In this document: piece by piece, positions 1 to 64,000 of the stretch | How positions within the stretch are numbered: the first letter of the stretch is position 1 | Layout of the letters: each line of letters starts with the position of its first letter | NCBI GenBank assembly: GCA_015179125.1 | Contig: WHVA01000214.1 | Span: 115,078 to 179,077, forward strand | Reading direction: 5' to 3' | DNA from: Gautieria morchelliformis | Lineage: Eukaryota > Basidiomycota > Agaricomycetes > Gomphales > Gomphaceae | DNA: 64,000 nt | Notes under the pieces: generated by a model | The model's database searches: none | Told to the model about the DNA's origin: nothing | Seen by the model: only the letters and a program-made list of their open reading frames with translations | Translations under genes and position numbers: made by a program

Positions 1-753
1 TCTCTTCAACAGATTGATGAAGAGGGGGAGGGTGATCCCCAACCCAACGACACTCCAGATAATGGAGACGCACCCGCTGAAGAGTGGGACCCAGAGCCCT
101 CCCAATACTATGAATGGGACGAAGAGGTGGAAGACACCACCTACAGGTCCAGCGCGATCAGATTCATGCTGGAAGATGAAACCGCCACCAAGGTTATGGC
201 GGCACGCACGTCGGTCACACCAGACAAGGCGGCTGAGCCAGTGTATCACCACCGAAGAAAACACAGGACGCAGCCAACGCGCCTGCGCAGTGAGAACCGT
301 ACCCTATTGGGGTACTGGGAAACAAACGGCCTAAAAGCCCACTGCCTGCTAGATAGCGGCAGCGAAGGGGTACTGCTATCCCCCAAATTCACGCGAGCTA
401 CAGGGATGAAGACATTCTCCCTGGAGCAACCAATCGCGCTGCAGCTAGCCTGCATAGGCAGCCGTTCCACGATCAACTATGGAATGAACACGACCATCAA
501 ATTTGGTCGTGAGACATACGATGAATATTTCGACGTAGCGAACGTCGAATATTATGGCGCTATCTTAGGGACACCGTTCCTAAGGAGATTCGGCATAACC
601 CTGGACTTCTTGAACCCAGGGACGATCCGCAAGGGGAACGAAGTGATCCCCACGGGCAAGGTCTCATTCGACGACGACGGATCGACGAACGAGGACAAGG
701 GGCCACGGGTGAGCAGGATCACCCAGGCACCGAAGCCTAACCTGGCTCATTGA
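1..753 (+). pseudogene. Gag-Pol fragment with retroviral-type aspartic protease (element I)
   Basis: The frame is open from base 1, so the start is upstream. The first ~60 residues are acidic (many Glu, Asp, Pro and Trp), like a linker between gag and protease. The protease motif LLDSGSEG lies at about 350-373 and the second strand, AILGTPFLRRFG, at about 560-595, matching the paired motifs of Gypsy proteases that cleave the polyprotein in the particle. The frame stops at TGA 751-753, but the same frame stays open for another ~45 codons, so this stop may be a mutation and not the natural end. The RT follows in another frame. The protease assignment is firm; its activity is doubtful. Confidence 0.7.
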
Positions 754-884
754 AGCCAGGAGGACGAGTCGCAGGACGACTCATCCGTGAAATCACCCTA
801 CAACCATAGGGAGAGGCGCTCTCATATAACGGTGAAAGCGATGGGAAAGAGGAAAGCAGGTCTGCGCGCCGCGAGACCTAATAG

Positions 885-2192
885 ATGACAACAGCGCCTA
901 ATGGCTTCCGCGAGGAATGGATGGAACGAATCACTGACTTAGTCAGTGGAATTCCATTAGAACTCCCACCACTATGGGAGATCAACCACGAGATCAACCT
1001 CATCGATCCCAACAAGCACATGCGGTATCGACTACCGAAATGCCCCGAACACTTCCGAGAGGAACTGTTGGCTAAGGTAGAACGATACACCACTGCAAAG
1101 TGGTGGATTCCAGCAGTCGCGCAGCAGGCAGTGCCCATGCTGTGTGTGCCGAAGAAGAACGGTACATTGCGAACCGTCTTCGATCTGCACCAGCAGAACG
1201 AGAACATGGTGAAGGACGTCACGCCCTTCCCGGATCAAGATATCATTCACAGCGACATGGCTCACTGTCAATATCGAACGAAACTCGATATGTCAGAAGC
1301 ATACGAGCAGATCCGGATCCATCAGGATCACGTAGCAAAGACTGCCTTTGCCACGATCCTTGGCACCTTCAGGAGCCAGGTGATACAGATGGGGGACTGC
1401 AGCGCCCCATCAACATTCCAACGGCTGATGACAGCCATTTTCCGCGACTGCATAGGTCGCTTCGTCCATGTATACATGGATGACATCTTCATATTCTCGC
1501 TCTCAATACAAGAGCATGAAGAGCACCTCTACATCGTCTTTGACAGACTGAGGAAGAATCACCTTTTTCTGAGCAAGAAAAAGGTGGACCTCTATTCCAT
1601 CCGAATGGAGTGTCTCGGCCATATCATTGATGGCCGAGGGGTACATGCCGACGAGGACAAGATGCAACGCATCCGCGAGTGGCGTAGGCCACAGACGTTC
1701 AATGACGTCCAGCATTTCCTTGGGCTGGTACAGTATCTGGCACACTACATGCCGGATGTTAGCGCATATACCACCCCACTATCGGACTGTGCGCGTAATA
1801 ACCATCCATTCGAATGGACTCCACTATTAGACAAATGCTGGCAAAGCATTAAGGCGTTGGCCTGTAAGGCCCCGATCCTGCGTCCAGTAGATGCAAGGTG
1901 CCCAGAGCCGATCTGGGTGATCACCGACGGGTCAAAAGCCGGCGTCAGTGCGGTCTACTGCCAAGGTCCTGACTGGAAAACCTGTCGACCTGCCAGCTTC
2001 TTGTCAAAGAAGTTCAGCGTTGCTCAGCAACACTACCGGACTCACGAGCATGAGACGATCGCAGTGCTCGAGGCTCTCATGAAATGGGAGGACAAACGGC
2101 TGGGGCGAAGGTTCACCCTCGTCACAGACCACAACGAAAACCGGACCACAATGGCCCAAAGGCCTACTACACAGCCTACCCATTCCGGATAG
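885..2192 (+). pseudogene. Reverse transcriptase and partial RNase H (element I)
   Basis: The translation shows the RT fingers (PMLCVPKKNGTLRTVFDLH), the palm motif VYMDDIFIFS with the catalytic YMDD at about 1470-1482, and the thumb/connection LGHIIDGRGV. An RNase H start follows (VITDGSKAGVSAVY, then the HYRTHEHETIAVLEAL helix). RNase H breaks off after LVTDHNE near 2140. The remaining frame does not match the family, and the next recognisable piece is integrase, so the end of RNase H and the zinc-binding head of integrase are deleted. Such an element cannot make a complete cDNA by itself. The start at 885 is only the first ATG after a frame change. Confidence 0.8.
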
Positions 2193-2802
2193 GCCATGGC
2201 AGTCGATTGGCATCGACTTCATGGGGCCCCTGCCCAAATCCAATGACTGTGACTACCTGATGGTAGTCATCGACCGACTAATGTCGCTCGTACACCTCAT
2301 ACCAACCACGACGAGCGTGTCAGCCAAGGGAGTAGCCTGGCTGTTTCTGAAGGAGGTCATTCGACTCCACGGAGTTCCCGACTCCATCGTCTCGGACAGA
2401 GACTTGAAGTTCACATCGATCTTCTGGCATGAACTACAGCGACTCATGGGGACTAAGCTCCTCATGTCAACTGCCTTCCATCCCCAAACGGATGGAGCCA
2501 CCGAGCGGGCAAACCGCTCGATCAGCCAGATATGGCACGCGGTCGTCAGAGACGATCAGAAGGATTGGGCATTGAAATGCCCAATGGTTGAGGTCACCCT
2601 CAACAGCAACGTCAGCGCAACCACAGGGTTTGCACCTTTCGAGCTGAACCACGGCTATATGCTGCGGATAGACCTCCCCATAGCCGTGGACACCCTATTC
2701 AAGGGGGTAGCCTGGTTCGCACATCAGGCAAAATGGAACCTGATGGCGGCAACACAATGCAATCATAGAGCATCAAGTGACGCAAATGTTTCATGCAAAT
2801 AA
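2161..2802 (+). pseudogene. Integrase catalytic core (element I)
   Basis: The frame runs through IGIDFMGPL (first catalytic Asp), VSDRDLKFTSIFW (second Asp) and HPQTDGATERANRS (Glu), the DDE triad of Gypsy integrases that inserts cDNA into the host genome. The N-terminal HHCC zinc finger is absent because of the deletion just upstream. The frame ends at 2802, and integrase continues in a shifted frame from about 2777, so there is a frameshift at about 2780. The ATG at 2221 lies inside the domain and is not a true start. Confidence 0.8.
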
Positions 2803-3295
2803 GAAACATATGGCGAGCAACAGGTACGCGGCCAACAACCGCATCTACCTTTCGACACAAAACCTAACTCTCCCGAAAGGAAGAGCCAGAAAACTAGTCC
2901 TGCGGTACATTGGACCGTACCGCGTTGTCGAGGCTCTCAACGATGCCTCGACGGTGACCCTTGATCTTCCCGACGAGCTGAAAAGCTGTCACATTTCACC
3001 AGTCTTCCATTCAAGCCTCGTATGGCAATACGAGGCCAACAACGACGAATTGTTCCCCCGTCGTGAGGCCAAGTCATTTCATGACTTTGGAGCGAATGAC
3101 GATGAGGAGTGGCTCGTCGACGAGATTATTGCACATCAATGGATAAACTCGATGGACCTGGAGTTCCAGGTCCGTTGGACCTTAGGCGATGTGACATGGG
3201 AACCCATGTCGTCCTGCAAGGACCTTGAAGCCCTAGATAGCTATCTGGAGCTTAGGGGGGTGAGCAAGCCACGCGACCTCCCCAGATGCCGCTAG
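2777..3295 (+). pseudogene. Integrase C-terminus with chromodomain-like end (element I)
   Basis: The fragment contains LTLPKGRARKLVLRYIGPYRV, the GPF/Y-type module, then ISPVFHSSLV. At about 3110-3270 there is a chromodomain-like stretch (WLVDEIIAHQWI, then FQVRWTLGDVTWEPMSSC). In chromoviruses this domain reads histone marks and steers insertion. The TAG stop at 3293-3295 is probably the natural end of pol, because ORF3 starts 93 bp downstream. Element IV carries the same block order, which supports the reading. Confidence 0.75.
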
Positions 3296-3387
3296 GCGCG
3301 TCTGTCACGTGGAGACCACGTGACGTGCCGGCCACGGCGCAGTTAAATCTTCACCTCAGATCTTTCCGAGGGTGCACCATTATCCTC

Positions 3388-5362
3388 ATGAAGATGATGC
3401 CCCCCAAAGATGGGATGGACGTTGATCCGTCAACATCCACAACGCAAGCAACGGCCCCGAGACAGGGGGCCGCAGATATTCTCCGTGCTCCAGTAGACCA
3501 GGAGCACTGGATGATCGTGGGATGGGAGGACGCCCTCGCCATCGTCCACCCGGACGATTGCGCAACGTGCGCAGACTACGCCACGCACCTAAGGGCCGCG
3601 ACAGGCACCTGCAAGGTCAAATTGCAGGACGAAGATATCGGCGACGCCATCGATGCAGCCTGGGGATGGCTCCCAAGGGGCATCGCGCGTGACGCACGAG
3701 AAGAGCCCCTCCGAGACATCCACGACCTTAAAAAAGAGGTCAAGGAGTTGGAACGCGCGGTCGAAGACCGCAACCGAGCGCACAAAGATCAAGGAACTGG
3801 AGCAACAGCTGAGCTCAGCCCAGCTCCAGGTTACCCTGGCCCACATTGCCTCAAAAAGGCCACAACATGACCCGGCCACGGACCCAGTGGCCAGGCCATC
3901 ATCACTTCGCGCGACGGTGCCTCTGCCGGCGCGCACAACACCGGGACTAGCGTCCCGATTGTTGGCGCCAACCCCGACAACGACAACGACGGAAGGGCAT
4001 AGCGCGCCTTCTGACTCTGCGTACGGCGTCCCAGATGGATGGGAGTCAGACTCGTCCATCTGGAAGACGTACGACCCGGAAAGGGCACAGCCCCTGGCAG
4101 AGCAGCCAAAGAAAAAGTGCAAGAAATTGCGCGGCTCCCCCAACACCATCAATGGGCTAACCATTGCGAGGGAAAGCACAATTAGCGCTTACCTAGGGGT
4201 GTCATCGTCGCACATTGTCCACGACCCCGCCCTTCAACAGCAGATAGCACAGGTTGAGGCCCAGTACATCGGGCCTGGTGTGGCCCTGCCTCCACCGGCG
4301 GGGACAGTTAACCCCCCCTACCCGGGGGAGGGGACGCTCATCCCACTTGGAGATCCACCGATCTCCGAGACGGGCCTCCTACCACGGCCGGTAGGGAAGG
4401 CCCAACAGCATCATACTCAATGGTACGACGTCTGCCCGCTCGACGAACCACGCTTTGTCGAACTCTTAGCGTGGGCAAAAGAGACGCCACAGCTCACGTG
4501 TACACGTGAGATGATCGGCATATTTAAACGCATCGAGCGTGAACAACGTGCTCGCAATCCCAAAAGGGATTGTCTCGTGATAGCGGGCAGTACCCCACAC
4601 GATATCGCGGCCATCCTGAAGGGTTGGATACATAACCCTGAAGGAATCCCATCCGCCATCTGCGACAACGCGGATGGCACCTTCAACCTAGATGACATGG
4701 ACATCTGGATGTGGTTGAAGGCCCTTGCGCCCCGGGTCAAGGGGGTCGCATCACCACTCAGGGCGAGGCTACTCAACCTATTCAGCTCGACAGACCAATG
4801 GTCGAACCTCGTCGATGCCAGGGAAGTGCTGACGCCTCAGAGCACCACCCTGCGGCTCTCAATCACAGGCCCATTCCCTGTAGAGGGCCGAGCCGGCCCC
4901 GACATCCCCCTCGCCAAGATCGTGAGATGGTTGGCCCGCTACGCGGGGGTCACTCGCAAGCGAGTGGCACGCATTGAACATTATGTTCAACGCAGCATCA
5001 CCGGCGCGGCATTCAGTGCCGCCGCCTGTGAGGGCCAACAAAAGGTCATTGAGACCAGCCATGTGAGGGCCGCGGTGCCACGACCCCTCACTCACGCTCA
5101 GCTCGACCAAGAGCTGGCGTGCTTCCGGCCCCCTCCTCAGACTGAGGACCCGGCCGTTGAGGCCATGCTCCGCGAGGACACTGGCCTCATCACCCAAGCG
5201 GATACTGCCGCTAGTGGTGAAGCTGACCAGCCTCACCCAATCACCACCGATGACGCAGAGGTGCCCCCGGAGGAGTCACGCGCTCCACCGGCCCCGTACG
5301 ATGACAACGTCATCATATCGGCCACTCTAGAGGACTCCCTCATGGATGACCTCTATGAGTAG
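3388..5362 (+). pseudogene. ORF3 after pol, unknown function (element I)
   Basis: A third ORF lies between pol and the 3' LTR on the same strand. It starts at one of three clustered ATGs (3388, 3394, 3397) and stops at TAG 5360-5362. One frameshift at about 3770 separates the frames; together they give roughly 655 residues. Visible parts are an acidic N-terminus, a charged coiled coil across the shift (LKKEVKELERAVEDR continuing as TKIKELEQQLSSAQLQ), a Pro/Thr-rich stretch, a basic KKKCKKLRG patch, and a helical C-terminal half with several Trp residues and an acidic tail. I see no signal peptide or membrane segment, so it is not an obvious envelope gene. A structural or Gag-like role is possible but unproven. 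Element IV has an ORF in the same place with little visible similarity. Confidence 0.6.
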
Positions 5363-5398
5363 TAGTTGACCCCTATAGTTGTCTATAGAGGGGGAGGG

Positions 5399-6020
5399 TG
5401 TAAATAACCTGTGTATCTACATGTACAATAGTTATTACATAATCCCAGTGGGCCCCTTAGGGACCCACTGTATAGTTTATGCATGGGAACCGGCCAGCGG
5501 TCCCCATCGCATCTTACTCTTACCTGTCACTACGTAGCATTCAGAATACCACTCATTGGTCAAGTTCTGTAGTGCCCTTGTGATACAAGGTTCTAAGATC
5601 GACACCCTTTACAAAACTCCCCCAGCAATTCGCAAACCTTCTCTCCAACCTCGCCAACCTTCTTCCCCACATCCGCCCGAGCTCATATCTGATCTTGATC
5701 CCATGCCCAAATCCCCTTAGTTACTGATCCCGTTCCATCACGCATCATTTGTATATTGACCTCGCCCTGACTCCCCTGCATATGCTCGCCCCTGACCCTT
5801 ACCCTCTCCCGTATATAAACCCCCTGTATGCATTCCTATTCTTCAGTCTGAAAACCAACTATCGTACTCTTTGATCCTTAGCTAGTTTCTAAGTCTTCAC
5901 CTCTTAAGCCAAACCTCACCTCTTATTCGTTTACCTCCAAAGTTGGGACTCGTACATAGGGTCGGCGCAGCACATAAGCTGAAGCCAAGTTGTATGGGAA
6001 CTGCTGTTCAACCAGCATAC
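5399..6020 (+). repeat. 3' LTR of element I with purine tract and TATA box
   Basis: A purine-rich run (AGAGGGGGAGGG) ends at the TG at 5399, the usual polypurine tract/LTR junction. A TATA box, GTATATAAAC, lies at 5811-5820. The stretch near 5960-5990 (GCACATAAGCTGAAGCC) resembles the 3' end of the element V LTR, so the border should fall shortly after it. No target duplication could be paired, because the other end lies outside the window. Confidence 0.6.
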
Positions 6021-6235
6021 TGTATAGTCTCAGATCAAGCTGTTCAACCAGCCTTCAAATGTCTCTTTACTGTAATTTGTAGTCTGCATCAAAGGCCTTT
6101 AAAACAACCAATTATCGCCATCATAAAAATGTCTACTATCCTCATAAGGCCTATTCAAACCTCCCTCTAATTATCTATGAATTTTACTTATTTTTACGAG
6201 GCTGTCTTCACTCAAACTCACTTATTTCTGTGCAG

Positions 6236-6269
6236 CAGAGTTGTGGATACACATGTCCCCACAACTCTG
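6236..6269. other. Perfect 11-bp inverted repeat
   Basis: CAGAGTTGTGG at 6236-6246 pairs perfectly with CCACAACTCTG at 6259-6269 around a 12-nt loop. It stands at the left of the older LTR-like sequence. Its function is unknown. Confidence 0.6.
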
Positions 6270-6417
6270 TTTCGGACTTCCGATTTCAAACTCCGACCGG
6301 ACGCCTGCGTCACTCGCGGCTTGTGCACCTGCGGTCACCCACAAATCCGGTCAGGTGGCTCCTTCAGACTCAGCCTCTGAGTTCAAAAAGCCTAGTCATT
6401 TGCTTGTACAGCCTCAA

Positions 6418-6508
6418 TGACTCAACCAACTCATGCACACCTTGGTGAGTCACATGTATATGACTCACCCAAGCTGTCATGAATCACATGAGTCCAATTA
6501 ATGACTCA
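6418..6508. promoter_or_regulatory. Cluster of TGASTCA (Gcn4/AP-1-type) sites, left part
   Basis: The consensus bZIP site occurs at 6418-6424, 6446-6452, 6461-6467 and 6502-6508. Three more lie beyond the inserted element II. The identification rests on the motif alone. Confidence 0.5.
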
Positions 6509-6555
6509 TTCCTGACGAATCAAGCCCTGATTGGTGGAAAACCTTGTGGAGTCAC

Positions 6556-7586
6556 TGTCAAGATTGGTTTTCAGGTGTTAATATCGCGTATTAGTGAACA
6601 CAGCGAATGCCCGAATAACTTGTGCGAATAAGTATGCCGTTCAGCGAATAGGTGAACCAATGAATGTTCACAAGGTAAGAGGGTTGCCTGAACGGGGCTC
6701 ACCCTATCTACAGTCGTAGCGAAATAGCCCGTGGCTCTTGACGATGTAACGTGCAAGGTCTCACGGAAGGGCTGTCTAAGTCTCGACAATCCCTTCGCTG
6801 GCGAAGGTGCTCCTTCGGAGCCTTTCGCCAACAGCACAGAAAATGGTTGGAAGGCTAAGGTAACGAAGATGAAGCATGAGAACTCACCAGTGGCACCTAA
6901 GTCCTCTGCTAGTCGAAGATGGAAATCTCCAAGAGAAGGCTTAAGACGAGGACCACAGCGAGGTCAAAGTTGCACAAGATGAACGACGTATGATAATTGA
7001 ACTGGGGAATATACATGCGAATGTAAACTACTTATATCGAATGCTCGTAAGGTATCAGCAAATAGGAAAGAGGCCGTCACGAGTCAGGGTTGGATAGGGG
7101 TGCGCAGTCATGATACTAAGTAGATGGAATAAACATACAATAGAGTGAGGGGAGAATGCGAACATGAAACGACGGAGAGTAAAGGGGGCGAAGGCACTTA
7201 TGGACAAAACCATGTCTTGGGACCCGCATACATGCTACCCTGCACGGACTCTTCGTTTACTGGGTTAATCCCGCACGGCCTATAGAAGGGACGTCCTGCG
7301 ACCACACTTTGGCCATACGAACACCCAATGGGGTTGGATTAAGAAGATGATGGGGTTAATGATGAACCATCATGCCGGGTGAATGGTATCGATCATATTT
7401 GATGGCGTGCCTGCTGGCGAAATGCGCGAGCAGCAAATAGCGGTTCGGAGAATGGGACGAACAGCGGGTAGAGTGGATGTAGAGGAGGAGTGGTCGGTGG
7501 GTGCGGTGAACTCTGGCGAAGATGCTAGGGAGTGACGAGGGGGAACATAGAGGTAACGCGGTAGGAGAAATAAACCGGTCATGACA
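6556..7586 (-). repeat. 3' LTR of element II
   Basis: In the sense (minus) direction it begins TGTCATGACCGG and ends CCAATCTTGACA. It is closely similar to 18110-19140. It contains the family TATA box (GATATAAG type), the predicted RNA start AGTTCAATTAT about 31 nt downstream, and a conserved hairpin at about 6800-6830. Confidence 0.9.
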
Positions 7587-7656
7587 GTACCCCCCTCCTA
7601 GCTTCGGAGTCCAACGACGCTGCGTCCTATGGTGGGGCGGAACCGTTAAAGACGTA

Positions 7657-8400
7657 ATGGGTCCCCCGATGGGATCTCTGAAGCCTGGGCCCTGCATAGC
7701 TGCATGGTCCATGCACAACTTCTTTTTCTGTTTAAAAATGCAGCGTGGAACGGGGTTATGGGGCCCAACTAAGCACCCCAGCCGAGAGTACTGCCCCTAT
7801 GACGACACCTGGGTACTCAGCTCTCCTCGATCGATCGCAGGTCGTGTCGAGGGTTAGGCCGGAGCTTCGGGGATAGTAGCAAGGTGATGTGGAGCAGTGG
7901 TTGGTCGATGCGGCAGGAGTCCAAGTGAGTACCGGCCTGTTTCTTTGTTAGCTTTCATTCGCTTAACGATGAGGTCTAGGAGGAGCTTCGGAAAATGCTA
8001 GAGGCCCAGGAGGTGGTCGACCACACGTTCGAAAGACCGTCCGAAGTAGACGAGCTGGCAGAGGAGATTCAGAAAATGAGGGTGTGGTTGGAGAGTTCGG
8101 CATCGACATTGGAATCGGTACCCGCAGAAGCGGATATTTATTCAACTCCTGCCCTGATCTTTACGCTGACGTCGAAGGGGTGCGAAGGAAGGGAGGTGAC
8201 TAGGAAGGACCTGGAAGGTATGGTTTTCTCATGTATTCTCGTGACGACCATGCTAACTCGGTGATGCACTCGGCGAAGTCCCCTGCTCTGGTTCGCAGTC
8301 GGCCGGGGGTATGCCTGGGTCGGCAAAAGCTGCAGAGCCTGTCAGGGTGAGGCGACTGCGCATCTGCTTCGCTCCTGATGGCGAAGGTAAGAGGGCGGAT
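7657..8400 (+). pseudogene. Decayed antisense accessory gene of element II, Zn2Cys6-like, apparently spliced
   Basis: This gene lies between the 3' LTR and the pol end, on the strand opposite to pol. Intron-like segments are 7925-7979 (GTGAGT..TAG, branch-like CTTAAC) and 8218-8278 (GTATGG..AAG, branch CTAAC at 8252-8256). The exon between them reads EELRKMLEAQEVV and continues as an acidic helix. Past the second intron the frame reads VPCSGSQSAGG, ending in RICFAPDGEG. Neighbouring frames supply VCLG and SCRACQG, so the pieces fit C-x2-(S)-x6-C..C-x2-C..C with one Cys lost and frame errors. Another GTAAGA donor follows at about 8393. This is the same position and apparent domain class as the intact antisense gene of element V. 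It cannot be functional here. The start coordinate is uncertain. Confidence 0.45.
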
Positions 8401-8642
8401 AGCCAGGGGTATGGTCAGGACGATGGCCAAGTATGATGCGCAACCCTCGAGTACCCTTACTAGCCATCGAGGGGGGGGCGAAGAGGTTGATGGGGAGCTC
8501 GGAGCGTCCCAAGAGGCGTCGGTTGCAGGCATGGAATGAGTTGAAGGGAGTTGGGTGAGGATTGAGAGGAGATTAATTAAGGGAGTTGAATCTATAGGTA
8601 GAATGTGAACAGAGCACCGTTTTCTTGGGGTTTGGTAAACGT

Positions 8643-9504
8643 CTAAGCCTTGGGTTTCTGGGGGTACTTCGCATGGAATTCGGCGAGTCTGCGAGCAGAA
8701 TTAGTAACATTCGAAGAGGGTTCCCAAGACATAGCGTCGGGAGTGTGTTCGTATCCCTTCCACCCCACTAGGTATTCCAATCACTTCCAGCGAATGTGAC
8801 TATCGAGGATCTTCGTGATCTCATACTCGTCCACGGAGTCAATTTCGATAGTGTTGGGTGCATTTATGCTCCTGCACCAAAATCAAGCATAATATATTCA
8901 ATTTATTGTGTGGTGTTTCAATATTTTCTCATACTGTTCTTGTACCATGCATCCATTTCTCTGCTTATTTTCGAAATTTTCTAGTCACTCTCTATCTCTC
9001 CATTTCATTCTGTTATTTCTACTTTCACAGGCGGCTGCACCCAGCGGAGTTTGAAACGACTTCGACGTGCGAGCCCTTGGGCGCTAAAGGGCCGGGTGCA
9101 AGTATATGCCTTCTGAGACAGGATTACACTCCTCTCTCAGTGACAATAAATTCACTGAGAGAGGCGAGTAGTATTCTTCATATTTACATAGCATGTTGAC
9201 TGAAAATCATGTAGTATATTTGATTCTAGGTACTGTGTTAATACATCAGTGACAATAAATTCACTGAGAGAGTATATTTGATTCTAGCTTTCTAAGAACT
9301 CTACCGAACCTTCCCTGCCATAGCCCCTAGTTGCTAACAGATAGGAGGTGGGGGGTCTGCATATCGACCTGGGATGGTAGATGTCGTGGCGGGTTCGAGA
9401 AGGGATACATGAAACACAGGGTGGATCTGGTGAAGGTCCAGTGGTAAGCCTAAGCGAAACGCATGAGAAGATATTTTAGCCGTGATAGGATATGGGCCAA
9501 GTCT
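8643..9504 (-). pseudogene. Integrase C-terminus and chromodomain (element II), split by LTR-h copy A
   Basis: Minus strand. After a TGA at 9505-9507 the frame continues RLGPYPITAKISSHAFRLG, then IHPVFHVSLLEPA, the integrase tail. LTR-h copy A (8852-9339) interrupts it; removing the copy and one GATAG joins ADPPPP directly to IEIDSVDEYEITKIL. The chromodomain follows (LEYLVGWKGY and MSWEP), with a TGA at 8781-8783 in its middle, and the natural TAG is at 8643-8645. Chromodomains target chromovirus insertion to heterochromatin, in line with this repeat-dense region. Confidence 0.75.
8852..9339 (+). repeat. LTR-h solo LTR, copy A (TSD GATAG)
   Basis: This 488-bp copy has TGTTGGGTGC...GTTGCTAACA ends, flanked by GATAG at 8847-8851 and 9340-9344. 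It contains the hairpin CCTCTCTCAGTGA/TCACTGAGAGAGG near 9130-9165 and a second half-copy near 9246-9275. Excision restores the chromodomain frame. Confidence 0.88.
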
Positions 9505-10096
9505 TCAGTGGTCGAGTTTCTTCAAAGGTCGTTTTGTGCGAATATTTCGCGAGTCGAGCCATACTCTGTCGCTGACCTGAAACTCAGGGATCGGAATGCG
9601 GCGAGTGGTTGTGGCCGAAGTGTACTGGATAATTGATTTCTTGATTTGATCTCGAAGGTATTGGTGAAGGTCCTTGAGGTCTGCCGACTGGCGATAAGTG
9701 TCCTCGGAAGAGACCGAAGTGAGCGATACTTCGAGCTTTGGATCGAAACCTTTGTTGGCGAAGAAGGGTGTGACCTGAGTCGCCGAATGGGCTGTGTTGT
9801 TGTAAGCGAATTTGGCGAGAGGCAAGAGGTCGACCCAATCGTCCTGCTGGTAGTTGATATAGACTCGGAGATACTGCTCGAGGATTTGGTTTACTCGTTC
9901 GGTCTGTCCATCGGTTTGGGGGTGGTAGGCTGTAGAAAGGTTGCCTTTGATGCGGAGGATCTCGCAGAGAGAGGTCCAGAATTGGGATGTGAAGTGCTTC
10001 CCTCGATCGGAGATGATGTCGCTGGGGCTACCGTGTTTAGCGAATACGTGTCGAAGGAAGAGCATGGCGGCGTCTCCCGAATCGATGTCTGAGAAT

Positions 10097-10637
10097 TGTA
10101 GAGGACAGGAATTATAGGCAGTAGGTATGGACTTGTTGCTCAAAAGAATAGACTAGAAATTAATTCACTCTCTCAGTGAATTTAGTTGTCACTGTAAATA
10201 TATTATACACTACCTAGAAATTAATTCACTACAGTATTTCTAGGTCAACAAATCGAAAGGAAACAAGACTAATTTACTTGCCTCTCTCAGTGAATTTAGT
10301 TGTCACTGAGAGAGGAGGGAAATGTGTCTCATGCGCATGTACTACTAGCCGGCGCTTTAGTGCCCGTGATGCCACGGTGTGCCATGATAAGCGCCCGTAC
10401 AACGTAGCACGGTAGTGAACAGTGCAGCTCAAAAAGGAAATTTGTCCACAACCACCCACAAAGGGTCGGTTGGACAGAACATGAAAAGAAGTAGAAATAC
10501 AGCTTCGAAAAATCAAAGAAAAATTTGACAAATCATAGAATGAATGTCAGCATGGTTTCAAGTCAAAATCAAAAGAAATCCGAATGGTGGAATCTATTTG
10601 GCTTGGTTTTGGTGCAGGAGCATAAATGCACCCAACA
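10097..10637 (-). repeat. LTR-h solo LTR, copy B (TSD AGAAT)
   Basis: This 541-bp copy is in reverse orientation. AGAAT flanks it at 10092-10096 and 10638-10642. It belongs to the subfamily ending CTCTACA, with GTGAATTAATTTCTAG as its paired 16-nt repeat. The hairpin lies near 10282-10315. Confidence 0.88.
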
Positions 10638-10721
10638 AGAATGTCGGAATGAACAGGGCCATCTTCGTTAGCCTGTCGACAATGACAAGGATCATATCGT
10701 GCCCATCCGACGGTGGGAGCC

Positions 10722-11754
10722 TGTCAAGATTGGTTTTTAGGTGTTAATATCATGTATTAGTGAACACAGCGAATGCCCGAATAACTTGTGCAAATAAGTA
10801 TGCCATTCGGCGAATAGGTGAACCAATGAATGTTCACAAGGTAAGAGGGTTTGCCTAAACGGGGCTCCCCCTATCTACAGTTGTAGCGAAATAGCCCGTG
10901 GCTCTTGACGAAGTAACATGCAAGGTCTCACGGAAGGGCTGTCTAAGTCTCGACAATCCCTTCGCTGGCGAAGGTGCTCCTTCGGAGCCTTTCGCCAACA
11001 GCACAGAAAATGGTTCAAAGGCTAAGGTAACGAAGATGAAGTATGGGAACTCACCAGTGATGCCTAAGTCCTCTGCTAGTCGAAGATGGAAATCTCCAAG
11101 AGAAGGCTTAAGACGATGACCACGGCGAGGTCAAAGCTGCACAAGATGAACGACGTATGATAATTGAACTGGGGAATATGCATGCGAATGTAAACTACTT
11201 ATATCAAATGCTCGTAAGATATCAGCGAATAGGAAAGAGGCCGTCACGAGTCAGGGTTGGATAGGGGTGTGCAGTCATGATACAACATAGATGAAATAAA
11301 CATACAATAGAATGTGAGAAGAGAGAGAACATGAAACGACGGAGAGTAAAGGGAGCGAAGGCACTTATGGACAAAACCATGTCTTGGGACCCGCATACAT
11401 GCTACCCTGCACGGGCTCTTCGTTTACTGGGTTGATCCCGCACGACCTATGGAAGGGATGTCCTGCGAACACACTTTGGCCATACGAATCGCCCAATGGG
11501 GTTGGATTAAGAAGATGATGGGGTTAATGATGAACCATCATGCCGGGTGAATGGTATCGATCATATTTGATGGCGTGCCTGCTGGCGAAATGCGCGAGCA
11601 GCGAATAGCGGTTCGGAGAATGGGGCGAACAGCGGGTAGAGTGGACGTAGAGGGGGAGTGGTCGGAGGGTGCGGTGAACTCTGGTGAAGATGCTAGGGAG
11701 TGATGAGGGGGAACATAGAGGTAGCGCGGTAGGAGAAATAAACCAGTCGTGACA
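10722..11754 (-). repeat. Solo LTR of the element II family (TSD GAGCC)
   Basis: This 1,033-bp copy, in the same orientation as element II, starts TGTCAAGATTGG and ends CGTGACA on the plus strand. GAGCC flanks it at 10717-10721 and 11755-11759. It interrupts the integrase of an element of its own family. Confidence 0.9.
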
Positions 11755-12342
11755 GAGCCCTTCGATGAAGTCCATGGAGATCGAATCCCAAGGTCATTGG
11801 CTGATGGGTAGAAAGCGAAGTGGACCAAAGGGTTTGTGATGAATGGATTTAGCGTGGCGACACTTGGAACAGGAGCCGATATAGTTGGTGACAAAGGTGG
11901 ACATGTTCGGCCAATGATACTGTCTCCGAATTATTTTCATCATTTTGCTGATCCCTGGGTGGCCTGCTAACTGATGATCATGCAGCGAGCGAAGGATGTC
12001 CAAGCGAATATCATTATGATCGGGGACATACATTCGCTGTTTGTATAACAGCGTTTTTCCATCCTCTCCAAGTGACCAGGGGTCTGACTTCACATTCGAA
12101 GGGGTGATTGCCAATGATTGAAACTGAAGGCGAGTAATCTGGGCTGAGGACAAGGGATCGGTCAACTGGCCCTGTTGGATGGATGTTAACAGTGATGCAG
12201 AGTCAAGGATGATGGCGCGAATGAGTTGCCCTGTCTTAAACATCAACTGGAAGTTGTGGGGATTCGCCAATGCGTAAGCACCATCCCCCCCTTTTGGGTA
12301 CACGTTGCCCCGACGGGTCAACCCATCCGGCTTTGTGCCAAG

Positions 12343-14327
12343 TCACCCAGCTCGGTAGCGAATGATATAGTTGAACCCTGACAGGTGTTCGGACCAACGG
12401 ACCTGTCGTCGGGTCAGCTGTTTTGTAGTTGCGAAGTACTCATGGTTTTTGTGGTTGGAGAGGACGAGGATGACGTGGGATGCCCCTTCGAGGTAGTTTC
12501 GCCATTCCTTGAAGGCACAAAAGATGGCGAGCAGCTCCTTGTCATAGATCTCGTAGTTCATTTCGGCAGGTGCCATTCCTCGCAAATAGAAGGCGATCGG
12601 GTGGATATCACCATTGGAGGGGGTGATCTGGGAGATGATGGCGGCGATGGCGTAGTCGGAGGCATCCGTCTCGATGACGATCAGGTTACTCGGGTCAAAG
12701 TGGATGAGGACTGGGGCCTGTGAGAACACGGCCTTGAGTGCTTCGAAAGCCTCCTGTTGCTTCGCGTCCAGGCGAATGGAGTATCCTTCCTGGTCAGGCG
12801 AGTGAGTGGCAGGACAATGTCTGAGAATGAAATGATGAATCTTCTGTAGAAGTTCGCAAAGCCTAGGAACGATTGGACTTCACGAACGTTCATCGGTGCA
12901 GGCCACTTTGTGATTGCAGCTGTCTTTTCGATGTCCATAGAGACCCCAGCAGGAGAGATGATGAATCCGAGAAACTCAACCCAGTTCGAATGGAAGAGGC
13001 ACTTCTCGGGCTTTATGAAGAGGTTGTGTTTTCGAAGACGGGCGAGGACCATTCGGACATGCTCTAAGTGGTCTTCCCTGTTCTTGGAGAAGATAAGGAT
13101 GTCGTCGAGGTAGACTACAACGAAGACATCAGCCATGTCTTGGAATATGTCATTCATGAAGTGTTGGAACTGTTGGGTGCATTTATGCTCCTGCACCAAA
13201 ATCAAGCATAATATATTCGATTTATTGTATGGTGTTTCAATCTCTTCTCATATTGTTCTTGTACCATGCATCCATTTCTCTGATTGTTTTTGAAATTTTC
13301 CAGTCACTCTCTAGCTCTCCATTCCATTTTGTTATTTCTATTTTCACAAGCAGCTGCACCCAGTGGAGTCTGAAATGACTTCGACACGCGAGCTCTTGGG
13401 CGCTAAAGAGCCGGGTAGTAGTACATGCACAGTGAGACAGATTTCCCCCTCTCTCAGTGACAACTAAATTCACTGAGAGAGGCAAGTAAATTAGTCTAGT
13501 GTTCTTTCGATTTATTGACCTAGAAATCCTCTGTAGTGAATTAATTTCTAGGTAGTGTATAATATATTTATAGTGACAACTAAATTCACTGAGAGAGTGA
13601 ATTAATTTCTAGTCTATTCTTTTGAGCAACAAGTCCATACCTACTGCCTATAATTCCTGTCTACTACAGGAACGTCGCCGGAGCATTCGTTAATCCGAAC
13701 AGCATGACGAGATATTCGAAGGACCCATATCGAGTTCGGAAGGCTGTCTTCCACTCTTGGCCAGAGGCGATCCGAACATTATTGAACCTGGCGCGAACGT
13801 CGAATTTGGTATAGACATTCGCACTTTTGAGTTGGTCAATAAGGCTCGGAATCAGTGGGATAGGGTACTTGTTCTTTCGCGTGATACGATTCAGCCCTCG
13901 ATAATCCACACATTTGCAGTATACCATCCTTCTTTTTCGCGAAGACAACAGGGGCGCCACCGGGTGATTGGGAGGAGCGGATAAATCCCTTGCCAAGCAT
14001 GTCTTCGAGATATTCGCGGAGAGCCTCTAATTCGCTGTTCGAGAGTGGGTATATGGGTGGTGTACCATCGTTCTCGATTTCGATGGTGTGGTCATAAGGG
14101 CGATGTGGGGGCAGGTCTTTGGCTTTAGCATGCGAGAAGATATCGAACAAGTCGTGGTACTCCTCTGGTACCACAGCCCTGAACATTTCTAACTCGTCCT
14201 TCGGTAGAGGGTTTTCGTGGAGGAGCGTGGTCGGGGCTGGTGCGTTGCCTACAGCGCGAAGCGAACTCGGCTCAGGGATGGAAGGGTGCATGTTTAACAT
14301 GAAGGTTTCTTCTTCGCCAAGTTTCAT
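12343..14327 (-). pseudogene. Reverse transcriptase and RNase H (element II), split by LTR-h copy C
   Basis: Minus strand. The RT begins around 14100 (PPHRPYDHTIEIEN and [22 protein letters not shown]) and changes frame near 13915. It continues [19 protein letters not shown] to NAPATF, is cut by copy C (13171-13668), and resumes QHFMNDIF with the catalytic YLDD at about 13110. The thumb has VQSFLGFANFYRRFI. RNase H is present (ETDASDYAIAAI, then MNYEIYDKELLAIF) in a shifted frame from about 12729. A TGA at 12343-12345 replaces the Arg of the conserved AGRLGTKPD motif. Removing copy C and one GGAAC restores NAPATFQHFMND exactly. Confidence 0.82.
13171..13668 (+). repeat. LTR-h solo LTR, copy C (TSD GGAAC)
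   Basis: This 498-bp copy starts TGTTGGGTGC and ends CTACTACA. GGAAC flanks it at 13166-13170 and 13669-13673. It belongs to the same subfamily as copy B. Confidence 0.88.
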
Positions 14328-14512
14328 GATTAGTTCTAAGGTGGCTGCGCTGATTAGGCTTATATGCGGTGTTACCCTCCTCGTCGGAGGTGGATCAGGA
14401 GGCGAAGAATGGAATGGGAGGTGGTCATCAATCAGTAATTCTGTACATGGTGTACAGGGACGAGAATGACTCGGAACGGGCTCTGTTTTTGGTCGAATAG
14501 GTTCGGTTTCTA

Positions 14513-15355
14513 TTATGGTTTTTTCGTGACTGAAAATGGACGAATGAGGTTGTTAGGAAGTGATATAGAGGACTCAGAGGAGTGATTCTCGATCGGCTTG
14601 GTTGAGAGAAGCAAGGGTTCGCCATCCACGTCGAACATCTGTTCGTAACCAGAAAGATTCGGAATAGGAGTGGGCGAAGAAGCGACGTCCGGTGGAAGGA
14701 CCGGGACATAGGAGAGTGGTCCAATCGCCGTGTTCGGGATGTAACCCAAGGATGGCGGGGACGGGTGCGAACCAGGAACTGGCGGTGGCGATGTCATCGA
14801 CGCAGTGTGGAGTTCGGGGATACTGTCGAAGATAGCCGGCGGGGAAATCATCGTACAGGCCATGGCGATCGTCATACGTGGGAGCATGAAACCGGTGCTG
14901 GAAGGAAAGGTAATTGAGAGGGAGCCCCAATCGATCGTGGGTTTCGTAGAGCGAAGCCATGGAAGCCCAAGAACGATTGCGGCTGAAGGGTGTAACTTTG
15001 TGATAAGTAGCGAAACGTCCTGTGAAGAGGAGTCGCTGAAAGTGAGACTAGTATCTAGGTATTCATGAATGAAACCAGCAGTGGCTGGCTTTCCGTCAAA
15101 AAGGGAGAGAGCGATCGGCAAACGGAGTGATGTACATACGAAACCAGGACGAGAGGAAAAGGAGCTATCAATAAAATTGGAAGTGGCACCAGAGTCAATG
15201 AGAGTAGGGATTGAGTTAGAGAGACCGGGAAGGTGTACATGGATGATGAAGGATGAATCGGAATGAGAGCTAATAGAGGCAAATAAACACGCTGGTGGTA
15301 CAGAGTGGGTAAGGTCGTTGTTCGAAGGAGTAAAACGATCCATTCTTAACACCAC
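14513..15355 (-). pseudogene. Aspartic protease and linker (element II)
   Basis: Minus strand. The first ATG is at 15343 (MDRFTPSNN). The protease motif TLIDSGATSNFID and the second strand AAIVLGLPWL match Gypsy proteases of the chromovirus type. A long Pro/Ser-rich linker leads toward the RT and is broken by a frame change at about 14513. An in-frame TAA at about 15372 separates it from gag, so gag and pol were in separate or shifted frames. Decayed; no activity is expected. Confidence 0.72.
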
Positions 15356-15372
15356 AGAGGGATCGCGAGCTT

Positions 15373-18063
15373 AGTCTTCCGTGGGAAAGGTTTCGCTATC
15401 TTCCGGAACCTCTTTGAGAATCACAACCTGAGGGTCGCCTTCGAGAGTGAAGATAGCTCTGCCAGTGGTTGAGGCAGACTCTTGATGTTAGCAACTCGGG
15501 GTTATGGCAGGGAAGGTTCGGTAGAGTTCTAGAATCAAATGCACTCTCTCAGTGAATTTATTGTCACTGTTATATTAATACAATACCTAGAATCAAATGC
15601 ACTACATGATTTTTAGTCAACATGCTATGAAAATATAAAGAACACTACTCGCCTCTCTCAGTGAATTTATTGTCACTGAGAGAGGAGCACTATGCTGTCT
15701 CAGAAGGCATATACATGTACCCGGCCCTTTAGCGCTCAAGAGCTCGCGCAGTCGAAGTCATTTCAAACTCTGCTGGGTGCAGCTGCCTGTGAAAATAGAG
15801 ATAACAAAGTGAAATGGAGAGATAGGGAGTGACTGGAAATTTTCGAAAATAATCAGAGAAGTGAATGCATGGTACAAGAACACTGTGAGAAGAGATTGAA
15901 ACACCATACAATAAATCGAATACATTATGCTTGATTTTGGTGCAGGAGCATAAATGCACCCAACACTTGAAAGCGGCACCCCTTCGCGTGATGTGTGGGG
16001 GTTTCGCCGCAATAAGGGCAACGGCCTTTGGTTTTTCATCGCTCTTTCTCAGCTTCAGTCAGACGTCCGGTAGCATCGAGGATGCCGGAAAGATCTTTCT
16101 GTTCGTCGGGCTTGGCTGTGGCAGAGGGTCTGGGTCGAGCGTTAGCACGTGGCGTAGAAGAAGGTTCGGAAGAGGAAGGGGGACGAATAGAGGTTGTAAT
16201 CTGCTTTTCGCCTTGGCGCTCCCAGTAGCGATTGTCAATGCGAAGAGCCTGACGTTTGAGATCGTCGAGGCTTTCGGGACGTTCGTAGGAGAGCATGTGG
16301 TCTTTGATGCGCTCGGCGAGGCTGTTGTAGAAAGCGTTGTAAAGGGAGGCATCGTTCCACTCGACGTAAGAGGACAACTCAGCGAATGTGGTCATGTGGC
16401 GATTGACACGATGGGTGTCGAGCATCTTGAGCCTGCGAATAGCTCGCTCAGATACCTGGATGGTGTCGGCCTGACCAAAAAGACGATTAAGTTCGTCGAC
16501 AAAGATAAGCCAGTTGCTGCGAATGGGAGGTTCTGGGAACTGAATGAGAAAAGGTTGCCACCAAATCAAGGCAATGTCGCTGAGGTAGGATGCTGCGTAG
16601 GAGACCCACTGTCACTCCTGCTGAAACTTTCGGGGCTTGTTGTCGAAGACCATAATACAACTAGCGATGAATGTTTGGAGAAGGCGGGGTTCTTTCCCTG
16701 TGAATTTGTCAGGTTTCGCAGCATCGGAGTCACCATCAGGGGTGGCCTGAGGGTAGGCGAAAGGAAAGGGATAATAGGGATTCCACGGGAACCCTGGTTG
16801 CGGCCAAGGCCCTCCACCAAAGGGCGGAGGTGGGCCAGGAGGTCCGGGGGGCCCGGGTGGCCCAGGAGGCCCGATCGGAGGCACTCCGAAATGGGGAAAT
16901 GGTGGCCCGAGAGGTGGTGGAGGAGGCGGTGCAGGCCCACCAGGTGGGGCAGGAATCTATGCCGGAGGTTGCTGTGGGGGAGGTCATCCCGCGAAAGGGT
17001 GAGGTTGTCCCGCGAATGGAAAGGCGCAGGTCCACCAGGTGGGACAGGAATCTGGGCCGGGGGCTGTTGCAGGGGAGGTTGTCCTGCGAATGGAAGAGGC
17101 ACAGGCCGCCAGGTGGGGCAGGAATGGGGGGCAGGAATCTGGGCTGGAGGTTGGTACAGGGGAGGTTGTCCCACAAACGGGTGAGGTTGTCCTGCGAATA
17201 GAGGTGGGGCACTGCCGAAAGGCAAAGCATTCAGATCATAATAGGGCATGCCAGTAACGGGATAGCCAAGATGTTGCTCGGGCACAGGGTCAGCATGATG
17301 TCCCTGGTCCGCCAAAGGCGCCTCGCGAGGGGGGGTAGGTTGAGAGCTGACTCGAGTATGGTCGCTATGTACCGAATGGTGAAGACTGCGAAGAGCCTGC
17401 GAAGAGTGCGAGGAAGCATGTGAGTGATGCGAATGAGATGAAGAATTGTGGGAAGTGGGTGTGTGAGCCTGAGATTCTGCGTGTACAGGGGTGGTATGCC
17501 TAGAATTGAGAGGAGATGTAGGCTGGGGGGTTAAGAGGATGCTGGGCGTAGTGCACGTCAAGAAAAGGGTTCGGAGTGTGACTAGGCGAAGCAGGTGGCA
17601 AGTGGGGTTGTGCGAAGGCCGATTGTAATCGGAGTCCTGAAGCACCGGCAATCCGAGGGAGCCTAGAAGGATAAGGTTCTTGAAATGTGCTAGGGTTCTG
17701 TGGGCGACCGCTGGGCGAATTAGGGGCAAATAAGCGGTGTAAAGAATCGGCACTGGGCCTATGACTAGATATGGGGGTGCTGGCTGAAAGTGGTCGCTGA
17801 GGGGAGAAATGCTGTTCGCCTGGAGTCAGCTGCCGTTGAACATCGAAAAGAGGCGGTGATGCGTGCTCGGGGACCGGGTGGTACGGTGTAGGCCAAGATG
17901 CAGACATGGCGACGAGGCGGGAGAAAGGGATGATGTCCTCTGTGGGGTTTTGCGAAGGGAACGAGGCGGAAGCTGCTCGCCTCTGGAGTGGTGCTGGAGT
18001 AGGAACTGGACCTGTTGAGCGGGTTCTATGGACAACAGGGTTTTCTTGTTGTGTAGATGACAT
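15373..18063 (-). pseudogene. Gag polyprotein (element II), split by LTR-h copy D
   Basis: Minus strand. The ATG at 18063 lies 47 nt from the 5' LTR. A Ser/Pro/His-rich N-terminus changes frame near 17500. A collagen-like Pro-Gly run (GPPGPPGPPGPP, about 16850-16875) precedes the capsid-like core (KPDKFTGKEPRLLQTF, DDLKRQALRIDNRYWERQ). The nucleocapsid knuckle is CPYCGETPTHHAKGC, a variant of CX2CX4HX4C with one extra residue. TGA stops at 16612-16614 and 16036-16038 fall where the surrounding frame continues perfectly, at probable Arg codons. Gag would package the RNA into a particle. The copy is non-functional. Confidence 0.75.
15487..15965 (-). repeat. LTR-h solo LTR, copy D (TSD CTTGA)
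   Basis: This 479-bp copy is in reverse orientation, with ends TGTTAGCAAC and GCACCCAACA on the plus strand. CTTGA flanks it at 15482-15486 and 15966-15970. Excision rejoins the gag zinc-knuckle end (KGCRFQESA). Confidence 0.88.
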
Positions 18064-18096
18064 GAAAAATAGGGTAATGCTTTGACTGTAGCTGTT

Positions 18097-18107
18097 AGTT
18101 CAATTAT
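18097..18107 (-). promoter_or_regulatory. Putative self-priming primer-binding site (element II)
   Basis: Two nt after the 5' LTR the sense strand reads ATAATTGAACT. Its exact complement, AGTTCAATTAT, occurs in the LTR at 18547-18557 (sense on minus), about 31 nt after the TATA box at 18585-18592, where the RNA should start. No tRNA-type TGG primer site is visible here. Confidence 0.7.
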
Positions 18108-18109
18108 AC

Positions 18110-19140
18110 TGTCAAGATTGGTTTTCAGGCGTTAATATCGTGTATTAGTGAACACAGCGAATGCCCGAATAACTTGTGCAAATAAGTATGCCGTTCGGTG
18201 AATAGGTGAACCAATGAATGTTCACAAGGTAAGAGGGTTGCCTGAACGGGGCTCACCCTATCTACAGTCGTAGCGAAATAGCCTGTGGCTCTTGACGATG
18301 TAACGTGCAAGGTCTCACGGAAGGGCTGTCTAAGTCTCGACAATCCCTTCGCTGGCGAAGGTGCTCCTTCGGAGCCCTTCGCCAACAGCACAGAAAATGG
18401 TTCAAAGGCTAAGGTAACGAAGATGAAGTATGAGAACTCACCAGTGGCGCCTAAGTCCTCTGCTACTCGAAGATGGAAATCTCCAAGAGAAGGCTTAAGA
18501 CGATGACCACAGTGAGGTCAAAGTTGCACAAGATGAATGACGTATGATAATTGAACTGGGGAATATACATGCGAATGTAAACTACTTATATCAAATGCTC
18601 GTAAGGTATCAGCAAATAGGAAAGAGGCCGTCACGAGTCAGGGTTGGATAGGGGTGCGCAGTCATGATACTAAGTAGATGGAATAAACATACAATAGAGT
18701 GAGGGGAGAATGCGAACATGAAATGACGGAGAGTAAAGGGGGCGAAGGCACTTATGGACAAAACCATGTCTTGGGACCCACATACATGCTACCCTGCACG
18801 GACTCTTCATTTACTGGGTTGATCCCGCACGGCCTATGGAAGGGATGTCCTGCTACCACACTTTGGCCATACGAACACCCAATGGGGTTGGATTAAGAAG
18901 ATGATGGGGTTAATGATGAACCATCATGCCGGGTGAATGGTATCGATCATATTTGATGGCGTGCCTGCTGGCGAAATGCGCAAGCAGCGAATAGCGGTTC
19001 GGAGAATGGGGTGAACAGCGGGTAGAGTGGATGTAGAGGAGGAGTGGTCGGTGGGTGTGGCGAACTCTGGCGAAGATGCTAGGGAGTGACGAGGGGGAAC
19101 ATAGAGGTAGGGCGGTAGGAGAAATAAACCGGTCATGACA
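18110..19140 (-). repeat. 5' LTR of element II
   Basis: 1,031 bp and closely similar to 6556-7586. The TATA box GATATAAG lies on the minus strand at 18585-18592, with the predicted RNA start at 18557. The right flank GTCAC (19141-19145) is the target duplication. Confidence 0.9.
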
Positions 19141-19145
19141 GTCAC

Positions 19146-19591
19146 CAGTAGGAGTCATTTCAAGTCACTGTGAGTCATTATGAGTCAGACAGAACCTTCC
19201 CACACATTCTGAAAGCTTCTTCGTGACTCATTCCCCCATTCCATTAATAGATAGAAGGTTCTACCGCTTAGTTAAGCACCTGTACAATACGATATAAAAG
19301 GAGGCCCTTTTTGCCTGCCTTTCATCAGCCAATCTACCCATCTTCTATCCTACACGTGACCTCGTGTGACTTGCATCTTACTAAGCTGCTAATCCCAGCT
19401 AGGGTTATTCACTTACTTTAGTGTCTAATTCCTTGTTAAGTAGTTACTTTACTGCTTAGCCACTTGGACTAATCCTCTGGGTGTAATTCTACAGAGTGAG
19501 TCTGTCAATTGAAAGTCTTGCCATTCGCACTCCAATACCCGAGACGATCTAATCAGTCAATTTTCCTGATTAGAGACTTTCACACGTCGCA
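19146..19591 (+). repeat. Right half of the older LTR-like sequence split by element II
   Basis: It continues 6021-6555 after the GTCAC duplication. It holds three more TGASTCA sites (19171-19177, 19181-19187, 19224-19230) and a TATA box, GATATAAAAG, at 19291-19300. A TC-rich leader follows. A repeated GAAAGTC/GACTTTC pair marks its right part, and an end near 19577 (TTTCACA) is possible. No coding signal. Confidence 0.45.
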
Positions 19592-20579
19592 GCTTGTGAG
19601 ATAAGATACATAGTTCAGTGAATAATGTAAAGCCAATAAAGGCTATGAAGTAAGGGGGCTACTCGAATGGAGCTCACCCTGTACAGTCGAAGCAAAATAG
19701 CCTGTGATATTTGACAATGTAATGTGCAAGGTCTCACGGAAAGGTCGTCTATCAGTAACAATCCTTTCACCGGCAAAGGCATCCTTCAGAGCCCTTCGCC
19801 AACAGCACAGACAGGGTTCAGAGACAAAGGTGGTGAAGGTGAGATATAGGAACTCACCAGTGGTGCTTAAGCTCTATTCTGGTTTAAAGGTAGTAGTCTA
19901 GAGAAGAGGGATTAAGACAATGGTCACAGTGTAGTTGGGTTTTGCACAAGATAGACGTATGATAATTCAACTGCAGAATATACATGCAAATGTAAACTAC
20001 TTATACCAAATGCTTATATGTTATCAGTGAATAGGAAAGAGGCCATTGTGAGTCAGGGTTGGATAGGGGGCTCAGTCAGGATACAAATAGATGAAACACA
20101 TATACAATAGAATGAAGCAGGAGTGCAAAAATGAAACAACAGGGAGGAGAGTAGACAAAGGTACCTAGGTAAGAAAACATGCCTTGAGACCTGGTGTCAA
20201 GATTGGTTTTTAGGTGTTAATATCGTGTATTAGTGAACACAGTGAATGCCCGAATAACTTGTGCGAAGAGGTATGCTGTTCGGCGAATAAGGTGAACCAA
20301 TAAATGTTCAGAAGATAAGAGGGCTGCCCGAATGGAACTGGCCCTATCTACAGTCGTAGCGAAAATAGCCCGTGGCACTTGACGATGTAATGTGCAAGGT
20401 GTCACGGAAAGGTTGTTTAAGTAGCAACAATCCTTTCACCGGTGAAGGCACTCCTTCGGAGGCCTTTGCTGACAGCGCAGATAATAGTTCGAAGACTAAG
20501 GTAATGAAGGTGAAGTATGAAATCTCACCAGTGGTGCTTAAGTCCTCCTCTGGGCGAAGATAGACATCTACAGGAGAGG

Positions 20580-21067
20580 TGTAAGGGCAACCCTGACTGG
20601 CTGTGGAGATCACACTACTACACAACTGACAAGGGGAAATCCAAAGTATGTATAAATGAACAGAGTATACAAGAGAGGGGATTCTCACCTGACAAGGGGA
20701 AATCCAAAGAGAAGTCTAAGGACCCCCAATGTCAGCGAGCCCATATTATACTACGCTGCGCAGCCAGGGACAACACTTGGCACCCGCCATCAACCCTGCA
20801 TCCTCCTGACCTCCCTGACCCTTGATCGACCCTTGATGCCATCTATTACGTGAGTCGCTTGATTTCCGACACTGTTCCGAGAGTGGAAGTCAGAAATTGG
20901 AGTGGAACTGGCAAGGCGAACAGAACTGGTGGAAGTTCTCCCAGAAGCGGAATCATTTCCGAAAGCGGAGGCGGAGATGGAATCGGAACTGGAAGCGGAG
21001 TCGGAAATGGAGTCGGAACTGGGTGTGGTGTTGGAACTGGAAATGGAAAACAGGGTGTCCCCTGACA
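20580..21067 (-). repeat. LTR-t solo LTR (TSD AGAGG)
   Basis: This 488-bp copy reads TGTAAGGGCAACCC...CCCCTGACA on plus. AGAGG flanks it at 20575-20579 and 21068-21072. The sense strand is probably minus, because a relative at 25531 is preceded by a purine tract on that strand. Its right half is an array of short TCGGAA(A/C)TGG-like units. Confidence 0.85.
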
Positions 21068-21878
21068 AGAGGGCTCAAGAGTATGATCACAGTGAGGTCA
21101 AGTTTTGCACAAGATAGATGTATGATAATTGAACTGGGGAATATACATGTGAATGTAAACTACTTATATCGAATGCTCATATGATATCAGTGAATAGGAA
21201 AGAGGCCGTCATGAGTCAGGGCTGGATGGGGGTGTGCAGTCAGAATACACAATAGGTGAAACATGTATACAATAGAAAGGAGGAGGAGTGTGAATGTGAA
21301 ATGACGGGGAGAAAAGAGGGCGAAGGCACCTATGTACGAAAACACGCCTTGAGACCTGCATATATGTTACCCTGCACGGACTCTTCGTCTGCTGGGCTGA
21401 TCCCACACGACCTACGGGTAGGACGTCCCGCGAATGCATCCCGGCCATATGAACACCTAAAGAGGTTGTGTCGAGAAGATGATGGGGCTAGTGATGAACC
21501 ATCACGCCGGGTAGAGGATGTCGATCGTGTTTGATGGTGTGCCTGCTGGCGAATGATGCGAGCAGCGAATGATCGTTTGGCGAATGTGGCGAAGGGTGAA
21601 TGGAGCGATCAGAGAAGAGGCATGATCGGAGGGCAGGGTGAAGGTGAGCGAACATGGAGGAGGAGTGGTGAAAGGGAAAACAGGGGTAGCTGGGTACAAG
21701 AAATATATGAGTTGTGACAATCTAGCCATAGGAACATCCAAAGGGGGTTGAGTCGAGGAGGTAATAGGACCAGTGATGAACCATCAAGCCGGTCAAAGGA
21801 CGTCGATCGCATTTTGATGGTGTGGCTATGGCAAATGATGCGAGTAGTGTAAATCGTTCGGCGAACTCAGTGAAGGGC

Positions 21879-24383
21879 TGTCATGACCCGTCTATTTTGT
21901 GTACCCAGTAATTTCGACACCCCACTTTTATGTTCTCCCTATTGGCTCTTCGCCGAATTCACCGAACGTTTATTCGCTTTCACATCATTCGCACGTAGCA
22001 GCGCTACCTGTACCCGATCAATGCCTTCTCCCTGGCTCGATGGTCCATCACGGGTCCCCTCACCTCCCTGGCTCAAACCCGGTTGGATGCTCCTCTGATC
22101 GGATGGCATAACTCATTTATTTCCTGTACCCATTTAGCCTTATTATCCATTTCCCCAGCCCTCCTCTATGTTTGCATGGCTTCGCCCTCCCCTCGGGCCA
22201 CAACTCTTTGATGATCATTCTATTCGCCCTTCGCCACACTTCGCTGAACAGCCATTCGCTTCTCGCATCGTTCGCCAGCAGGCACGCCATCAAACACAAT
22301 CGACATCCCCTACCCGGCATGATGGCTCGTCACTGGCTCCGTCAGCTTCTCGATCCAACGCCTTTAGGTGTTCATATGGCCAGGACGTGTTCACGGGACG
22401 TCCTGCCCATAGGTCGTGTGGAATCAACCCAGTAGATGAAGAGTCCGTGCAGGGTAGCGTATATGCAGGTCCCAAGACATGGTTTCATATGTAAGTGCCT
22501 TCGCCATCTTTAGTCTCCATTGTTTCATGTTTGCCCTCCTCCCTCACTCTATTGTATGTTTATTTCATCTATTTTGTATCATGACTGCACACCCCTATCC
22601 AACCCTGACTCATGGCGGCCTCTTTCCTATTTGCTGATACCTTACGAGCATTTGATATAAGTAGTTTACATTCGCATGTATATTCCTCAGTTCAATTATC
22701 ATACGTCCATCTTGTGCAAACTTGACCTCACTGTGATCATCATCTTGAGCCCTCACCTGTAGATTCCAATCTTCAACCAGAAAAGGACTTAGGCATCACT
22801 GGTGCGTTCTCATACTTCATCGTCATTACCTTAGCCTTCGAACTATTTTCTGTGCTGACGGCGAAGGGTTCTGAAGGAGTGCCTTCACCGGCGAAAGGAT
22901 TGTCGCTACTTAGACGACCTTTCCATGGCACCTTGCACGTTACATCGTCAAGTGTCACAGGTGTCATGACGCGTTTATCTCCCATACTCAGAAGCTTAAT
23001 TTTCCTATTTTCTCACCCCACTTTCGTGTTCGTTCCGATCACCATTGTTATGTTCGGTGACCAACTCTCGCTGTTCACGCCAACTACCATAGCCGCGCCG
23101 CCAAATGCACGATCGACGTCCTGGGACTGATTCAGCAGTCAGCACTGGGCCTACCACCTCCTCTGCTCAACCCTCTTCCGATGGTGTTCGAATAGTTGGA
23201 TTGCCATGACCTGTGCATTTCCAGCACCTTGGTACCCCCATTTTCCCTTTCGCTACTCCTCCTCAGTGTTCGCTCGGTTTCTCCCTCCACCTCGACCTCT
23301 CCTCCCCTATGTCACCCCTTTTTGCCCTTCCTTGCATTTCGCGAACGGATATTCACTGCTCGCATCATTCGCCAGCAGGCACACCATCAAAAACACGATC
23401 AATACCGTTCACTCGGCATGATGGTTCATCATTAACCCCATCGCCTTCTTAATCCAACCCCATTGGGCGTTCGTATGGTCGAAGCATGTTCACAGGACAC
23501 ACCCTCCATAGGCCGTGCGGAATCAACCCAGTAGACCAAGGGTCCGTGCAGGGTAGCATGTATGCGGGTCCCAAGACATGGTTTTGTCCATAAGTGCCTT
23601 TGCCACCTTTACTCTCTGTCGTTTCATATTTTCCCTCTTCCCGCATTCTATTGTATGTTTATTTCATCTATGTTGTATCATGGCTGCGCACCCCTATCCA
23701 ACCCCGACTTGAAACGGTCTCTTTCCTATTCGCTGTTACCTTACGAGCATTCCATATAAGTAGTTTACATTCGCATGTATATTCCCCAGTTCAATTATCA
23801 TACGTCGTCCATCTTGTGCAAACTTGACCTCGCTGTGATCATCGTCTTGAGCCTCTCCTTGAAGATTTCTATCTTCAACCAGCCAAGGACTTAGGCATCA
23901 CTGGTGAGTTCTCATACTTCATCTTCGTTACCTTAGCCTTCGAACTACTTTCTGTGCTGTTGGCGAAGGGACCGTCAAAACTTAGACAGCCCTTCCACGA
24001 TATCTTGCACGTTACGTCATCAAGTGCTGCGAGCTGTTTCGCTACGACTGTAGACAGGGTGAGCCCCGTTCGGGCAACCCCTTTGTTTCGTGAACATTCA
24101 TCGGTTCACTTATTTGCGGAACGGCATACTTATTCGCACAAGTTATTCGGGCATTCGTTGTGTTCACTAATACACGATATTAACGCCTAAAAACCAATCT
24201 TGACAACAGGCTATTTCACTATGACTGTAGATAGGGCGAGCCCCATTCTGGCAGACCTCTTATCTTGTGAACATTTATTGGTTCATGCTCTTCGCCGAAC
24301 GGTATACTTATTCACACAAGTTATTCGGGCATTCGCTGTGTTCACTAATACACGATATTAACGCCTAAAAATCAATCTTGACA
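21879..24383 (+). repeat. LTR-II long-form solo LTR, plus sense (TSD AGGGC)
   Basis: It starts TGTCATGACCCG at 21879 and ends CAATCTTGACA at 24383. AGGGC flanks it at 21874-21878 and 24384-24388. It is interrupted by 22962-24205, leaving about 1,256 bp. The internal second start is near 22104 (TGGCATAACTCATTTATTTC). Confidence 0.83.
22962..24205 (+). repeat. LTR-II long-form solo LTR, innermost layer (TSD ACAGG)
   Basis: This 1,244-bp copy starts TGTCATGACGCG and ends CAATCTTGACA. ACAGG flanks it at 22957-22961 and 24206-24210. Its first 245 bp resemble 56164-56432. Confidence 0.86.
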
Positions 24384-24579
24384 AGGGCAATTGGAGCAGT
24401 GGAGTGATGAAGGGGAGGACAGAGCTACTGGGTATAGGAAATAAACATGTCATGACACCTGGATACATCCTACCCTGCATGGACTCTTGGTCTAACAGGT
24501 CAATCCTGCATGATCTATGGGTAGGGCGTTCCGCCAGCCATAGGAACACCCAAAGGGGGTTGAATCGGGAATGTGATGG

Positions 24580-25070
24580 TGTAAGGGCAACCCTGGCTAG
24601 TTGTGGAGATCACACTACCACACAACTGACAAGGGGGAATCCAAAGTATGTATAAATGAACAGAGTATACAAGAGAGGGGATTCTCACCTGACAAGGGGG
24701 AATCCAAAGAGAAAAGTCTAAGGACCCCCAATGTCAGCGAGCCCGTATTATACTACGCTGCACAGCCAGGGACAACACTTGGCACCCGCCATCAACCCTG
24801 CATCCTCCTTGACCACCCTGACCCTTGATCGACCCTTGATGCCACCTATTATGCGAGTCGCTTGATTTCCGACACTGTTCCGAGAGTGGAAGTTGGAAAT
24901 TGGAGTGGAACTGGCAAGGCGAACAGAACTGGTGGAAGTTCTCCCAGAAGCGGAATCATTTCCGAAAGCGGAGGTGGAGATGGAATCGGAACCGGAAGCG
25001 GAGTCGGAAATGGAGTCGGAACTGGGTGCGGTGTCGGAACTGGAAATGGAAAACAGGGTGTCCCCTGACA
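24580..25070 (-). repeat. LTR-t solo LTR, second copy (TSD GATGG)
   Basis: 491 bp, nearly identical to 20580-21067. GATGG flanks it at 24575-24579 and 25071-25075. Confidence 0.86.
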
Positions 25071-25264
25071 GATGGGGCCAGTGATGAACCATCACACTGG
25101 TTAGAGGATGTTAATCGTGTTTGATGGCATGACTACTGGCAAATGATGCGAGTAGTGAATGGTCATTCGGTGAATCCAGCGAATGGTGAACGGACCAAAC
25201 ATAGAGATGGAGGGATGAAAGGGAAAATATGGAGAAACTTGATACAAGAATAAACAAGTCATGA

Positions 25265-25531
25265 CTGATACCCAACACCCACCATCAACCCTGCATCTCC
25301 CCTGGCCTCCCCAACCCTTGACTGACCCTGGATGTTGTGTACTATGCGAGTCACTTGACTTCTGACACTGTTCTGAACACGGAAGTCAGAAAATGGAGCG
25401 GAATCACTGGCAGAAGTGTTTCCAGAAGCGGAAATGTTTTTGGAAGCAGAATCGGAAATGGAAGTGGAACTCAGGGCAATGTCGGAACTGGTCGGGATTG
25501 TGTCAGGGCTGGAAAACCAGGTGTCCCCTGA
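25265..25531 (-). repeat. LTR-t fragment with adjacent purine tract
   Basis: A divergent, truncated relative of LTR-t ends GTGTCCCCTGACA at 25531. Just beyond, the minus strand reads AGAGAGGGGGGGTAGGA, a polypurine-type tract. This looks like a 3' LTR with a short remnant of internal sequence, and it gives the sense strand of the family. Confidence 0.6.
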
Positions 25532-26019
25532 CATCCTACCCCCCCTCTCTAGTGTGGTGCATCCTAGAAGCATAGGACACAAGGGATTGAAAGGCCAGTG
25601 AATGGATCTGACAAGGGGTGCCTGTTTTGGAACCCTTCAAGACTTTGGTGTTATTGCTAACGCTTCAATCTATCAGAACGTGTCATTTACGAGACTCAAA
25701 GAATATTAAACAATGCTGCAGCACAACTCCGGAAATAATTTAATATTTGTACCTTGGTTGCAATCCACGTAAGAACTAGTCCAAGTTAATATGGATGGAA
25801 GGCAATATGTTTCTTAGCAGCACTGAACAATAAACTAAAAGACTGTAGGTTCAAGGACACTATCGGGGTCTGAGCGTATTCCAAAATATAAAGGAATGTA
25901 CTTAGCAGGCGAGTTTATAAATTGACTGCCCTGATAATCTACCAGCGCACTGCAATAAAACGAGGGACGAGTTTTGTGGGGGAGGGAAGGCTCCGCATTG
26001 GCCTGTTTCACTCGCATAT
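25532..26019. other. Intergenic sequence, nothing recognised
   Basis: AT-rich, without an ORF that looks coding and without a match to the other repeats that I can see. The left end of the LTR-h relative may lie here. Confidence 0.4.
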
Positions 26020-26306
26020 ACTTGGTTCTGGCCCTTTAGTGCCTGTTCTCTAGTGTTAGAGGACAAAATGCCATGCATCAGTGAACCACCATAGCCCAAA
26101 AAGGAAACTCATCCACAACCACCCACAAAGGGTCAGTTTGACTGAAAATGAAAAGAGATAGTAATACAGCCTTGAAAAAATCAAGGAATTTTTTTAAAAA
26201 TCACAGAATAAATATCAGCATAATTTCAGGTCAAAATCGAAAGAAAAAACAACAATATATGAAGGAAATATTGGGTTTGAAGTCTGATGCATATATGCAC
26301 CCAACA
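26020..26306 (-). repeat. Divergent LTR-h relative, left border unresolved
   Basis: It aligns by eye with the right part of LTR-h copy B (shared CCACAACCACCCACAAAGGGTC and the terminal ATATATGCACCCAACA). The right flank is ATAAG. No matching duplication was found to the left. Confidence 0.6.
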
Positions 26307-26879
26307 ATAAGTATATAAAAATAACCTGTTGACTTGCCCTGGGAATCTCCCTTCCACACCCACAATGCCCATGGCATGGCACTGCTGAGACCTGCAAGAC
26401 TCTACCAGATAATTTCTGTGCATTTGAACTGCTAAACCAAAGCTGCATTACAGCAGTAGATGAAATGATTAAGATGGAGGACTAAAACAAGAAAAGGAGT
26501 GTGGTAGAAGAATATAAACAGATGAAGGTGGTGAAAGTAGAGGGTACAGGGCAAGAGAATTTGAGTGGAGCTCAAATACTATATATATACTTGTAGAATG
26601 ATATAGATGGTATATATTTTGATAGCTGGCTATGTACAGGTTTAGTGCCCCAACCGCTTTTCCTGATGTATACTTCAGCTGATAATTCACCTTAGCCTGG
26701 ACCCTTGCAAAAGAAAAGATGTCTTACAGGGCAGTTATCGGACCACTCTTGGTAACCAAATTCCTCCAGTAGCTCCCCTGTTGGACTTGCTTGGGTATTA
26801 TTTCGCAGGAAAAAAAACTGATATACCTCAAAGGCCCAAACGGGTCACCACCACCCATGCTAGCCCACAAGGCGCGGCC
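26307..26879. other. Low-complexity intergenic stretch
   Basis: A/T- and purine-rich sequence with short TA repeats near 26580-26590. No gene or repeat family recognised. Confidence 0.4.
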
Positions 26880-27640
26880 TATTGTTCCCATCACGGATCC
26901 CGTCTGCAGACTATCACAACTGACGTGTGTGCTTCATGCCCACGAGCCCGATGCTCATCGTCCGGCTGGGGCACCCCGCGAGGCAGCCCCGCAGGTCGTA
27001 CCAGTCCTGCACAAACGTGCAAGTCCCCGAGATGTGGTTCGACATGCCCAAAGCCCGGGGATGCACCTTCATACGTGGCTTCATGCCCACGAGCCCGATG
27101 CTCATAGTCCAGCTGAGACAGGTCCCGCAGATCGTACCAGTCCTGCACAAACGTGTATGTCCCCGAGCCGTGGTTCGACATGAGCCAGAGCGACGTGGGG
27201 TCGTGTCAGCGGTCGTACCCATACGGGTGGATAGGCATGCTGGACCAGACCCGTCAGCCACGGCAACCATGAGTGAGGCACACTCACTTTTCAGCCTCCA
27301 CGCGCGCGAGCACAAGCTCCATCCGCCCGTGGCTGGCCCGTGCTGTCTGCAGCGTCGCTCACGAGCATCATGCCCGATATCGTTGCGCTGCAGCATCCCG
27401 TCCAGGCCGTGGCACACGGCCGTGACCGCGACCATCTTCTCCGCCGCGGTGGTGCCCACGACAAACTCATCCGTGTCCTCCTCGTCGTCCGGCAGCCGCG
27501 GCAGGGTCGCCGAGCTCGTCCGTATCCACGATGGCGCCGCGGGCGGTGCCGTTGGTCGGATTGGCCTCGCACTGGAGCCCGATGATTGAGCTCTGCGACC
27601 CTGGCGGGGCGAGGTCTCGACGCTCTTACGTCTTTTTCTC
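26880..27640 (-). pseudogene. GC-rich coding-like relic with internal duplication, product not recognised
   Basis: GC content and codon-like pattern rise sharply. On the minus strand, pieces such as DEFVVGTTAAEKMVAV (about 27430-27475) and SNHGSGTYTFVQDWYDL (about 27130-27180) look like protein but sit in different frames broken by stops. A segment of about 125 bp is present twice in tandem (about 26930-27060 and 27065-27190), each copy carrying a version of the SNH.SGT.TFVQDWYDLR motif. I do not recognise the family. It may be a decayed host gene or part of an unlisted transposon. Confidence 0.3.
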
Positions 27641-28002
27641 CGAGTTGTGCTTGAGCACTTTCATAGCAAACCCGAAGACTAATTGCAACTCACCTGAGCG
27701 TGAACATAGAAACACGTCATCAGAGGCAACAAGGGCAGACTTCGGAATGGGCGGTTCGATGGGTTCTATGTACACAGGGAGTCCCACTTCCGGATCACCA
27801 TCAGCACAACCGCTGAAGCTTGAAGACCGGTAGCCATGCGAATGTGCAATACCCGGCATCAGCACCAGTCCGGGTTGCCTTATTGAGCGGTTGAACACAC
27901 ACCTTGCCTTTCGCATGCGAGCGAGGTGGTCACCACGCTGAGACGTCGTCGGTCGCGGTTCAGTTCCGTCAGAGTTGGGCGCTTAGGGTGCCACCCGCTC
28001 GG

Positions 28003-28040
28003 AGTGACCGTGGTGATCACCACGGTTTTTTTATACATTG
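28003..28040. repeat. Inverted-repeat arm with GTGGTGATCACCAC palindrome (left)
   Basis: AGTGACCGTGGTGATCAC, followed by CACGGTTTTTTTATACATT, is matched in inverse orientation at 39025-39058. The core is itself a palindrome. It may be an end of a DNA transposon or MITE. Confidence 0.45.
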
Positions 28041-29879
28041 GAATAAAGCACTTGTCAACTTGTGTTTGATGTTTGCTTATAAGAACACTTCATTGTCACC
28101 TAAAATTGAACCGCGACGAATCCGCGCACTCTAATAGAGCACTGTTGTCGCACCCTTGGCAGGTCTGCGAACAAACCCGCTAACTCAACTTATCCGTGTT
28201 TTTTTTTTCTGTCTCAGGTCTACTATAGTCGACTTCCACGTTGCTGGCTTTGCCGTCTTTGCTGAAGTCTCGAGCTGAAGAAACGAGAGCTCCATGCCAT
28301 GACCCTAATCTCAATCTCAAAAAATATGGGTGGAATCACGAAGCCTACGTATTCGGAGTGGATCTCAAGCATCACGTTTCACCCTTACATATCCCTTTTG
28401 TCAGGGAACTCTTGATGTTTAGACTACAAACGCGACTGTATCAATTTGCAAGGTTGTTCTGGGTCGAAAAGATCACTTAATTCATTACGGAAAAGGGTGG
28501 GCTGATTTTCTTATGTCAGGCTATTGCCGTGAATGATTTCACAGAGTAACAAGCGCAGAGACTTAAAAGACCATGATGGCTGTATCCTGGTTGCTTGGGT
28601 GCTCATGAAGCAGTCACTGGTCGCCGATTCTCAAGGTGGTTCAATATGAAACATACTTAGTATCATACTGGTTGTGAGTGGTTCTTCTGTATGGAAACCA
28701 AACGAGAAAATTCATACTCTTCCAGATGGCTAATAGTTGCATACTCTATAGCTGTCCTTGACACTCAGTCGTGATATTCGTATCACGATATACGAAGATA
28801 GGATGCAGCTGACCGTAGTGAAGCCAGCCCAATAAAATTGTACGTGAAGCAACACTTACATGGCGTCCAAAAGTTCATATTACATATATATCAGCTTCCC
28901 CCAAACAAGAATGATTCGAGTGTACGCACCAGAATTCGGGGAGTCCTGACAGTCACACTTTTACTTATGTCCACTCAGAGTGTCAGAAAAATTAAGTATA
29001 AATCGCCGGATGGGGTTGAGATTTTCGGTCAGTCGTCATTAGGGCGATCAGGCTTGGCCTTGATCACGATCAGCTATTTAGTTGGCGCCATCAGGATCAT
29101 ATTTTCCTCGGGGCCGGATGTGGTAATCAGTAATGGGCGCCATCACATCACTGATTACAACATAGGTTGTAGCGATTCTCCTGAGCTCATGTGCGACGCA
29201 CACACGATTCGACAATGGCTACGGACGTCTCGGCGTAGGTAACACTGTCCTTCATCTTAATTGTATGTGTGCGTATGTCCTTCATCTTAATTGTATGTGT
29301 GCGTATGCCTCGTCTCATTTTTTGTGGTGCCGGTGGGTCAGTCTAAGAGTGTACCGCCGTGGTGTAGTATACAGACGGCTCACTGTTTGCCTGTCGATAA
29401 ATTCTCCCTTTACATGAAAGTGTGTTGGAGAGCACGATATATAAATCGGCTCTTTTCTAACAGAACGACCAAGGATCAGCGAGTCTGTCAACGGGTCTGA
29501 ATTGAAACCGGTACTGGGATACTATCATAGATTTTGTGGTAGTACTTAGCAACACTCGTCGTCGCAGGGGCAACCCGGTATACCCTGGGACGCAGGCGGC
29601 AGCATCTCAAGAGATCCGAGTTTCCCATCATCCAGTGCCAGCATATCCTACGTGACCTAAGTCGAAACCAGGACGGTGACTTAGCCTTCAGCTTCATGCT
29701 ATTGTCCATGCGACTCTCCATAGAGATGAATCTCCGCTCGGCCGAGCCCGAGCGCCTTCCGGACGGTAATACTTCCAAACAAACGCCTTTGTCATATGCG
29801 ACGAAGACTAGAAGCCGCGCTCCCACGCAAGGGTCTCACTTCCTTCCACTTGTGGGAGCTCCACACAGCATCATGAGAG
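28041..29879. other. Intergenic sequence upstream of the secreted-protein gene
   Basis: No ORF with ATG start, family motif or splice-supported structure was found. One perfect 30-bp tandem duplication lies at 29246-29305. Confidence 0.5.
29246..29305. repeat. Perfect 2 x 30-bp tandem repeat
   Basis: The unit TGTCCTTCATCTTAATTGTA plus TGTGTGCGTA occurs at 29246-29275 and again, identical, at 29276-29305. Identity suggests a recent replication slip or unequal exchange. Confidence 0.85.
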
Positions 29880-29888
29880 TATATAAGG
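29880..29888 (+). promoter_or_regulatory. TATA box of the secreted-protein gene
   Basis: TATATAAGG lies 137 nt before the ATG at 30025, followed by a CT-rich leader (about 29900-30020) of the type seen before highly expressed fungal genes. Confidence 0.6.
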
Positions 29889-30024
29889 TATGCCGTCCGT
29901 TCCTAGTTCCCAGTTTTGCACTCCCACTACTCACATTCCCTTTCACTCCCTTCGAGCCAGGTGCTCCACACGACCGCGTCGAACGTAGTTAACTCCCCTT
30001 TCGCCTATTTGCTCCTTATTCATC

Positions 30025-31741
30025 ATGGTTTTCGCGCGTCCCGTTTTCCTTGCTGCGGCCGGCCTCGTCGCTCTGACCAACGCTTTGCCGCTCGAAAAGC
30101 GAATCGCTCAGGTCATCGCCGACTCTACCACACAATGGGTCCAAGCTTGCAATGCTGCCGGTGGAGGCGCCCAGTGCGGCACTGTCTCGCAGACTGCATT
30201 CCAGACTCTATTGGCAAACGCCGGCGACTGCGATCAGCAGAACGCCGCAGACAGCATGGTCGACCTCGCAAAGACTCTCAAGAATGATCCCAAGATGATT
30301 TCCCTCGCACAGGTCTTCGCCCAACAGCCGCGGAACTCCCCCAACAAGCTCAGCGTTAACTACTGTCAGCAACAGCCTAAGAATGCCGAACTGAATGGCT
30401 TGTTTCAATGCCAGTTCCAGGGAGTGGACCCCAACACCTTCACCAACAATGTTAAGGTCGGCGGTCCCGGAACGATTCCCCTCGGCATGAGTGCGCCTCT
30501 GAGCCCAGCGGGTTCGTGCAAGGCTAACCCAGCAGGTGGCATTGCGGACGGCACTCAGCTTGTCGCGTTGACTCAGAACCCCGGAGTTAGCGGTTCTGGG
30601 TGTGTTTGTCTCACTCTTTGTTATGATATCGTTTCTCATGTTTGTGCAGTGCTGCCGCCGCTTCCAGCGCCCCTGCCGCCGCTTCCAGTGCCCCTGCCGC
30701 CGCTTCCAGTGCTCCTGCCGCCGCTTCCAGTGCTCCCGACGCCGCTTCCAGTGCTCCTGCCGCCGCATCCAGTGCCCCCGCAGCCGCTGCCAGCTTTGTA
30801 GCAACCACGCCGGCTGCTGGCGGCTTCCAGCTCCAGAACGGCAAGGACGCACAGGCCCTGAAGTATGTCCTTTCACCCCGATCTCCGATTGGCCACTCAC
30901 AGTTTCCTACTCAGTGCTAAGTTTTCTTCGCTCACCGCGACCTCTGCTTGCAACGCCGGCGACCAAGCCTGCGTCAACAATGGCTTTGCGCAGGTCAGTC
31001 CTTGCATTCATGTACGATACGGCGGACTAAGCTGGGTTCATAGTGTGTCGGAGGCAAATTCACGACCACCCAATGCGCAGGGGGAACCCAATGCTTTGCC
31101 CTGCCACTTGTCAACAAGGCAGGCACTAGCATCACATGCACAACACCGGCCGATGCAACGTCTAGGATCGCAGCCACTGGAGCGACGGGCGGTGTAACAG
31201 GCGATGGCGCTTCCAGTGCTCCTGCCGCCGCTTCCAGTGCTCCTGACGCCGCATCCAGTGCTCCTGCTGCCGCATCCAGTGCTCCTGCCGCCGCATCCAG
31301 TGCCCCCCCCGCCGCTGCCAGCCCTGCAGCCTCGCCGGCTGCTGGCGGCTTCCAGCTCCAGAACGGCAAGGACGCACAGGTCCTGAAGTATGTCCTTTCA
31401 CCCCAATCTCCGATTGGTCACTCACAGTTTCCTACTCAGCGCTAAGTTTTCTTCGCTCACCGCGACCTCTGCTTGCAACACCGGCGACCAAGCCTGCGTC
31501 AACAATGGCTTTGCACAGGTCAGTCCTTCCTTGCATTCATGTACGATACGGTGGACTAATTAAGCTGGGTTCATAGTGTGTCGGGGGCAAATTTACGACC
31601 ACCCAATGCTCAGGGGGAACCCAATGCTTTGCCCTGCCACTTGTCAACAAGGCAGGCACTAGCATCACATGTACAACATCGGCAGATGCAACGTCTAGGA
31701 TCGCAGCCACTGGAGCGACGGGCGGTATAACAGGCGCATGA
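30025..31741 (+). CDS. Secreted Cys-rich protein with duplicated C-terminal CBM19-like domain
   Basis: Six exons: 30025-30599, 30650-30862, 30915-30993, 31044-31387, 31440-31518 and 31577-31741 (about 484 aa). All phases agree and the introns are 50-58 nt. The N-terminus MVFARPVFLAAAGLVALTNA is a signal peptide, followed by LPLEKR, a Kex2-type site. Residues ~27-190 form a Cys-containing domain (QWVQACNAAGG, NYCQQQ). Then come two tandem units of an Ala/Ser/Pro linker, GGFQLQNGKDAQ, and a small Cys domain (TSACNAGDQACVNNGFAQC, CFALPLVNKAGTSITC). The small domain resembles chitin-binding CBM19-like modules of basidiomycete secreted proteins; that link is from memory of the pattern only. The two units, including their introns, are nearly identical, so the duplication is recent. 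A cell-wall-associated or extracellular role is inferred. Confidence 0.85.
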
Positions 31742-33175
31742 TAGGTGTAACAATTAGGTGTAACAATTAGGAGTTCTCCATGCTGTTCTTTTTCGGCGGA
31801 GTTCCGGTAGAACTACGCCAGATGTATTTCGACGCGATCCTCCAACTCGCACTCACCATCACACATCATTGTGAAAGCAGCCAATAAATCATTAGCGGAG
31901 GCAACGCCATCAAGTCGTGAATAGGGGCAGAAAGTACCGTCCTAACTTTACTCTGTCCAGCTGTTGCGACTGTCGGCTTTCAGCACGTGGTTCGTAAGAC
32001 TACTAAAAAGGAGACGTACTATAATTAACACCTTTCAATCAATTCGGTGACTGGCAGGCTGCAGTGGTGTCTGATGCATATGCCACTTGAGACGATTATA
32101 GTCCACTAGTTAGATTAATAACTTTAATCCTGGTCAGGTGAGAGAAGGCGCAGATCCTCATTGATTAGAAAATCAGAGATTTAACCTGCGATACAAATGG
32201 ATCAGAAACAATGAGCGGGTGGAAGTGCTTGGAGAGCGACGCTGGACGTCCTTGATACGGATGACTCTAGTCACATACTACGGAAATCAGGTCGTCCACG
32301 ATCGATCTGATCAGTGACCTCGTGGTTGCTGATGACCCTGCAATGGTTTTCAAGAAGTGGTCGATAGTCGTCTCCGCGTTACGAACGACCACCCATCGCT
32401 CACAATGACTACCATTGGCTTCAGCTGCCACGGTTACAGAGCAGTGAACAAATAGGGCGTACACAGCGGGTTTCCCTACGAGGCTGGTTTCTTTGACTCA
32501 GCGTTGAACCCAGCATAGATCCCTGATTGGAATAACTATGGATAAGCTAGTAGAACTTTAGGCAACATCTGGTCGCCTTGGCTATACGTGTGAGATGAAA
32601 CCATCCGGCGCCGGCCGCCTCACCGAGGCATTTCTTATATACACCTCGTAGATGAGGTTTGTCAGTGAAGCTCTTCACATGCCTCAGAATTGTTATGGCG
32701 GCCATAAGGATGGTGGCTTACTGTAAGCTTCCTAGTCGCGTTCCGAGAGGAAATAGCCGGTCGTCAGCGAACTCAATGTAATCCGTATATAACGAGGATC
32801 GATCAAGTAGATAGAATATAAGATGCAGCAGCAAGCAGAAGGGCCTTTAGAACTGCGCGAGTCGGCTTATGTAGTTTTCAGAGGAACTACAAGCGTACTT
32901 ATAGAAAACGAGAACAATGAGCCTCGAGACCGAATGCAAAGTGGACATCGGTGGCACAAGTGAAGTGGAAAGTGGGCATGAGCGGAGTGGCGAAAAGACA
33001 AGAAAGAGGGCCTTGTCATCAAGGCACGCGCAGGTGGATTAGGACAGTGTCCGAGTCTTAGTCACTACTAATCCGAAGATAAAATCAACTAAACAAAGCT
33101 CTGAGACAAATGAAAATAGACCGTAGTAAATCTAGGCCATATGTGAAATCACCGTCGATCGCCTTACTTCCGGCT
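31742..33175. other. Intergenic, nothing recognised
   Basis: About 1.4 kb between two genes that converge on it. Short ORFs only, none with recognisable motifs. It probably includes both 3' UTRs. Confidence 0.5.
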
Positions 33176-35095
33176 CTACAGGAACTCCATCACATCATCT
33201 GCGGGCAGTGATATCGCAGCCACTCTAAGTGCTCTCATTTTTTCTCGAGCACCTCGTGTATGATTGTTAAATCGTCCTAGAAAGGCCTGCGTAGCGTCAC
33301 GAATGGGTTGCTGACGCTGTGTCTCCTTGTCTATATTGAATACCGTATACTCTTGCAGAATACTGGCTCCCCCGGGCTGTAGTAATATGTTAGTTGTTCA
33401 AGTTCCACACAAGATATTGAGAAGCACTCGCATGCTCTTTGATAAACGAAGTCACATCGACTGCATGACCCTCAATTAGAATTACGGTACGCCTTTCGGA
33501 GATCACAAAGTCTTCCAATTCCGTCCGTCCCCAAGTTGGTTTTTCCGGGCCCTTGGTGATCTCTTGGACTGGTAGGGAGCTCTGAAGCACCTGTGCGCGG
33601 CGTTCCAGTTCGCGCGCTGCCACAGGATCCTTATCGGAAATCGAAGCGGCCTCTGTTCGAATCATATATAGTCGCGCTTTGAGAACATCTAACTCTTCTG
33701 TTCGGCGCAATGAAGGGATTTGAGACGTAAATTTATGCAGGGTCAGTATTACCCAACGGGTGGGGTCCCAACTGGCGAGAAAAGGCCTGGATATGACATT
33801 AGAGCGTGCAGCCAGAAATATAAACGTGGATGTACGCGTTTCTATAGTCAGAGGGAAATGCATGCTAGAAGGGAACAAGTTTAGAGAGCTTGGGAAAGCA
33901 ATAGATGTGAGGACGTAATACGTGCATGCTAAATGGGTGTGAGTCCAAATGAGAGACGAGAAGTGGATTCTTACAAAGTTATGGTTTCCTTCGCCCGCGG
34001 TTAAGGCAGCTATCAGCTATTCCCGTCAATGAGCAACAGCGTTCGGTGGGGAACCACTAGACTAACCCAATCACCGCGGCCACTCATTTCGTTAGTGTAG
34101 TATTGCGCCCCTTGCCAATGTGCCAGTCTAATACGGGGAAGTGAGCCACGAATGGCATCAGGACATAAACGTAAGACGAACGAATTCACGGTAAATATGC
34201 AATGCCAGACTGTGGTCACGTTGGCGCCGATAAGTGAAAAGCACGCAGCATGTAACGATCAAGACCTACTGATTATACGTGCAAATAGGCCACCCCATAC
34301 GAATCCTCCAAGAGCATCTCCCCACAGAGAGCTAACAGCTGTGGGGAGGACAAACGACATGAAGAGCGCTATAGGAACTAGAAAGCATACCGTGAGGCTC
34401 AATTTGTGTTCAGAACAATATGCAAAGTACTATAGTGCTTGTGTTGTAGCGTTACTACCACGTCGCGATCAAGGTCGCCTTTGTCTACTAAGTTCCAACG
34501 GGGATAACTCGGTTTCGTAAAAATCCACCCTACGTGGGAGTAGACAAGTCCCCTGGTTATTGCGTATGGATCATTGAGGGGATCGTCCGTATACCTTGGT
34601 CAGATTACTGTAAGGACGCAAATAAGTTTGGCAGGGTTTATGGCAGCAACGAACCTGTGATGGAGTCTGTGGCGCACAACCCACCACTAGAGGTCTTTAA
34701 TATTTTTCATAGCGGGCTCCCAGCAGAAAGACGTACTCTGATTGAGCCCTGAAAGCCCATAGCACCCATGAGAGCCAATGCGATCCGCAAGGGCTTCCGT
34801 GCAGTAAATGCTCGATGCGTCCACAGACGATGGTAGCCCATAGTAATCCTGGAACCATTAACACTGTTTCAATGCCTGCAGGGACGAGTGCAAGGGAATA
34901 GATGTCGTACCCCACCATTGCAATTTGATACCACACTGCAGCCATCACCAATGTGGCCGTTGGAGTTGTTCTCCATGGTGAGACGAGAAGCGTGGCGACG
35001 AGAGCCAACACATGGACTGCAATAAAGAATAAAGCGTTAGTCCACCACACCTCAGGCTGTTTGTCCGGACGATAGGTACTAGTAGCTACAGCCAT
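33176..35095 (-). CDS. Delta-9 fatty-acid desaturase (OLE1-like) with C-terminal cytochrome b5 domain
   Basis: Eleven exons on minus: 34911-35095, 34737-34848, 34655-34686, 34431-34594, 34270-34377, 34182-34209, 34067-34127, 33975-34016, 33836-33864, 33432-33786 and 33176-33376 (438 aa, all phases consistent). The family introduces the first double bond into stearoyl/palmitoyl-CoA in the ER membrane. Box I is HRLWTH (68-73) and box II HRLHH (105-109). Box III reads HNFHA (242-246) where HNFHH is expected, so one iron-ligand His seems missing. The cytochrome b5 tail has EHPGG (His372) and NNHTRG (His411). The last intron (33377-33431) has a GC donor. Two hydrophobic stretches flank box I. The N-terminus is short for the family. 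It could be a diverged or inactive paralogue. Confidence 0.85.
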
Positions 35096-37007
35096 GCAGA
35101 GGAACAAAGAACAAAATTTCAACCTGTTTTATTGAGCTTCAGCATATCTTGGCATTGAATAGGCCGGCAGAGTATTACCCCCCACGCGTGCCATGATTCA
35201 CATGTGGCCATAATGGTGCCCTACGGTGACCAGGTATCGATCGTAGCTTTGTCGAGGGACGAACATTGCGAGTTTAGAGAATACTATGTGTTGCCCATCC
35301 GGGGTATTTCTATTCTGACACCCTGATCCGCGACTAGGAAGTCATGCTACTAGAGTCGGCGTGATACCCTACTCACCTGGTTAGTTCTTTCATGACCTGT
35401 AACTGCTTTATTTGGATTTTTTTTTATGGTATTTTTTTGCCCGTGACTGTGAATATTCACCGCAGTGCTCCCAGGGGGCTGCTGCTGACAACGCAGCTCC
35501 GGGCCCTATTGGTATGTCGTAGTACTGATCGACTGGTCCGACGAGGCGTCTGCCATCATCCTACATAGCGCAATCTAGGCTCCATTGCCCTAGCGGCCCG
35601 CGCCATAGTCTATCCGCGGTCAGCACCGGCTATCCTATCCATGACTCAGCAGTATCAGGGTATGGCTGCGCGGCATACAGACTTAGTGTGTCACCTCCGC
35701 CAGTCCAAGTTGGATTCAGGTCACCGGACAAGTACTAATGTAATAATAAAGAACCGGTATGTGTACAACTCTCTTAGGGTACCGAGTTGGTCGTGTGGTG
35801 TGCGTGCAGTCTTTTCACTCCCTCCTGATCTGCACCGCTTGTATGTTGTCTCCGTTGTGCCCGTCCAGCGCATTCGCCGTAGCTGTCACCTGGTTCCTCA
35901 TTTCGCCAAGAAAATCTTGAGTGCGGACAATTCGCTAGACTGCTGTCGTAGATTTTCCGTTAGGTAAGTCATGGTCCCGTTAAGACATGGCACTGACCTT
36001 CCGATCCTGTTTCCTCTGCATCTAGGTGTATAATAGCCGTATCAAAATGTGCCGGTGTCGGGAGCTCGCCCGTGACGTGGCACGAATGGCGTCGTACGGA
36101 CAACATCAGCTACTGTGCCATCGTCTATACGTTGAAGTGAACCAAGTGTAAAATACTAAGGTTTCATCACAAGCACTGGAAAAGGTAGCTAATGGCTCAA
36201 GAGGTAAGGCTTTCATTTTTATGACGTAAACCTATTTTGCTGATCCTGCGTTGTCTAGTACTTGTTCAACTCGATGGCCCGATGCCTATTCGGGTGCTTC
36301 AATGCCCATGGAATAACTGTTACCCTCATGATGGCAGACCTTGAACTCGCACGCAAACGGGTAGTAAGTGTTTACACATTCTCACCGGTTTCTGAACTGC
36401 TAAGGAAAAACGGTGTGGCAAGTAGCGACGAAACACGAAACCGTGGCGTGCCCTGGAGTGGCACCATTAAGAGCATTAGTTAACTTCCGCTTGCTTGGAC
36501 AAGGGCTCCGGCCTTTGGTCCAAGTGTCCGAGTCCTGGCCATTCCGGCGACCATATCAGGCTCCTCGACGCCGGTTTCTGGGCATACGTGCCGGTTTGAG
36601 ACGCGATGTTGGGTCTCATGGTACCTTCCTTGACTAAATAACTCTCAGATGTGCAAGTCAGCCAGTTTACGCAGCATCAACAGAGTCTAAAAAAGGATTT
36701 CTTTAATCAGCCACCATATTGACCCTGATTCACCCTGGCGAATTGACCCCTAGTCAATTAAAACAAGATCACAAGTTGCCTAGTAGAGTTTCTATGATTC
36801 CGGTCGGAACTAGGTTATGGTAGCGAAAAAGTCCTAAAAAGAGGCAAGTTAGTTCCTTCTTAACAACCTATGTAGTACCTCTCAAGCTTATCGGCGTCAC
36901 AACTAGTAGATAGACTGTACTAGATATACCCGACATAGTCGAGGTTCGAAGCCACTTTAAAGGGAGTCGATGAGCAGCGACCTCCCGTCTCAAATATTTC
37001 ATCGGCG
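35096..37007. other. Intergenic region between divergent genes, nothing recognised
   Basis: 1.9 kb upstream of both the desaturase (minus) and the 37008 gene (plus), so both promoters should lie here. I found no repeat family, RNA gene or convincing ORF. Confidence 0.5.
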
Positions 37008-38860
37008 ATGTCACACACAGTAACCGGCAGCTTATCAGCACAAGTTCTAAAATTCACCGTCCATGGCACCTTCCCCCCAACTCTCGCCAGCTCGACAATC
37101 ACCCTCCCCAAGCTCGACCGTCAGCAAGCTGGCCACCTCCGCCACTTCCACAACCTCGCCTTCCAGCTCGACGGCGAATGGGCACACATGGGGCCTCAGG
37201 AACAGACTCAGGACTGGCTCGATGCCTACCGCTACCAGCTGGCCACGATGGCGTACGCCGCCGGAGCTGCCCACTACCACCGCCTGCCAGCTCTACGCGG
37301 CTTATTTCAAGAACTGTTGCTCAAGCTCATCCATAAGATGTTGAGGAAGAAGGTATGGGAATATTGGTATCTGACGAGCCAGAGTGGAAAGCTTGTCGAT
37401 CCAGATATAAAAGAACTGCGTCGCCCGTGGGCGGACCCGATCGTGAGGGAGAATATCATGGTTGGTTCTCGCATTGCAGATGATGATGATGTTACGGCGC
37501 TGATGTTGCATTAGTATTCTGGCCATCTCCTCCTGATGGTGGCCTTATATGCCATGCTTTTCGACGACGACAGGTTTGATCAAGACGACGCATTGACCTT
37601 CCACTGGGACCCAGTCATGTGGGGCATGGGCCCCGAGAAGTTCAGCTACACAACGAGTAGTTTGCAGCAGACCATCCTGAACCAGATGGAGCAGAATGGA
37701 TGGGCCGGCGTCTGCTGCGATCCTAACTCGATATTCGTCGGATGCAACCAGTTTCCGGTAAGTGGGACAGGACGCCTTGGTGAGCGACCGCTAAAATCCT
37801 ACTATAGATCATCGGCATGAGGTACAACGATGTAAGGAAGGGAACCAAGGCGGTTGATGGGGTCGTAGCGAAGTACGCCAAGGCGTTGCAGGATAGAGGC
37901 ATGATCAATGGTGATGGATTGTTTGCACAGTCGTATGCCGTCAAACAAGCCTTCACCGTGCCTGGGAAAAGCATTGCCTTTACGGCTTGGTTTGAACCTT
38001 CCTTCGCCTGGATCTATGGTATATGTAACTTATCCCAGCTACGTTGATGCAGGGCCGCCACTTTCATGAATGCGTGGAACCACGACGTACCGAAGATGTA
38101 CCCAGCCCAATCCCTCGGATTTATCACCCGAGTGGACCAGGATCGCATCAACGTCAACACCGCCGACGTCGCCTTCACGCTTCGACGACTCGCAAAGGAA
38201 GAAAATTGTGACGTTAACGATCTGGCCGTTCTTGCTCGCGCCCGCGACATCGCCTCCGTATCACCATTACCAGCCGGCCCCTCGCCGCCTTTCCCACAAC
38301 CCATCTTTGGCTATGTCGTCCAATGGGCTTCAGAGGTATCGTCTTCTCCTGGTGACCTAGCTGGTCTCCTCAACCATGCAGATCGCTTCCTTCGTCCGAC
38401 GTGGGAGAAAGGTGGATTGTTTTACCCCAGTCATGATACTCTGACGGACAAGGATGGAAACTGGACCCAGGTTGGGCCGTTGACTGGCAATGCGGCTATT
38501 GGCTATGCGAGACTGAATGTCCCGAATGGGCAGCGACGAATGTGGGATGCGCCGTGGACGAAAGCGGACGTGCAAGGTCGCGCGTGGGTGGATGGCGTCG
38601 GACTGGGGACCGGGGTCGATTTCCTTCGCGGGGGTTGGGATGATGGGGTCGGAGGGATGGTACTGACGATGAGGGCCTGGCATGGTGGGGATGTGAGCGT
38701 GAAGCCGGTTGTGAAGGGGTTGGAGAAGGGACTCTATGGTATATATATTGATGGGCATCTGAGCGAGACAAAGGCCGTAGAAAATCCAGGAGATGAGGTA
38801 TTGCTGGAGGCGGTAGTCGGTGCGAAGGAGGTAGATGTTGTGCTGAAGCGCGCAAACTGA
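37008..38860 (+). CDS. Linalool dehydratase/isomerase-family protein (fungal Ldi-like)
   Basis: Four exons: 37008-37460, 37515-37757, 37808-37989 and 38053-38860 (561 aa). Introns are 50-63 nt and all phases fit. The first intron removal gives RENIMYSGHLLLMVALYAML. The translation matches the pattern I know for basidiomycete proteins with an Ldi domain (WAHMGPQEQTQDWLDAYRY, FHWDPVMWGMGPEKFSYTT, WVDGVGLGTGVDFL). Bacterial Ldi interconverts linalool, geraniol and myrcene in an (alpha/alpha)6 barrel and uses two Cys nine residues apart. Here Cys219 and Cys228 (CCDPNSIFVGC) have that spacing, and His155 lies in the preceding helix. No signal peptide is visible, so it should be cytosolic. The substrate in fungi is not established; a terpene or other hydratase role is inferred. 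Confidence 0.85.
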
Positions 38861-39024
38861 ACTGAGATTTTTGTTTTTGCTGTACTGGCGATGTACTTGA
38901 TATCCCTCCTTCGGCCTAATATGCATATCTGTCAATGTTGTGTTTTTGCAATTAGACAAGAAACTCATGCCGAACTGAAGCGCGGTCATTCGTAGTGCAA
39001 GTAATTATAATTATGACAGCAATA

Positions 39025-39058
39025 AATGTATAAAAAACCGTGATCACCACAGTCACAC
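39025..39058. repeat. Inverted-repeat arm (right), partner of 28003-28040
   Basis: AATGTATAAAAAACCGTGAT plus CACCACAGTCACAC is the inverse of the left arm with a 3-nt gap and a few changes. It abuts TA and the MITE at 39061. Confidence 0.45.
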
Positions 39059-39060
39059 TA

Positions 39061-39434
39061 GGTGCAAGTCACTGTTTGTTTACCATAACCCACAGCAATA
39101 AATAGTGAAAAAAGAGGAAATCTGGTAATAATTTGAAACTATGGCAAATGGTGAAGAAGTCTTTCTTTTTTTTTACAATTTAAGACATCAAGAAAGTCTG
39201 AATAAAAGCAAATAATTATTTCTTGCCTCTTATGCAGTGAATGTGATTTATTTTGTCACAATTTATTTCTTATAAATGTTCATCTGGTTTTATTCAAATT
39301 TTCTTGATGTTTTAAATTGTAAACAAAAAGGAAGGATTCTTTACCATTTTCCATAGTTTCAAATTATTACCAGATTTCCTCTTTTGTCACTATTTCTTGC
39401 TGTAGGTTACAGTAAACAAACAGTGACTTGCACA
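39061..39434. mobile_element. MITE with ~155-bp terminal inverted repeats (TA target)
   Basis: GGTGCAAGTCACTGTTTGTT at the left mirrors CAGTGACTTGCACA at the right, and the mirror symmetry continues for about 155 bp with few mismatches. TA flanks both sides (39059-39060 and 39435-39436), as in Tc1/mariner-type elements. It is 374 bp and non-coding, so it depends on a transposase elsewhere. Confidence 0.8.
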
Positions 39435-39438
39435 TAGT

Positions 39439-40659
39439 TGTCATGACTCATTTATTTCCTGTACCCAATAACTCCATTCTCCCTTTCATCACTCCACTTC
39501 TATGTTCGCTCTGATTGCTCTTCGCCAAATGGGTATTCGCTACTCGCGTCATTCGCCAGTAGCCATGCCATCAAACACGATCAACATCTGGCTTGGTGGT
39601 TCATCGCTGGTCCCACCACCTTCTCGACTCAATCCCCTTTTGGGAGTTCCTATGACCAGAATACACTCGCAGGACGTCCTACCCATAGATTGTGTGGGAT
39701 CAACCTGTCATGGCTCGTTTACTTCCCCTACCCAGCTATCCTTGCTTTCCCCTCGACCACTCTTCCTCTATGTCTGGTCCATTCGCTGTTCACCCCATTC
39801 GCTGAACAACCATTCGCTGCTCGCATCATTCACCAGTAGGCACGCCATCAAACACGATCAACATCCTTTACCTGGCGTGATGGTTCATCACTGGCCCTAT
39901 CATCTTCCCAACTGATCCCCTTTGGGTATCCCGATGGCCGGAATGCATTCGCGGAACGTCCTACCCGTAGATCGTGTGGGATCAACCCAGCAGACGAAGA
40001 GTCCATGCAGGGTAATATCTATGCAGGTCTCAAGGCGTGTTTTCGTACATGGGTACCTTTATCCTCTTCCCCTCCATTGTTTCATGTTCACACTCCTCCC
40101 CTCTTCCATTGTATATGTGTTTCACCTATTTGTATCCTGACTGCGCACCCCTATCCAACCCTGACTCAAGATGGCCTCTTTCCTATTCACTAGCATCATA
40201 TGAGCATTCGGTATAAGTAGTTTACATTCGCATGTACATTCTGCAGTTCAATTATCATATGTCTATCTTCTGCAAAACTTGACCTCACTGTGACCATCGT
40301 CTTGAGCCCTCTCCTATAGATTCCTATCTTCAACCACAGGAGGACTTAAGCACCACTGGTGAGTTTTCATACTTCACCTTCACTACCTTAGCCTTCGTAC
40401 TATTATCGGTGCTGTCGGCGAAGGGTTGTTACTGCTTGACAACCTTTCCGTGACACCTTGCACGTTACATCATCAAGTGTCATGGGCTACTTCGCTACGA
40501 CTGTAGATAGGGCGAGCTCCGTTCGGGCAGCCCTCTTACCTTCTGAACATTTATTGGTTCATCTTATTCGCTGAACGGCACACTTCTTCGCACAAGCTAT
40601 TCGGGCATTCACTGTGTTCACTAATACACAATATTAACACCTAAAAACCAATCTTGACA
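39439..40659 (+). repeat. LTR-II long-form solo LTR, no target duplication seen
   Basis: It starts TGTCATGACTCATTT and ends CAATCTTGACA, with an internal second start TGTCATGGCTCG at about 39708, so it is the long form (1,221 bp). The flanks ATAGT and GGTGA differ, which suggests a later rearrangement. Confidence 0.75.
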
Positions 40660-40977
40660 GGTGAGCACAGCCATGCCTACATAATCAGGGAAGCAGAAAC
40701 TTATGGAAGCTCACAGAAGGTCTGGAAACATGGGAATGGTCTGGAAACTAAATGCTGACATCACCCCCTCTCAATGCTTGTTGTCCCAATGAGCGCAGTC
40801 ATCACCTAACCCCAAACATCCCATAACACTTCACTTCCATGTACACCAGAGGTGGGAACACACCCTGCTGTCGCCACAGCTGGTCTTGTCCTCAAGGTAT
40901 ATTGGGAATGAGCTCATTGGGATGAGATTGCATGGGTAGCTCAGGACCCTTGAACCTTGTGTAACGCATATGCTCCC
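40660..40977 (-). repeat. Remnant of another LTR element (LTR end and purine tract)
   Basis: On the minus strand GAGAGGGGGTGA precedes TGTCAGCATTTAG at about 40757, like a purine tract followed by a 3' LTR of which about 95 bp remain. The rest is non-coding. Confidence 0.35.
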
Positions 40978-42607
40978 TGTCATGATTCGTTTATTCTACA
41001 AATCAGCCATCCATATTCAGTGAATGAACATCCCCGCTATGGGACCTTCAAATTCTTCGCCAAAGTATTCTTCGCAGAACCCCTTTCGCATTCACTGATC
41101 CATCATTCACATCAGGACCCTGGCCTGTGGAGCCATCATCGATCATAGAACCCATCACCTGTGAAACTCCCACTCCATGAATGACCCTCATGCTCAGGAC
41201 ACATTTGGCCAGTGTCGGTTGCAGCCTCCATGCAGGTTAGCATCAATGGGCTTGAGACTGTCGCAGGACAGGTGTTACGACCATGCAGTTCCAACTTCCG
41301 ACACTCACTTCCACTCACATTCCAACCCTCCAATAATTCCGACATTCCCACCCCTTGTTCATTCCCTTGTTCTTTCAAGTCTATTATTCGGACCCACCGG
41401 ACTCACCTCGCAGCACAGCAAGACCATATGTCCGGCCCCCTTTGGAGCCTCATTGTTTCTTCATGTCAGATATACTTTCCAACCCCTTGTTCTTTTGCGA
41501 TTGTTCTTTGCCTTACCCTGTACCCCCTTGTAGTCCTTTGTTCCCAATTAGTTATTTACCCCATATGTCTATCCGACTTCCGCTCCCTCTGGAATTTGCT
41601 TAGTACTACCCCATTACATGTTGTCTCAGCTCTTTGTATAAAAGCCCCTCATGTAGGCTCGTTATTCTGCAATCAGATAATCTCCTTCGATACATGATTT
41701 CCTTCGCTCTATCTCCTGTTCTTAGCACAGCAAGTTTTGCAAGACCTCTGTCTCTCCACCTTCGGACCCAACTTCCAACTTCTGTTCAGTTCGATACTTT
41801 CCGACTTCCGACTCGTGATCCAAAATACTTAGGACGATAGTTCATTGGGGTGCAACATATAAGTTGAAGCCACTGTCCTTTCTAGTTCCAACTTGCCAAA
41901 ATCTCGATACATAACAACAGGACAGTAAGAGCTGCCAAGGTGCAGAATCTCTATTAATCTTTCCAAAGCCCCTCTTTCTTGTTGGAATTAGCTTCACTAT
42001 GGGCTCCACTCTATATAGTATGTTTCCCCTTTGTTTGTAACCTGACTGTGCATCTCTTGTAATACTCCAAACCACCCGGCCTCTTTCTCATTTGCCAGTA
42101 GCATACATGTATTCTCTATAAAAAGGACTCACCTCTCATGTATGCTCCCTAGTTCAATTATAGTAGGTCTTCCTTGTGCATTACCTTCCCCACTTGTGAA
42201 AAACCAATCTTGAGCTCTACCCTTCAATCTTGCCCCTCGTTTGTGTCAAAACGAGGAACATCACTAGTGAGTGACACTACCAATTATCCTTACCCCGAAC
42301 CCTTAGGATTACTCTGCACCTGTTTGCGAAGGCCTCTAGAGGAGTGCCTTCGCCGACGAAGGGATCATCTATATCAGACAACCCTTCTTCATCACTTCGG
42401 ACAATTTCGCCGAGTGTTGTAAAGGCTTCGCCTTGACTGTAGACTTGGGGTCCATCTATCATATACCCCTTCATAGTCTTAGTAGTAAGCTGGTACTCTT
42501 CGCCAGCTATGTAGTTGATTCGCACAGGGACCTCTTGGTTCGCTGCATCTGGGTGTCCCAGATCTATTGACACCCGCTATTAAACCTTAAAAGAACCAAT
42601 TCTGACA
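40978..42607 (+). repeat. Divergent LTR-II relative, split by a solo LTR of element V type
   Basis: It starts TGTCATGATTCGTTTATT and ends AACCAATTCTGACA. A solo LTR (41273-41916) sits inside. The central hairpin is kept with changed stem bases (GCGAAGGCCTCTAGAGG...CCTTCGC, 42316-42345). The flanks CTCCC and CCAGC do not match. Confidence 0.65.
41273..41916 (+). repeat. Solo LTR of the element V family (TSD ACAGG)
   Basis: This 644-bp copy reads TGTTACGACC...GATACATAACA. ACAGG flanks it at 41268-41272 and 41917-41921. It holds the TATA box TGTATAAAAG and, about 35 nt on, AATCAGATAAT, the predicted RNA start of the family. Confidence 0.88.
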
Positions 42608-43440
42608 CCAGCTTCCAGAAGCAGACCTACAGGAGATGATAGTGCTCTGGCTGCCTCGAGGTCTGCCTCAGAGTCCAATGAAGAGAAGTTTAATACCAGG
42701 GCCCTTGTCCACATCTCCAAAGAAACACCACCTGGCTACTGCAACCAAAGTAGTGTTCAATTCTGAGTATTCATGTTTGTACAGTATGTACACAATGGTG
42801 AGACCTGCTTCATCAGGCCATGTTCACTAGAGTATTTTTGCTGCAGTAGCGGAGCACAACCAATTGATAGGCTTGGTCAGCGACTCAATATAGATACTTG
42901 TCCACCTAGTAGCATTGAACGTGTGGATGTGTTCGACACGTGTCTACTGTACAAATTGTATACATAGTTGTTCACACATAAAGACTGGAAGCTAAAAAAA
43001 ACAAATACAATTATAAAGATTTTTATACATTCTCCAAAGTCCTGGAATGTGCTCTGCACTATGATCCCCTGCCAAAATTTCCAGGGTCTCCTTGTGGATG
43101 GCAAGCATTTCTTCATTGAATTTCTCATGCTTCACCTGCTGCTCCTTCATATATGCAACCTCCTCATTTGAACAACCAATACAAGAGGGAGGCACCAGGC
43201 AGCAGGACTTCAAGCTGTCCATGGTCAACACACTGGAGGAAATCTTGAGCATGCTCCCAGAGCTTGGCGTGATGGCTTGGTTCTCCTTCTCTGATGTGGA
43301 ACCGCCAGAGCCCAACAGGGATCCCCTCTTGCGCCGCTTGGGTGGCTGGCGCATGCGCGCTCACAATGGTTCTGAGAGTTTTTGGGGAGCGGGGGGGTTG
43401 TCAGCTGTAGGGAGGAGGTGACACCGAGGATAATGCCGTG
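42608..43440 (-). other. Left remainder of the element IV LTR region and unassigned sequence
   Basis: The Copia element at 43441 sits inside sequence that continues at 49622 as the 3' LTR of element IV, so some of the DNA just left of 43441 should be that LTR. Its left border could not be found. An ORF of 120 codons lies at 42992-43354. Confidence 0.35.
42992..43354 (-). CDS. Hypothetical basic/helical protein fragment
   Basis: Minus strand, ATG at 43354, 120 codons. The start MRQPPKRRKRGSLLGSGGS carries a nuclear-localisation-like basic cluster. A Ser-rich linker and a helical segment (AYMKEQQVKHEKFNEEMLAI) follow, then a stop. This order resembles the DNA-binding accessory proteins of some DNA transposons, but I cannot assign a family. 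It may be a relic, and upstream coding sequence may have been lost at the Copia junction. Confidence 0.25.
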   Translation of the reverse strand: MRQPPKRRKRGSLLGSGGSTSEKENQAITPSSGSMLKISSSVLTMDSLKSCCLVPPSCIGCSNEEVAYMKEQQVKHEKFNEEMLAIHKETLEILAGDHSAEHIPGLWRMYKNLYNCICFF

Positions 43441-43755
43441 TGTAGGAGTGGACGCATAAGCTAAGAGCAAACCATGTCACCCCAAGTCACACCATGTGAC
43501 AAATCACATGGTATGCCATTGTTGTCTCAGGTCCCATTGTTTAAATCGCTATAGATAGTTTTGTCCGCAGTCACTATTGTTTTTATTCTACCATTGTTCT
43601 TCTAGACTATAAAGTAGATAGCTAGAAATCCTGTCTTCCTCAGTATCTTGCATCGAGCATATACTGAGGTAAGACACCCGTTCTCATTCTCCATTTATTC
43701 TTACTTACTTATACACTCCTGTATAGACCATCGTATAGTTTATATAACTCTTATA
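43441..43755 (+). repeat. 5' LTR of Copia element III
   Basis: 315 bp, TGTAGGAGTGG...AACTCTTATA. The 3' LTR is 375 bp and differs mainly by an extra ~50-bp partial duplication near its end and about 9 extra bases after GGACGCA. Confidence 0.85.
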
Positions 43756-43804
43756 GGTTATTGGGCCCCGCCGCTCCCTACTCACATAAACATTCCTTGC
43801 TCCG

Positions 43805-46800
43805 ATGTCCACCACAGCGCTCACCACCACAGACCTCCTCCCATCCTCCGTGCCCAAGCTCATGTCGAGTGGCCTAAACTGGACAGCGTTCGCCATGCGC
43901 TTCCAGGATGCGATCGAGGCAAAAGGTTTGTGGGGATACTTCGATGGCACTTCTGTTCACCCCACCCTCAGTGCCACTCCCACCGCTGAAGAGGAAGCTG
44001 CACTCACCCTGTGGATCAAGGAAGACCGCTCTGCCAAAGCCCTCCTCACCCATCGCATCCCTGACTCGACCCTAATCCGTATCCATGGAAAGTCGTCCCT
44101 AAAGGATCGATGGGACCTCATTTCGAAGGAATTTTCTTCAAAAGGTGCCTTTGCACAGGCTGACTTGTGTACTCAGTTCATGGAGTCCAAGTGTCCTGAA
44201 AAAGGAAATGTACATGAGTTCCTGGACAACCTGCGAGTAAAAAAGGAGGAGCTGGCCACCTACGGCGTCATCATTGAGGAAAAAGACTATTGCTCCACCA
44301 TCATAAAATTCCTTTCGCCCCACCTCTCTGCCTTTGCTTCGAATCTACTCGCTGGGGCAAGACTATACAGCACCTCAAAGACCATAGACCCAGATGAACT
44401 TATCTCCTTGGTCTCTGAAGAGTATGAACATCAGGCGGCACAGAGATTGCGCCGAAGCGGTGGCAACAAGGAGAATGATAAGGATGAGGCTATGTCTGTC
44501 ACACAAAGCAGGAAAGGGAAATGCACCGAACGCAAGCCACGCAGTGTCTGCTGGAATTGTGGCGATAAGGGACATTTCAAAGACAAATGTCCCAAACCTG
44601 CGAAGACATTGAACAAGAGTACGGCTCAGAGCAGCAGTGGCACAGCTAACGCTGCTGTTGAATCCGGTTCTGAAATAGAGTATGCCTTCATGGCAGATGA
44701 GCTCTATGAGTCAGACAGCGAGCTCCCACCACTTTTGTCGAACATCGACTCGGACTCAGATGATGAAATTACTGGAGATGACACAGGAGACTGGTTCTCT
44801 GAGGTTAGCGATGATTCAGACGATGAATGCGAAATGGAGCTGTCACCTGACACTAACGAAAGTGAAGGTTTATCACTTGTTGGTGGTGACATGAATCGCA
44901 ACGGCACCGATCTGGAGCACGCACATGCAGTCTGCGTCGAAGTCGAAGACATCGCAAAAACCTCACCTTGCATCGAAGTCTATGACTCAGGATGTACCAC
45001 TCACATAACTCCTTACCATGACACAGTTGAAAACTTCGTCAAAATATCTCTAAGATCCTTCCAAGCTGCAAACAAGCAGAGCTTTAGAGCATTTGGAAAG
45101 GGCGAGATGACGATTGACATACCAAAAAACGTCGATATCTCGAAGCTAAGGCTCACAGAAGTCCTGTACTTCCCAGAAGTTGGCTACACGCTCGTATCCG
45201 TCGGAAAACTGGATGATGTGGGTTTTGATGTCACATTTGCAGACGGCAATTGTACTATACGTCAGTGGAACGGCGAACTGGTCGGCACAGTCCCGAAATC
45301 AGGGCGAGGTCTCTATCGTGTCTCGCATGAGTCCAATGCAGCAAATTTGGCTACAGAAGTACTGACCTTGGACCAATTTCACCGCTGAATGGGCCATGTC
45401 TTGCCCGACACAGCTAGAAAATTAGTGGCGAAGGGTTTTGTAACAGGAGTAAAACTCGAACATTCACCTTCAGGAGATCCCTTCTTTTGCGAGTCCTGCG
45501 TGTATGCAAAGGTGACACGCAAACCTGTTCCCAAAATAAGAGAAGGCAGCCGTGCATCAAAATTTGGCGAAGAGATACATAGTGATCTGTGGGGACCTGC
45601 ACCAGTCGCTACAAAAAGTGGAAAGCGGTATTATATCACTTTCACGGATGACATGTCTAGGCTAACTCACCTGTACCTCCTACGCACAAAAAATGAAGCC
45701 TTCGACTCATACAAGGAGTACGAGACATGGTCCAATATGCAGCTCGGTGCAGCCATAAAAACCTTACACTCAGACCGTGGTGGTGAATACCTAGGAAAGG
45801 ACTTCATATCACACCTGAAGTCAAAAGGTACAATGCAGAAACTCACCGTGCATGACACTCCTCAGCACAACGGAGTTGCCGAGCGTCGAAACCGGACGAT
45901 TGTGGAATGTGTTTGCACCCTCTTGCATGCGAGCGGACTCCCGAAGTTCTTATGGGGCGAAGCGGCGCGCCATGTCGTCTGGCTCATGAACCGAACACTA
46001 ACAAGAGCTGTGGACAGTAAGACTCCTTATGAGGCAGCATTTGGAAAGAAGCCGGACTTACGGAACATTTGCGAATGGGGTGAAAAGGTTTGGGTGCGCA
46101 CTGAGACTGGTGACAAATTAGGTGGATGCGTTACAGAGGGCCGTTGGTTGGGCATTGATGAAAGAAGCAGGGGATTCCGCATCTACTGGCCTGAGAAACA
46201 GACGGTCAGCATTGAGCGCAATGTCCATTTCGACAGCAGGAACACGTCAGGTTCTCATCTTGAGGAGGAGAATTGGCAACTCATCAAAACGAAAACTGAC
46301 GTACCATTTACTACTCCTAACGCCACCACTGCCCCTGCTACCACCACCCCCGCTCCATCTCAAAATGTGCCTAATATCGAGGCCTCCGAACCTGAATCTG
46401 AAGCTAAAGCACCTGCCAAACGGATGCGAAAACCTAGTCAGTGTATCCGCGATATCCTAGACGGACATGGAATGTCTCCTCACCGTAAATCTGACCCTGT
46501 CATCACCCCTGGAATTCAGCTCCCTGCAGCTAAAAATCAAGATGTAGTTCTTGAGGGGGAGGGATCAGCTGAATGGATGATGATAGCGGAAGAATTGGAT
46601 GAGTACGCACTGGTAGCTGAAACTAGCGAAGTCGAAGCCCTCGAGCCTCGATCTCTGGCTGAGGCTAGACGCCGCCCCGACTGGGAACTCTGGGAAAAGG
46701 GAATAATTGAGGAGTTAGCACTCCTCAAAGAAGCTGGAACTTGGGAACTTACCACACCGCCGGAAAATGCCAATATTGTTGGCTCAAAATGGGTTTTCCA

Positions 46801-46915
46801 TGCAAAAAAGGACGCAGCGGGCAATGTGGTCCGCTACAAGGCTCGCCTCGTCGCGCAAGGTTTCTCCCAGGTGCCAGGTGTTGACTACTTCGATACGTTC
46901 GCCCCCGTCGCTAAG
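43805..46915 (+). pseudogene. Copia Gag-protease-integrase and RT start (element III)
   Basis: ATG 43805. Gag comes first, with the zinc knuckle CWNCGDKGHFKDKCP at about 44550-44595. An acidic linker and the protease motif VYDSGCTTHITPY (about 44980-45020) follow. The GAG-pre-integrase motif HRRMGH is broken by TGA 45386-45388 at its second Arg (CGA to TGA). Integrase then continues HSDLWGP, HSDRGGEY and HNGVAERRNRT (D, D, E). The RT start (WELWEKGIIEELALLKEAGTW, VDYFDTFAPVAK) is cut at 46915 by the LTR-II insertion. Only the stop and the insertion break this part. Gag packages RNA and integrase inserts the cDNA; this copy is inactive. Confidence 0.88.
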
Positions 46916-47946
46916 TGTCAAGATTGGTTTTCAGGCGTTAATATCGTGTATTAGTAAACACAGCGAATGCCCGAATAACTTGTGCGAATAAGTATGCCAT
47001 TCGGCGAATAGGTGAACCAATGAATGTTCACAAAGTAAGGGGGTTGCCTGAATGGGGCTCCCCCTATCTACAGTCGTAGCGAAATAGCCCATGGCTCTTG
47101 ACGATGTAACGTGCAAGGTCTCACAGAAGGGCTGTCTAAGTCTCGACAATCCCTTCGCTGGCGAAGGTGCTCCTTCGGAGCCCTTCGCCAACAGCACAGA
47201 AAATGGTTCGAAGGCTACGGTAACGAAGATGAAGTATGAGAACTCACCAGTGATGCCTAAGTCCTCTGCTAGTCGAAGATGGAAATCTCTAAGAGAAGGC
47301 TTAAGACGATGACCACGGCGAGGTCAAAGCTGCACAAGATGAACGATGTATGATAATTGAACTGGGGAATATACATGCGAATGTAAACTACTTATATCGA
47401 ATGCTCGTAAGGTATTAGCGAATAGGAAAGAGGCCGTCGCGAGTTAGGGCCGGATAGGGGTGCGCAGTCATGATACTAAGTAGATGGAATAAACATACAA
47501 TAGAGTGAGGGGAGAATGCGAACATGAAACGACGGAGAGTAAAAGGGGGCGAAGGCACTTATGGACAAAACCATGTCTTGGGACCCGCATACATGCTACC
47601 CTGCATGGACTCCTCGTTTACTGGGTTGATCCCACACGACCTATGGAAGGGATGTCCTGCGAACACACTTTGGCCATATGAACACCCAATGGGGTTGGAT
47701 TAAGAAGATGATGGGGCTAATGATGAACCATCATGCCGGTGACTGGTATCGATCATATTTGATGGCGTGCCTGCTGGCGAAATGCGCGAGCAGCGAATAG
47801 CGGTTCGGAGAATGGGGCGAACAGCGAGTAGAGTGCACGTAGAGGGGGAGTGGTCGGTAGGTGCAGCGAACTCTGACGAAGATGCTAGGGAGTGACGAGG
47901 GGGAACATAGAGGTAGCGCGGTAGGAGAAATAAACCGGTCATGACA
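46916..47946 (-). repeat. Solo LTR-II inside the Copia RT, without target duplication
   Basis: 1,031 bp, very similar to the LTRs of element II. The flanks CTAAG and CTTCA do not match. Joining the Copia sides leaves the RT frame one or four bases short between VAK and SIRT. Confidence 0.88.
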
Positions 47947-49234
47947 CTTCAATCCGAACGGTTCTCGCTCTGGCTGCTGCAAAAGACATGGAGATCCATC
48001 AGATTGATATCAAAGGAGCCTATCTAAATGGTGAACTTACCGATAAAGAAACCATTTACATGGCTCAGCCCCCAGGCTACCATGCTCCAAATTCCATTGG
48101 AAGGTGTGTCATCTTAAAAAGACTCTATACGGGCTGAAACAATCTGGGAGGCGATGGTATCAAAAACTTGTCAAAATAATGACCCATCACTTAGCTTTCT
48201 CGAGATGCGATGTCGACCAAGGCGTATTTTTTCATCGAAACGGTCAAGGCCCCATGATCATCCTTGTCCATGTTGATGACTGCACCATTGCAGCATCATC
48301 TAAACAGCTTATCAGTCATTTCAAGGCAAAGATCTTGGAGCGTGTAGAAATAACAGACCTTGGCGAGTTGCACTGGCTGCTAGGAATAGAAGTTAAATGC
48401 AACAGAGACCGACGTACTATTCATTTCTCCCAGCGATCCTACATCACCTCGATTCTTCATCGTTTCAATTTGGACGAGCTGAAGCCTTCATCAACACCCA
48501 TGGAGCGCGGACTACTGCTGTCCAGTTCCCAGACACCGAAGACTACGGCTGAATGGGCTCAGATGCGCGATACTCCATATCGCGAGGCCATTGGTTCCTT
48601 GATGTACGCTGCCCTAGGAACACGTCCCGACATAGCGTTTTCCATCCAGTCACTGTCTCGATACTCTACCAAATTCGGACCTACGCATTGGAACGCCGTT
48701 AAAAGAGTCTTCAGCTATTTGAAAGGTACAAAGGAACTATGGTTGACTTACGGACAGACGCAAGGAGACATGATGGGATATGCCAATGCAGACAGCAGTA
48801 CCGCTGAGGATAGACACGCCGTCTCCAGATATGCGTTTATCATCAACGGCAGAGCCATATCCTGGAGTGCAAAATGTCAGTCAATCATATCGCTGTCTAC
48901 GACGGAAAGTGAGTACGTAGCTGCTGCTCACGCCGCTAAAGAAGCCTTATGGCTTCGGTCACCCATCAAACAACTTTTCGACGAGAAATTGTTGCCCACC
49001 ACTATGTTCTCCGACAATCAGTCCGCCATTGCCCTTGCCAAAGACCATCAATATCACGCTCGAACGAAGCATATCGACGTACGATATCATTTTATCCGCT
49101 GGATCATCGAAAAAGGGGCAATTCAATTAGTTTATTGTCCAACCGATGACATGATCGCGGATATGCTTACCAAAGCATTGCCATCTGCGAAGGTAAAGCA
49201 CTTCGCGGTTGAATTGGGGCTGACTACGGTTTGA
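47947..49234 (+). pseudogene. Copia reverse transcriptase and RNase H (element III)
   Basis: The sequence resumes SIRTVLALAAAKDMEIHQID and changes frame near 48100 (one A missing in ATTGGAAGG). It then continues CHLKKTLYGLKQSGRRWYQKL with the catalytic VHVDD at about 48268. RNase H shows ESEYVAAAHAAKEALWL and DNQSAIALAKD, and the end is HIDVRYHFIRW, DMIADMLTKAL. The natural stop TGA is at 49232-49234, eight bases before the 3' LTR. This region copies the RNA and removes it from the hybrid. The frameshift and the LTR upstream make it inactive. Confidence 0.87.
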
Positions 49235-49241
49235 GGGGGAG

Positions 49242-49616
49242 TGTAGGAGTGGACGCAGTGGACACGTAAGCTAAGAGCAAACCGTGTCACCCTGAGTCAC
49301 ACCATGTGACAAATCACATGGTATGCCATTGTTGTCTCAGGTCCCATTGTTTAAATCGCTATAGATAGTTTTGTCCGCAGTCACTATTGTTTTTATTCTA
49401 CTATTGTTCTTCTAGACTATAAAGTAGATAGCTAGAAATCCTGTCTTCCTCAGTATCTTGCATCGAGCATATACTGAGGTAAGACACCCGTTCTCATTCT
49501 CCATTTATTCTTACTTACTTATATGCTGCTGTATAGACCATTGTATAGGTAATCATATCTAGTATCTTGCATTGAGCATATACTGAGACCATCATATAGT
49601 TTATATAACTCTTATA
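49242..49616 (+). repeat. 3' LTR of Copia element III
   Basis: 375 bp. Compared with the 5' LTR it carries a second, partial copy of AGTATCTTGCATYGAGCATA plus TACTGAG near its end, which explains most of the 60-bp length difference. Confidence 0.85.
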
Positions 49617-49621
49617 CCGTG

Positions 49622-49917
49622 CTGGATGCTCTCTGCCTCACACCGGAAGGGGAGGCAGGTATGCTTGGTATGCTTGCGAGTGTGACGACTTTAGAGTCGG
49701 AGCTTGAAGTGAACACGACAGACTGAGGGACTGAGTTCTTTAGGACGGAGGAACTCGATATAACCAGTCTTTGTCAACGATAGATATGGGGGTACTAGGA
49801 GTCTCAAGTATTTACAGGATAATCGGTCTCAACTTATATATGTCTTTCTCGTTCTATATTTGGCTCGGTCGGGGTCTGTAAGGTGTCAGCATTAGTAAGC
49901 TCGCCCGGTTCCTTACA
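49622..49917 (-). repeat. 3' LTR of element IV, portion right of the Copia insertion
   Basis: On minus it starts TGTAAGGAACCGGGCGAGC at 49917, directly after the purine tract GTAGCAAAGGAGGGCAAA (49918-49935). It continues to the Copia target CCGTG and should resume left of 43436. Confidence 0.75.
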
Positions 49918-49994
49918 TTTGCCCTCCTTTGCTACAAGGTAGTGAACATCAAATTCCCTGTGTGCAAACGTTGTGAGTCACTAACCAACTATGC

Positions 49995-50837
49995 CTAATC
50001 CGCAGTTTCCTGCATATCATCAGCCACGCCACTGGTGGCTAGTCCTGCGACGCCCTTGATCAATTCCTGTACAGGCTCTTGAGAGCTTGTGCTCACGATC
50101 GGCTGGGTCGGGGGAGGAGGGACGGCCGTGGAGGGGGACGTGGCGGGGGCAGCAGTGGGCTGACTAGGGCCCGCGCCCGTCCTCTGCACCTTCCGTGGAG
50201 GTCCCCCTGTTGCTGGAGCCGTGCCGTTGGAGGCCCCTCTTCCCCTGCCTTTTCCTCATCGTCCACCTCTGTAGGCCCTTTGGCCATGGTCGAATGCCGC
50301 CCTGTAAGTTGCCACGGCTTTGTCGTTTATTTGCTGAAATAGGTTGTAGGAGGCAAATCGCTCCATGAAAGATTCGTCCGGCATATCATACCTCCCGTGC
50401 GGCCTAGGCGGTACGTAGTACGGCAAGTAGGATTCGGCGTGGCGAGTGGGGGGGTATCCGTATTGCACGGAACGGTGGGACCGCGTCTGAGGAGCCGGCG
50501 CGCCGTAGTAGCTTGGCGGGTACGTGTGCGCGGTGGCTACTGACGCTGAACGGCTGGCATGTGGCGTTGTGGGGGCAAGGTTCGTTTCCATGTACTGGGA
50601 CACAGAATCTAAGTTACTGAATACCTCAGATATTTCAGAGATTGCGTCGTCATTGGCATCACGGGGGTGCTTGTTTGCTACATAGAACGACTGGGCCGCC
50701 AGCCAACTGTCGTAGCCTTGTGGCGCAGGCCCAGGATCGGGCCCGCCCACATGTTGGTATAGCGTGAAGCCATTGTGCCATAGTTGGTAGGCAGCGGGCG
50801 TGAGGGGGGCGTTGGCAGCTGCGTTGTCGGTGGACAT
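49995..50837 (-). pseudogene. ORF3 after pol (element IV), unknown function
   Basis: Minus strand. A possible start is MSTDNAAANAPLTPAAYQLW (ATG 50837), but the frame is also continuous with the pol end upstream, so it may be a pol extension. It includes QGYDSWLAAQSFYVANKHP and a Tyr/Pro-rich stretch (PPSYYGAPAP, LPYYVPPRP). A TGA at 50256-50258 falls inside an Arg/Gly run (YRGGR then GKGRGRG), again a likely CGA to TGA change. The frame then runs to TAG near 49995 with a Pro/Thr-rich tail. RGG-like runs can bind RNA, so a nucleocapsid-like role is one option. I recognise no family. Confidence 0.55.
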
Positions 50838-51482
50838 AGGGGTGGGTGTTACACAAATTTTGACCAGTGTCTTAACCCCTGTTTTATATGTTTTCTCAGA
50901 CCCACCGATTGGTACTAACAATGTGATCGCGTTGTTGCCAATCAGAGACGTCGCTCTCTCCATGTCCGGTAGGTCTATCAATTGTTCGATATCCGGCGGA
51001 GGCTGACCGGACCCCTTCGGCAAGTCTTTTACAGAGCTAACGTCCTGTCCTTCGAGGTAGGTGTTGATTGCGGCCAGGTGCTTGACAGACGGGTAAGGGA
51101 GCCAAGTCCTGTCCCCGCTCTGCCATAGCACCTGGAACCACGCATTTTTGCCAGAGCTGCAGTGAGTGTCGATTCGCCGCATGTGCCATTCTAATGGTGC
51201 ATCCCCCAGATCAGTTACCTGTGTAACCGTGCGTCTGGGGAACCGGCGGTCATTGTTCGCCATATGGATTCGTAGCAGGTTGGCATGAAATACTGGGTGT
51301 ATGCCTCGTGCTAATAGCTCATCCGGTAACGCAAGTTTATATGTTGTGCCTGTTACAACTTCTTTTGTTATTCTGTAGGGACCAATGAACTTGGGCAACA
51401 ACTTTCGTGCTCTCCCTTTAGGCAGGCTGAGATTCGCTGTTGATAGGTATACCAGATCCTCGACTTTAAAAGGAGCGGGTCG
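50838..51482 (-). pseudogene. Integrase C-terminus with chromodomain-like end (element IV)
   Basis: Minus strand. After TGA 51483-51485 (expected Arg) the frame continues PFKVEDLVYLSTANLSLPKG, the GPY-type module KFIGPYRITKEVV, then GIHPVFHANLL. The chromodomain-like stretch is WHMRRIDTHCS..FQVLWQSGDRTWLPY. It parallels 2777-3295 of element I. The stretch after DLPKGSGQPPPD up to ORF3 has no clear domain. Confidence 0.7.
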
Positions 51483-52505
51483 TCATTTTCTGTTTGCCAG
51501 GTGTGTTTGCTTTACTCGTTGGGTGAGTATTGAGTCATGTACGGCGATCAGGGCGTCCTTTAGCCTTTGTGCGAAGTGTTTTACGCCCGGAACTTGCTCC
51601 TGGTTGGAGTCCCATATCATGGGCCTCGGTAAGCTTCCATAGTTTAGGAAGAATGGTGTGAAACCCGTCGTGTCAGAGCGTGCGCTGTTGAAAGCGAATT
51701 CAACAAGCTTCTGTACCCAGTCCTTTTGGTCAGCCGCCACTGCTATGCGTAGCATCTGGGTTATCGTCCTGTTTGCGCGCTCAGTAGCCCCATCGGTCTG
51801 TGGATGGTACGCCGTCGAAGTTCTCAGGTCGACCCCTATCAGTGAGTGCAGGGATTCCCAGAATGTGGATGTAAACAGGGAATCTCTATCGCTGATGATG
51901 ACTTCAGGCACACCGTGCAGCTTGTAAATTGTGTCAAATACCAGTTCAGCGATTTCCTTGGCCCCGTACGTCTGTCTGGGAGGGGTAAGGTGCACCATTG
52001 ACGATAGGTGGTCTATGATCACGCATATCATATCAAAATCTCCGTTTCGGTTACTCAACGTCGTCAGGGGACCTACGAAGTCAATTCCGATCTGCTGCCA
52101 ACGACATGCAGGCACTGTGAGTGGTTTCAGGTTCCCATATACCTTCTGATTTCTAGGTTTTGCCACAGCGCAGGTGTGGCAACTTTCACAGAAGTCTTTT
52201 ATGTCCGTGAAGATACCAGGCCACCACACGTGATCCCTTAAGTAGTAGAACGTCTTGCGTCCTCCCAGGTGCACTAGCAGTGAGTGGGCGTGGCTGATAA
52301 TTGTTTCCCTAATCCCTTTGCCCCTGTGCGTTCCGTTAGGTACGCAAAGTCTCCTGTCCCCTCGTATTCTTACGTATAGCAAGTCGTCTTGCTTTAGGAA
52401 GTTGTCATGGTGATGTAAGTTTTCCATGATGCCTCGGAAAAATTCATCCCGACTATAGTATTCCTTTAGGAATCCGGGGAACTGGAAAGACGGATCGAAC
52501 ATCAA
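51483..52505 (-). pseudogene. Integrase (element IV)
   Basis: Minus strand, 340 codons. The zinc finger is seen as HAHSLLVHLGGRKTFYYL and CESCHTC. The catalytic triad lies in IGIDFVGPL, IISDRDSLFTSTF and HPQTDGATERANRT. The frame is complete through the core and ends at TGA 51483-51485 in NRK-R-RPAPF, a probable CGA to TGA change. The upstream RNase H frame ends at the same place, so the two pieces overlap by 4 bases. Confidence 0.85.
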
Positions 52506-53251
52506 TATGAGTTCCCCAAAGCTGGGGGGGAATAATAATGTTGGGAGTTGTCCTGTTCAGGACTGTTATCTTCTAGGTTGGTGCCTTCTTCAGCGGACGC
52601 TGGGTAAGTCTGTTTTGCCTCATCGCGCGCCCTCCGCTTACGTCCTGCAGCCCTTCTCTTTGTGGACCCCTCATTGGTCCTTTCAGTTCGCGGACCTATC
52701 GCGGTGGCATTATCGTCATACCTTACTGGTAACTTTATTGTGCGACCTCTCCGAGTTGTTTTCGGAGTGACTTTGATGATGTCAGTGGTGTTTAGGTGCA
52801 TTTCGAGGGATGCATCGGCTTCGTGGCCTGTTCTCAAAGGACAGAGGCTTCTTGATATTGTTTGCGTGGCTGTCGGTACGTCTTCCTCTTGTATGTATTC
52901 TGAGGCAGCTCTTACTATCCCAGCAGGTTCGGCGTTATACATCCTGGACAGCACGTCTGCAACTACGTTTGTTTCTCCTGGGATATAATTAATTTCAAAG
53001 TCAAAGTCGCTGAGGATGTCTATCCACTGATGTTGTCTGGCGGACAGATTTCTTTGATTCAGGATGTGTTTGAGTGGCTTGTGGTCCGTGAAGATACGGA
53101 ACCGCACACCTTGTAGTAGGTGTCTGAATCTTTTCAGTGATTCTATTATGGCTAATAGCTCTCTTTCATGTACCGGGTAGTTTTGCTGGGCCGGATTGAA
53201 TTTTGCCGACCAGAAAGCTACGGGCGTCGAAGTGTGTGTGCGGATCCCTCC
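52502..53251 (-). pseudogene. RNase H and linker (element IV)
   Basis: Minus strand. RNase H motifs follow each other: STPVAFWSAKFNPAQQNYPV, ERELLAIIESLKRF, FTDHKPLKHILNQ and NVVADVLSRMY. An acidic and basic linker then leads to integrase. The frame joins the RT ORF by a one-base loss in a G run near 53245-53254. The enzyme would remove RNA from the RNA-DNA hybrid. Confidence 0.8.
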
Positions 53252-56153
53252 CCTGTGATATGACACCTCCTGCTCCCCCGAGGCTCGCGTCACATATGAG
53301 ATTAATGGGCGGGGCGGAGCTTCCGTAGTCCAGGGCAACTCTGTGTGAGTCGCTGTGTTCCTGCACTATTCTTTTCACGTCCTCAAACGCCCGCTGCTCC
53401 ATAGGGCCCCATTGCCATGTTGCCGTCGATCCCATTCTTTCTGTTGGGACCCCCATGGGGGTCCAAATCCCTTTGCAGTTTGGTGCGATGTAACTCACAG
53501 TCCCTATGAACGCCGCTAACTGGCCTCTTCCAGAAGGCGTCTTCCAGTTGATTATCTTGTCGACTTTTTCAGGGTCGATAACTAGTCCGCGACTGTTTAT
53601 TACGTGACCTAAAATTTTTAATTCTTTAGCAAAGAACTGAAGCTTATCTGGGGTTGATAAGTATAATTTCTCTTTGCGTAGAATGTCGATTATTAGTTTG
53701 CAATGTTCGACATGTTCTTCTATACTGTTCGAGTATACTATTATATCATCCAGATAAACATCCATAAAAATGCCGATGTAAAGCCCGAATATATGGTTCA
53801 TTAGCGCCTGATAAGTAGCGGGGCCGTTGCAGTCGCCTTGATGCATTACTAAGCTCTCCATCGTACCATCGGGCGTGTTGAAGGTTGTGCGGTGTACATC
53901 CCTGTCTACTACACGAATTTGCTCGTAAGCATCCCTTCCATCAATTAGTGTCCGAAAGGGGTGTCTTAGGACATTCGTGAGTATTGATTCCATATTTGGG
54001 AGAGGGCTCGCAAGTTTTCTTGTATTCTTATTCTGCTCTCTTTTGTCAAGCACGGTTCTGATCCTTGTTTCACCATTCTCGCCAGGTTTCTTTAGCACTA
54101 TTAACATTGGCACCGCGTTTCGACCGGGCCTGAACCGCCATCTGCCCGTATTTATGTACGAGTTGCGTTTCTCCCGCCATAGGTGCTTCACCGCTTCCGG
54201 GCACTTCGAAGGGTGCCAAGGGTAAGTTTTATTCTCATCTATTATTGGTATCGTATGGTTGATGTCCCTAAACGGTGGGAGAGGAGTCTGTCCTGCGGGT
54301 TTGCATATGTCGCTTGCGCATGATCTTAGCTCTGTTCGTAGGTTTTCTAGGCCATTTTCTACCACGTCCGCAGCCATTGAGCTGATCTGCACTACTTCAG
54401 GACCAGAGATATCTTCCGACATTGGGGATACCACCGATACCCTTGACGAGTTGAAACCTATTATTACTTTGTGCTGGAACAGAAAAGGTGTGCCAAGTAT
54501 GACATCATAATTTTCTAGGTTAATGACGTCAAACCTTCTCTGTTCTTTTATGTCGTTATACGCAAAATCGACGGTCGTTGAACAGGTTATCATTGTTCTT
54601 GACCCTGAGGCTGCCAACTGACACGGTAGGGGCTTTGCTAGGTGATCTGCCGTGAACCTTAGTTGATCTACTAGCGTCGTTGACATGAAGTCAGCGAGGG
54701 AGCCCGAGTCCAGTAATGCTCGTACGTCCTTTCCATTGATCTTTGCTGTCACCACTATTGCCTTCGGTATTAACCGTTTGAAATCCTTAGGCTTGCTAGT
54801 GTTGCGCTCCATCTTCTGCGTAGCTTGTGGGTCCTTCGTCAATTTTCCCCTTGCCTTCACAGATCTAGTATCGGTACCTGGAACCATAGACGCATTTTGC
54901 AGAGCCGAGGTGCATTCCGCGTCCTCGTCTTCATCTTCTGGTCCATCTTCGTCCCAGGTGAGCGTGGGCATCTCATCCTCCAGATCATCCTTGGGAGGAA
55001 TTAGCCCGTTCAATAAGGATGACATAGGTGAGCGGTTTTCATCTTTGTCCTCGTCCAAGAAATCATATTCATGACCGCTGTTAGCGGCGATCTCCTCTTC
55101 TCGACATTCGTCACACCTTCTGTTGTGAGCGATCCTTTCTGCATCTTGGGTTGCTAATTGTTGTTTATTTAGCCTTCTCGGGTTGTTCGTGTGGTCAGAC
55201 CACGGTTCGCCGTTCCACTTTGAGCCTGTTGCGCTTGTCCGTAATGATCTTTGTGGGTCTACCCACATATTTCCGGAGTATCTTACCAGGTAAGGAGGAA
55301 CTTCAGAGCAGTGTCGTATATTCTCATATTCCAGCCAGTTTACGCAATCAAAATGGTCGTCAAGTATGTGGGATCCGTTTATTACATATTGCATGTTAAA
55401 CATGCGGTCATTGATTAGCACCGAGTAAGCTGTCACGGGAATTACTGTGTATCTTCCTCGCTTTGATGTGTGTTCCGGCATATCACAGTTCGCTAGGGAT
55501 ACTCTCGCTGAGAGCCTATCGGCAATCTCGTCCCAGACGCTTTGTGGCTTATCGAACGCAGGGCCCGTCATTGCCTCATCCTCGAGCCTATCCACCATGT
55601 TTAGCTGCAGTTCAATATTCTCTCTTGCTAGCTTGTCTAGGTCCTTGATATCTTGTCTGACCTCAATGGCGGCAGCCTGGACACCTGGGGGGTGATTATC
55701 TCTGGTTCGGGGCAGCGTTGATCTCAAGGGGCAATCTCGTGAGAGGTGGCCTTGCTGTTTACAGAGGAAGCAAAGACCCTTTGCTTGTAGTTCTTCTTTT
55801 TGTTCTTCCAAGAGGCGTGGTATAGATTTCGAGCGGCGGCATCCGAGCCTTGAGGGGGGAGGGTCTTTATTTCTTGATGGGGACGTTACGCGGTCTCTGG
55901 CCCTTGCGCTGAACGGCTTATAGTTTACAGGGCTGTTTTTGGTAGGAGAACGCGGCCTCCTGGCCTGGCGTGAGCGTGTGTCCGGCCGTGGGTAGTCATC
56001 GCATTTCTTTGGCGTAGTCCTGATGTCTTCCCTGTTACGCAGTGAGTTTCTGCGTTCCTCAAACTGCCTGAGATGCTCAGCCTGTTCAAACCTTTCTGCA
56101 GCCTCTTCTAGCGTTACAAGGTCTGTATATTCATCTGACATACCCGCCCTCAT
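53245..56153 (-). pseudogene. Gag end, protease and reverse transcriptase (element IV)
   Basis: Minus strand; one frame of about 970 codons. The gag end has LVTLEEAAERFEQAEHLRQF and the zinc knuckle CFLCKQQGHLSRDCP (about 55730-55775). A long acidic linker (LTWDEDGPEDEDEDAE) precedes the protease, RALLDSGSLADFM and VILGTPFLFQ. The RT has NAVPMLIVLKKPGENGETRI, MHQGDCNGPATYQALMNHIF and the catalytic VYLDD. Unusually long Cys-containing stretches lie between knuckle and protease. The frame stays open despite age, and the only break is the shift into RNase H. The gag head is lost at 56163. Confidence 0.85.
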
Positions 56154-56163
56154 CCATTCCAGC

Positions 56164-56432
56164 TGTCATGACACATTTATTCCTCATAACTCAGGTGCTC
56201 TGTCCTGCCATTTCTCACCCCATTTCCGTGTTCGTTCCGATCGCCATTGTCATGTTCGGCAACCGATGTTCGCTGATTCGCGCCCGTTACCATCGCCACG
56301 CCGTTAAACGCACGACCGACAGCTTTGGACTGACTTGACAAGTCATCACTGGGTCTACCACCTCCTCTGCCCAACCCTCTCCCGATGGTGTTCTGATAAT
56401 TGGATTGCCATGACCAGTGTATTTCCTGCACC
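56164..56432 (+). repeat. 5' part of an LTR-II long form, cut by element V
   Basis: It starts TGTCATGACACATTTATTCC and follows 22962-23230 closely, including the internal second start (TTGCCATGACCAGTG). It ends at GCACC where the LTR of element V begins; the rest should lie beyond the window. Confidence 0.8.
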
Positions 56433-57113
56433 TGTTACGTATCGAGATTTCCACTAAGTCGGAACTGGAAAGGACAGCGGCTTCAACTTATAGGTTGCGC
56501 CCCCAATGAACTATCGTCCTAGGTATTTCGGAAATGAGTCGGAAGTTGGAAAGTACTGAGCCAAAGGTTTGGTCGGAACTTGAGGCGGAACTGAGGCGGA
56601 AAGCGGAAGACGGAGAGACTGAGATCTTGCTAGACTCGCTGTGCTAAGAACAGGAGATGGAGCGAAGGAAATCAAGTATCGAAGGTGATTATCTGATTTC
56701 AGAATAACAGACATACATGAGGGGGTTTTTATACAAAGTGCAGAGCAACAAGTAATGGTGTTGTACTAAGCAAATTCCGGAGGAAGCGGAAGTCGAGTAC
56801 AATGTGTGGGAACTAACTAATTGGGAACAATGGGACTACAAGGGGGGTTCAGGGTAAGGTAGAACAATGGCAAAGAACAAGGGGTCGGGAAAACATATCT
56901 GACAACGAACTACAAGGGTGACCGGATATATGGTTTGATGGATGGCGAGGTGGGTCCGGTGGGTCCGAGTAATAGAGTCGAAAGAACAAGGGAAATGTAC
57001 AAGGGGCGGAATGTCGGAAATGTCGGAGGGGCGGAACGTTGTGCGGAACTATTGGAGGGGCGGAAGGAGTGGCGGAACTGAGGGTCGGAAGTCGGAAATG
57101 AACGGTCGTAACA
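56433..57113 (-). repeat. 3' LTR of element V
   Basis: 681 bp; in sense TGTTACGACCG...GATACGTAACA. The purine tract AGAAGGGAGATAC precedes it. The TATA box (TGTATAAAAA on minus) lies at 56726-56736 and the predicted RNA start AATCAGATAAT at 56688-56698. Confidence 0.9.
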
Positions 57114-57159
57114 GTATCTCCCTTCTAAGGTCGAGCCCCGCGAGACTACAAGTCGGAAT

Positions 57160-57200
57160 CACGTGACCTGTGAACAAACGCGTCGGAGTTTGAAATATAG
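57160..57200 (+). promoter_or_regulatory. Promoter-like motifs of the antisense gene of element V
   Basis: CACGTG (57160-57165), a bHLH-type site, and AAATATAG (57193-57200), a TATA-like box, lie between the 3' LTR and the ATG at 57236. Both read in the direction of the antisense gene. Inference from motifs only. Confidence 0.4.
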
Positions 57201-57235
57201 GCGGGAAACAAGACGCGTCTTCTGTTTACTCCGTC

Positions 57236-58441
57236 ATGAGCTCTTCAGTCGATTTCTCTAAAATGTCCAGTGCCGAGATGAAGCAGCACTTTGCTGATAT
57301 TCTTGCGCAGAAGGAACTGGCCGAGAAGCGCGAGGCCGAGGAAGCTGCGCGGAAAGAGAGGGAGCGGCTGGAGGAGGAGCGCAAGGAACTGGAGCGTCGG
57401 GAGCAGGAACGGAAGGAGAAGGAGGAGCGTGACCGTAAGCGTCGCGAGGAGGAGTCGCACGCCCGTGAAGAACAACGGAAACGGGATGCGGCCGAAAAGG
57501 CTGCGGAAGAAAAGGCCGTGGCGGAAAAGGCAGGGAAGTTCCGGGTGAGTCGGAAATGTCGTGGGGAGGTTCCGGTGCTCACAGAGAACTGCCAGAGAGT
57601 TGCCGATTCCGAGGGGGAGTCGGAAGCGGAAAGCACGCCGACTCCAGAGGGCAAGGGGAAGCAAAAAGAAAGTGCTCCCATGCCGAACGTAGTTGAGGAG
57701 CGGAAACGGAGGGCGGACGAGTTCCAGCAGGCTCGGAAAGAGAAGCTGGCTCGAATACTGGAGTTGCGAGAGCTGGGGCCGGAAAATCCTGCGACCCGGA
57801 AAAGGAAGACCAGGGACGGTGAGGAGGAGAAGGCTCCTTGCGATACGTGCGAGGTCAAGGGCCTGGAGTGCGTGTGGTCGGAAAATCCGCGGGAGACGGC
57901 CTGCGAACGGTGCCGGGACAAGAAGTGCCGTTGCGTGGTGGATGGGTGTGCCGCGAGGGTGGAGCGGAAACGGCGCAGGGTTGAGACCGAGGGGCCTGAA
58001 ACCCCCAAGTCAAAACCGGGACCAAGCGGAAAGAAGGCGGAAGGATTTCCGGTGACCGGGATGTCTGAGGCAGCGGTGCTGAAACGCTTCAGCATGGCGT
58101 CTCCGTTACTAGACATCGCGGAGTCGCTGAGGGGAATCCGGAAAATCCAACGCGGGATCCGGAAACTGCTGACGGATATGGCGGTGGTTCAGGAACAGCA
58201 GTTGCTGTCGTTCCAGAACCAGATGACCGTCATGTCGGCGGTCCTGGAGCAGTTCAAGCGCGAGTACCGGTGGCGGAACGAGATGGTCCGGGAAAGGATG
58301 GAACTGCGGGTGCAGGAGGAGAACGGGGCGGAAACGAGGGAACGGGTAGACACGGAGTTGGTGATCGTCGAGGTAGGAGGGTCGGAGAAGGATCCGGAAG
58401 CGGAAAGGGAGGTCGAGGCGGAGACCATGAGGGAGGAGTAG
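57236..58441 (+). CDS. Antisense accessory gene of element V: coiled-coil protein with Zn2Cys6 pattern
   Basis: 401 codons without intron, ATG 57236, TAG 58439-58441, on the strand opposite to gag-pol and converging on the pol end (150 bp apart). Residues ~10-105 form a highly charged Glu/Lys/Arg helix (coiled coil). Residues 202-233 hold Cys202, 205, 212, 223, 226 and 233, spaced C-x2-C-x6-C-x10-C-x2-C-x6-C with an extra Cys231, the arrangement of fungal Zn2Cys6 DNA-binding clusters. A basic patch (RVERKRRRVE) follows. Residues ~275-350 are a second helical region (KIQRGIRKLLTDMAVVQEQ). A nuclear DNA-binding or chromatin role is likely by family; why a retroelement carries it is unknown. Element II has a decayed counterpart at the same place, which argues that it belongs to the element and is not captured by chance. 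Confidence 0.8.
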   Translation: MSSSVDFSKMSSAEMKQHFADILAQKELAEKREAEEAARKERERLEEERKELERREQERKEKEERDRKRREEESHAREEQRKRDAAEKAAEEKAVAEKAGKFRVSRKCRGEVPVLTENCQRVADSEGESEAESTPTPEGKGKQKESAPMPNVVEERKRRADEFQQARKEKLARILELRELGPENPATRKRKTRDGEEEKAPCDTCEVKGLECVWSENPRETACERCRDKKCRCVVDGCAARVERKRRRVETEGPETPKSKPGPSGKKAEGFPVTGMSEAAVLKRFSMASPLLDIAESLRGIRKIQRGIRKLLTDMAVVQEQQLLSFQNQMTVMSAVLEQFKREYRWRNEMVRERMELRVQEENGAETRERVDTELVIVEVGGSEKDPEAEREVEAETMREE

Positions 58442-58544
58442 ATGTCGAAAAACCTGTAGATAATTTCTTGAAGTGTCGGAAAATAGGATATCGGAAGATT
58501 AATCGGTTTTTGATAAATGTCCTGAGAACTGTGAAAGCAATGGT

Positions 58545-58592
58545 GTCGGAAATGAGGTCGGAAATGAGGTCGGAAATGAGGTCGGAAATGAC
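58545..58592. repeat. 4 x 12-bp minisatellite GTCGGAAATGAG
   Basis: Four tandem units run from 58545 to 58592, the last ending in C. The array abuts the pol stop codon (58592-58594). It is an extreme case of the CGGAA enrichment of element V. Confidence 0.85.
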
Positions 58593-61500
58593 TAGGGCGC
58601 GGAAATGGGGCCAGGCTTGTCAGGATATGACTTGTGGAAATCAGAGACGAGGTCAGAGGCGTGGTCAAGTTCCGTGGCGGAAATCCACGAAGTCTCTTCG
58701 TCAGTGTTTTCATAGCCTGCCCACTTGACTAGGTACTGGAGTTGGCAGCGGTATCTTCTGTCGAGCTTGGAGTTGAGAATTTCCGAAATCTCATATTCCG
58801 GTTCTCCGTCGATGACGACTGGCGGAGGCGGAGGTTGTTCTCGATTCGGAATTGTATTCGGAACTGCTGGCTCAAGCATAGAGACATGGAATACCGGATG
58901 TACTGCGCGCATATTGTCAGGAAGTCTGAGGGTGAAAGAACGACTGCCGGCCTTAGCGATGATCTCGTAAGGACCGAGGTATTTCTCAGAGAGCTTCTTC
59001 GAGGGGCGAGTGGTGCGGAAGTTTTCCGCTTTGACAAAGGCTTTGTCGCCTATCTCGAATGCCGGTTGCGGAAGGCGTTTCCGATCGGCGGAAGTTTGGT
59101 ATCTCTTCTGGGCAGCTGTAATGTTCTCTCGGAGGTGCTGGTGAAGGTCGTCAAGTTCCACAACGAAATCTCGGGCTCTTGCAGAGGCGAGGTCGCGTTC
59201 AGGGTGGATGGCGAGATTCGGGTGGTAGCCCTTGTTGGCGTAAAAGGGTGAAATTCCGGTGGTAGCGGAAGGCGCATTGTTGTAGGCAAATTCCGCGAGT
59301 GGAAGAAGGTCGGACCAATTGCTATGTTGGTAGTTGCAATAGACGCGGAGATACTGCTCAAGGGTCTGATTAGTACGTTCCGTCTGTCCGTCTCCTTCGG
59401 GGTGATAACCGGAGGTGAAGTGGAGTTTCATGTCGAGAGCCTTGCCGAGTGTGCGGAAAAAGGAGGACACAAATTCGGATCCACGGTCGGAAGTGACATG
59501 GGAAGGTATTCCGTGCTTGGAAAAGACGTGGAGCACAAAGAGCTGTGCGAGCTGGGCGGAAGTTATGGTGTCGTAGGTCGGAATAAAGATGGACTGCTTT
59601 GTGAGGCGGTCAACGATCACTAGAATGGTATCATAGCCGGATGACTTAGGAAGTTTCTCAATGAAATCCATGGATATTGAATTCCACGGTTGTTCCGGGA
59701 TCGGAAGTTGCTTCAGGAGGCCGTAGGGTTTGTGACGTTGAGGCTTGGCTCGCATACAGGTGGTGCATGACTTGCAGTAGTCTTGGACCATCGTGCGGAG
59801 GAGAGGCCAAGTATAGGTACGTCGGATTATGTCGAGGGTCTTGTTCTGGCCTTGGTGTCCTGAGAGCGGATGATCGTGGCTTTGCTGGAGCACGCGAAGT
59901 CGTAGATCGTTGGTGTCCGGAACGTAAATCCGGGACTTGTACCGGAGAAATCCGTCGGAATCGAGGGACCATCCAGGACTGGTGGGGTCATCGAGGTGGG
60001 TTGCGGAGGTGGGGTCGGAACGGAGTGCGGAACGGATGTCGGAATGGAGAGACTCGGTGTCCATAATAATTGAGGCGCGGAGTAGCGGAAACTGCAATGC
60101 TGTGGCACGCAGGGACGATGCCAGTTGCTCAGTGGAGAATACTGGGCGGAAATTGTGCGGATTAACGCTGGCATAGTCGCTACTTCCCTCTTTTGGGTAG
60201 ACGTCCCAACGTCTAGTGAGCGCGTCGGGTTTTGCTCCGAGCTTTCCGGGGCGGAAACGGATCACCATGTTGAACTGTGAGAGGTATTCAGACCAGCGGA
60301 CTTGACGGCGAGTCAAAATCTTAGTGGTTGCAAAATACTCAAGGTTCTTATGATCCGTTACAACGTCGATCGGATAAGTTGGACCTTCGAGGTAATGTCT
60401 CCAGATTTTGAAGGCTTCGAAAATCGCAAGTAGTTCCTTATCGTGGACGTCGTAGTTGAGTTCCGGGGCGGAAAAGGTGCGGGAATGAAAGGCGATCGGA
60501 TGAATTTCTCCGTCGTCGGGTGAAATGATGGAAAGAATGGCGGCTAGCGCGTAGTCAGAAGCGTCGGTTTCGAGTACAAGTTGGGCATCAGGAATCCAGA
60601 AACCGAGTATGGGAGCCGTGGTGAAGGCCGATTTGAGAGCTTCAAATGCGGAACGGCATTCCGGTGTGAAATTCCATGGGGCACCCTTCCTGGTGAGACG
60701 CGTGAGCGGAACAGTAATGTCGGAAAAATTATAAATGAAACGCCGGTAAAAGTTGGCGAAGCCAAGGAAAGACTGCACATCCTTAACACGTCGGGGTTCC
60801 GGCCATTCTTGAATTGCCTTGACCTTGTCCTCTGCCATGGTAAGACCTGTTGGAGAGAGGATGTAGCCGAGGTATTCGACCGTGTCGCGATGCCATTCGC
60901 ATTTCTCTGCTTTTGCGTAGAGATGGTGTTTGCGTAGGCGGCGGAGTACTTCGCGGACATGTTCCCGATGTTTTTCCGGTGTGTCAGAATAGATGAGGAT
61001 GTCGTCAATGTAGACTAGAACGCATACGTCGAGGAGGTCGGAAAATACGTCGTTCATGAATCGCTGAAAAGCGGCGGGAGCGTTGGTTAGACCAAAAGGC
61101 ATGACAGTCCACTCAAAGGCACCGTAGCGGGTGCGGAAGGTGGTTTTCCACTCGTCACCTTCCCGGATGCGGACAAGGTGATAAGCGTGCCGGAGGTCAA
61201 TTTTGGTGTAGATCTTCGCCCTGCGGGGAGTGTCGAGTAAGTCGGAAATGCGCGGAAGCGGATATTTGTCCTTTTTAGTGAGGGCATTGAGTCCGCGGAA
61301 ATCGACGCAGAGGCGGAGAGATCCATCCTTCTTCTTGACGAAGAGGACCGGAGCGCCGTGCGGAGACAGCGAAGGGCGGATAAAGCCCATGTTGAGATGT
61401 TCATCGACGAACTCTCGGAGAGTTAGGAGTTCACTTTGCGAAAGAGAGTAGATCGGTCCAAGGGGCGGAGATGCTCCTTCTTCCAAATCTATCTTCAAGT

Positions 61501-62301
61501 CGTAAGGTCGATGTTCAGCAGGTTTGTCGGCTTTGGCCTTATTGAACACGTCCGGGAAGTCACGATATTCTTCCGGAACTGAGCTCATGTCGACCGGAGC
61601 GGAAGTCGAGGCGGAACGAGCCTTGACTGAAGCCGAATCGGAGAGGTGAAGCTGGAAGACGGTCGTATCATCTTGCCGTTGCAATACGCGGAAAGCGGTG
61701 GCGGAAACGAGCGCAATTCGAGGGGCTTCGAGGGGCGGAGGTGCTAAAGCGGGACCGGAGTGCGGAACTGAATCCACGAGCGGAGTTGCAGAAGAGGCCT
61801 GAGCCATCTTTGCAGAAGACGTCGGAATAGACGGAAGTTGATCCGGGGTACGGAACTGTATTTGACCCAATGCCCAGTTAATCGACGGATTATATCGGGT
61901 GAGCCAATTGTGTCCTAGTACAACGGAACAGCTAGCATCTAGCGGAGTAACGTAAAACGTAACTTCATGGTTGTCCCCAGTAGCGAAACGGATAGACAGA
62001 TCCACAACTTGGGAAATTCCCGTGTTGGAAGACCCGTCGAAAAGGCGGAGCGGAATAGTCGGAATGTTGCGGGTCGGAAGTTTATGTTTCAAAACAAAGT
62101 CGGAATCGAGGAAACAATGAGTCGAACCGGAGTCGACCAATGCTGTAAACGGGGGTGCGGAAATGGTGTCGGAAGTGAGCGGAACAGAGAGAGAGTCGGA
62201 GGACGAAAGAGCGGATGCGTTGAGTTTAACCTCGTTTGTCGCACGAATGGGGTCAACACAGCCCTCAGCTCGTGCGGAGGCCGGAGGACTGCTGACTATT
62301 T
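58592..62301 (-). CDS. Pol polyprotein of element V (protease, RT, RNase H, integrase, chromodomain)
   Basis: Minus strand, a single open frame of more than 1,180 codons. The protease starts with ALVDSGSTHCFLD, with VVLGHNWL as second motif. The RT has GAPVLFVKKKDGSLRLCVDF and the catalytic YIDD (about 61000). RNase H has ETDASDYALAAIL. Integrase has its HHCC finger (HDHPLSGHQGQNKTLDII, CKSCTTCMRAK) and triad (SMDFIEKLP, VTSDRGSEFVSSFF, EGDGQTERTNQ). The chromodomain is YEISEILNSKL..LQYLVKWAGY. There is no ATG before the protease; the frame is open back to the A run at 62299-62305, so pol is made by a -1 shift from gag. All catalytic motifs are intact, so this enzyme set may still work. Confidence 0.93.
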
Positions 62302-62305
62302 TTTT
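62291..62305 (-). promoter_or_regulatory. Probable -1 ribosomal frameshift site between gag and pol (element V)
   Basis: In sense the gag end reads TCA AAA AAA TAG. Seven A (plus 62299-62305) form an A-AAA-AAA slippery heptamer immediately before the gag stop (62296-62298). In the -1 frame the sequence is open without interruption into the protease. Just downstream, UCAGC/GCUGA and AGUCC/GGGCU can pair in interleaved order, a possible pseudoknot. Confidence 0.65.
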
Positions 62306-63722
62306 GAATCCGCAGCGGGAACCGCTTCGGATTTCTCTTCCGTCTTTGCTGCGCGGCCCTTGGCCTTAGCAGCGGAGGCGGAAGCGCGAGTGCAGTCGCG
62401 AGCGACGTGACCTCCTTTGCCGCAGAAGAGGCAAAGGTTGTTGTCCATGCGACGCTGGCGTTCTACAGGGGTTAGTTTTCCGTCCTTCCCAAGTTTGTCG
62501 GAAAGATCCGGGGTGCTCTTCCGGGCGTTGGTGTTAGAACCAGAGGCCTGGTTGTTCCGAGGGGTGTTGTTGTTGTTCCGGTTGCCGGAGTTGGATCCGG
62601 AACTGTTGTTGTTGTTGTTTCCGGAGTTGGTGTTTCCGGAATTGGTCTTCTTCTTGTCTTTATCAGACTTCTTGTCGGAAGACTTGTCGTTCTTGCTCTG
62701 GGCGGAAGTTTCACGAGCAATCTCGGAGTGTCTTTCCCAGTAGCGCGAATCGATGGATTGGGCGAGGTTGCGGAGGTCGGTAAGGGTGGCGGGTTTTCCG
62801 ACGCGGGCAATTTCATCCTTGATGCGGGATGGCAAGCCCATGTAAAACTGGCGTCGGAGTGCGGCTTCTCCCCATTGGACTCGAGGAGCGAGCTGCTGAA
62901 ACGTGACGATATATTTAGCTATCTTATGAGTGTCTTTCATGCGAAGCTTATCGAGTTCGTTTTCCGCATCGGCTTCCATATCAAATGGTCCGAAGTTGCT
63001 GCGGAGTTCGGAAATGAAATTGGGGTAATCGTCGGCCCAGTCGACGAGAGCGAACGGATCCATGAGGGCGGGTTCGAAATAGTCGAGCGCCGTGCCTCGG
63101 AGATAGGAAAGGGCATAATTGACCTTTCGTTCGTCGTCGGGAAAGGCGTCGGGACGATCACGGAAATTGAGTTGAAGCTGAACCAGAAATGGCTGGAGCT
63201 TCTTGGGGTCGGAACCGTCGAACTGATCTGGTTCGCGGACCTTTGTCTTGGGGCGTGGTGGTGCTTGGGCCGGGCGCTGGAGTTGTCCGGCTAGCATGGC
63301 GATGGCTTGTGCAAGATCCGGAACTGGCGCGGGCGGAACTGGGTTGGCGGGAATCTGAGGTGGAATTGGAGGTGGAGGACCGCCGGGGGACCGCCGGGTG
63401 GGCCGCCATGAGGGCCGCCTGGAGGGCCGCCTGGAGGTGGTCCTGGTGGAGGTGGTGGTGGTGGAGCTGGGCGTCGGAATGACGCTGCTGTTTGTTCGCC
63501 GCTGCTACTCGTCGAATTCCCGTCGTAGTCGGGATTGTCGTCGGGATTAGCGTCGGGAACTTCTTCGAAACGTTGCGGAAAAGCATCGGAAAGCTCATCG
63601 TCGGCACGAGAGCTGCTGGAGGGTTCCGCGTGCCTTGGTGCTGCGGATCTAAGACTGCCAAAATAAGAGAGAGCTTCGACAGCTCCTGCTCGAGCTGAAG
63701 TAGCTGTGGTACGAGGAGGCAT
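62296..63722 (-). CDS. Gag of element V (one homopolymer frameshift)
   Basis: Minus strand, ATG 63722, TAG 62296-62298, about 475 residues. A Ser/Ala-rich start leads to a Pro/Gly tract (GGPPGGPHGGPPGGPP). There the frame changes because the G run at plus 63385-63389 has five instead of six bases; this may be a real mutation or a sequencing error. The capsid core follows (KVREPDQFDGSDPKKLQPFL, ALSYLRGTALDYFEPAL, QSIDSRYWERHSE). A Asn/Ser-rich linker and the zinc knuckle CLFCGKGGHVARDC (about 62400-62441) come last. Gag forms the particle and binds RNA. Its last codons, DSKK, are the slippery site for pol. Confidence 0.88.
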
Positions 63723-63743
63723 AGTGATAGTTATCGGGTGGGA

Positions 63744-63754
63744 ATCAGATAATA
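63744..63754 (-). promoter_or_regulatory. Putative self-priming primer-binding site (element V)
   Basis: Two nt after the 5' LTR the sense strand reads ATTATCTGATT. Its exact complement, AATCAGATAAT, is the predicted RNA start in the LTR (56688-56698 on minus; also in the solo LTR near 41680). Confidence 0.7.
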
Positions 63755-63756
63755 CT

Positions 63757-64000
63757 GTTACGTATCGAGATTTCCACTAAGTCGGAACTGGAAAGGACAG
63801 CGCTTCAACTTATAGGTTGCGCCCCCAATGAACTATCGTCCTAGGTATTTCGGAAATGAGTCGGAAGTCGGAAAGTACTGAGCCAAAGGTTTGGTCGGAA
63901 CTTGAGTCGGAACTGAGGCGGAAAGCGGAAGCGGAGAGACTGAGATCTTGCTAGACTCGCTGTGCTAAGAACAGGAGATGGAGCGAAGGAAATCAAGTAT
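63757..64000 (-). repeat. 5' LTR of element V, partial
   Basis: It begins TGTTACGTATCG on plus like 56433 and matches it nearly base for base until the window ends. It shows a few differences from the 3' LTR (for example AGTCGGAAGTCGG versus AGTCGGAAGTTGG), so the insertion is young but not brand new. Confidence 0.9.

Follow-up and report, generated by a model that had tools for sequence, protein, structure and literature searches.

An allelically hypervariable antisense gene for a Zn2Cys6-like protein in a CGGAA-rich Gypsy chromovirus of Gautieria morchelliformis

Introduction

In a Ty3/Gypsy chromovirus of Gautieria morchelliformis, a two-exon gene appears to run opposite to gag and pol in the interval between pol and the 3' LTR. 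It is a hypervariable cassette: the trees of the gene and of pol conflict, and elements with nearly identical backbones carry strongly divergent genes. The carrier is also filled with the word CGGAA, to which the encoded protein may bind. The element lies at the end of the 64 000-nucleotide stretch of DNA analysed here (the window), and that its antisense gene is real and under selection is in our judgement nearly certain. An earlier note on this DNA had pointed to the gene and its cysteine cluster; the intron, the allelic hypervariability and the CGGAA motif go beyond it.

The answers of LTR retrotransposons to host silencing are largely an open question; sequence-specific anti-silencing is described for the plant VANDAL DNA transposons in the available text of PMC5735166. 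A putative regulator carried by the element itself and a target word visible in the genome, combined with alleles exchanged naturally among backbones that hardly differ, would allow a direct test. It is also uncommon in the population genetics of mobile elements for old, shuffled alleles to sit on a backbone that is homogeneous.

Methods

The searched genome comprises 122 Mb in 1113 contigs. The 401-residue translation of the unspliced frame listed 106 matches (103 scored of 1080 candidates), which are 64–100% identical except for three fragments, and a query spanning integrase to chromodomain gave 95 pol matches, the ones scored of 7262 candidates. The 50 gene copies aligned are a non-random sample: L001–L030 are the best unspliced matches, L031–L038 were picked for open frames, and L039–L050 were picked for pol that is 99–100% identical, with no gene among the matches listed for the 401-residue query. 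Rates were estimated by NG86, and word counts in coding sequence were compared with synonymous-codon shuffles.

Results

The carrier element

The features of the element are as follows, with the evidence in brackets.

56433..57113, minus strand: 3' LTR, 681 bp, with ends TGTTACG...CGTAACA (sequence comparison)
56433..64000, both strands: CGGAA accumulation, 145 sites, 114 on the plus and 31 on the minus strand (word counts)
57114..57125, minus strand: purine-rich tract adjoining the 3' LTR, a probable polypurine tract (read in the sequence)
57226..58116, minus strand: ORF of 296 residues overlapping the antisense gene on the gag-pol strand (ORF list)
57236..57544, plus strand: exon 1, 103 codons, charged and helical by composition (ORF; edge from the G/GTGAGT donor)
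57545..57595, plus strand: inferred intron, 51 nt, phase 0, GTGAGT ... CTCAC ... CCAG (copy alignment)
57596..58441, plus strand: exon 2, 281 codons plus TAG (copy alignment)
57839..57949, plus strand: Zn2Cys6-like cluster, C-x2-C-x6-C-x10-C-x2-C-x6-C plus a further invariant Cys (copy alignment; Pfam Zn_clus below cut-off)
58097..58357, plus strand: predicted helix of 87 residues, a probable dimerizing coiled coil (AlphaFold2 single-sequence model of exon 2)
58592..62140, minus strand: pol, with protease, RT, RNase H, integrase, SH3 and chromodomain (ORF and domain matches)
62296..63297, minus strand: gag with a CCHC knuckle (ORF and domain matches)
63756..64000, minus strand: 5' LTR, truncated where the contig ends (sequence comparison)

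The ORF list and the Pfam matches in the window identify the carrier as a Ty3/Gypsy chromovirus with gag and pol on the minus strand: gag, the order PR-RT-RH-INT, a chromodomain and LTRs are all present, and the pol domains matched are RVP, RT, RNase H, integrase, Tf2-1 SH3 and chromodomain. From the edge of the 3' LTR to the antisense start codon there are 122 bp, and the purine-rich tract falls within this presumed antisense promoter region (57114–57235). The 199 nt common to both LTRs of the window element are 98–100% alike; in four other elements, compared over 502–509 nt of both LTRs, the values are 99.8, 99.8, 98.0 and 97.4%. These insertions are recent.

Exon structure of the antisense gene

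The earlier note had reported an intact 401-codon gene antisense between pol and the 3' LTR. The plus-strand ORF (57236–58441, 401 codons), its place and its strand are borne out, but the copies indicate two exons and a protein of 384 residues rather than 401, since the longer count would take in 17 residues of the intron. Across the 50 aligned stretches G/GTGAGT is kept, a variable stretch comes next, and a branch-like CTNAC or TTAAC precedes CAG or TAG. A slightly looser pattern finds the donor in 46 of the 50 copies, all 46 of which have G/GTGAGT itself; the copies lacking it are L026, L043, L047 and L048. Splicing yields a frame of 375–424 residues in 41 of the 46, and among the other five L025 and L027 end at contig ends, L029 and L030 are damaged and L050 is deleted. 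Thirty-three of the 41 spliced frames are open unspliced as well. Eight of the 46 copies (L039–L042, L044–L046 and L049), with introns of 55 or 56 nt, are open solely when spliced. Copies other than the window copy that have an intact frame contain introns of 48–57 nt. Within the set L039–L050 (n = 12), eight genes are intact once spliced and four are internally deleted. We infer that the gene is expressed and its transcript spliced.

The spliced frames of L046 and L061 are longer (424 and 423 residues), and the tail added in L046 is similar to the C-terminal end of the window allele, a sign of mosaicism within the gene.

Selection

Forty copies were compared with the window copy. In 16 of them, with gene dS of 0.495–1.39, dN/dS is 0.12–0.21, and in the 24 closer ones it is 0.12–0.47; these values point to purifying selection on the gene. 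Differences favour third codon positions of the plus frame in nine of nine copies counted (73/64/155 in L039). The ORF is more than a product of chance, because at least 232 gene loci exist, the codon-position bias is consistent and dN/dS is low. The 296-residue ORF of the minus strand is open over its full length in four of 15 copies (L001, L003, L037 and L041). Among 13 copies selected because their spliced frame is long, all 13 have an open plus frame after splicing, and 12 have stops in all three minus frames. A chance ORF and the minus-strand ORF as the real gene are both rejected, on account of the four of 15 open copies and the third-position bias. Neutral decay of the gene beside a gag-pol under selection, which the earlier note had named as evidence against its proposal, is rejected as well, given a dN/dS of 0.12–0.21.

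Linkage to the element and gene losses

The antisense gene lies 99–553 bp (median 143 bp) downstream of pol in 74 of the 95 pol matches listed, and all 74 pol-paired genes are antisense, none being on the same strand. These pairs are confined to the pol matches listed; at least 232 distinct gene loci remain in the same genome after repeats and fragments were removed by hand, and 74 of them could be paired with one of the pol matches listed. The earlier note had proposed a search for homologues antisense beside pol and had staked its claim on other elements carrying the gene, and both expectations hold in this genome.

The other 21 of the 95 pol matches have no listed gene, and four of these 21 were found on reading to hold internally deleted genes. 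In L043, L047, L048 and L050 an internally deleted gene stands beside pol that is 99–100% identical. The deletion junctions of L043, L047 and L050 differ and have short overlaps, as from template jumps; these different junctions exclude a common deletion lineage and make the losses independent. Deleted genes beside pol of such identity suggest that the gene is dispensable in cis, at least lately.

The encoded protein

Zinc clusters of the Zn2Cys6 type have the spacing C-x2-C-x6-C-x5-12-C-x2-C-x6-8-C. The window ORF has six cysteines in the exact order C-x2-C-x6-C-x10-C-x2-C-x6-C, as the earlier note had read it. There are two extra Cys in the block of the window copy, and the last one is kept without exception in an alignment of 12 copies. 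In this alignment of exon 2, where the other 11 copies are 67–81% identical to the window copy, Cys 82, 85, 103, 106, 113 and 118 are invariant in all 12, and Cys 92, the third of the six, is kept in at least 90%. Pfam Zn_clus matches 11 of the 12 copies at E values no higher than 10, the lowest being 0.00089, and is the sole Pfam family matched by most of them; the window copy scores 16.2 bits against a curated cut-off of 21 bits, which it does not reach. At E 0.1 Pfam finds nothing in the unspliced 401-residue frame, the fungal-specific middle domain is absent among the Pfam matches of the 12 copies, and a genome-wide Zn_clus search listed 17 matches of 90 candidates, among which the antisense gene does not appear. 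The spacing and the weak Zn_clus similarity favour a Zn2Cys6 nature, whereas the score of the window copy does not; the cluster is here called Zn2Cys6-like.

The AlphaFold2 model of exon 2 predicts helices at residues 168–254 and 31–59. Its mean pLDDT is only 64.5, with block means of 92–97 over residues 181–240 and values below 50 for most of the Cys cluster, which is not confidently modelled. Cluster, linker and coiled coil is the order found in many zinc-cluster factors.

Protein searches for homologues elsewhere gave one protein, P0001; some of them scored the ~8000 candidates with most words in common with the query, among which coiled-coil words may have crowded out others. P0001 (Gautieria morchelliformis, 339 residues) resembles exon 1 by eye over its first ~65 residues; BLAST matches it at the N-terminus only, over the first 28 residues (86% identical). 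The remainder of P0001 is other sequence with PF20414, and the protein is either a chimeric gene model or a gene fusion. Searches of solved structures returned weak matches, with no zinc cluster among them.

A hypervariable cassette

In six elements compared with the window, pol segments are 97–100% and LTR segments 92–100% identical but gene segments only 72–91%; gag is 99–100% identical in the five of the six that hold it. In these six elements the sharp drop comes at the antisense start codon, and high identity returns at the pol stop. Among 44 copies there are 111 pairs whose pol sequences are less than 1% apart; the genes of these pairs differ by 0.2–29.9%, and in 34% of the pairs by more than 12%. 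Six copies whose pol sequences are 1.0–2.0% apart carry three alleles, A, B and C, which differ by 25–26% (A–B), 22–23% (A–C) and about 30% (B–C).

In 23 copies chosen from the 44, each allele forms one clade of the gene tree with 100% bootstrap, and pol rejects A, B and C as clades (p-AU 0.008, 0.016 and 0.024). Conversely, the young backbone (ten copies) as a clade is rejected by the gene (p = 3e-71) and is not rejected by pol (p = 0.32). These p values are not strict, since the allele groups were named after the gene distances had been seen. Recombination between co-packaged RNAs would be a natural cause of the conflict between the trees. Old alleles have persisted although the backbone itself is homogeneous.

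The CGGAA word

The 145 CGGAA sites of the element compare with 14.4 predicted from the first 50 kb of the window, ten times background; eight 5-kb control stretches contain 120, of which 65 are in L063 and 55 in the other seven. The excess extends into coding sequence. Against 1000 synonymous-codon shuffles, pol has 44 TTCCG (mean 13.9, maximum 25), the highest z of all 5-mers, and 16 CGGAA (mean 5.6, maximum 12). In synonymous shuffles of gag, nine CGGAA (mean 3.9, maximum 9) and nine TTCCG (mean 2.6, maximum 9) both merely tie the maximum, and the antisense gene has 21 CGGAA (mean 9.9, maximum 19) and three TTCCG (mean 0.9, maximum 4). With pol and gag pooled, CGGAA is in excess in all three codon phases. 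The plus strand of the LTR has 16 CGGAA and one TTCCG, and the counted copies of alleles A, B and C have 16–22 sites per kb, with no clear difference between alleles. A motif acting at the RNA level only is disfavoured by the excess in pol over synonymous shuffles in both orientations, and a dicodon preference by its spread across the three phases. A fixed spacing of CGGAA dimers yielded nothing convincing beyond some direct 12-nt spacing.

The neighbouring Gypsy element is not enriched (CGGAA/TTCCG 6/0 against 3.8/1.6 in the pol frame and 2/2 against 1.8/0.5 in the integrase frame), and two Copia frames show no CGGAA enrichment over synonymous shuffles. In the Copia sequence at 187–2730 of L070 the 5-mers most over-represented against such shuffles are CTCGA and CGGCA (z 4.7 and 4.6), weaker than CGGAA in Gypsy and perhaps another family-specific word.

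CpG-transition decay is a mark of CpG methylation and deamination. The pol tail has 18 motif sites, of which 11, 13 and eight are changed in the old copies L031, L038 and L030; nine, 11 and seven of these changes are single CpG transitions (together 27 of 32), as expected if dead copies are CpG-methylated. In the pol tail of L038, 32 of 70 CpG are now TG or CA. Over 11 copies, pooled and with non-independent pairs, motif retention in the pol tail is 0.75 against 0.78–0.83 for control words and so not better; two old copies keep much fewer sites, seven and five of 18. In the gene, where protein constraint could contribute and the pairs are again not independent, retention is 0.48 against 0.27–0.32.

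CGGAA in a second family

A second chromovirus-like Gypsy family, read as one copy from L063 (1–3480) and L070 (2952–5736), has pol of 38–41% amino-acid identity and an LTR that abuts the pol stop, and the antisense gene is absent from that copy. LTR relatives lie in the window at 20580–21067 and 24577–25070. CGGAA is the top 5-mer both in the pol of this family (17 against 4.3, maximum 9 in 400 shuffles) and in its gag (12 against 3.8, maximum 8 in synonymous shuffles). This family is the main result against a strict pairing of gene and motif: with the motif present and the gene missing from the copy read, a host factor may be what uses the motif, or the antisense protein may act in trans. 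L064 and L069, whose pol is closer (51–65% amino-acid identity over the matched parts), are not comparably CGGAA-rich. Behind L064 and L069 lie the stretches L071 and L072, which may stop short of the gap between pol and LTR of these old elements; neither stretch showed a gene like the antisense one. L069 is old and CpG-depleted, with ten CGGAA against 3.8 and 29 TGGAA against 16.5; the TGGAA excess is possibly a decay product of former CGGAA sites.

Discussion

Zn2Cys6 proteins classically contact CGG triplets. We give about an even chance to binding of CGGAA by the antisense protein and hold any direction of its effect with less assurance. That the gene encodes an element-borne antisense regulator acting on the CGGAA arrays, working like plant VANC or HBZ of HTLV-1, is a reading that we regard as evenly balanced. 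On this reading, the gene would be a resident, selected gene of the chromovirus family. Its antisense transcription would probably start on the side of the 3' LTR, and removal of one intron would give the message for a 384-residue protein with an N-terminal charged helix, a Zn2Cys6-like cluster, a linker and a long C-terminal coiled coil. The probable targets of the protein would be the CGGAA words found in the LTR, in gag and pol and in the antisense gene itself; by way of so dense an array it would control the chromatin or transcriptional state of the family, most likely so that its members stay expressible despite silencing. Recombination during reverse transcription would shift cassettes from one backbone to another, and a form of balancing selection, such as evasion of host silencing directed at particular alleles, would stop any one allele from sweeping. 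The earlier note had suggested a role in transcription control or counter-silencing; such a role would gain in specificity from the CGGAA saturation. In its fullest form the proposal becomes a modular, allelic anti-silencing system, in which the spliced antisense protein, with long-separated alleles swapped over a young backbone, recognizes CGGAA words written by selection even into gag and pol codons, and the gene-less second family exploits it in trans. This extended version is tentative, and we find it doubtful.

The CGGAA arrays might instead attract a host transcription factor or chromatin protein, hit upon independently by at least two Gypsy families, with the antisense gene doing something else. 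The second family, which is CGGAA-rich in pol and gag and whose single copy read lacks an antisense gene, fits such a host factor, and Zn_clus matches other than the antisense gene exist in the genome (17 listed). However, L064, L069 and the Copia frames are not comparably rich, even if the old L069 may have lost its sites, and a motif type that matches the domain type of the encoded protein would be an accident; we consider this account unlikely. Self-restraint resembling HBZ is in our view also unlikely. Here the antisense protein or RNA would bind the LTR, repress gag-pol and limit copy number, and rare alleles would be free of the repression that common ones impose, which would keep several old alleles alive. 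Position, antisense direction, splicing and a layout of DNA-binding domain and coiled coil would match HBZ as far as the available text of PMC4793531 describes it, negative frequency dependence would explain the allele diversity, and the LTR has its own CGGAA sites, nearly all in one orientation. Against this, CGGAA also fills the coding sequence of gag and pol, which LTR control would not need, and its density shows no clear allele difference.

Two further explanations concern the cassette itself. Its divergence might reflect faster mutation and not recombination, and in L031–L033, L035, L037 and L038 gene dS is indeed 0.50–0.96 against a pol-tail dS of 0.18–0.27. Yet the gene and pol topologies conflict, each rejecting the groups of the other, and identity shifts abruptly at the start codon and the pol stop, which leaves mutation rate a very improbable cause. 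A neutral passenger, derived from a piece of a host gene that the element acquired a single time, would agree with the existence of gene-deleted copies but is hardly tenable: it is already contradicted by low dN/dS at high dS, by the conserved splice signals and by the presence of the gene beside most of the listed pol.

Comparison with known systems

The position of the gene is not unique. As the earlier note had pointed out, antisense ORFs are known in some plant Gypsy elements; those of Retand, Grande and RIRE2 are described in PMC11963269 (available text). In Retand such an ORF lies between pol and the 3' LTR, with a TRP28 domain in 97% of Retand clusters; DNA binding is predicted, and about half of the elements have tandem-repeat arrays in the same region (PMC11963269). 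Retand differs in being a plant non-chromovirus with another domain, and the available text describes tandem repeats, not a word spread over gag and pol, and makes no mention of introns (PMC11963269). A Zn2Cys6 gene antisense between pol and the 3' LTR, of which the earlier note knew no description, was not found among the titles and abstract openings listed from the open-licence literature. These likewise contained no report on antisense or Zn2Cys6 genes in fungal Gypsy elements, on CGGAA in such elements or on Gautieria transposons, and the words antisense and zinc are absent from the available text of a survey of fungal LTR elements (PMC3248453).

With fungal Zn2Cys6 factors the protein shares the order and spacing of the cysteines and basic residues in the cluster. 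It differs in that the window copy falls short of the Pfam cut-off, that the gene is carried by a retrotransposon, and that no fungal-specific middle domain is among the Pfam matches.

HBZ contains a coiled coil, and we know of no comparable cassette shuffling for HBZ of HTLV-1. HBZ is the product of an antisense gene transcribed from the 3' LTR, has a spliced form and acts as a regulator (PMC4793531, available text). The present gene is likewise antisense beside the 3' LTR, with splicing read from sequence alone. HBZ is a bZIP protein, not a zinc cluster, and HTLV-1 is a retrovirus.

To our knowledge, VANC is not a Zn2Cys6 protein. It is the element-encoded anti-silencing protein of the Arabidopsis VANDAL transposons, for which binding and methylation loss have been demonstrated (PMC5735166, available text). 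Both systems have an element-encoded protein with highly variable regions and a dense short motif in one orientation (114 of 145 sites here) that in VANDALs is rare in other elements (PMC5735166). VANDALs, however, are DNA transposons, and the VANC21 motif resides mainly in non-coding tandem repeats (PMC5735166), whereas the word described here also fills coding sequence. CGGAA density is high in the present element, yet the motif is common to the second family and is thus not element-specific. We assign the gene to neither group; on our best reading, it would be closest to VANC in its logic and to HBZ in its anatomy.
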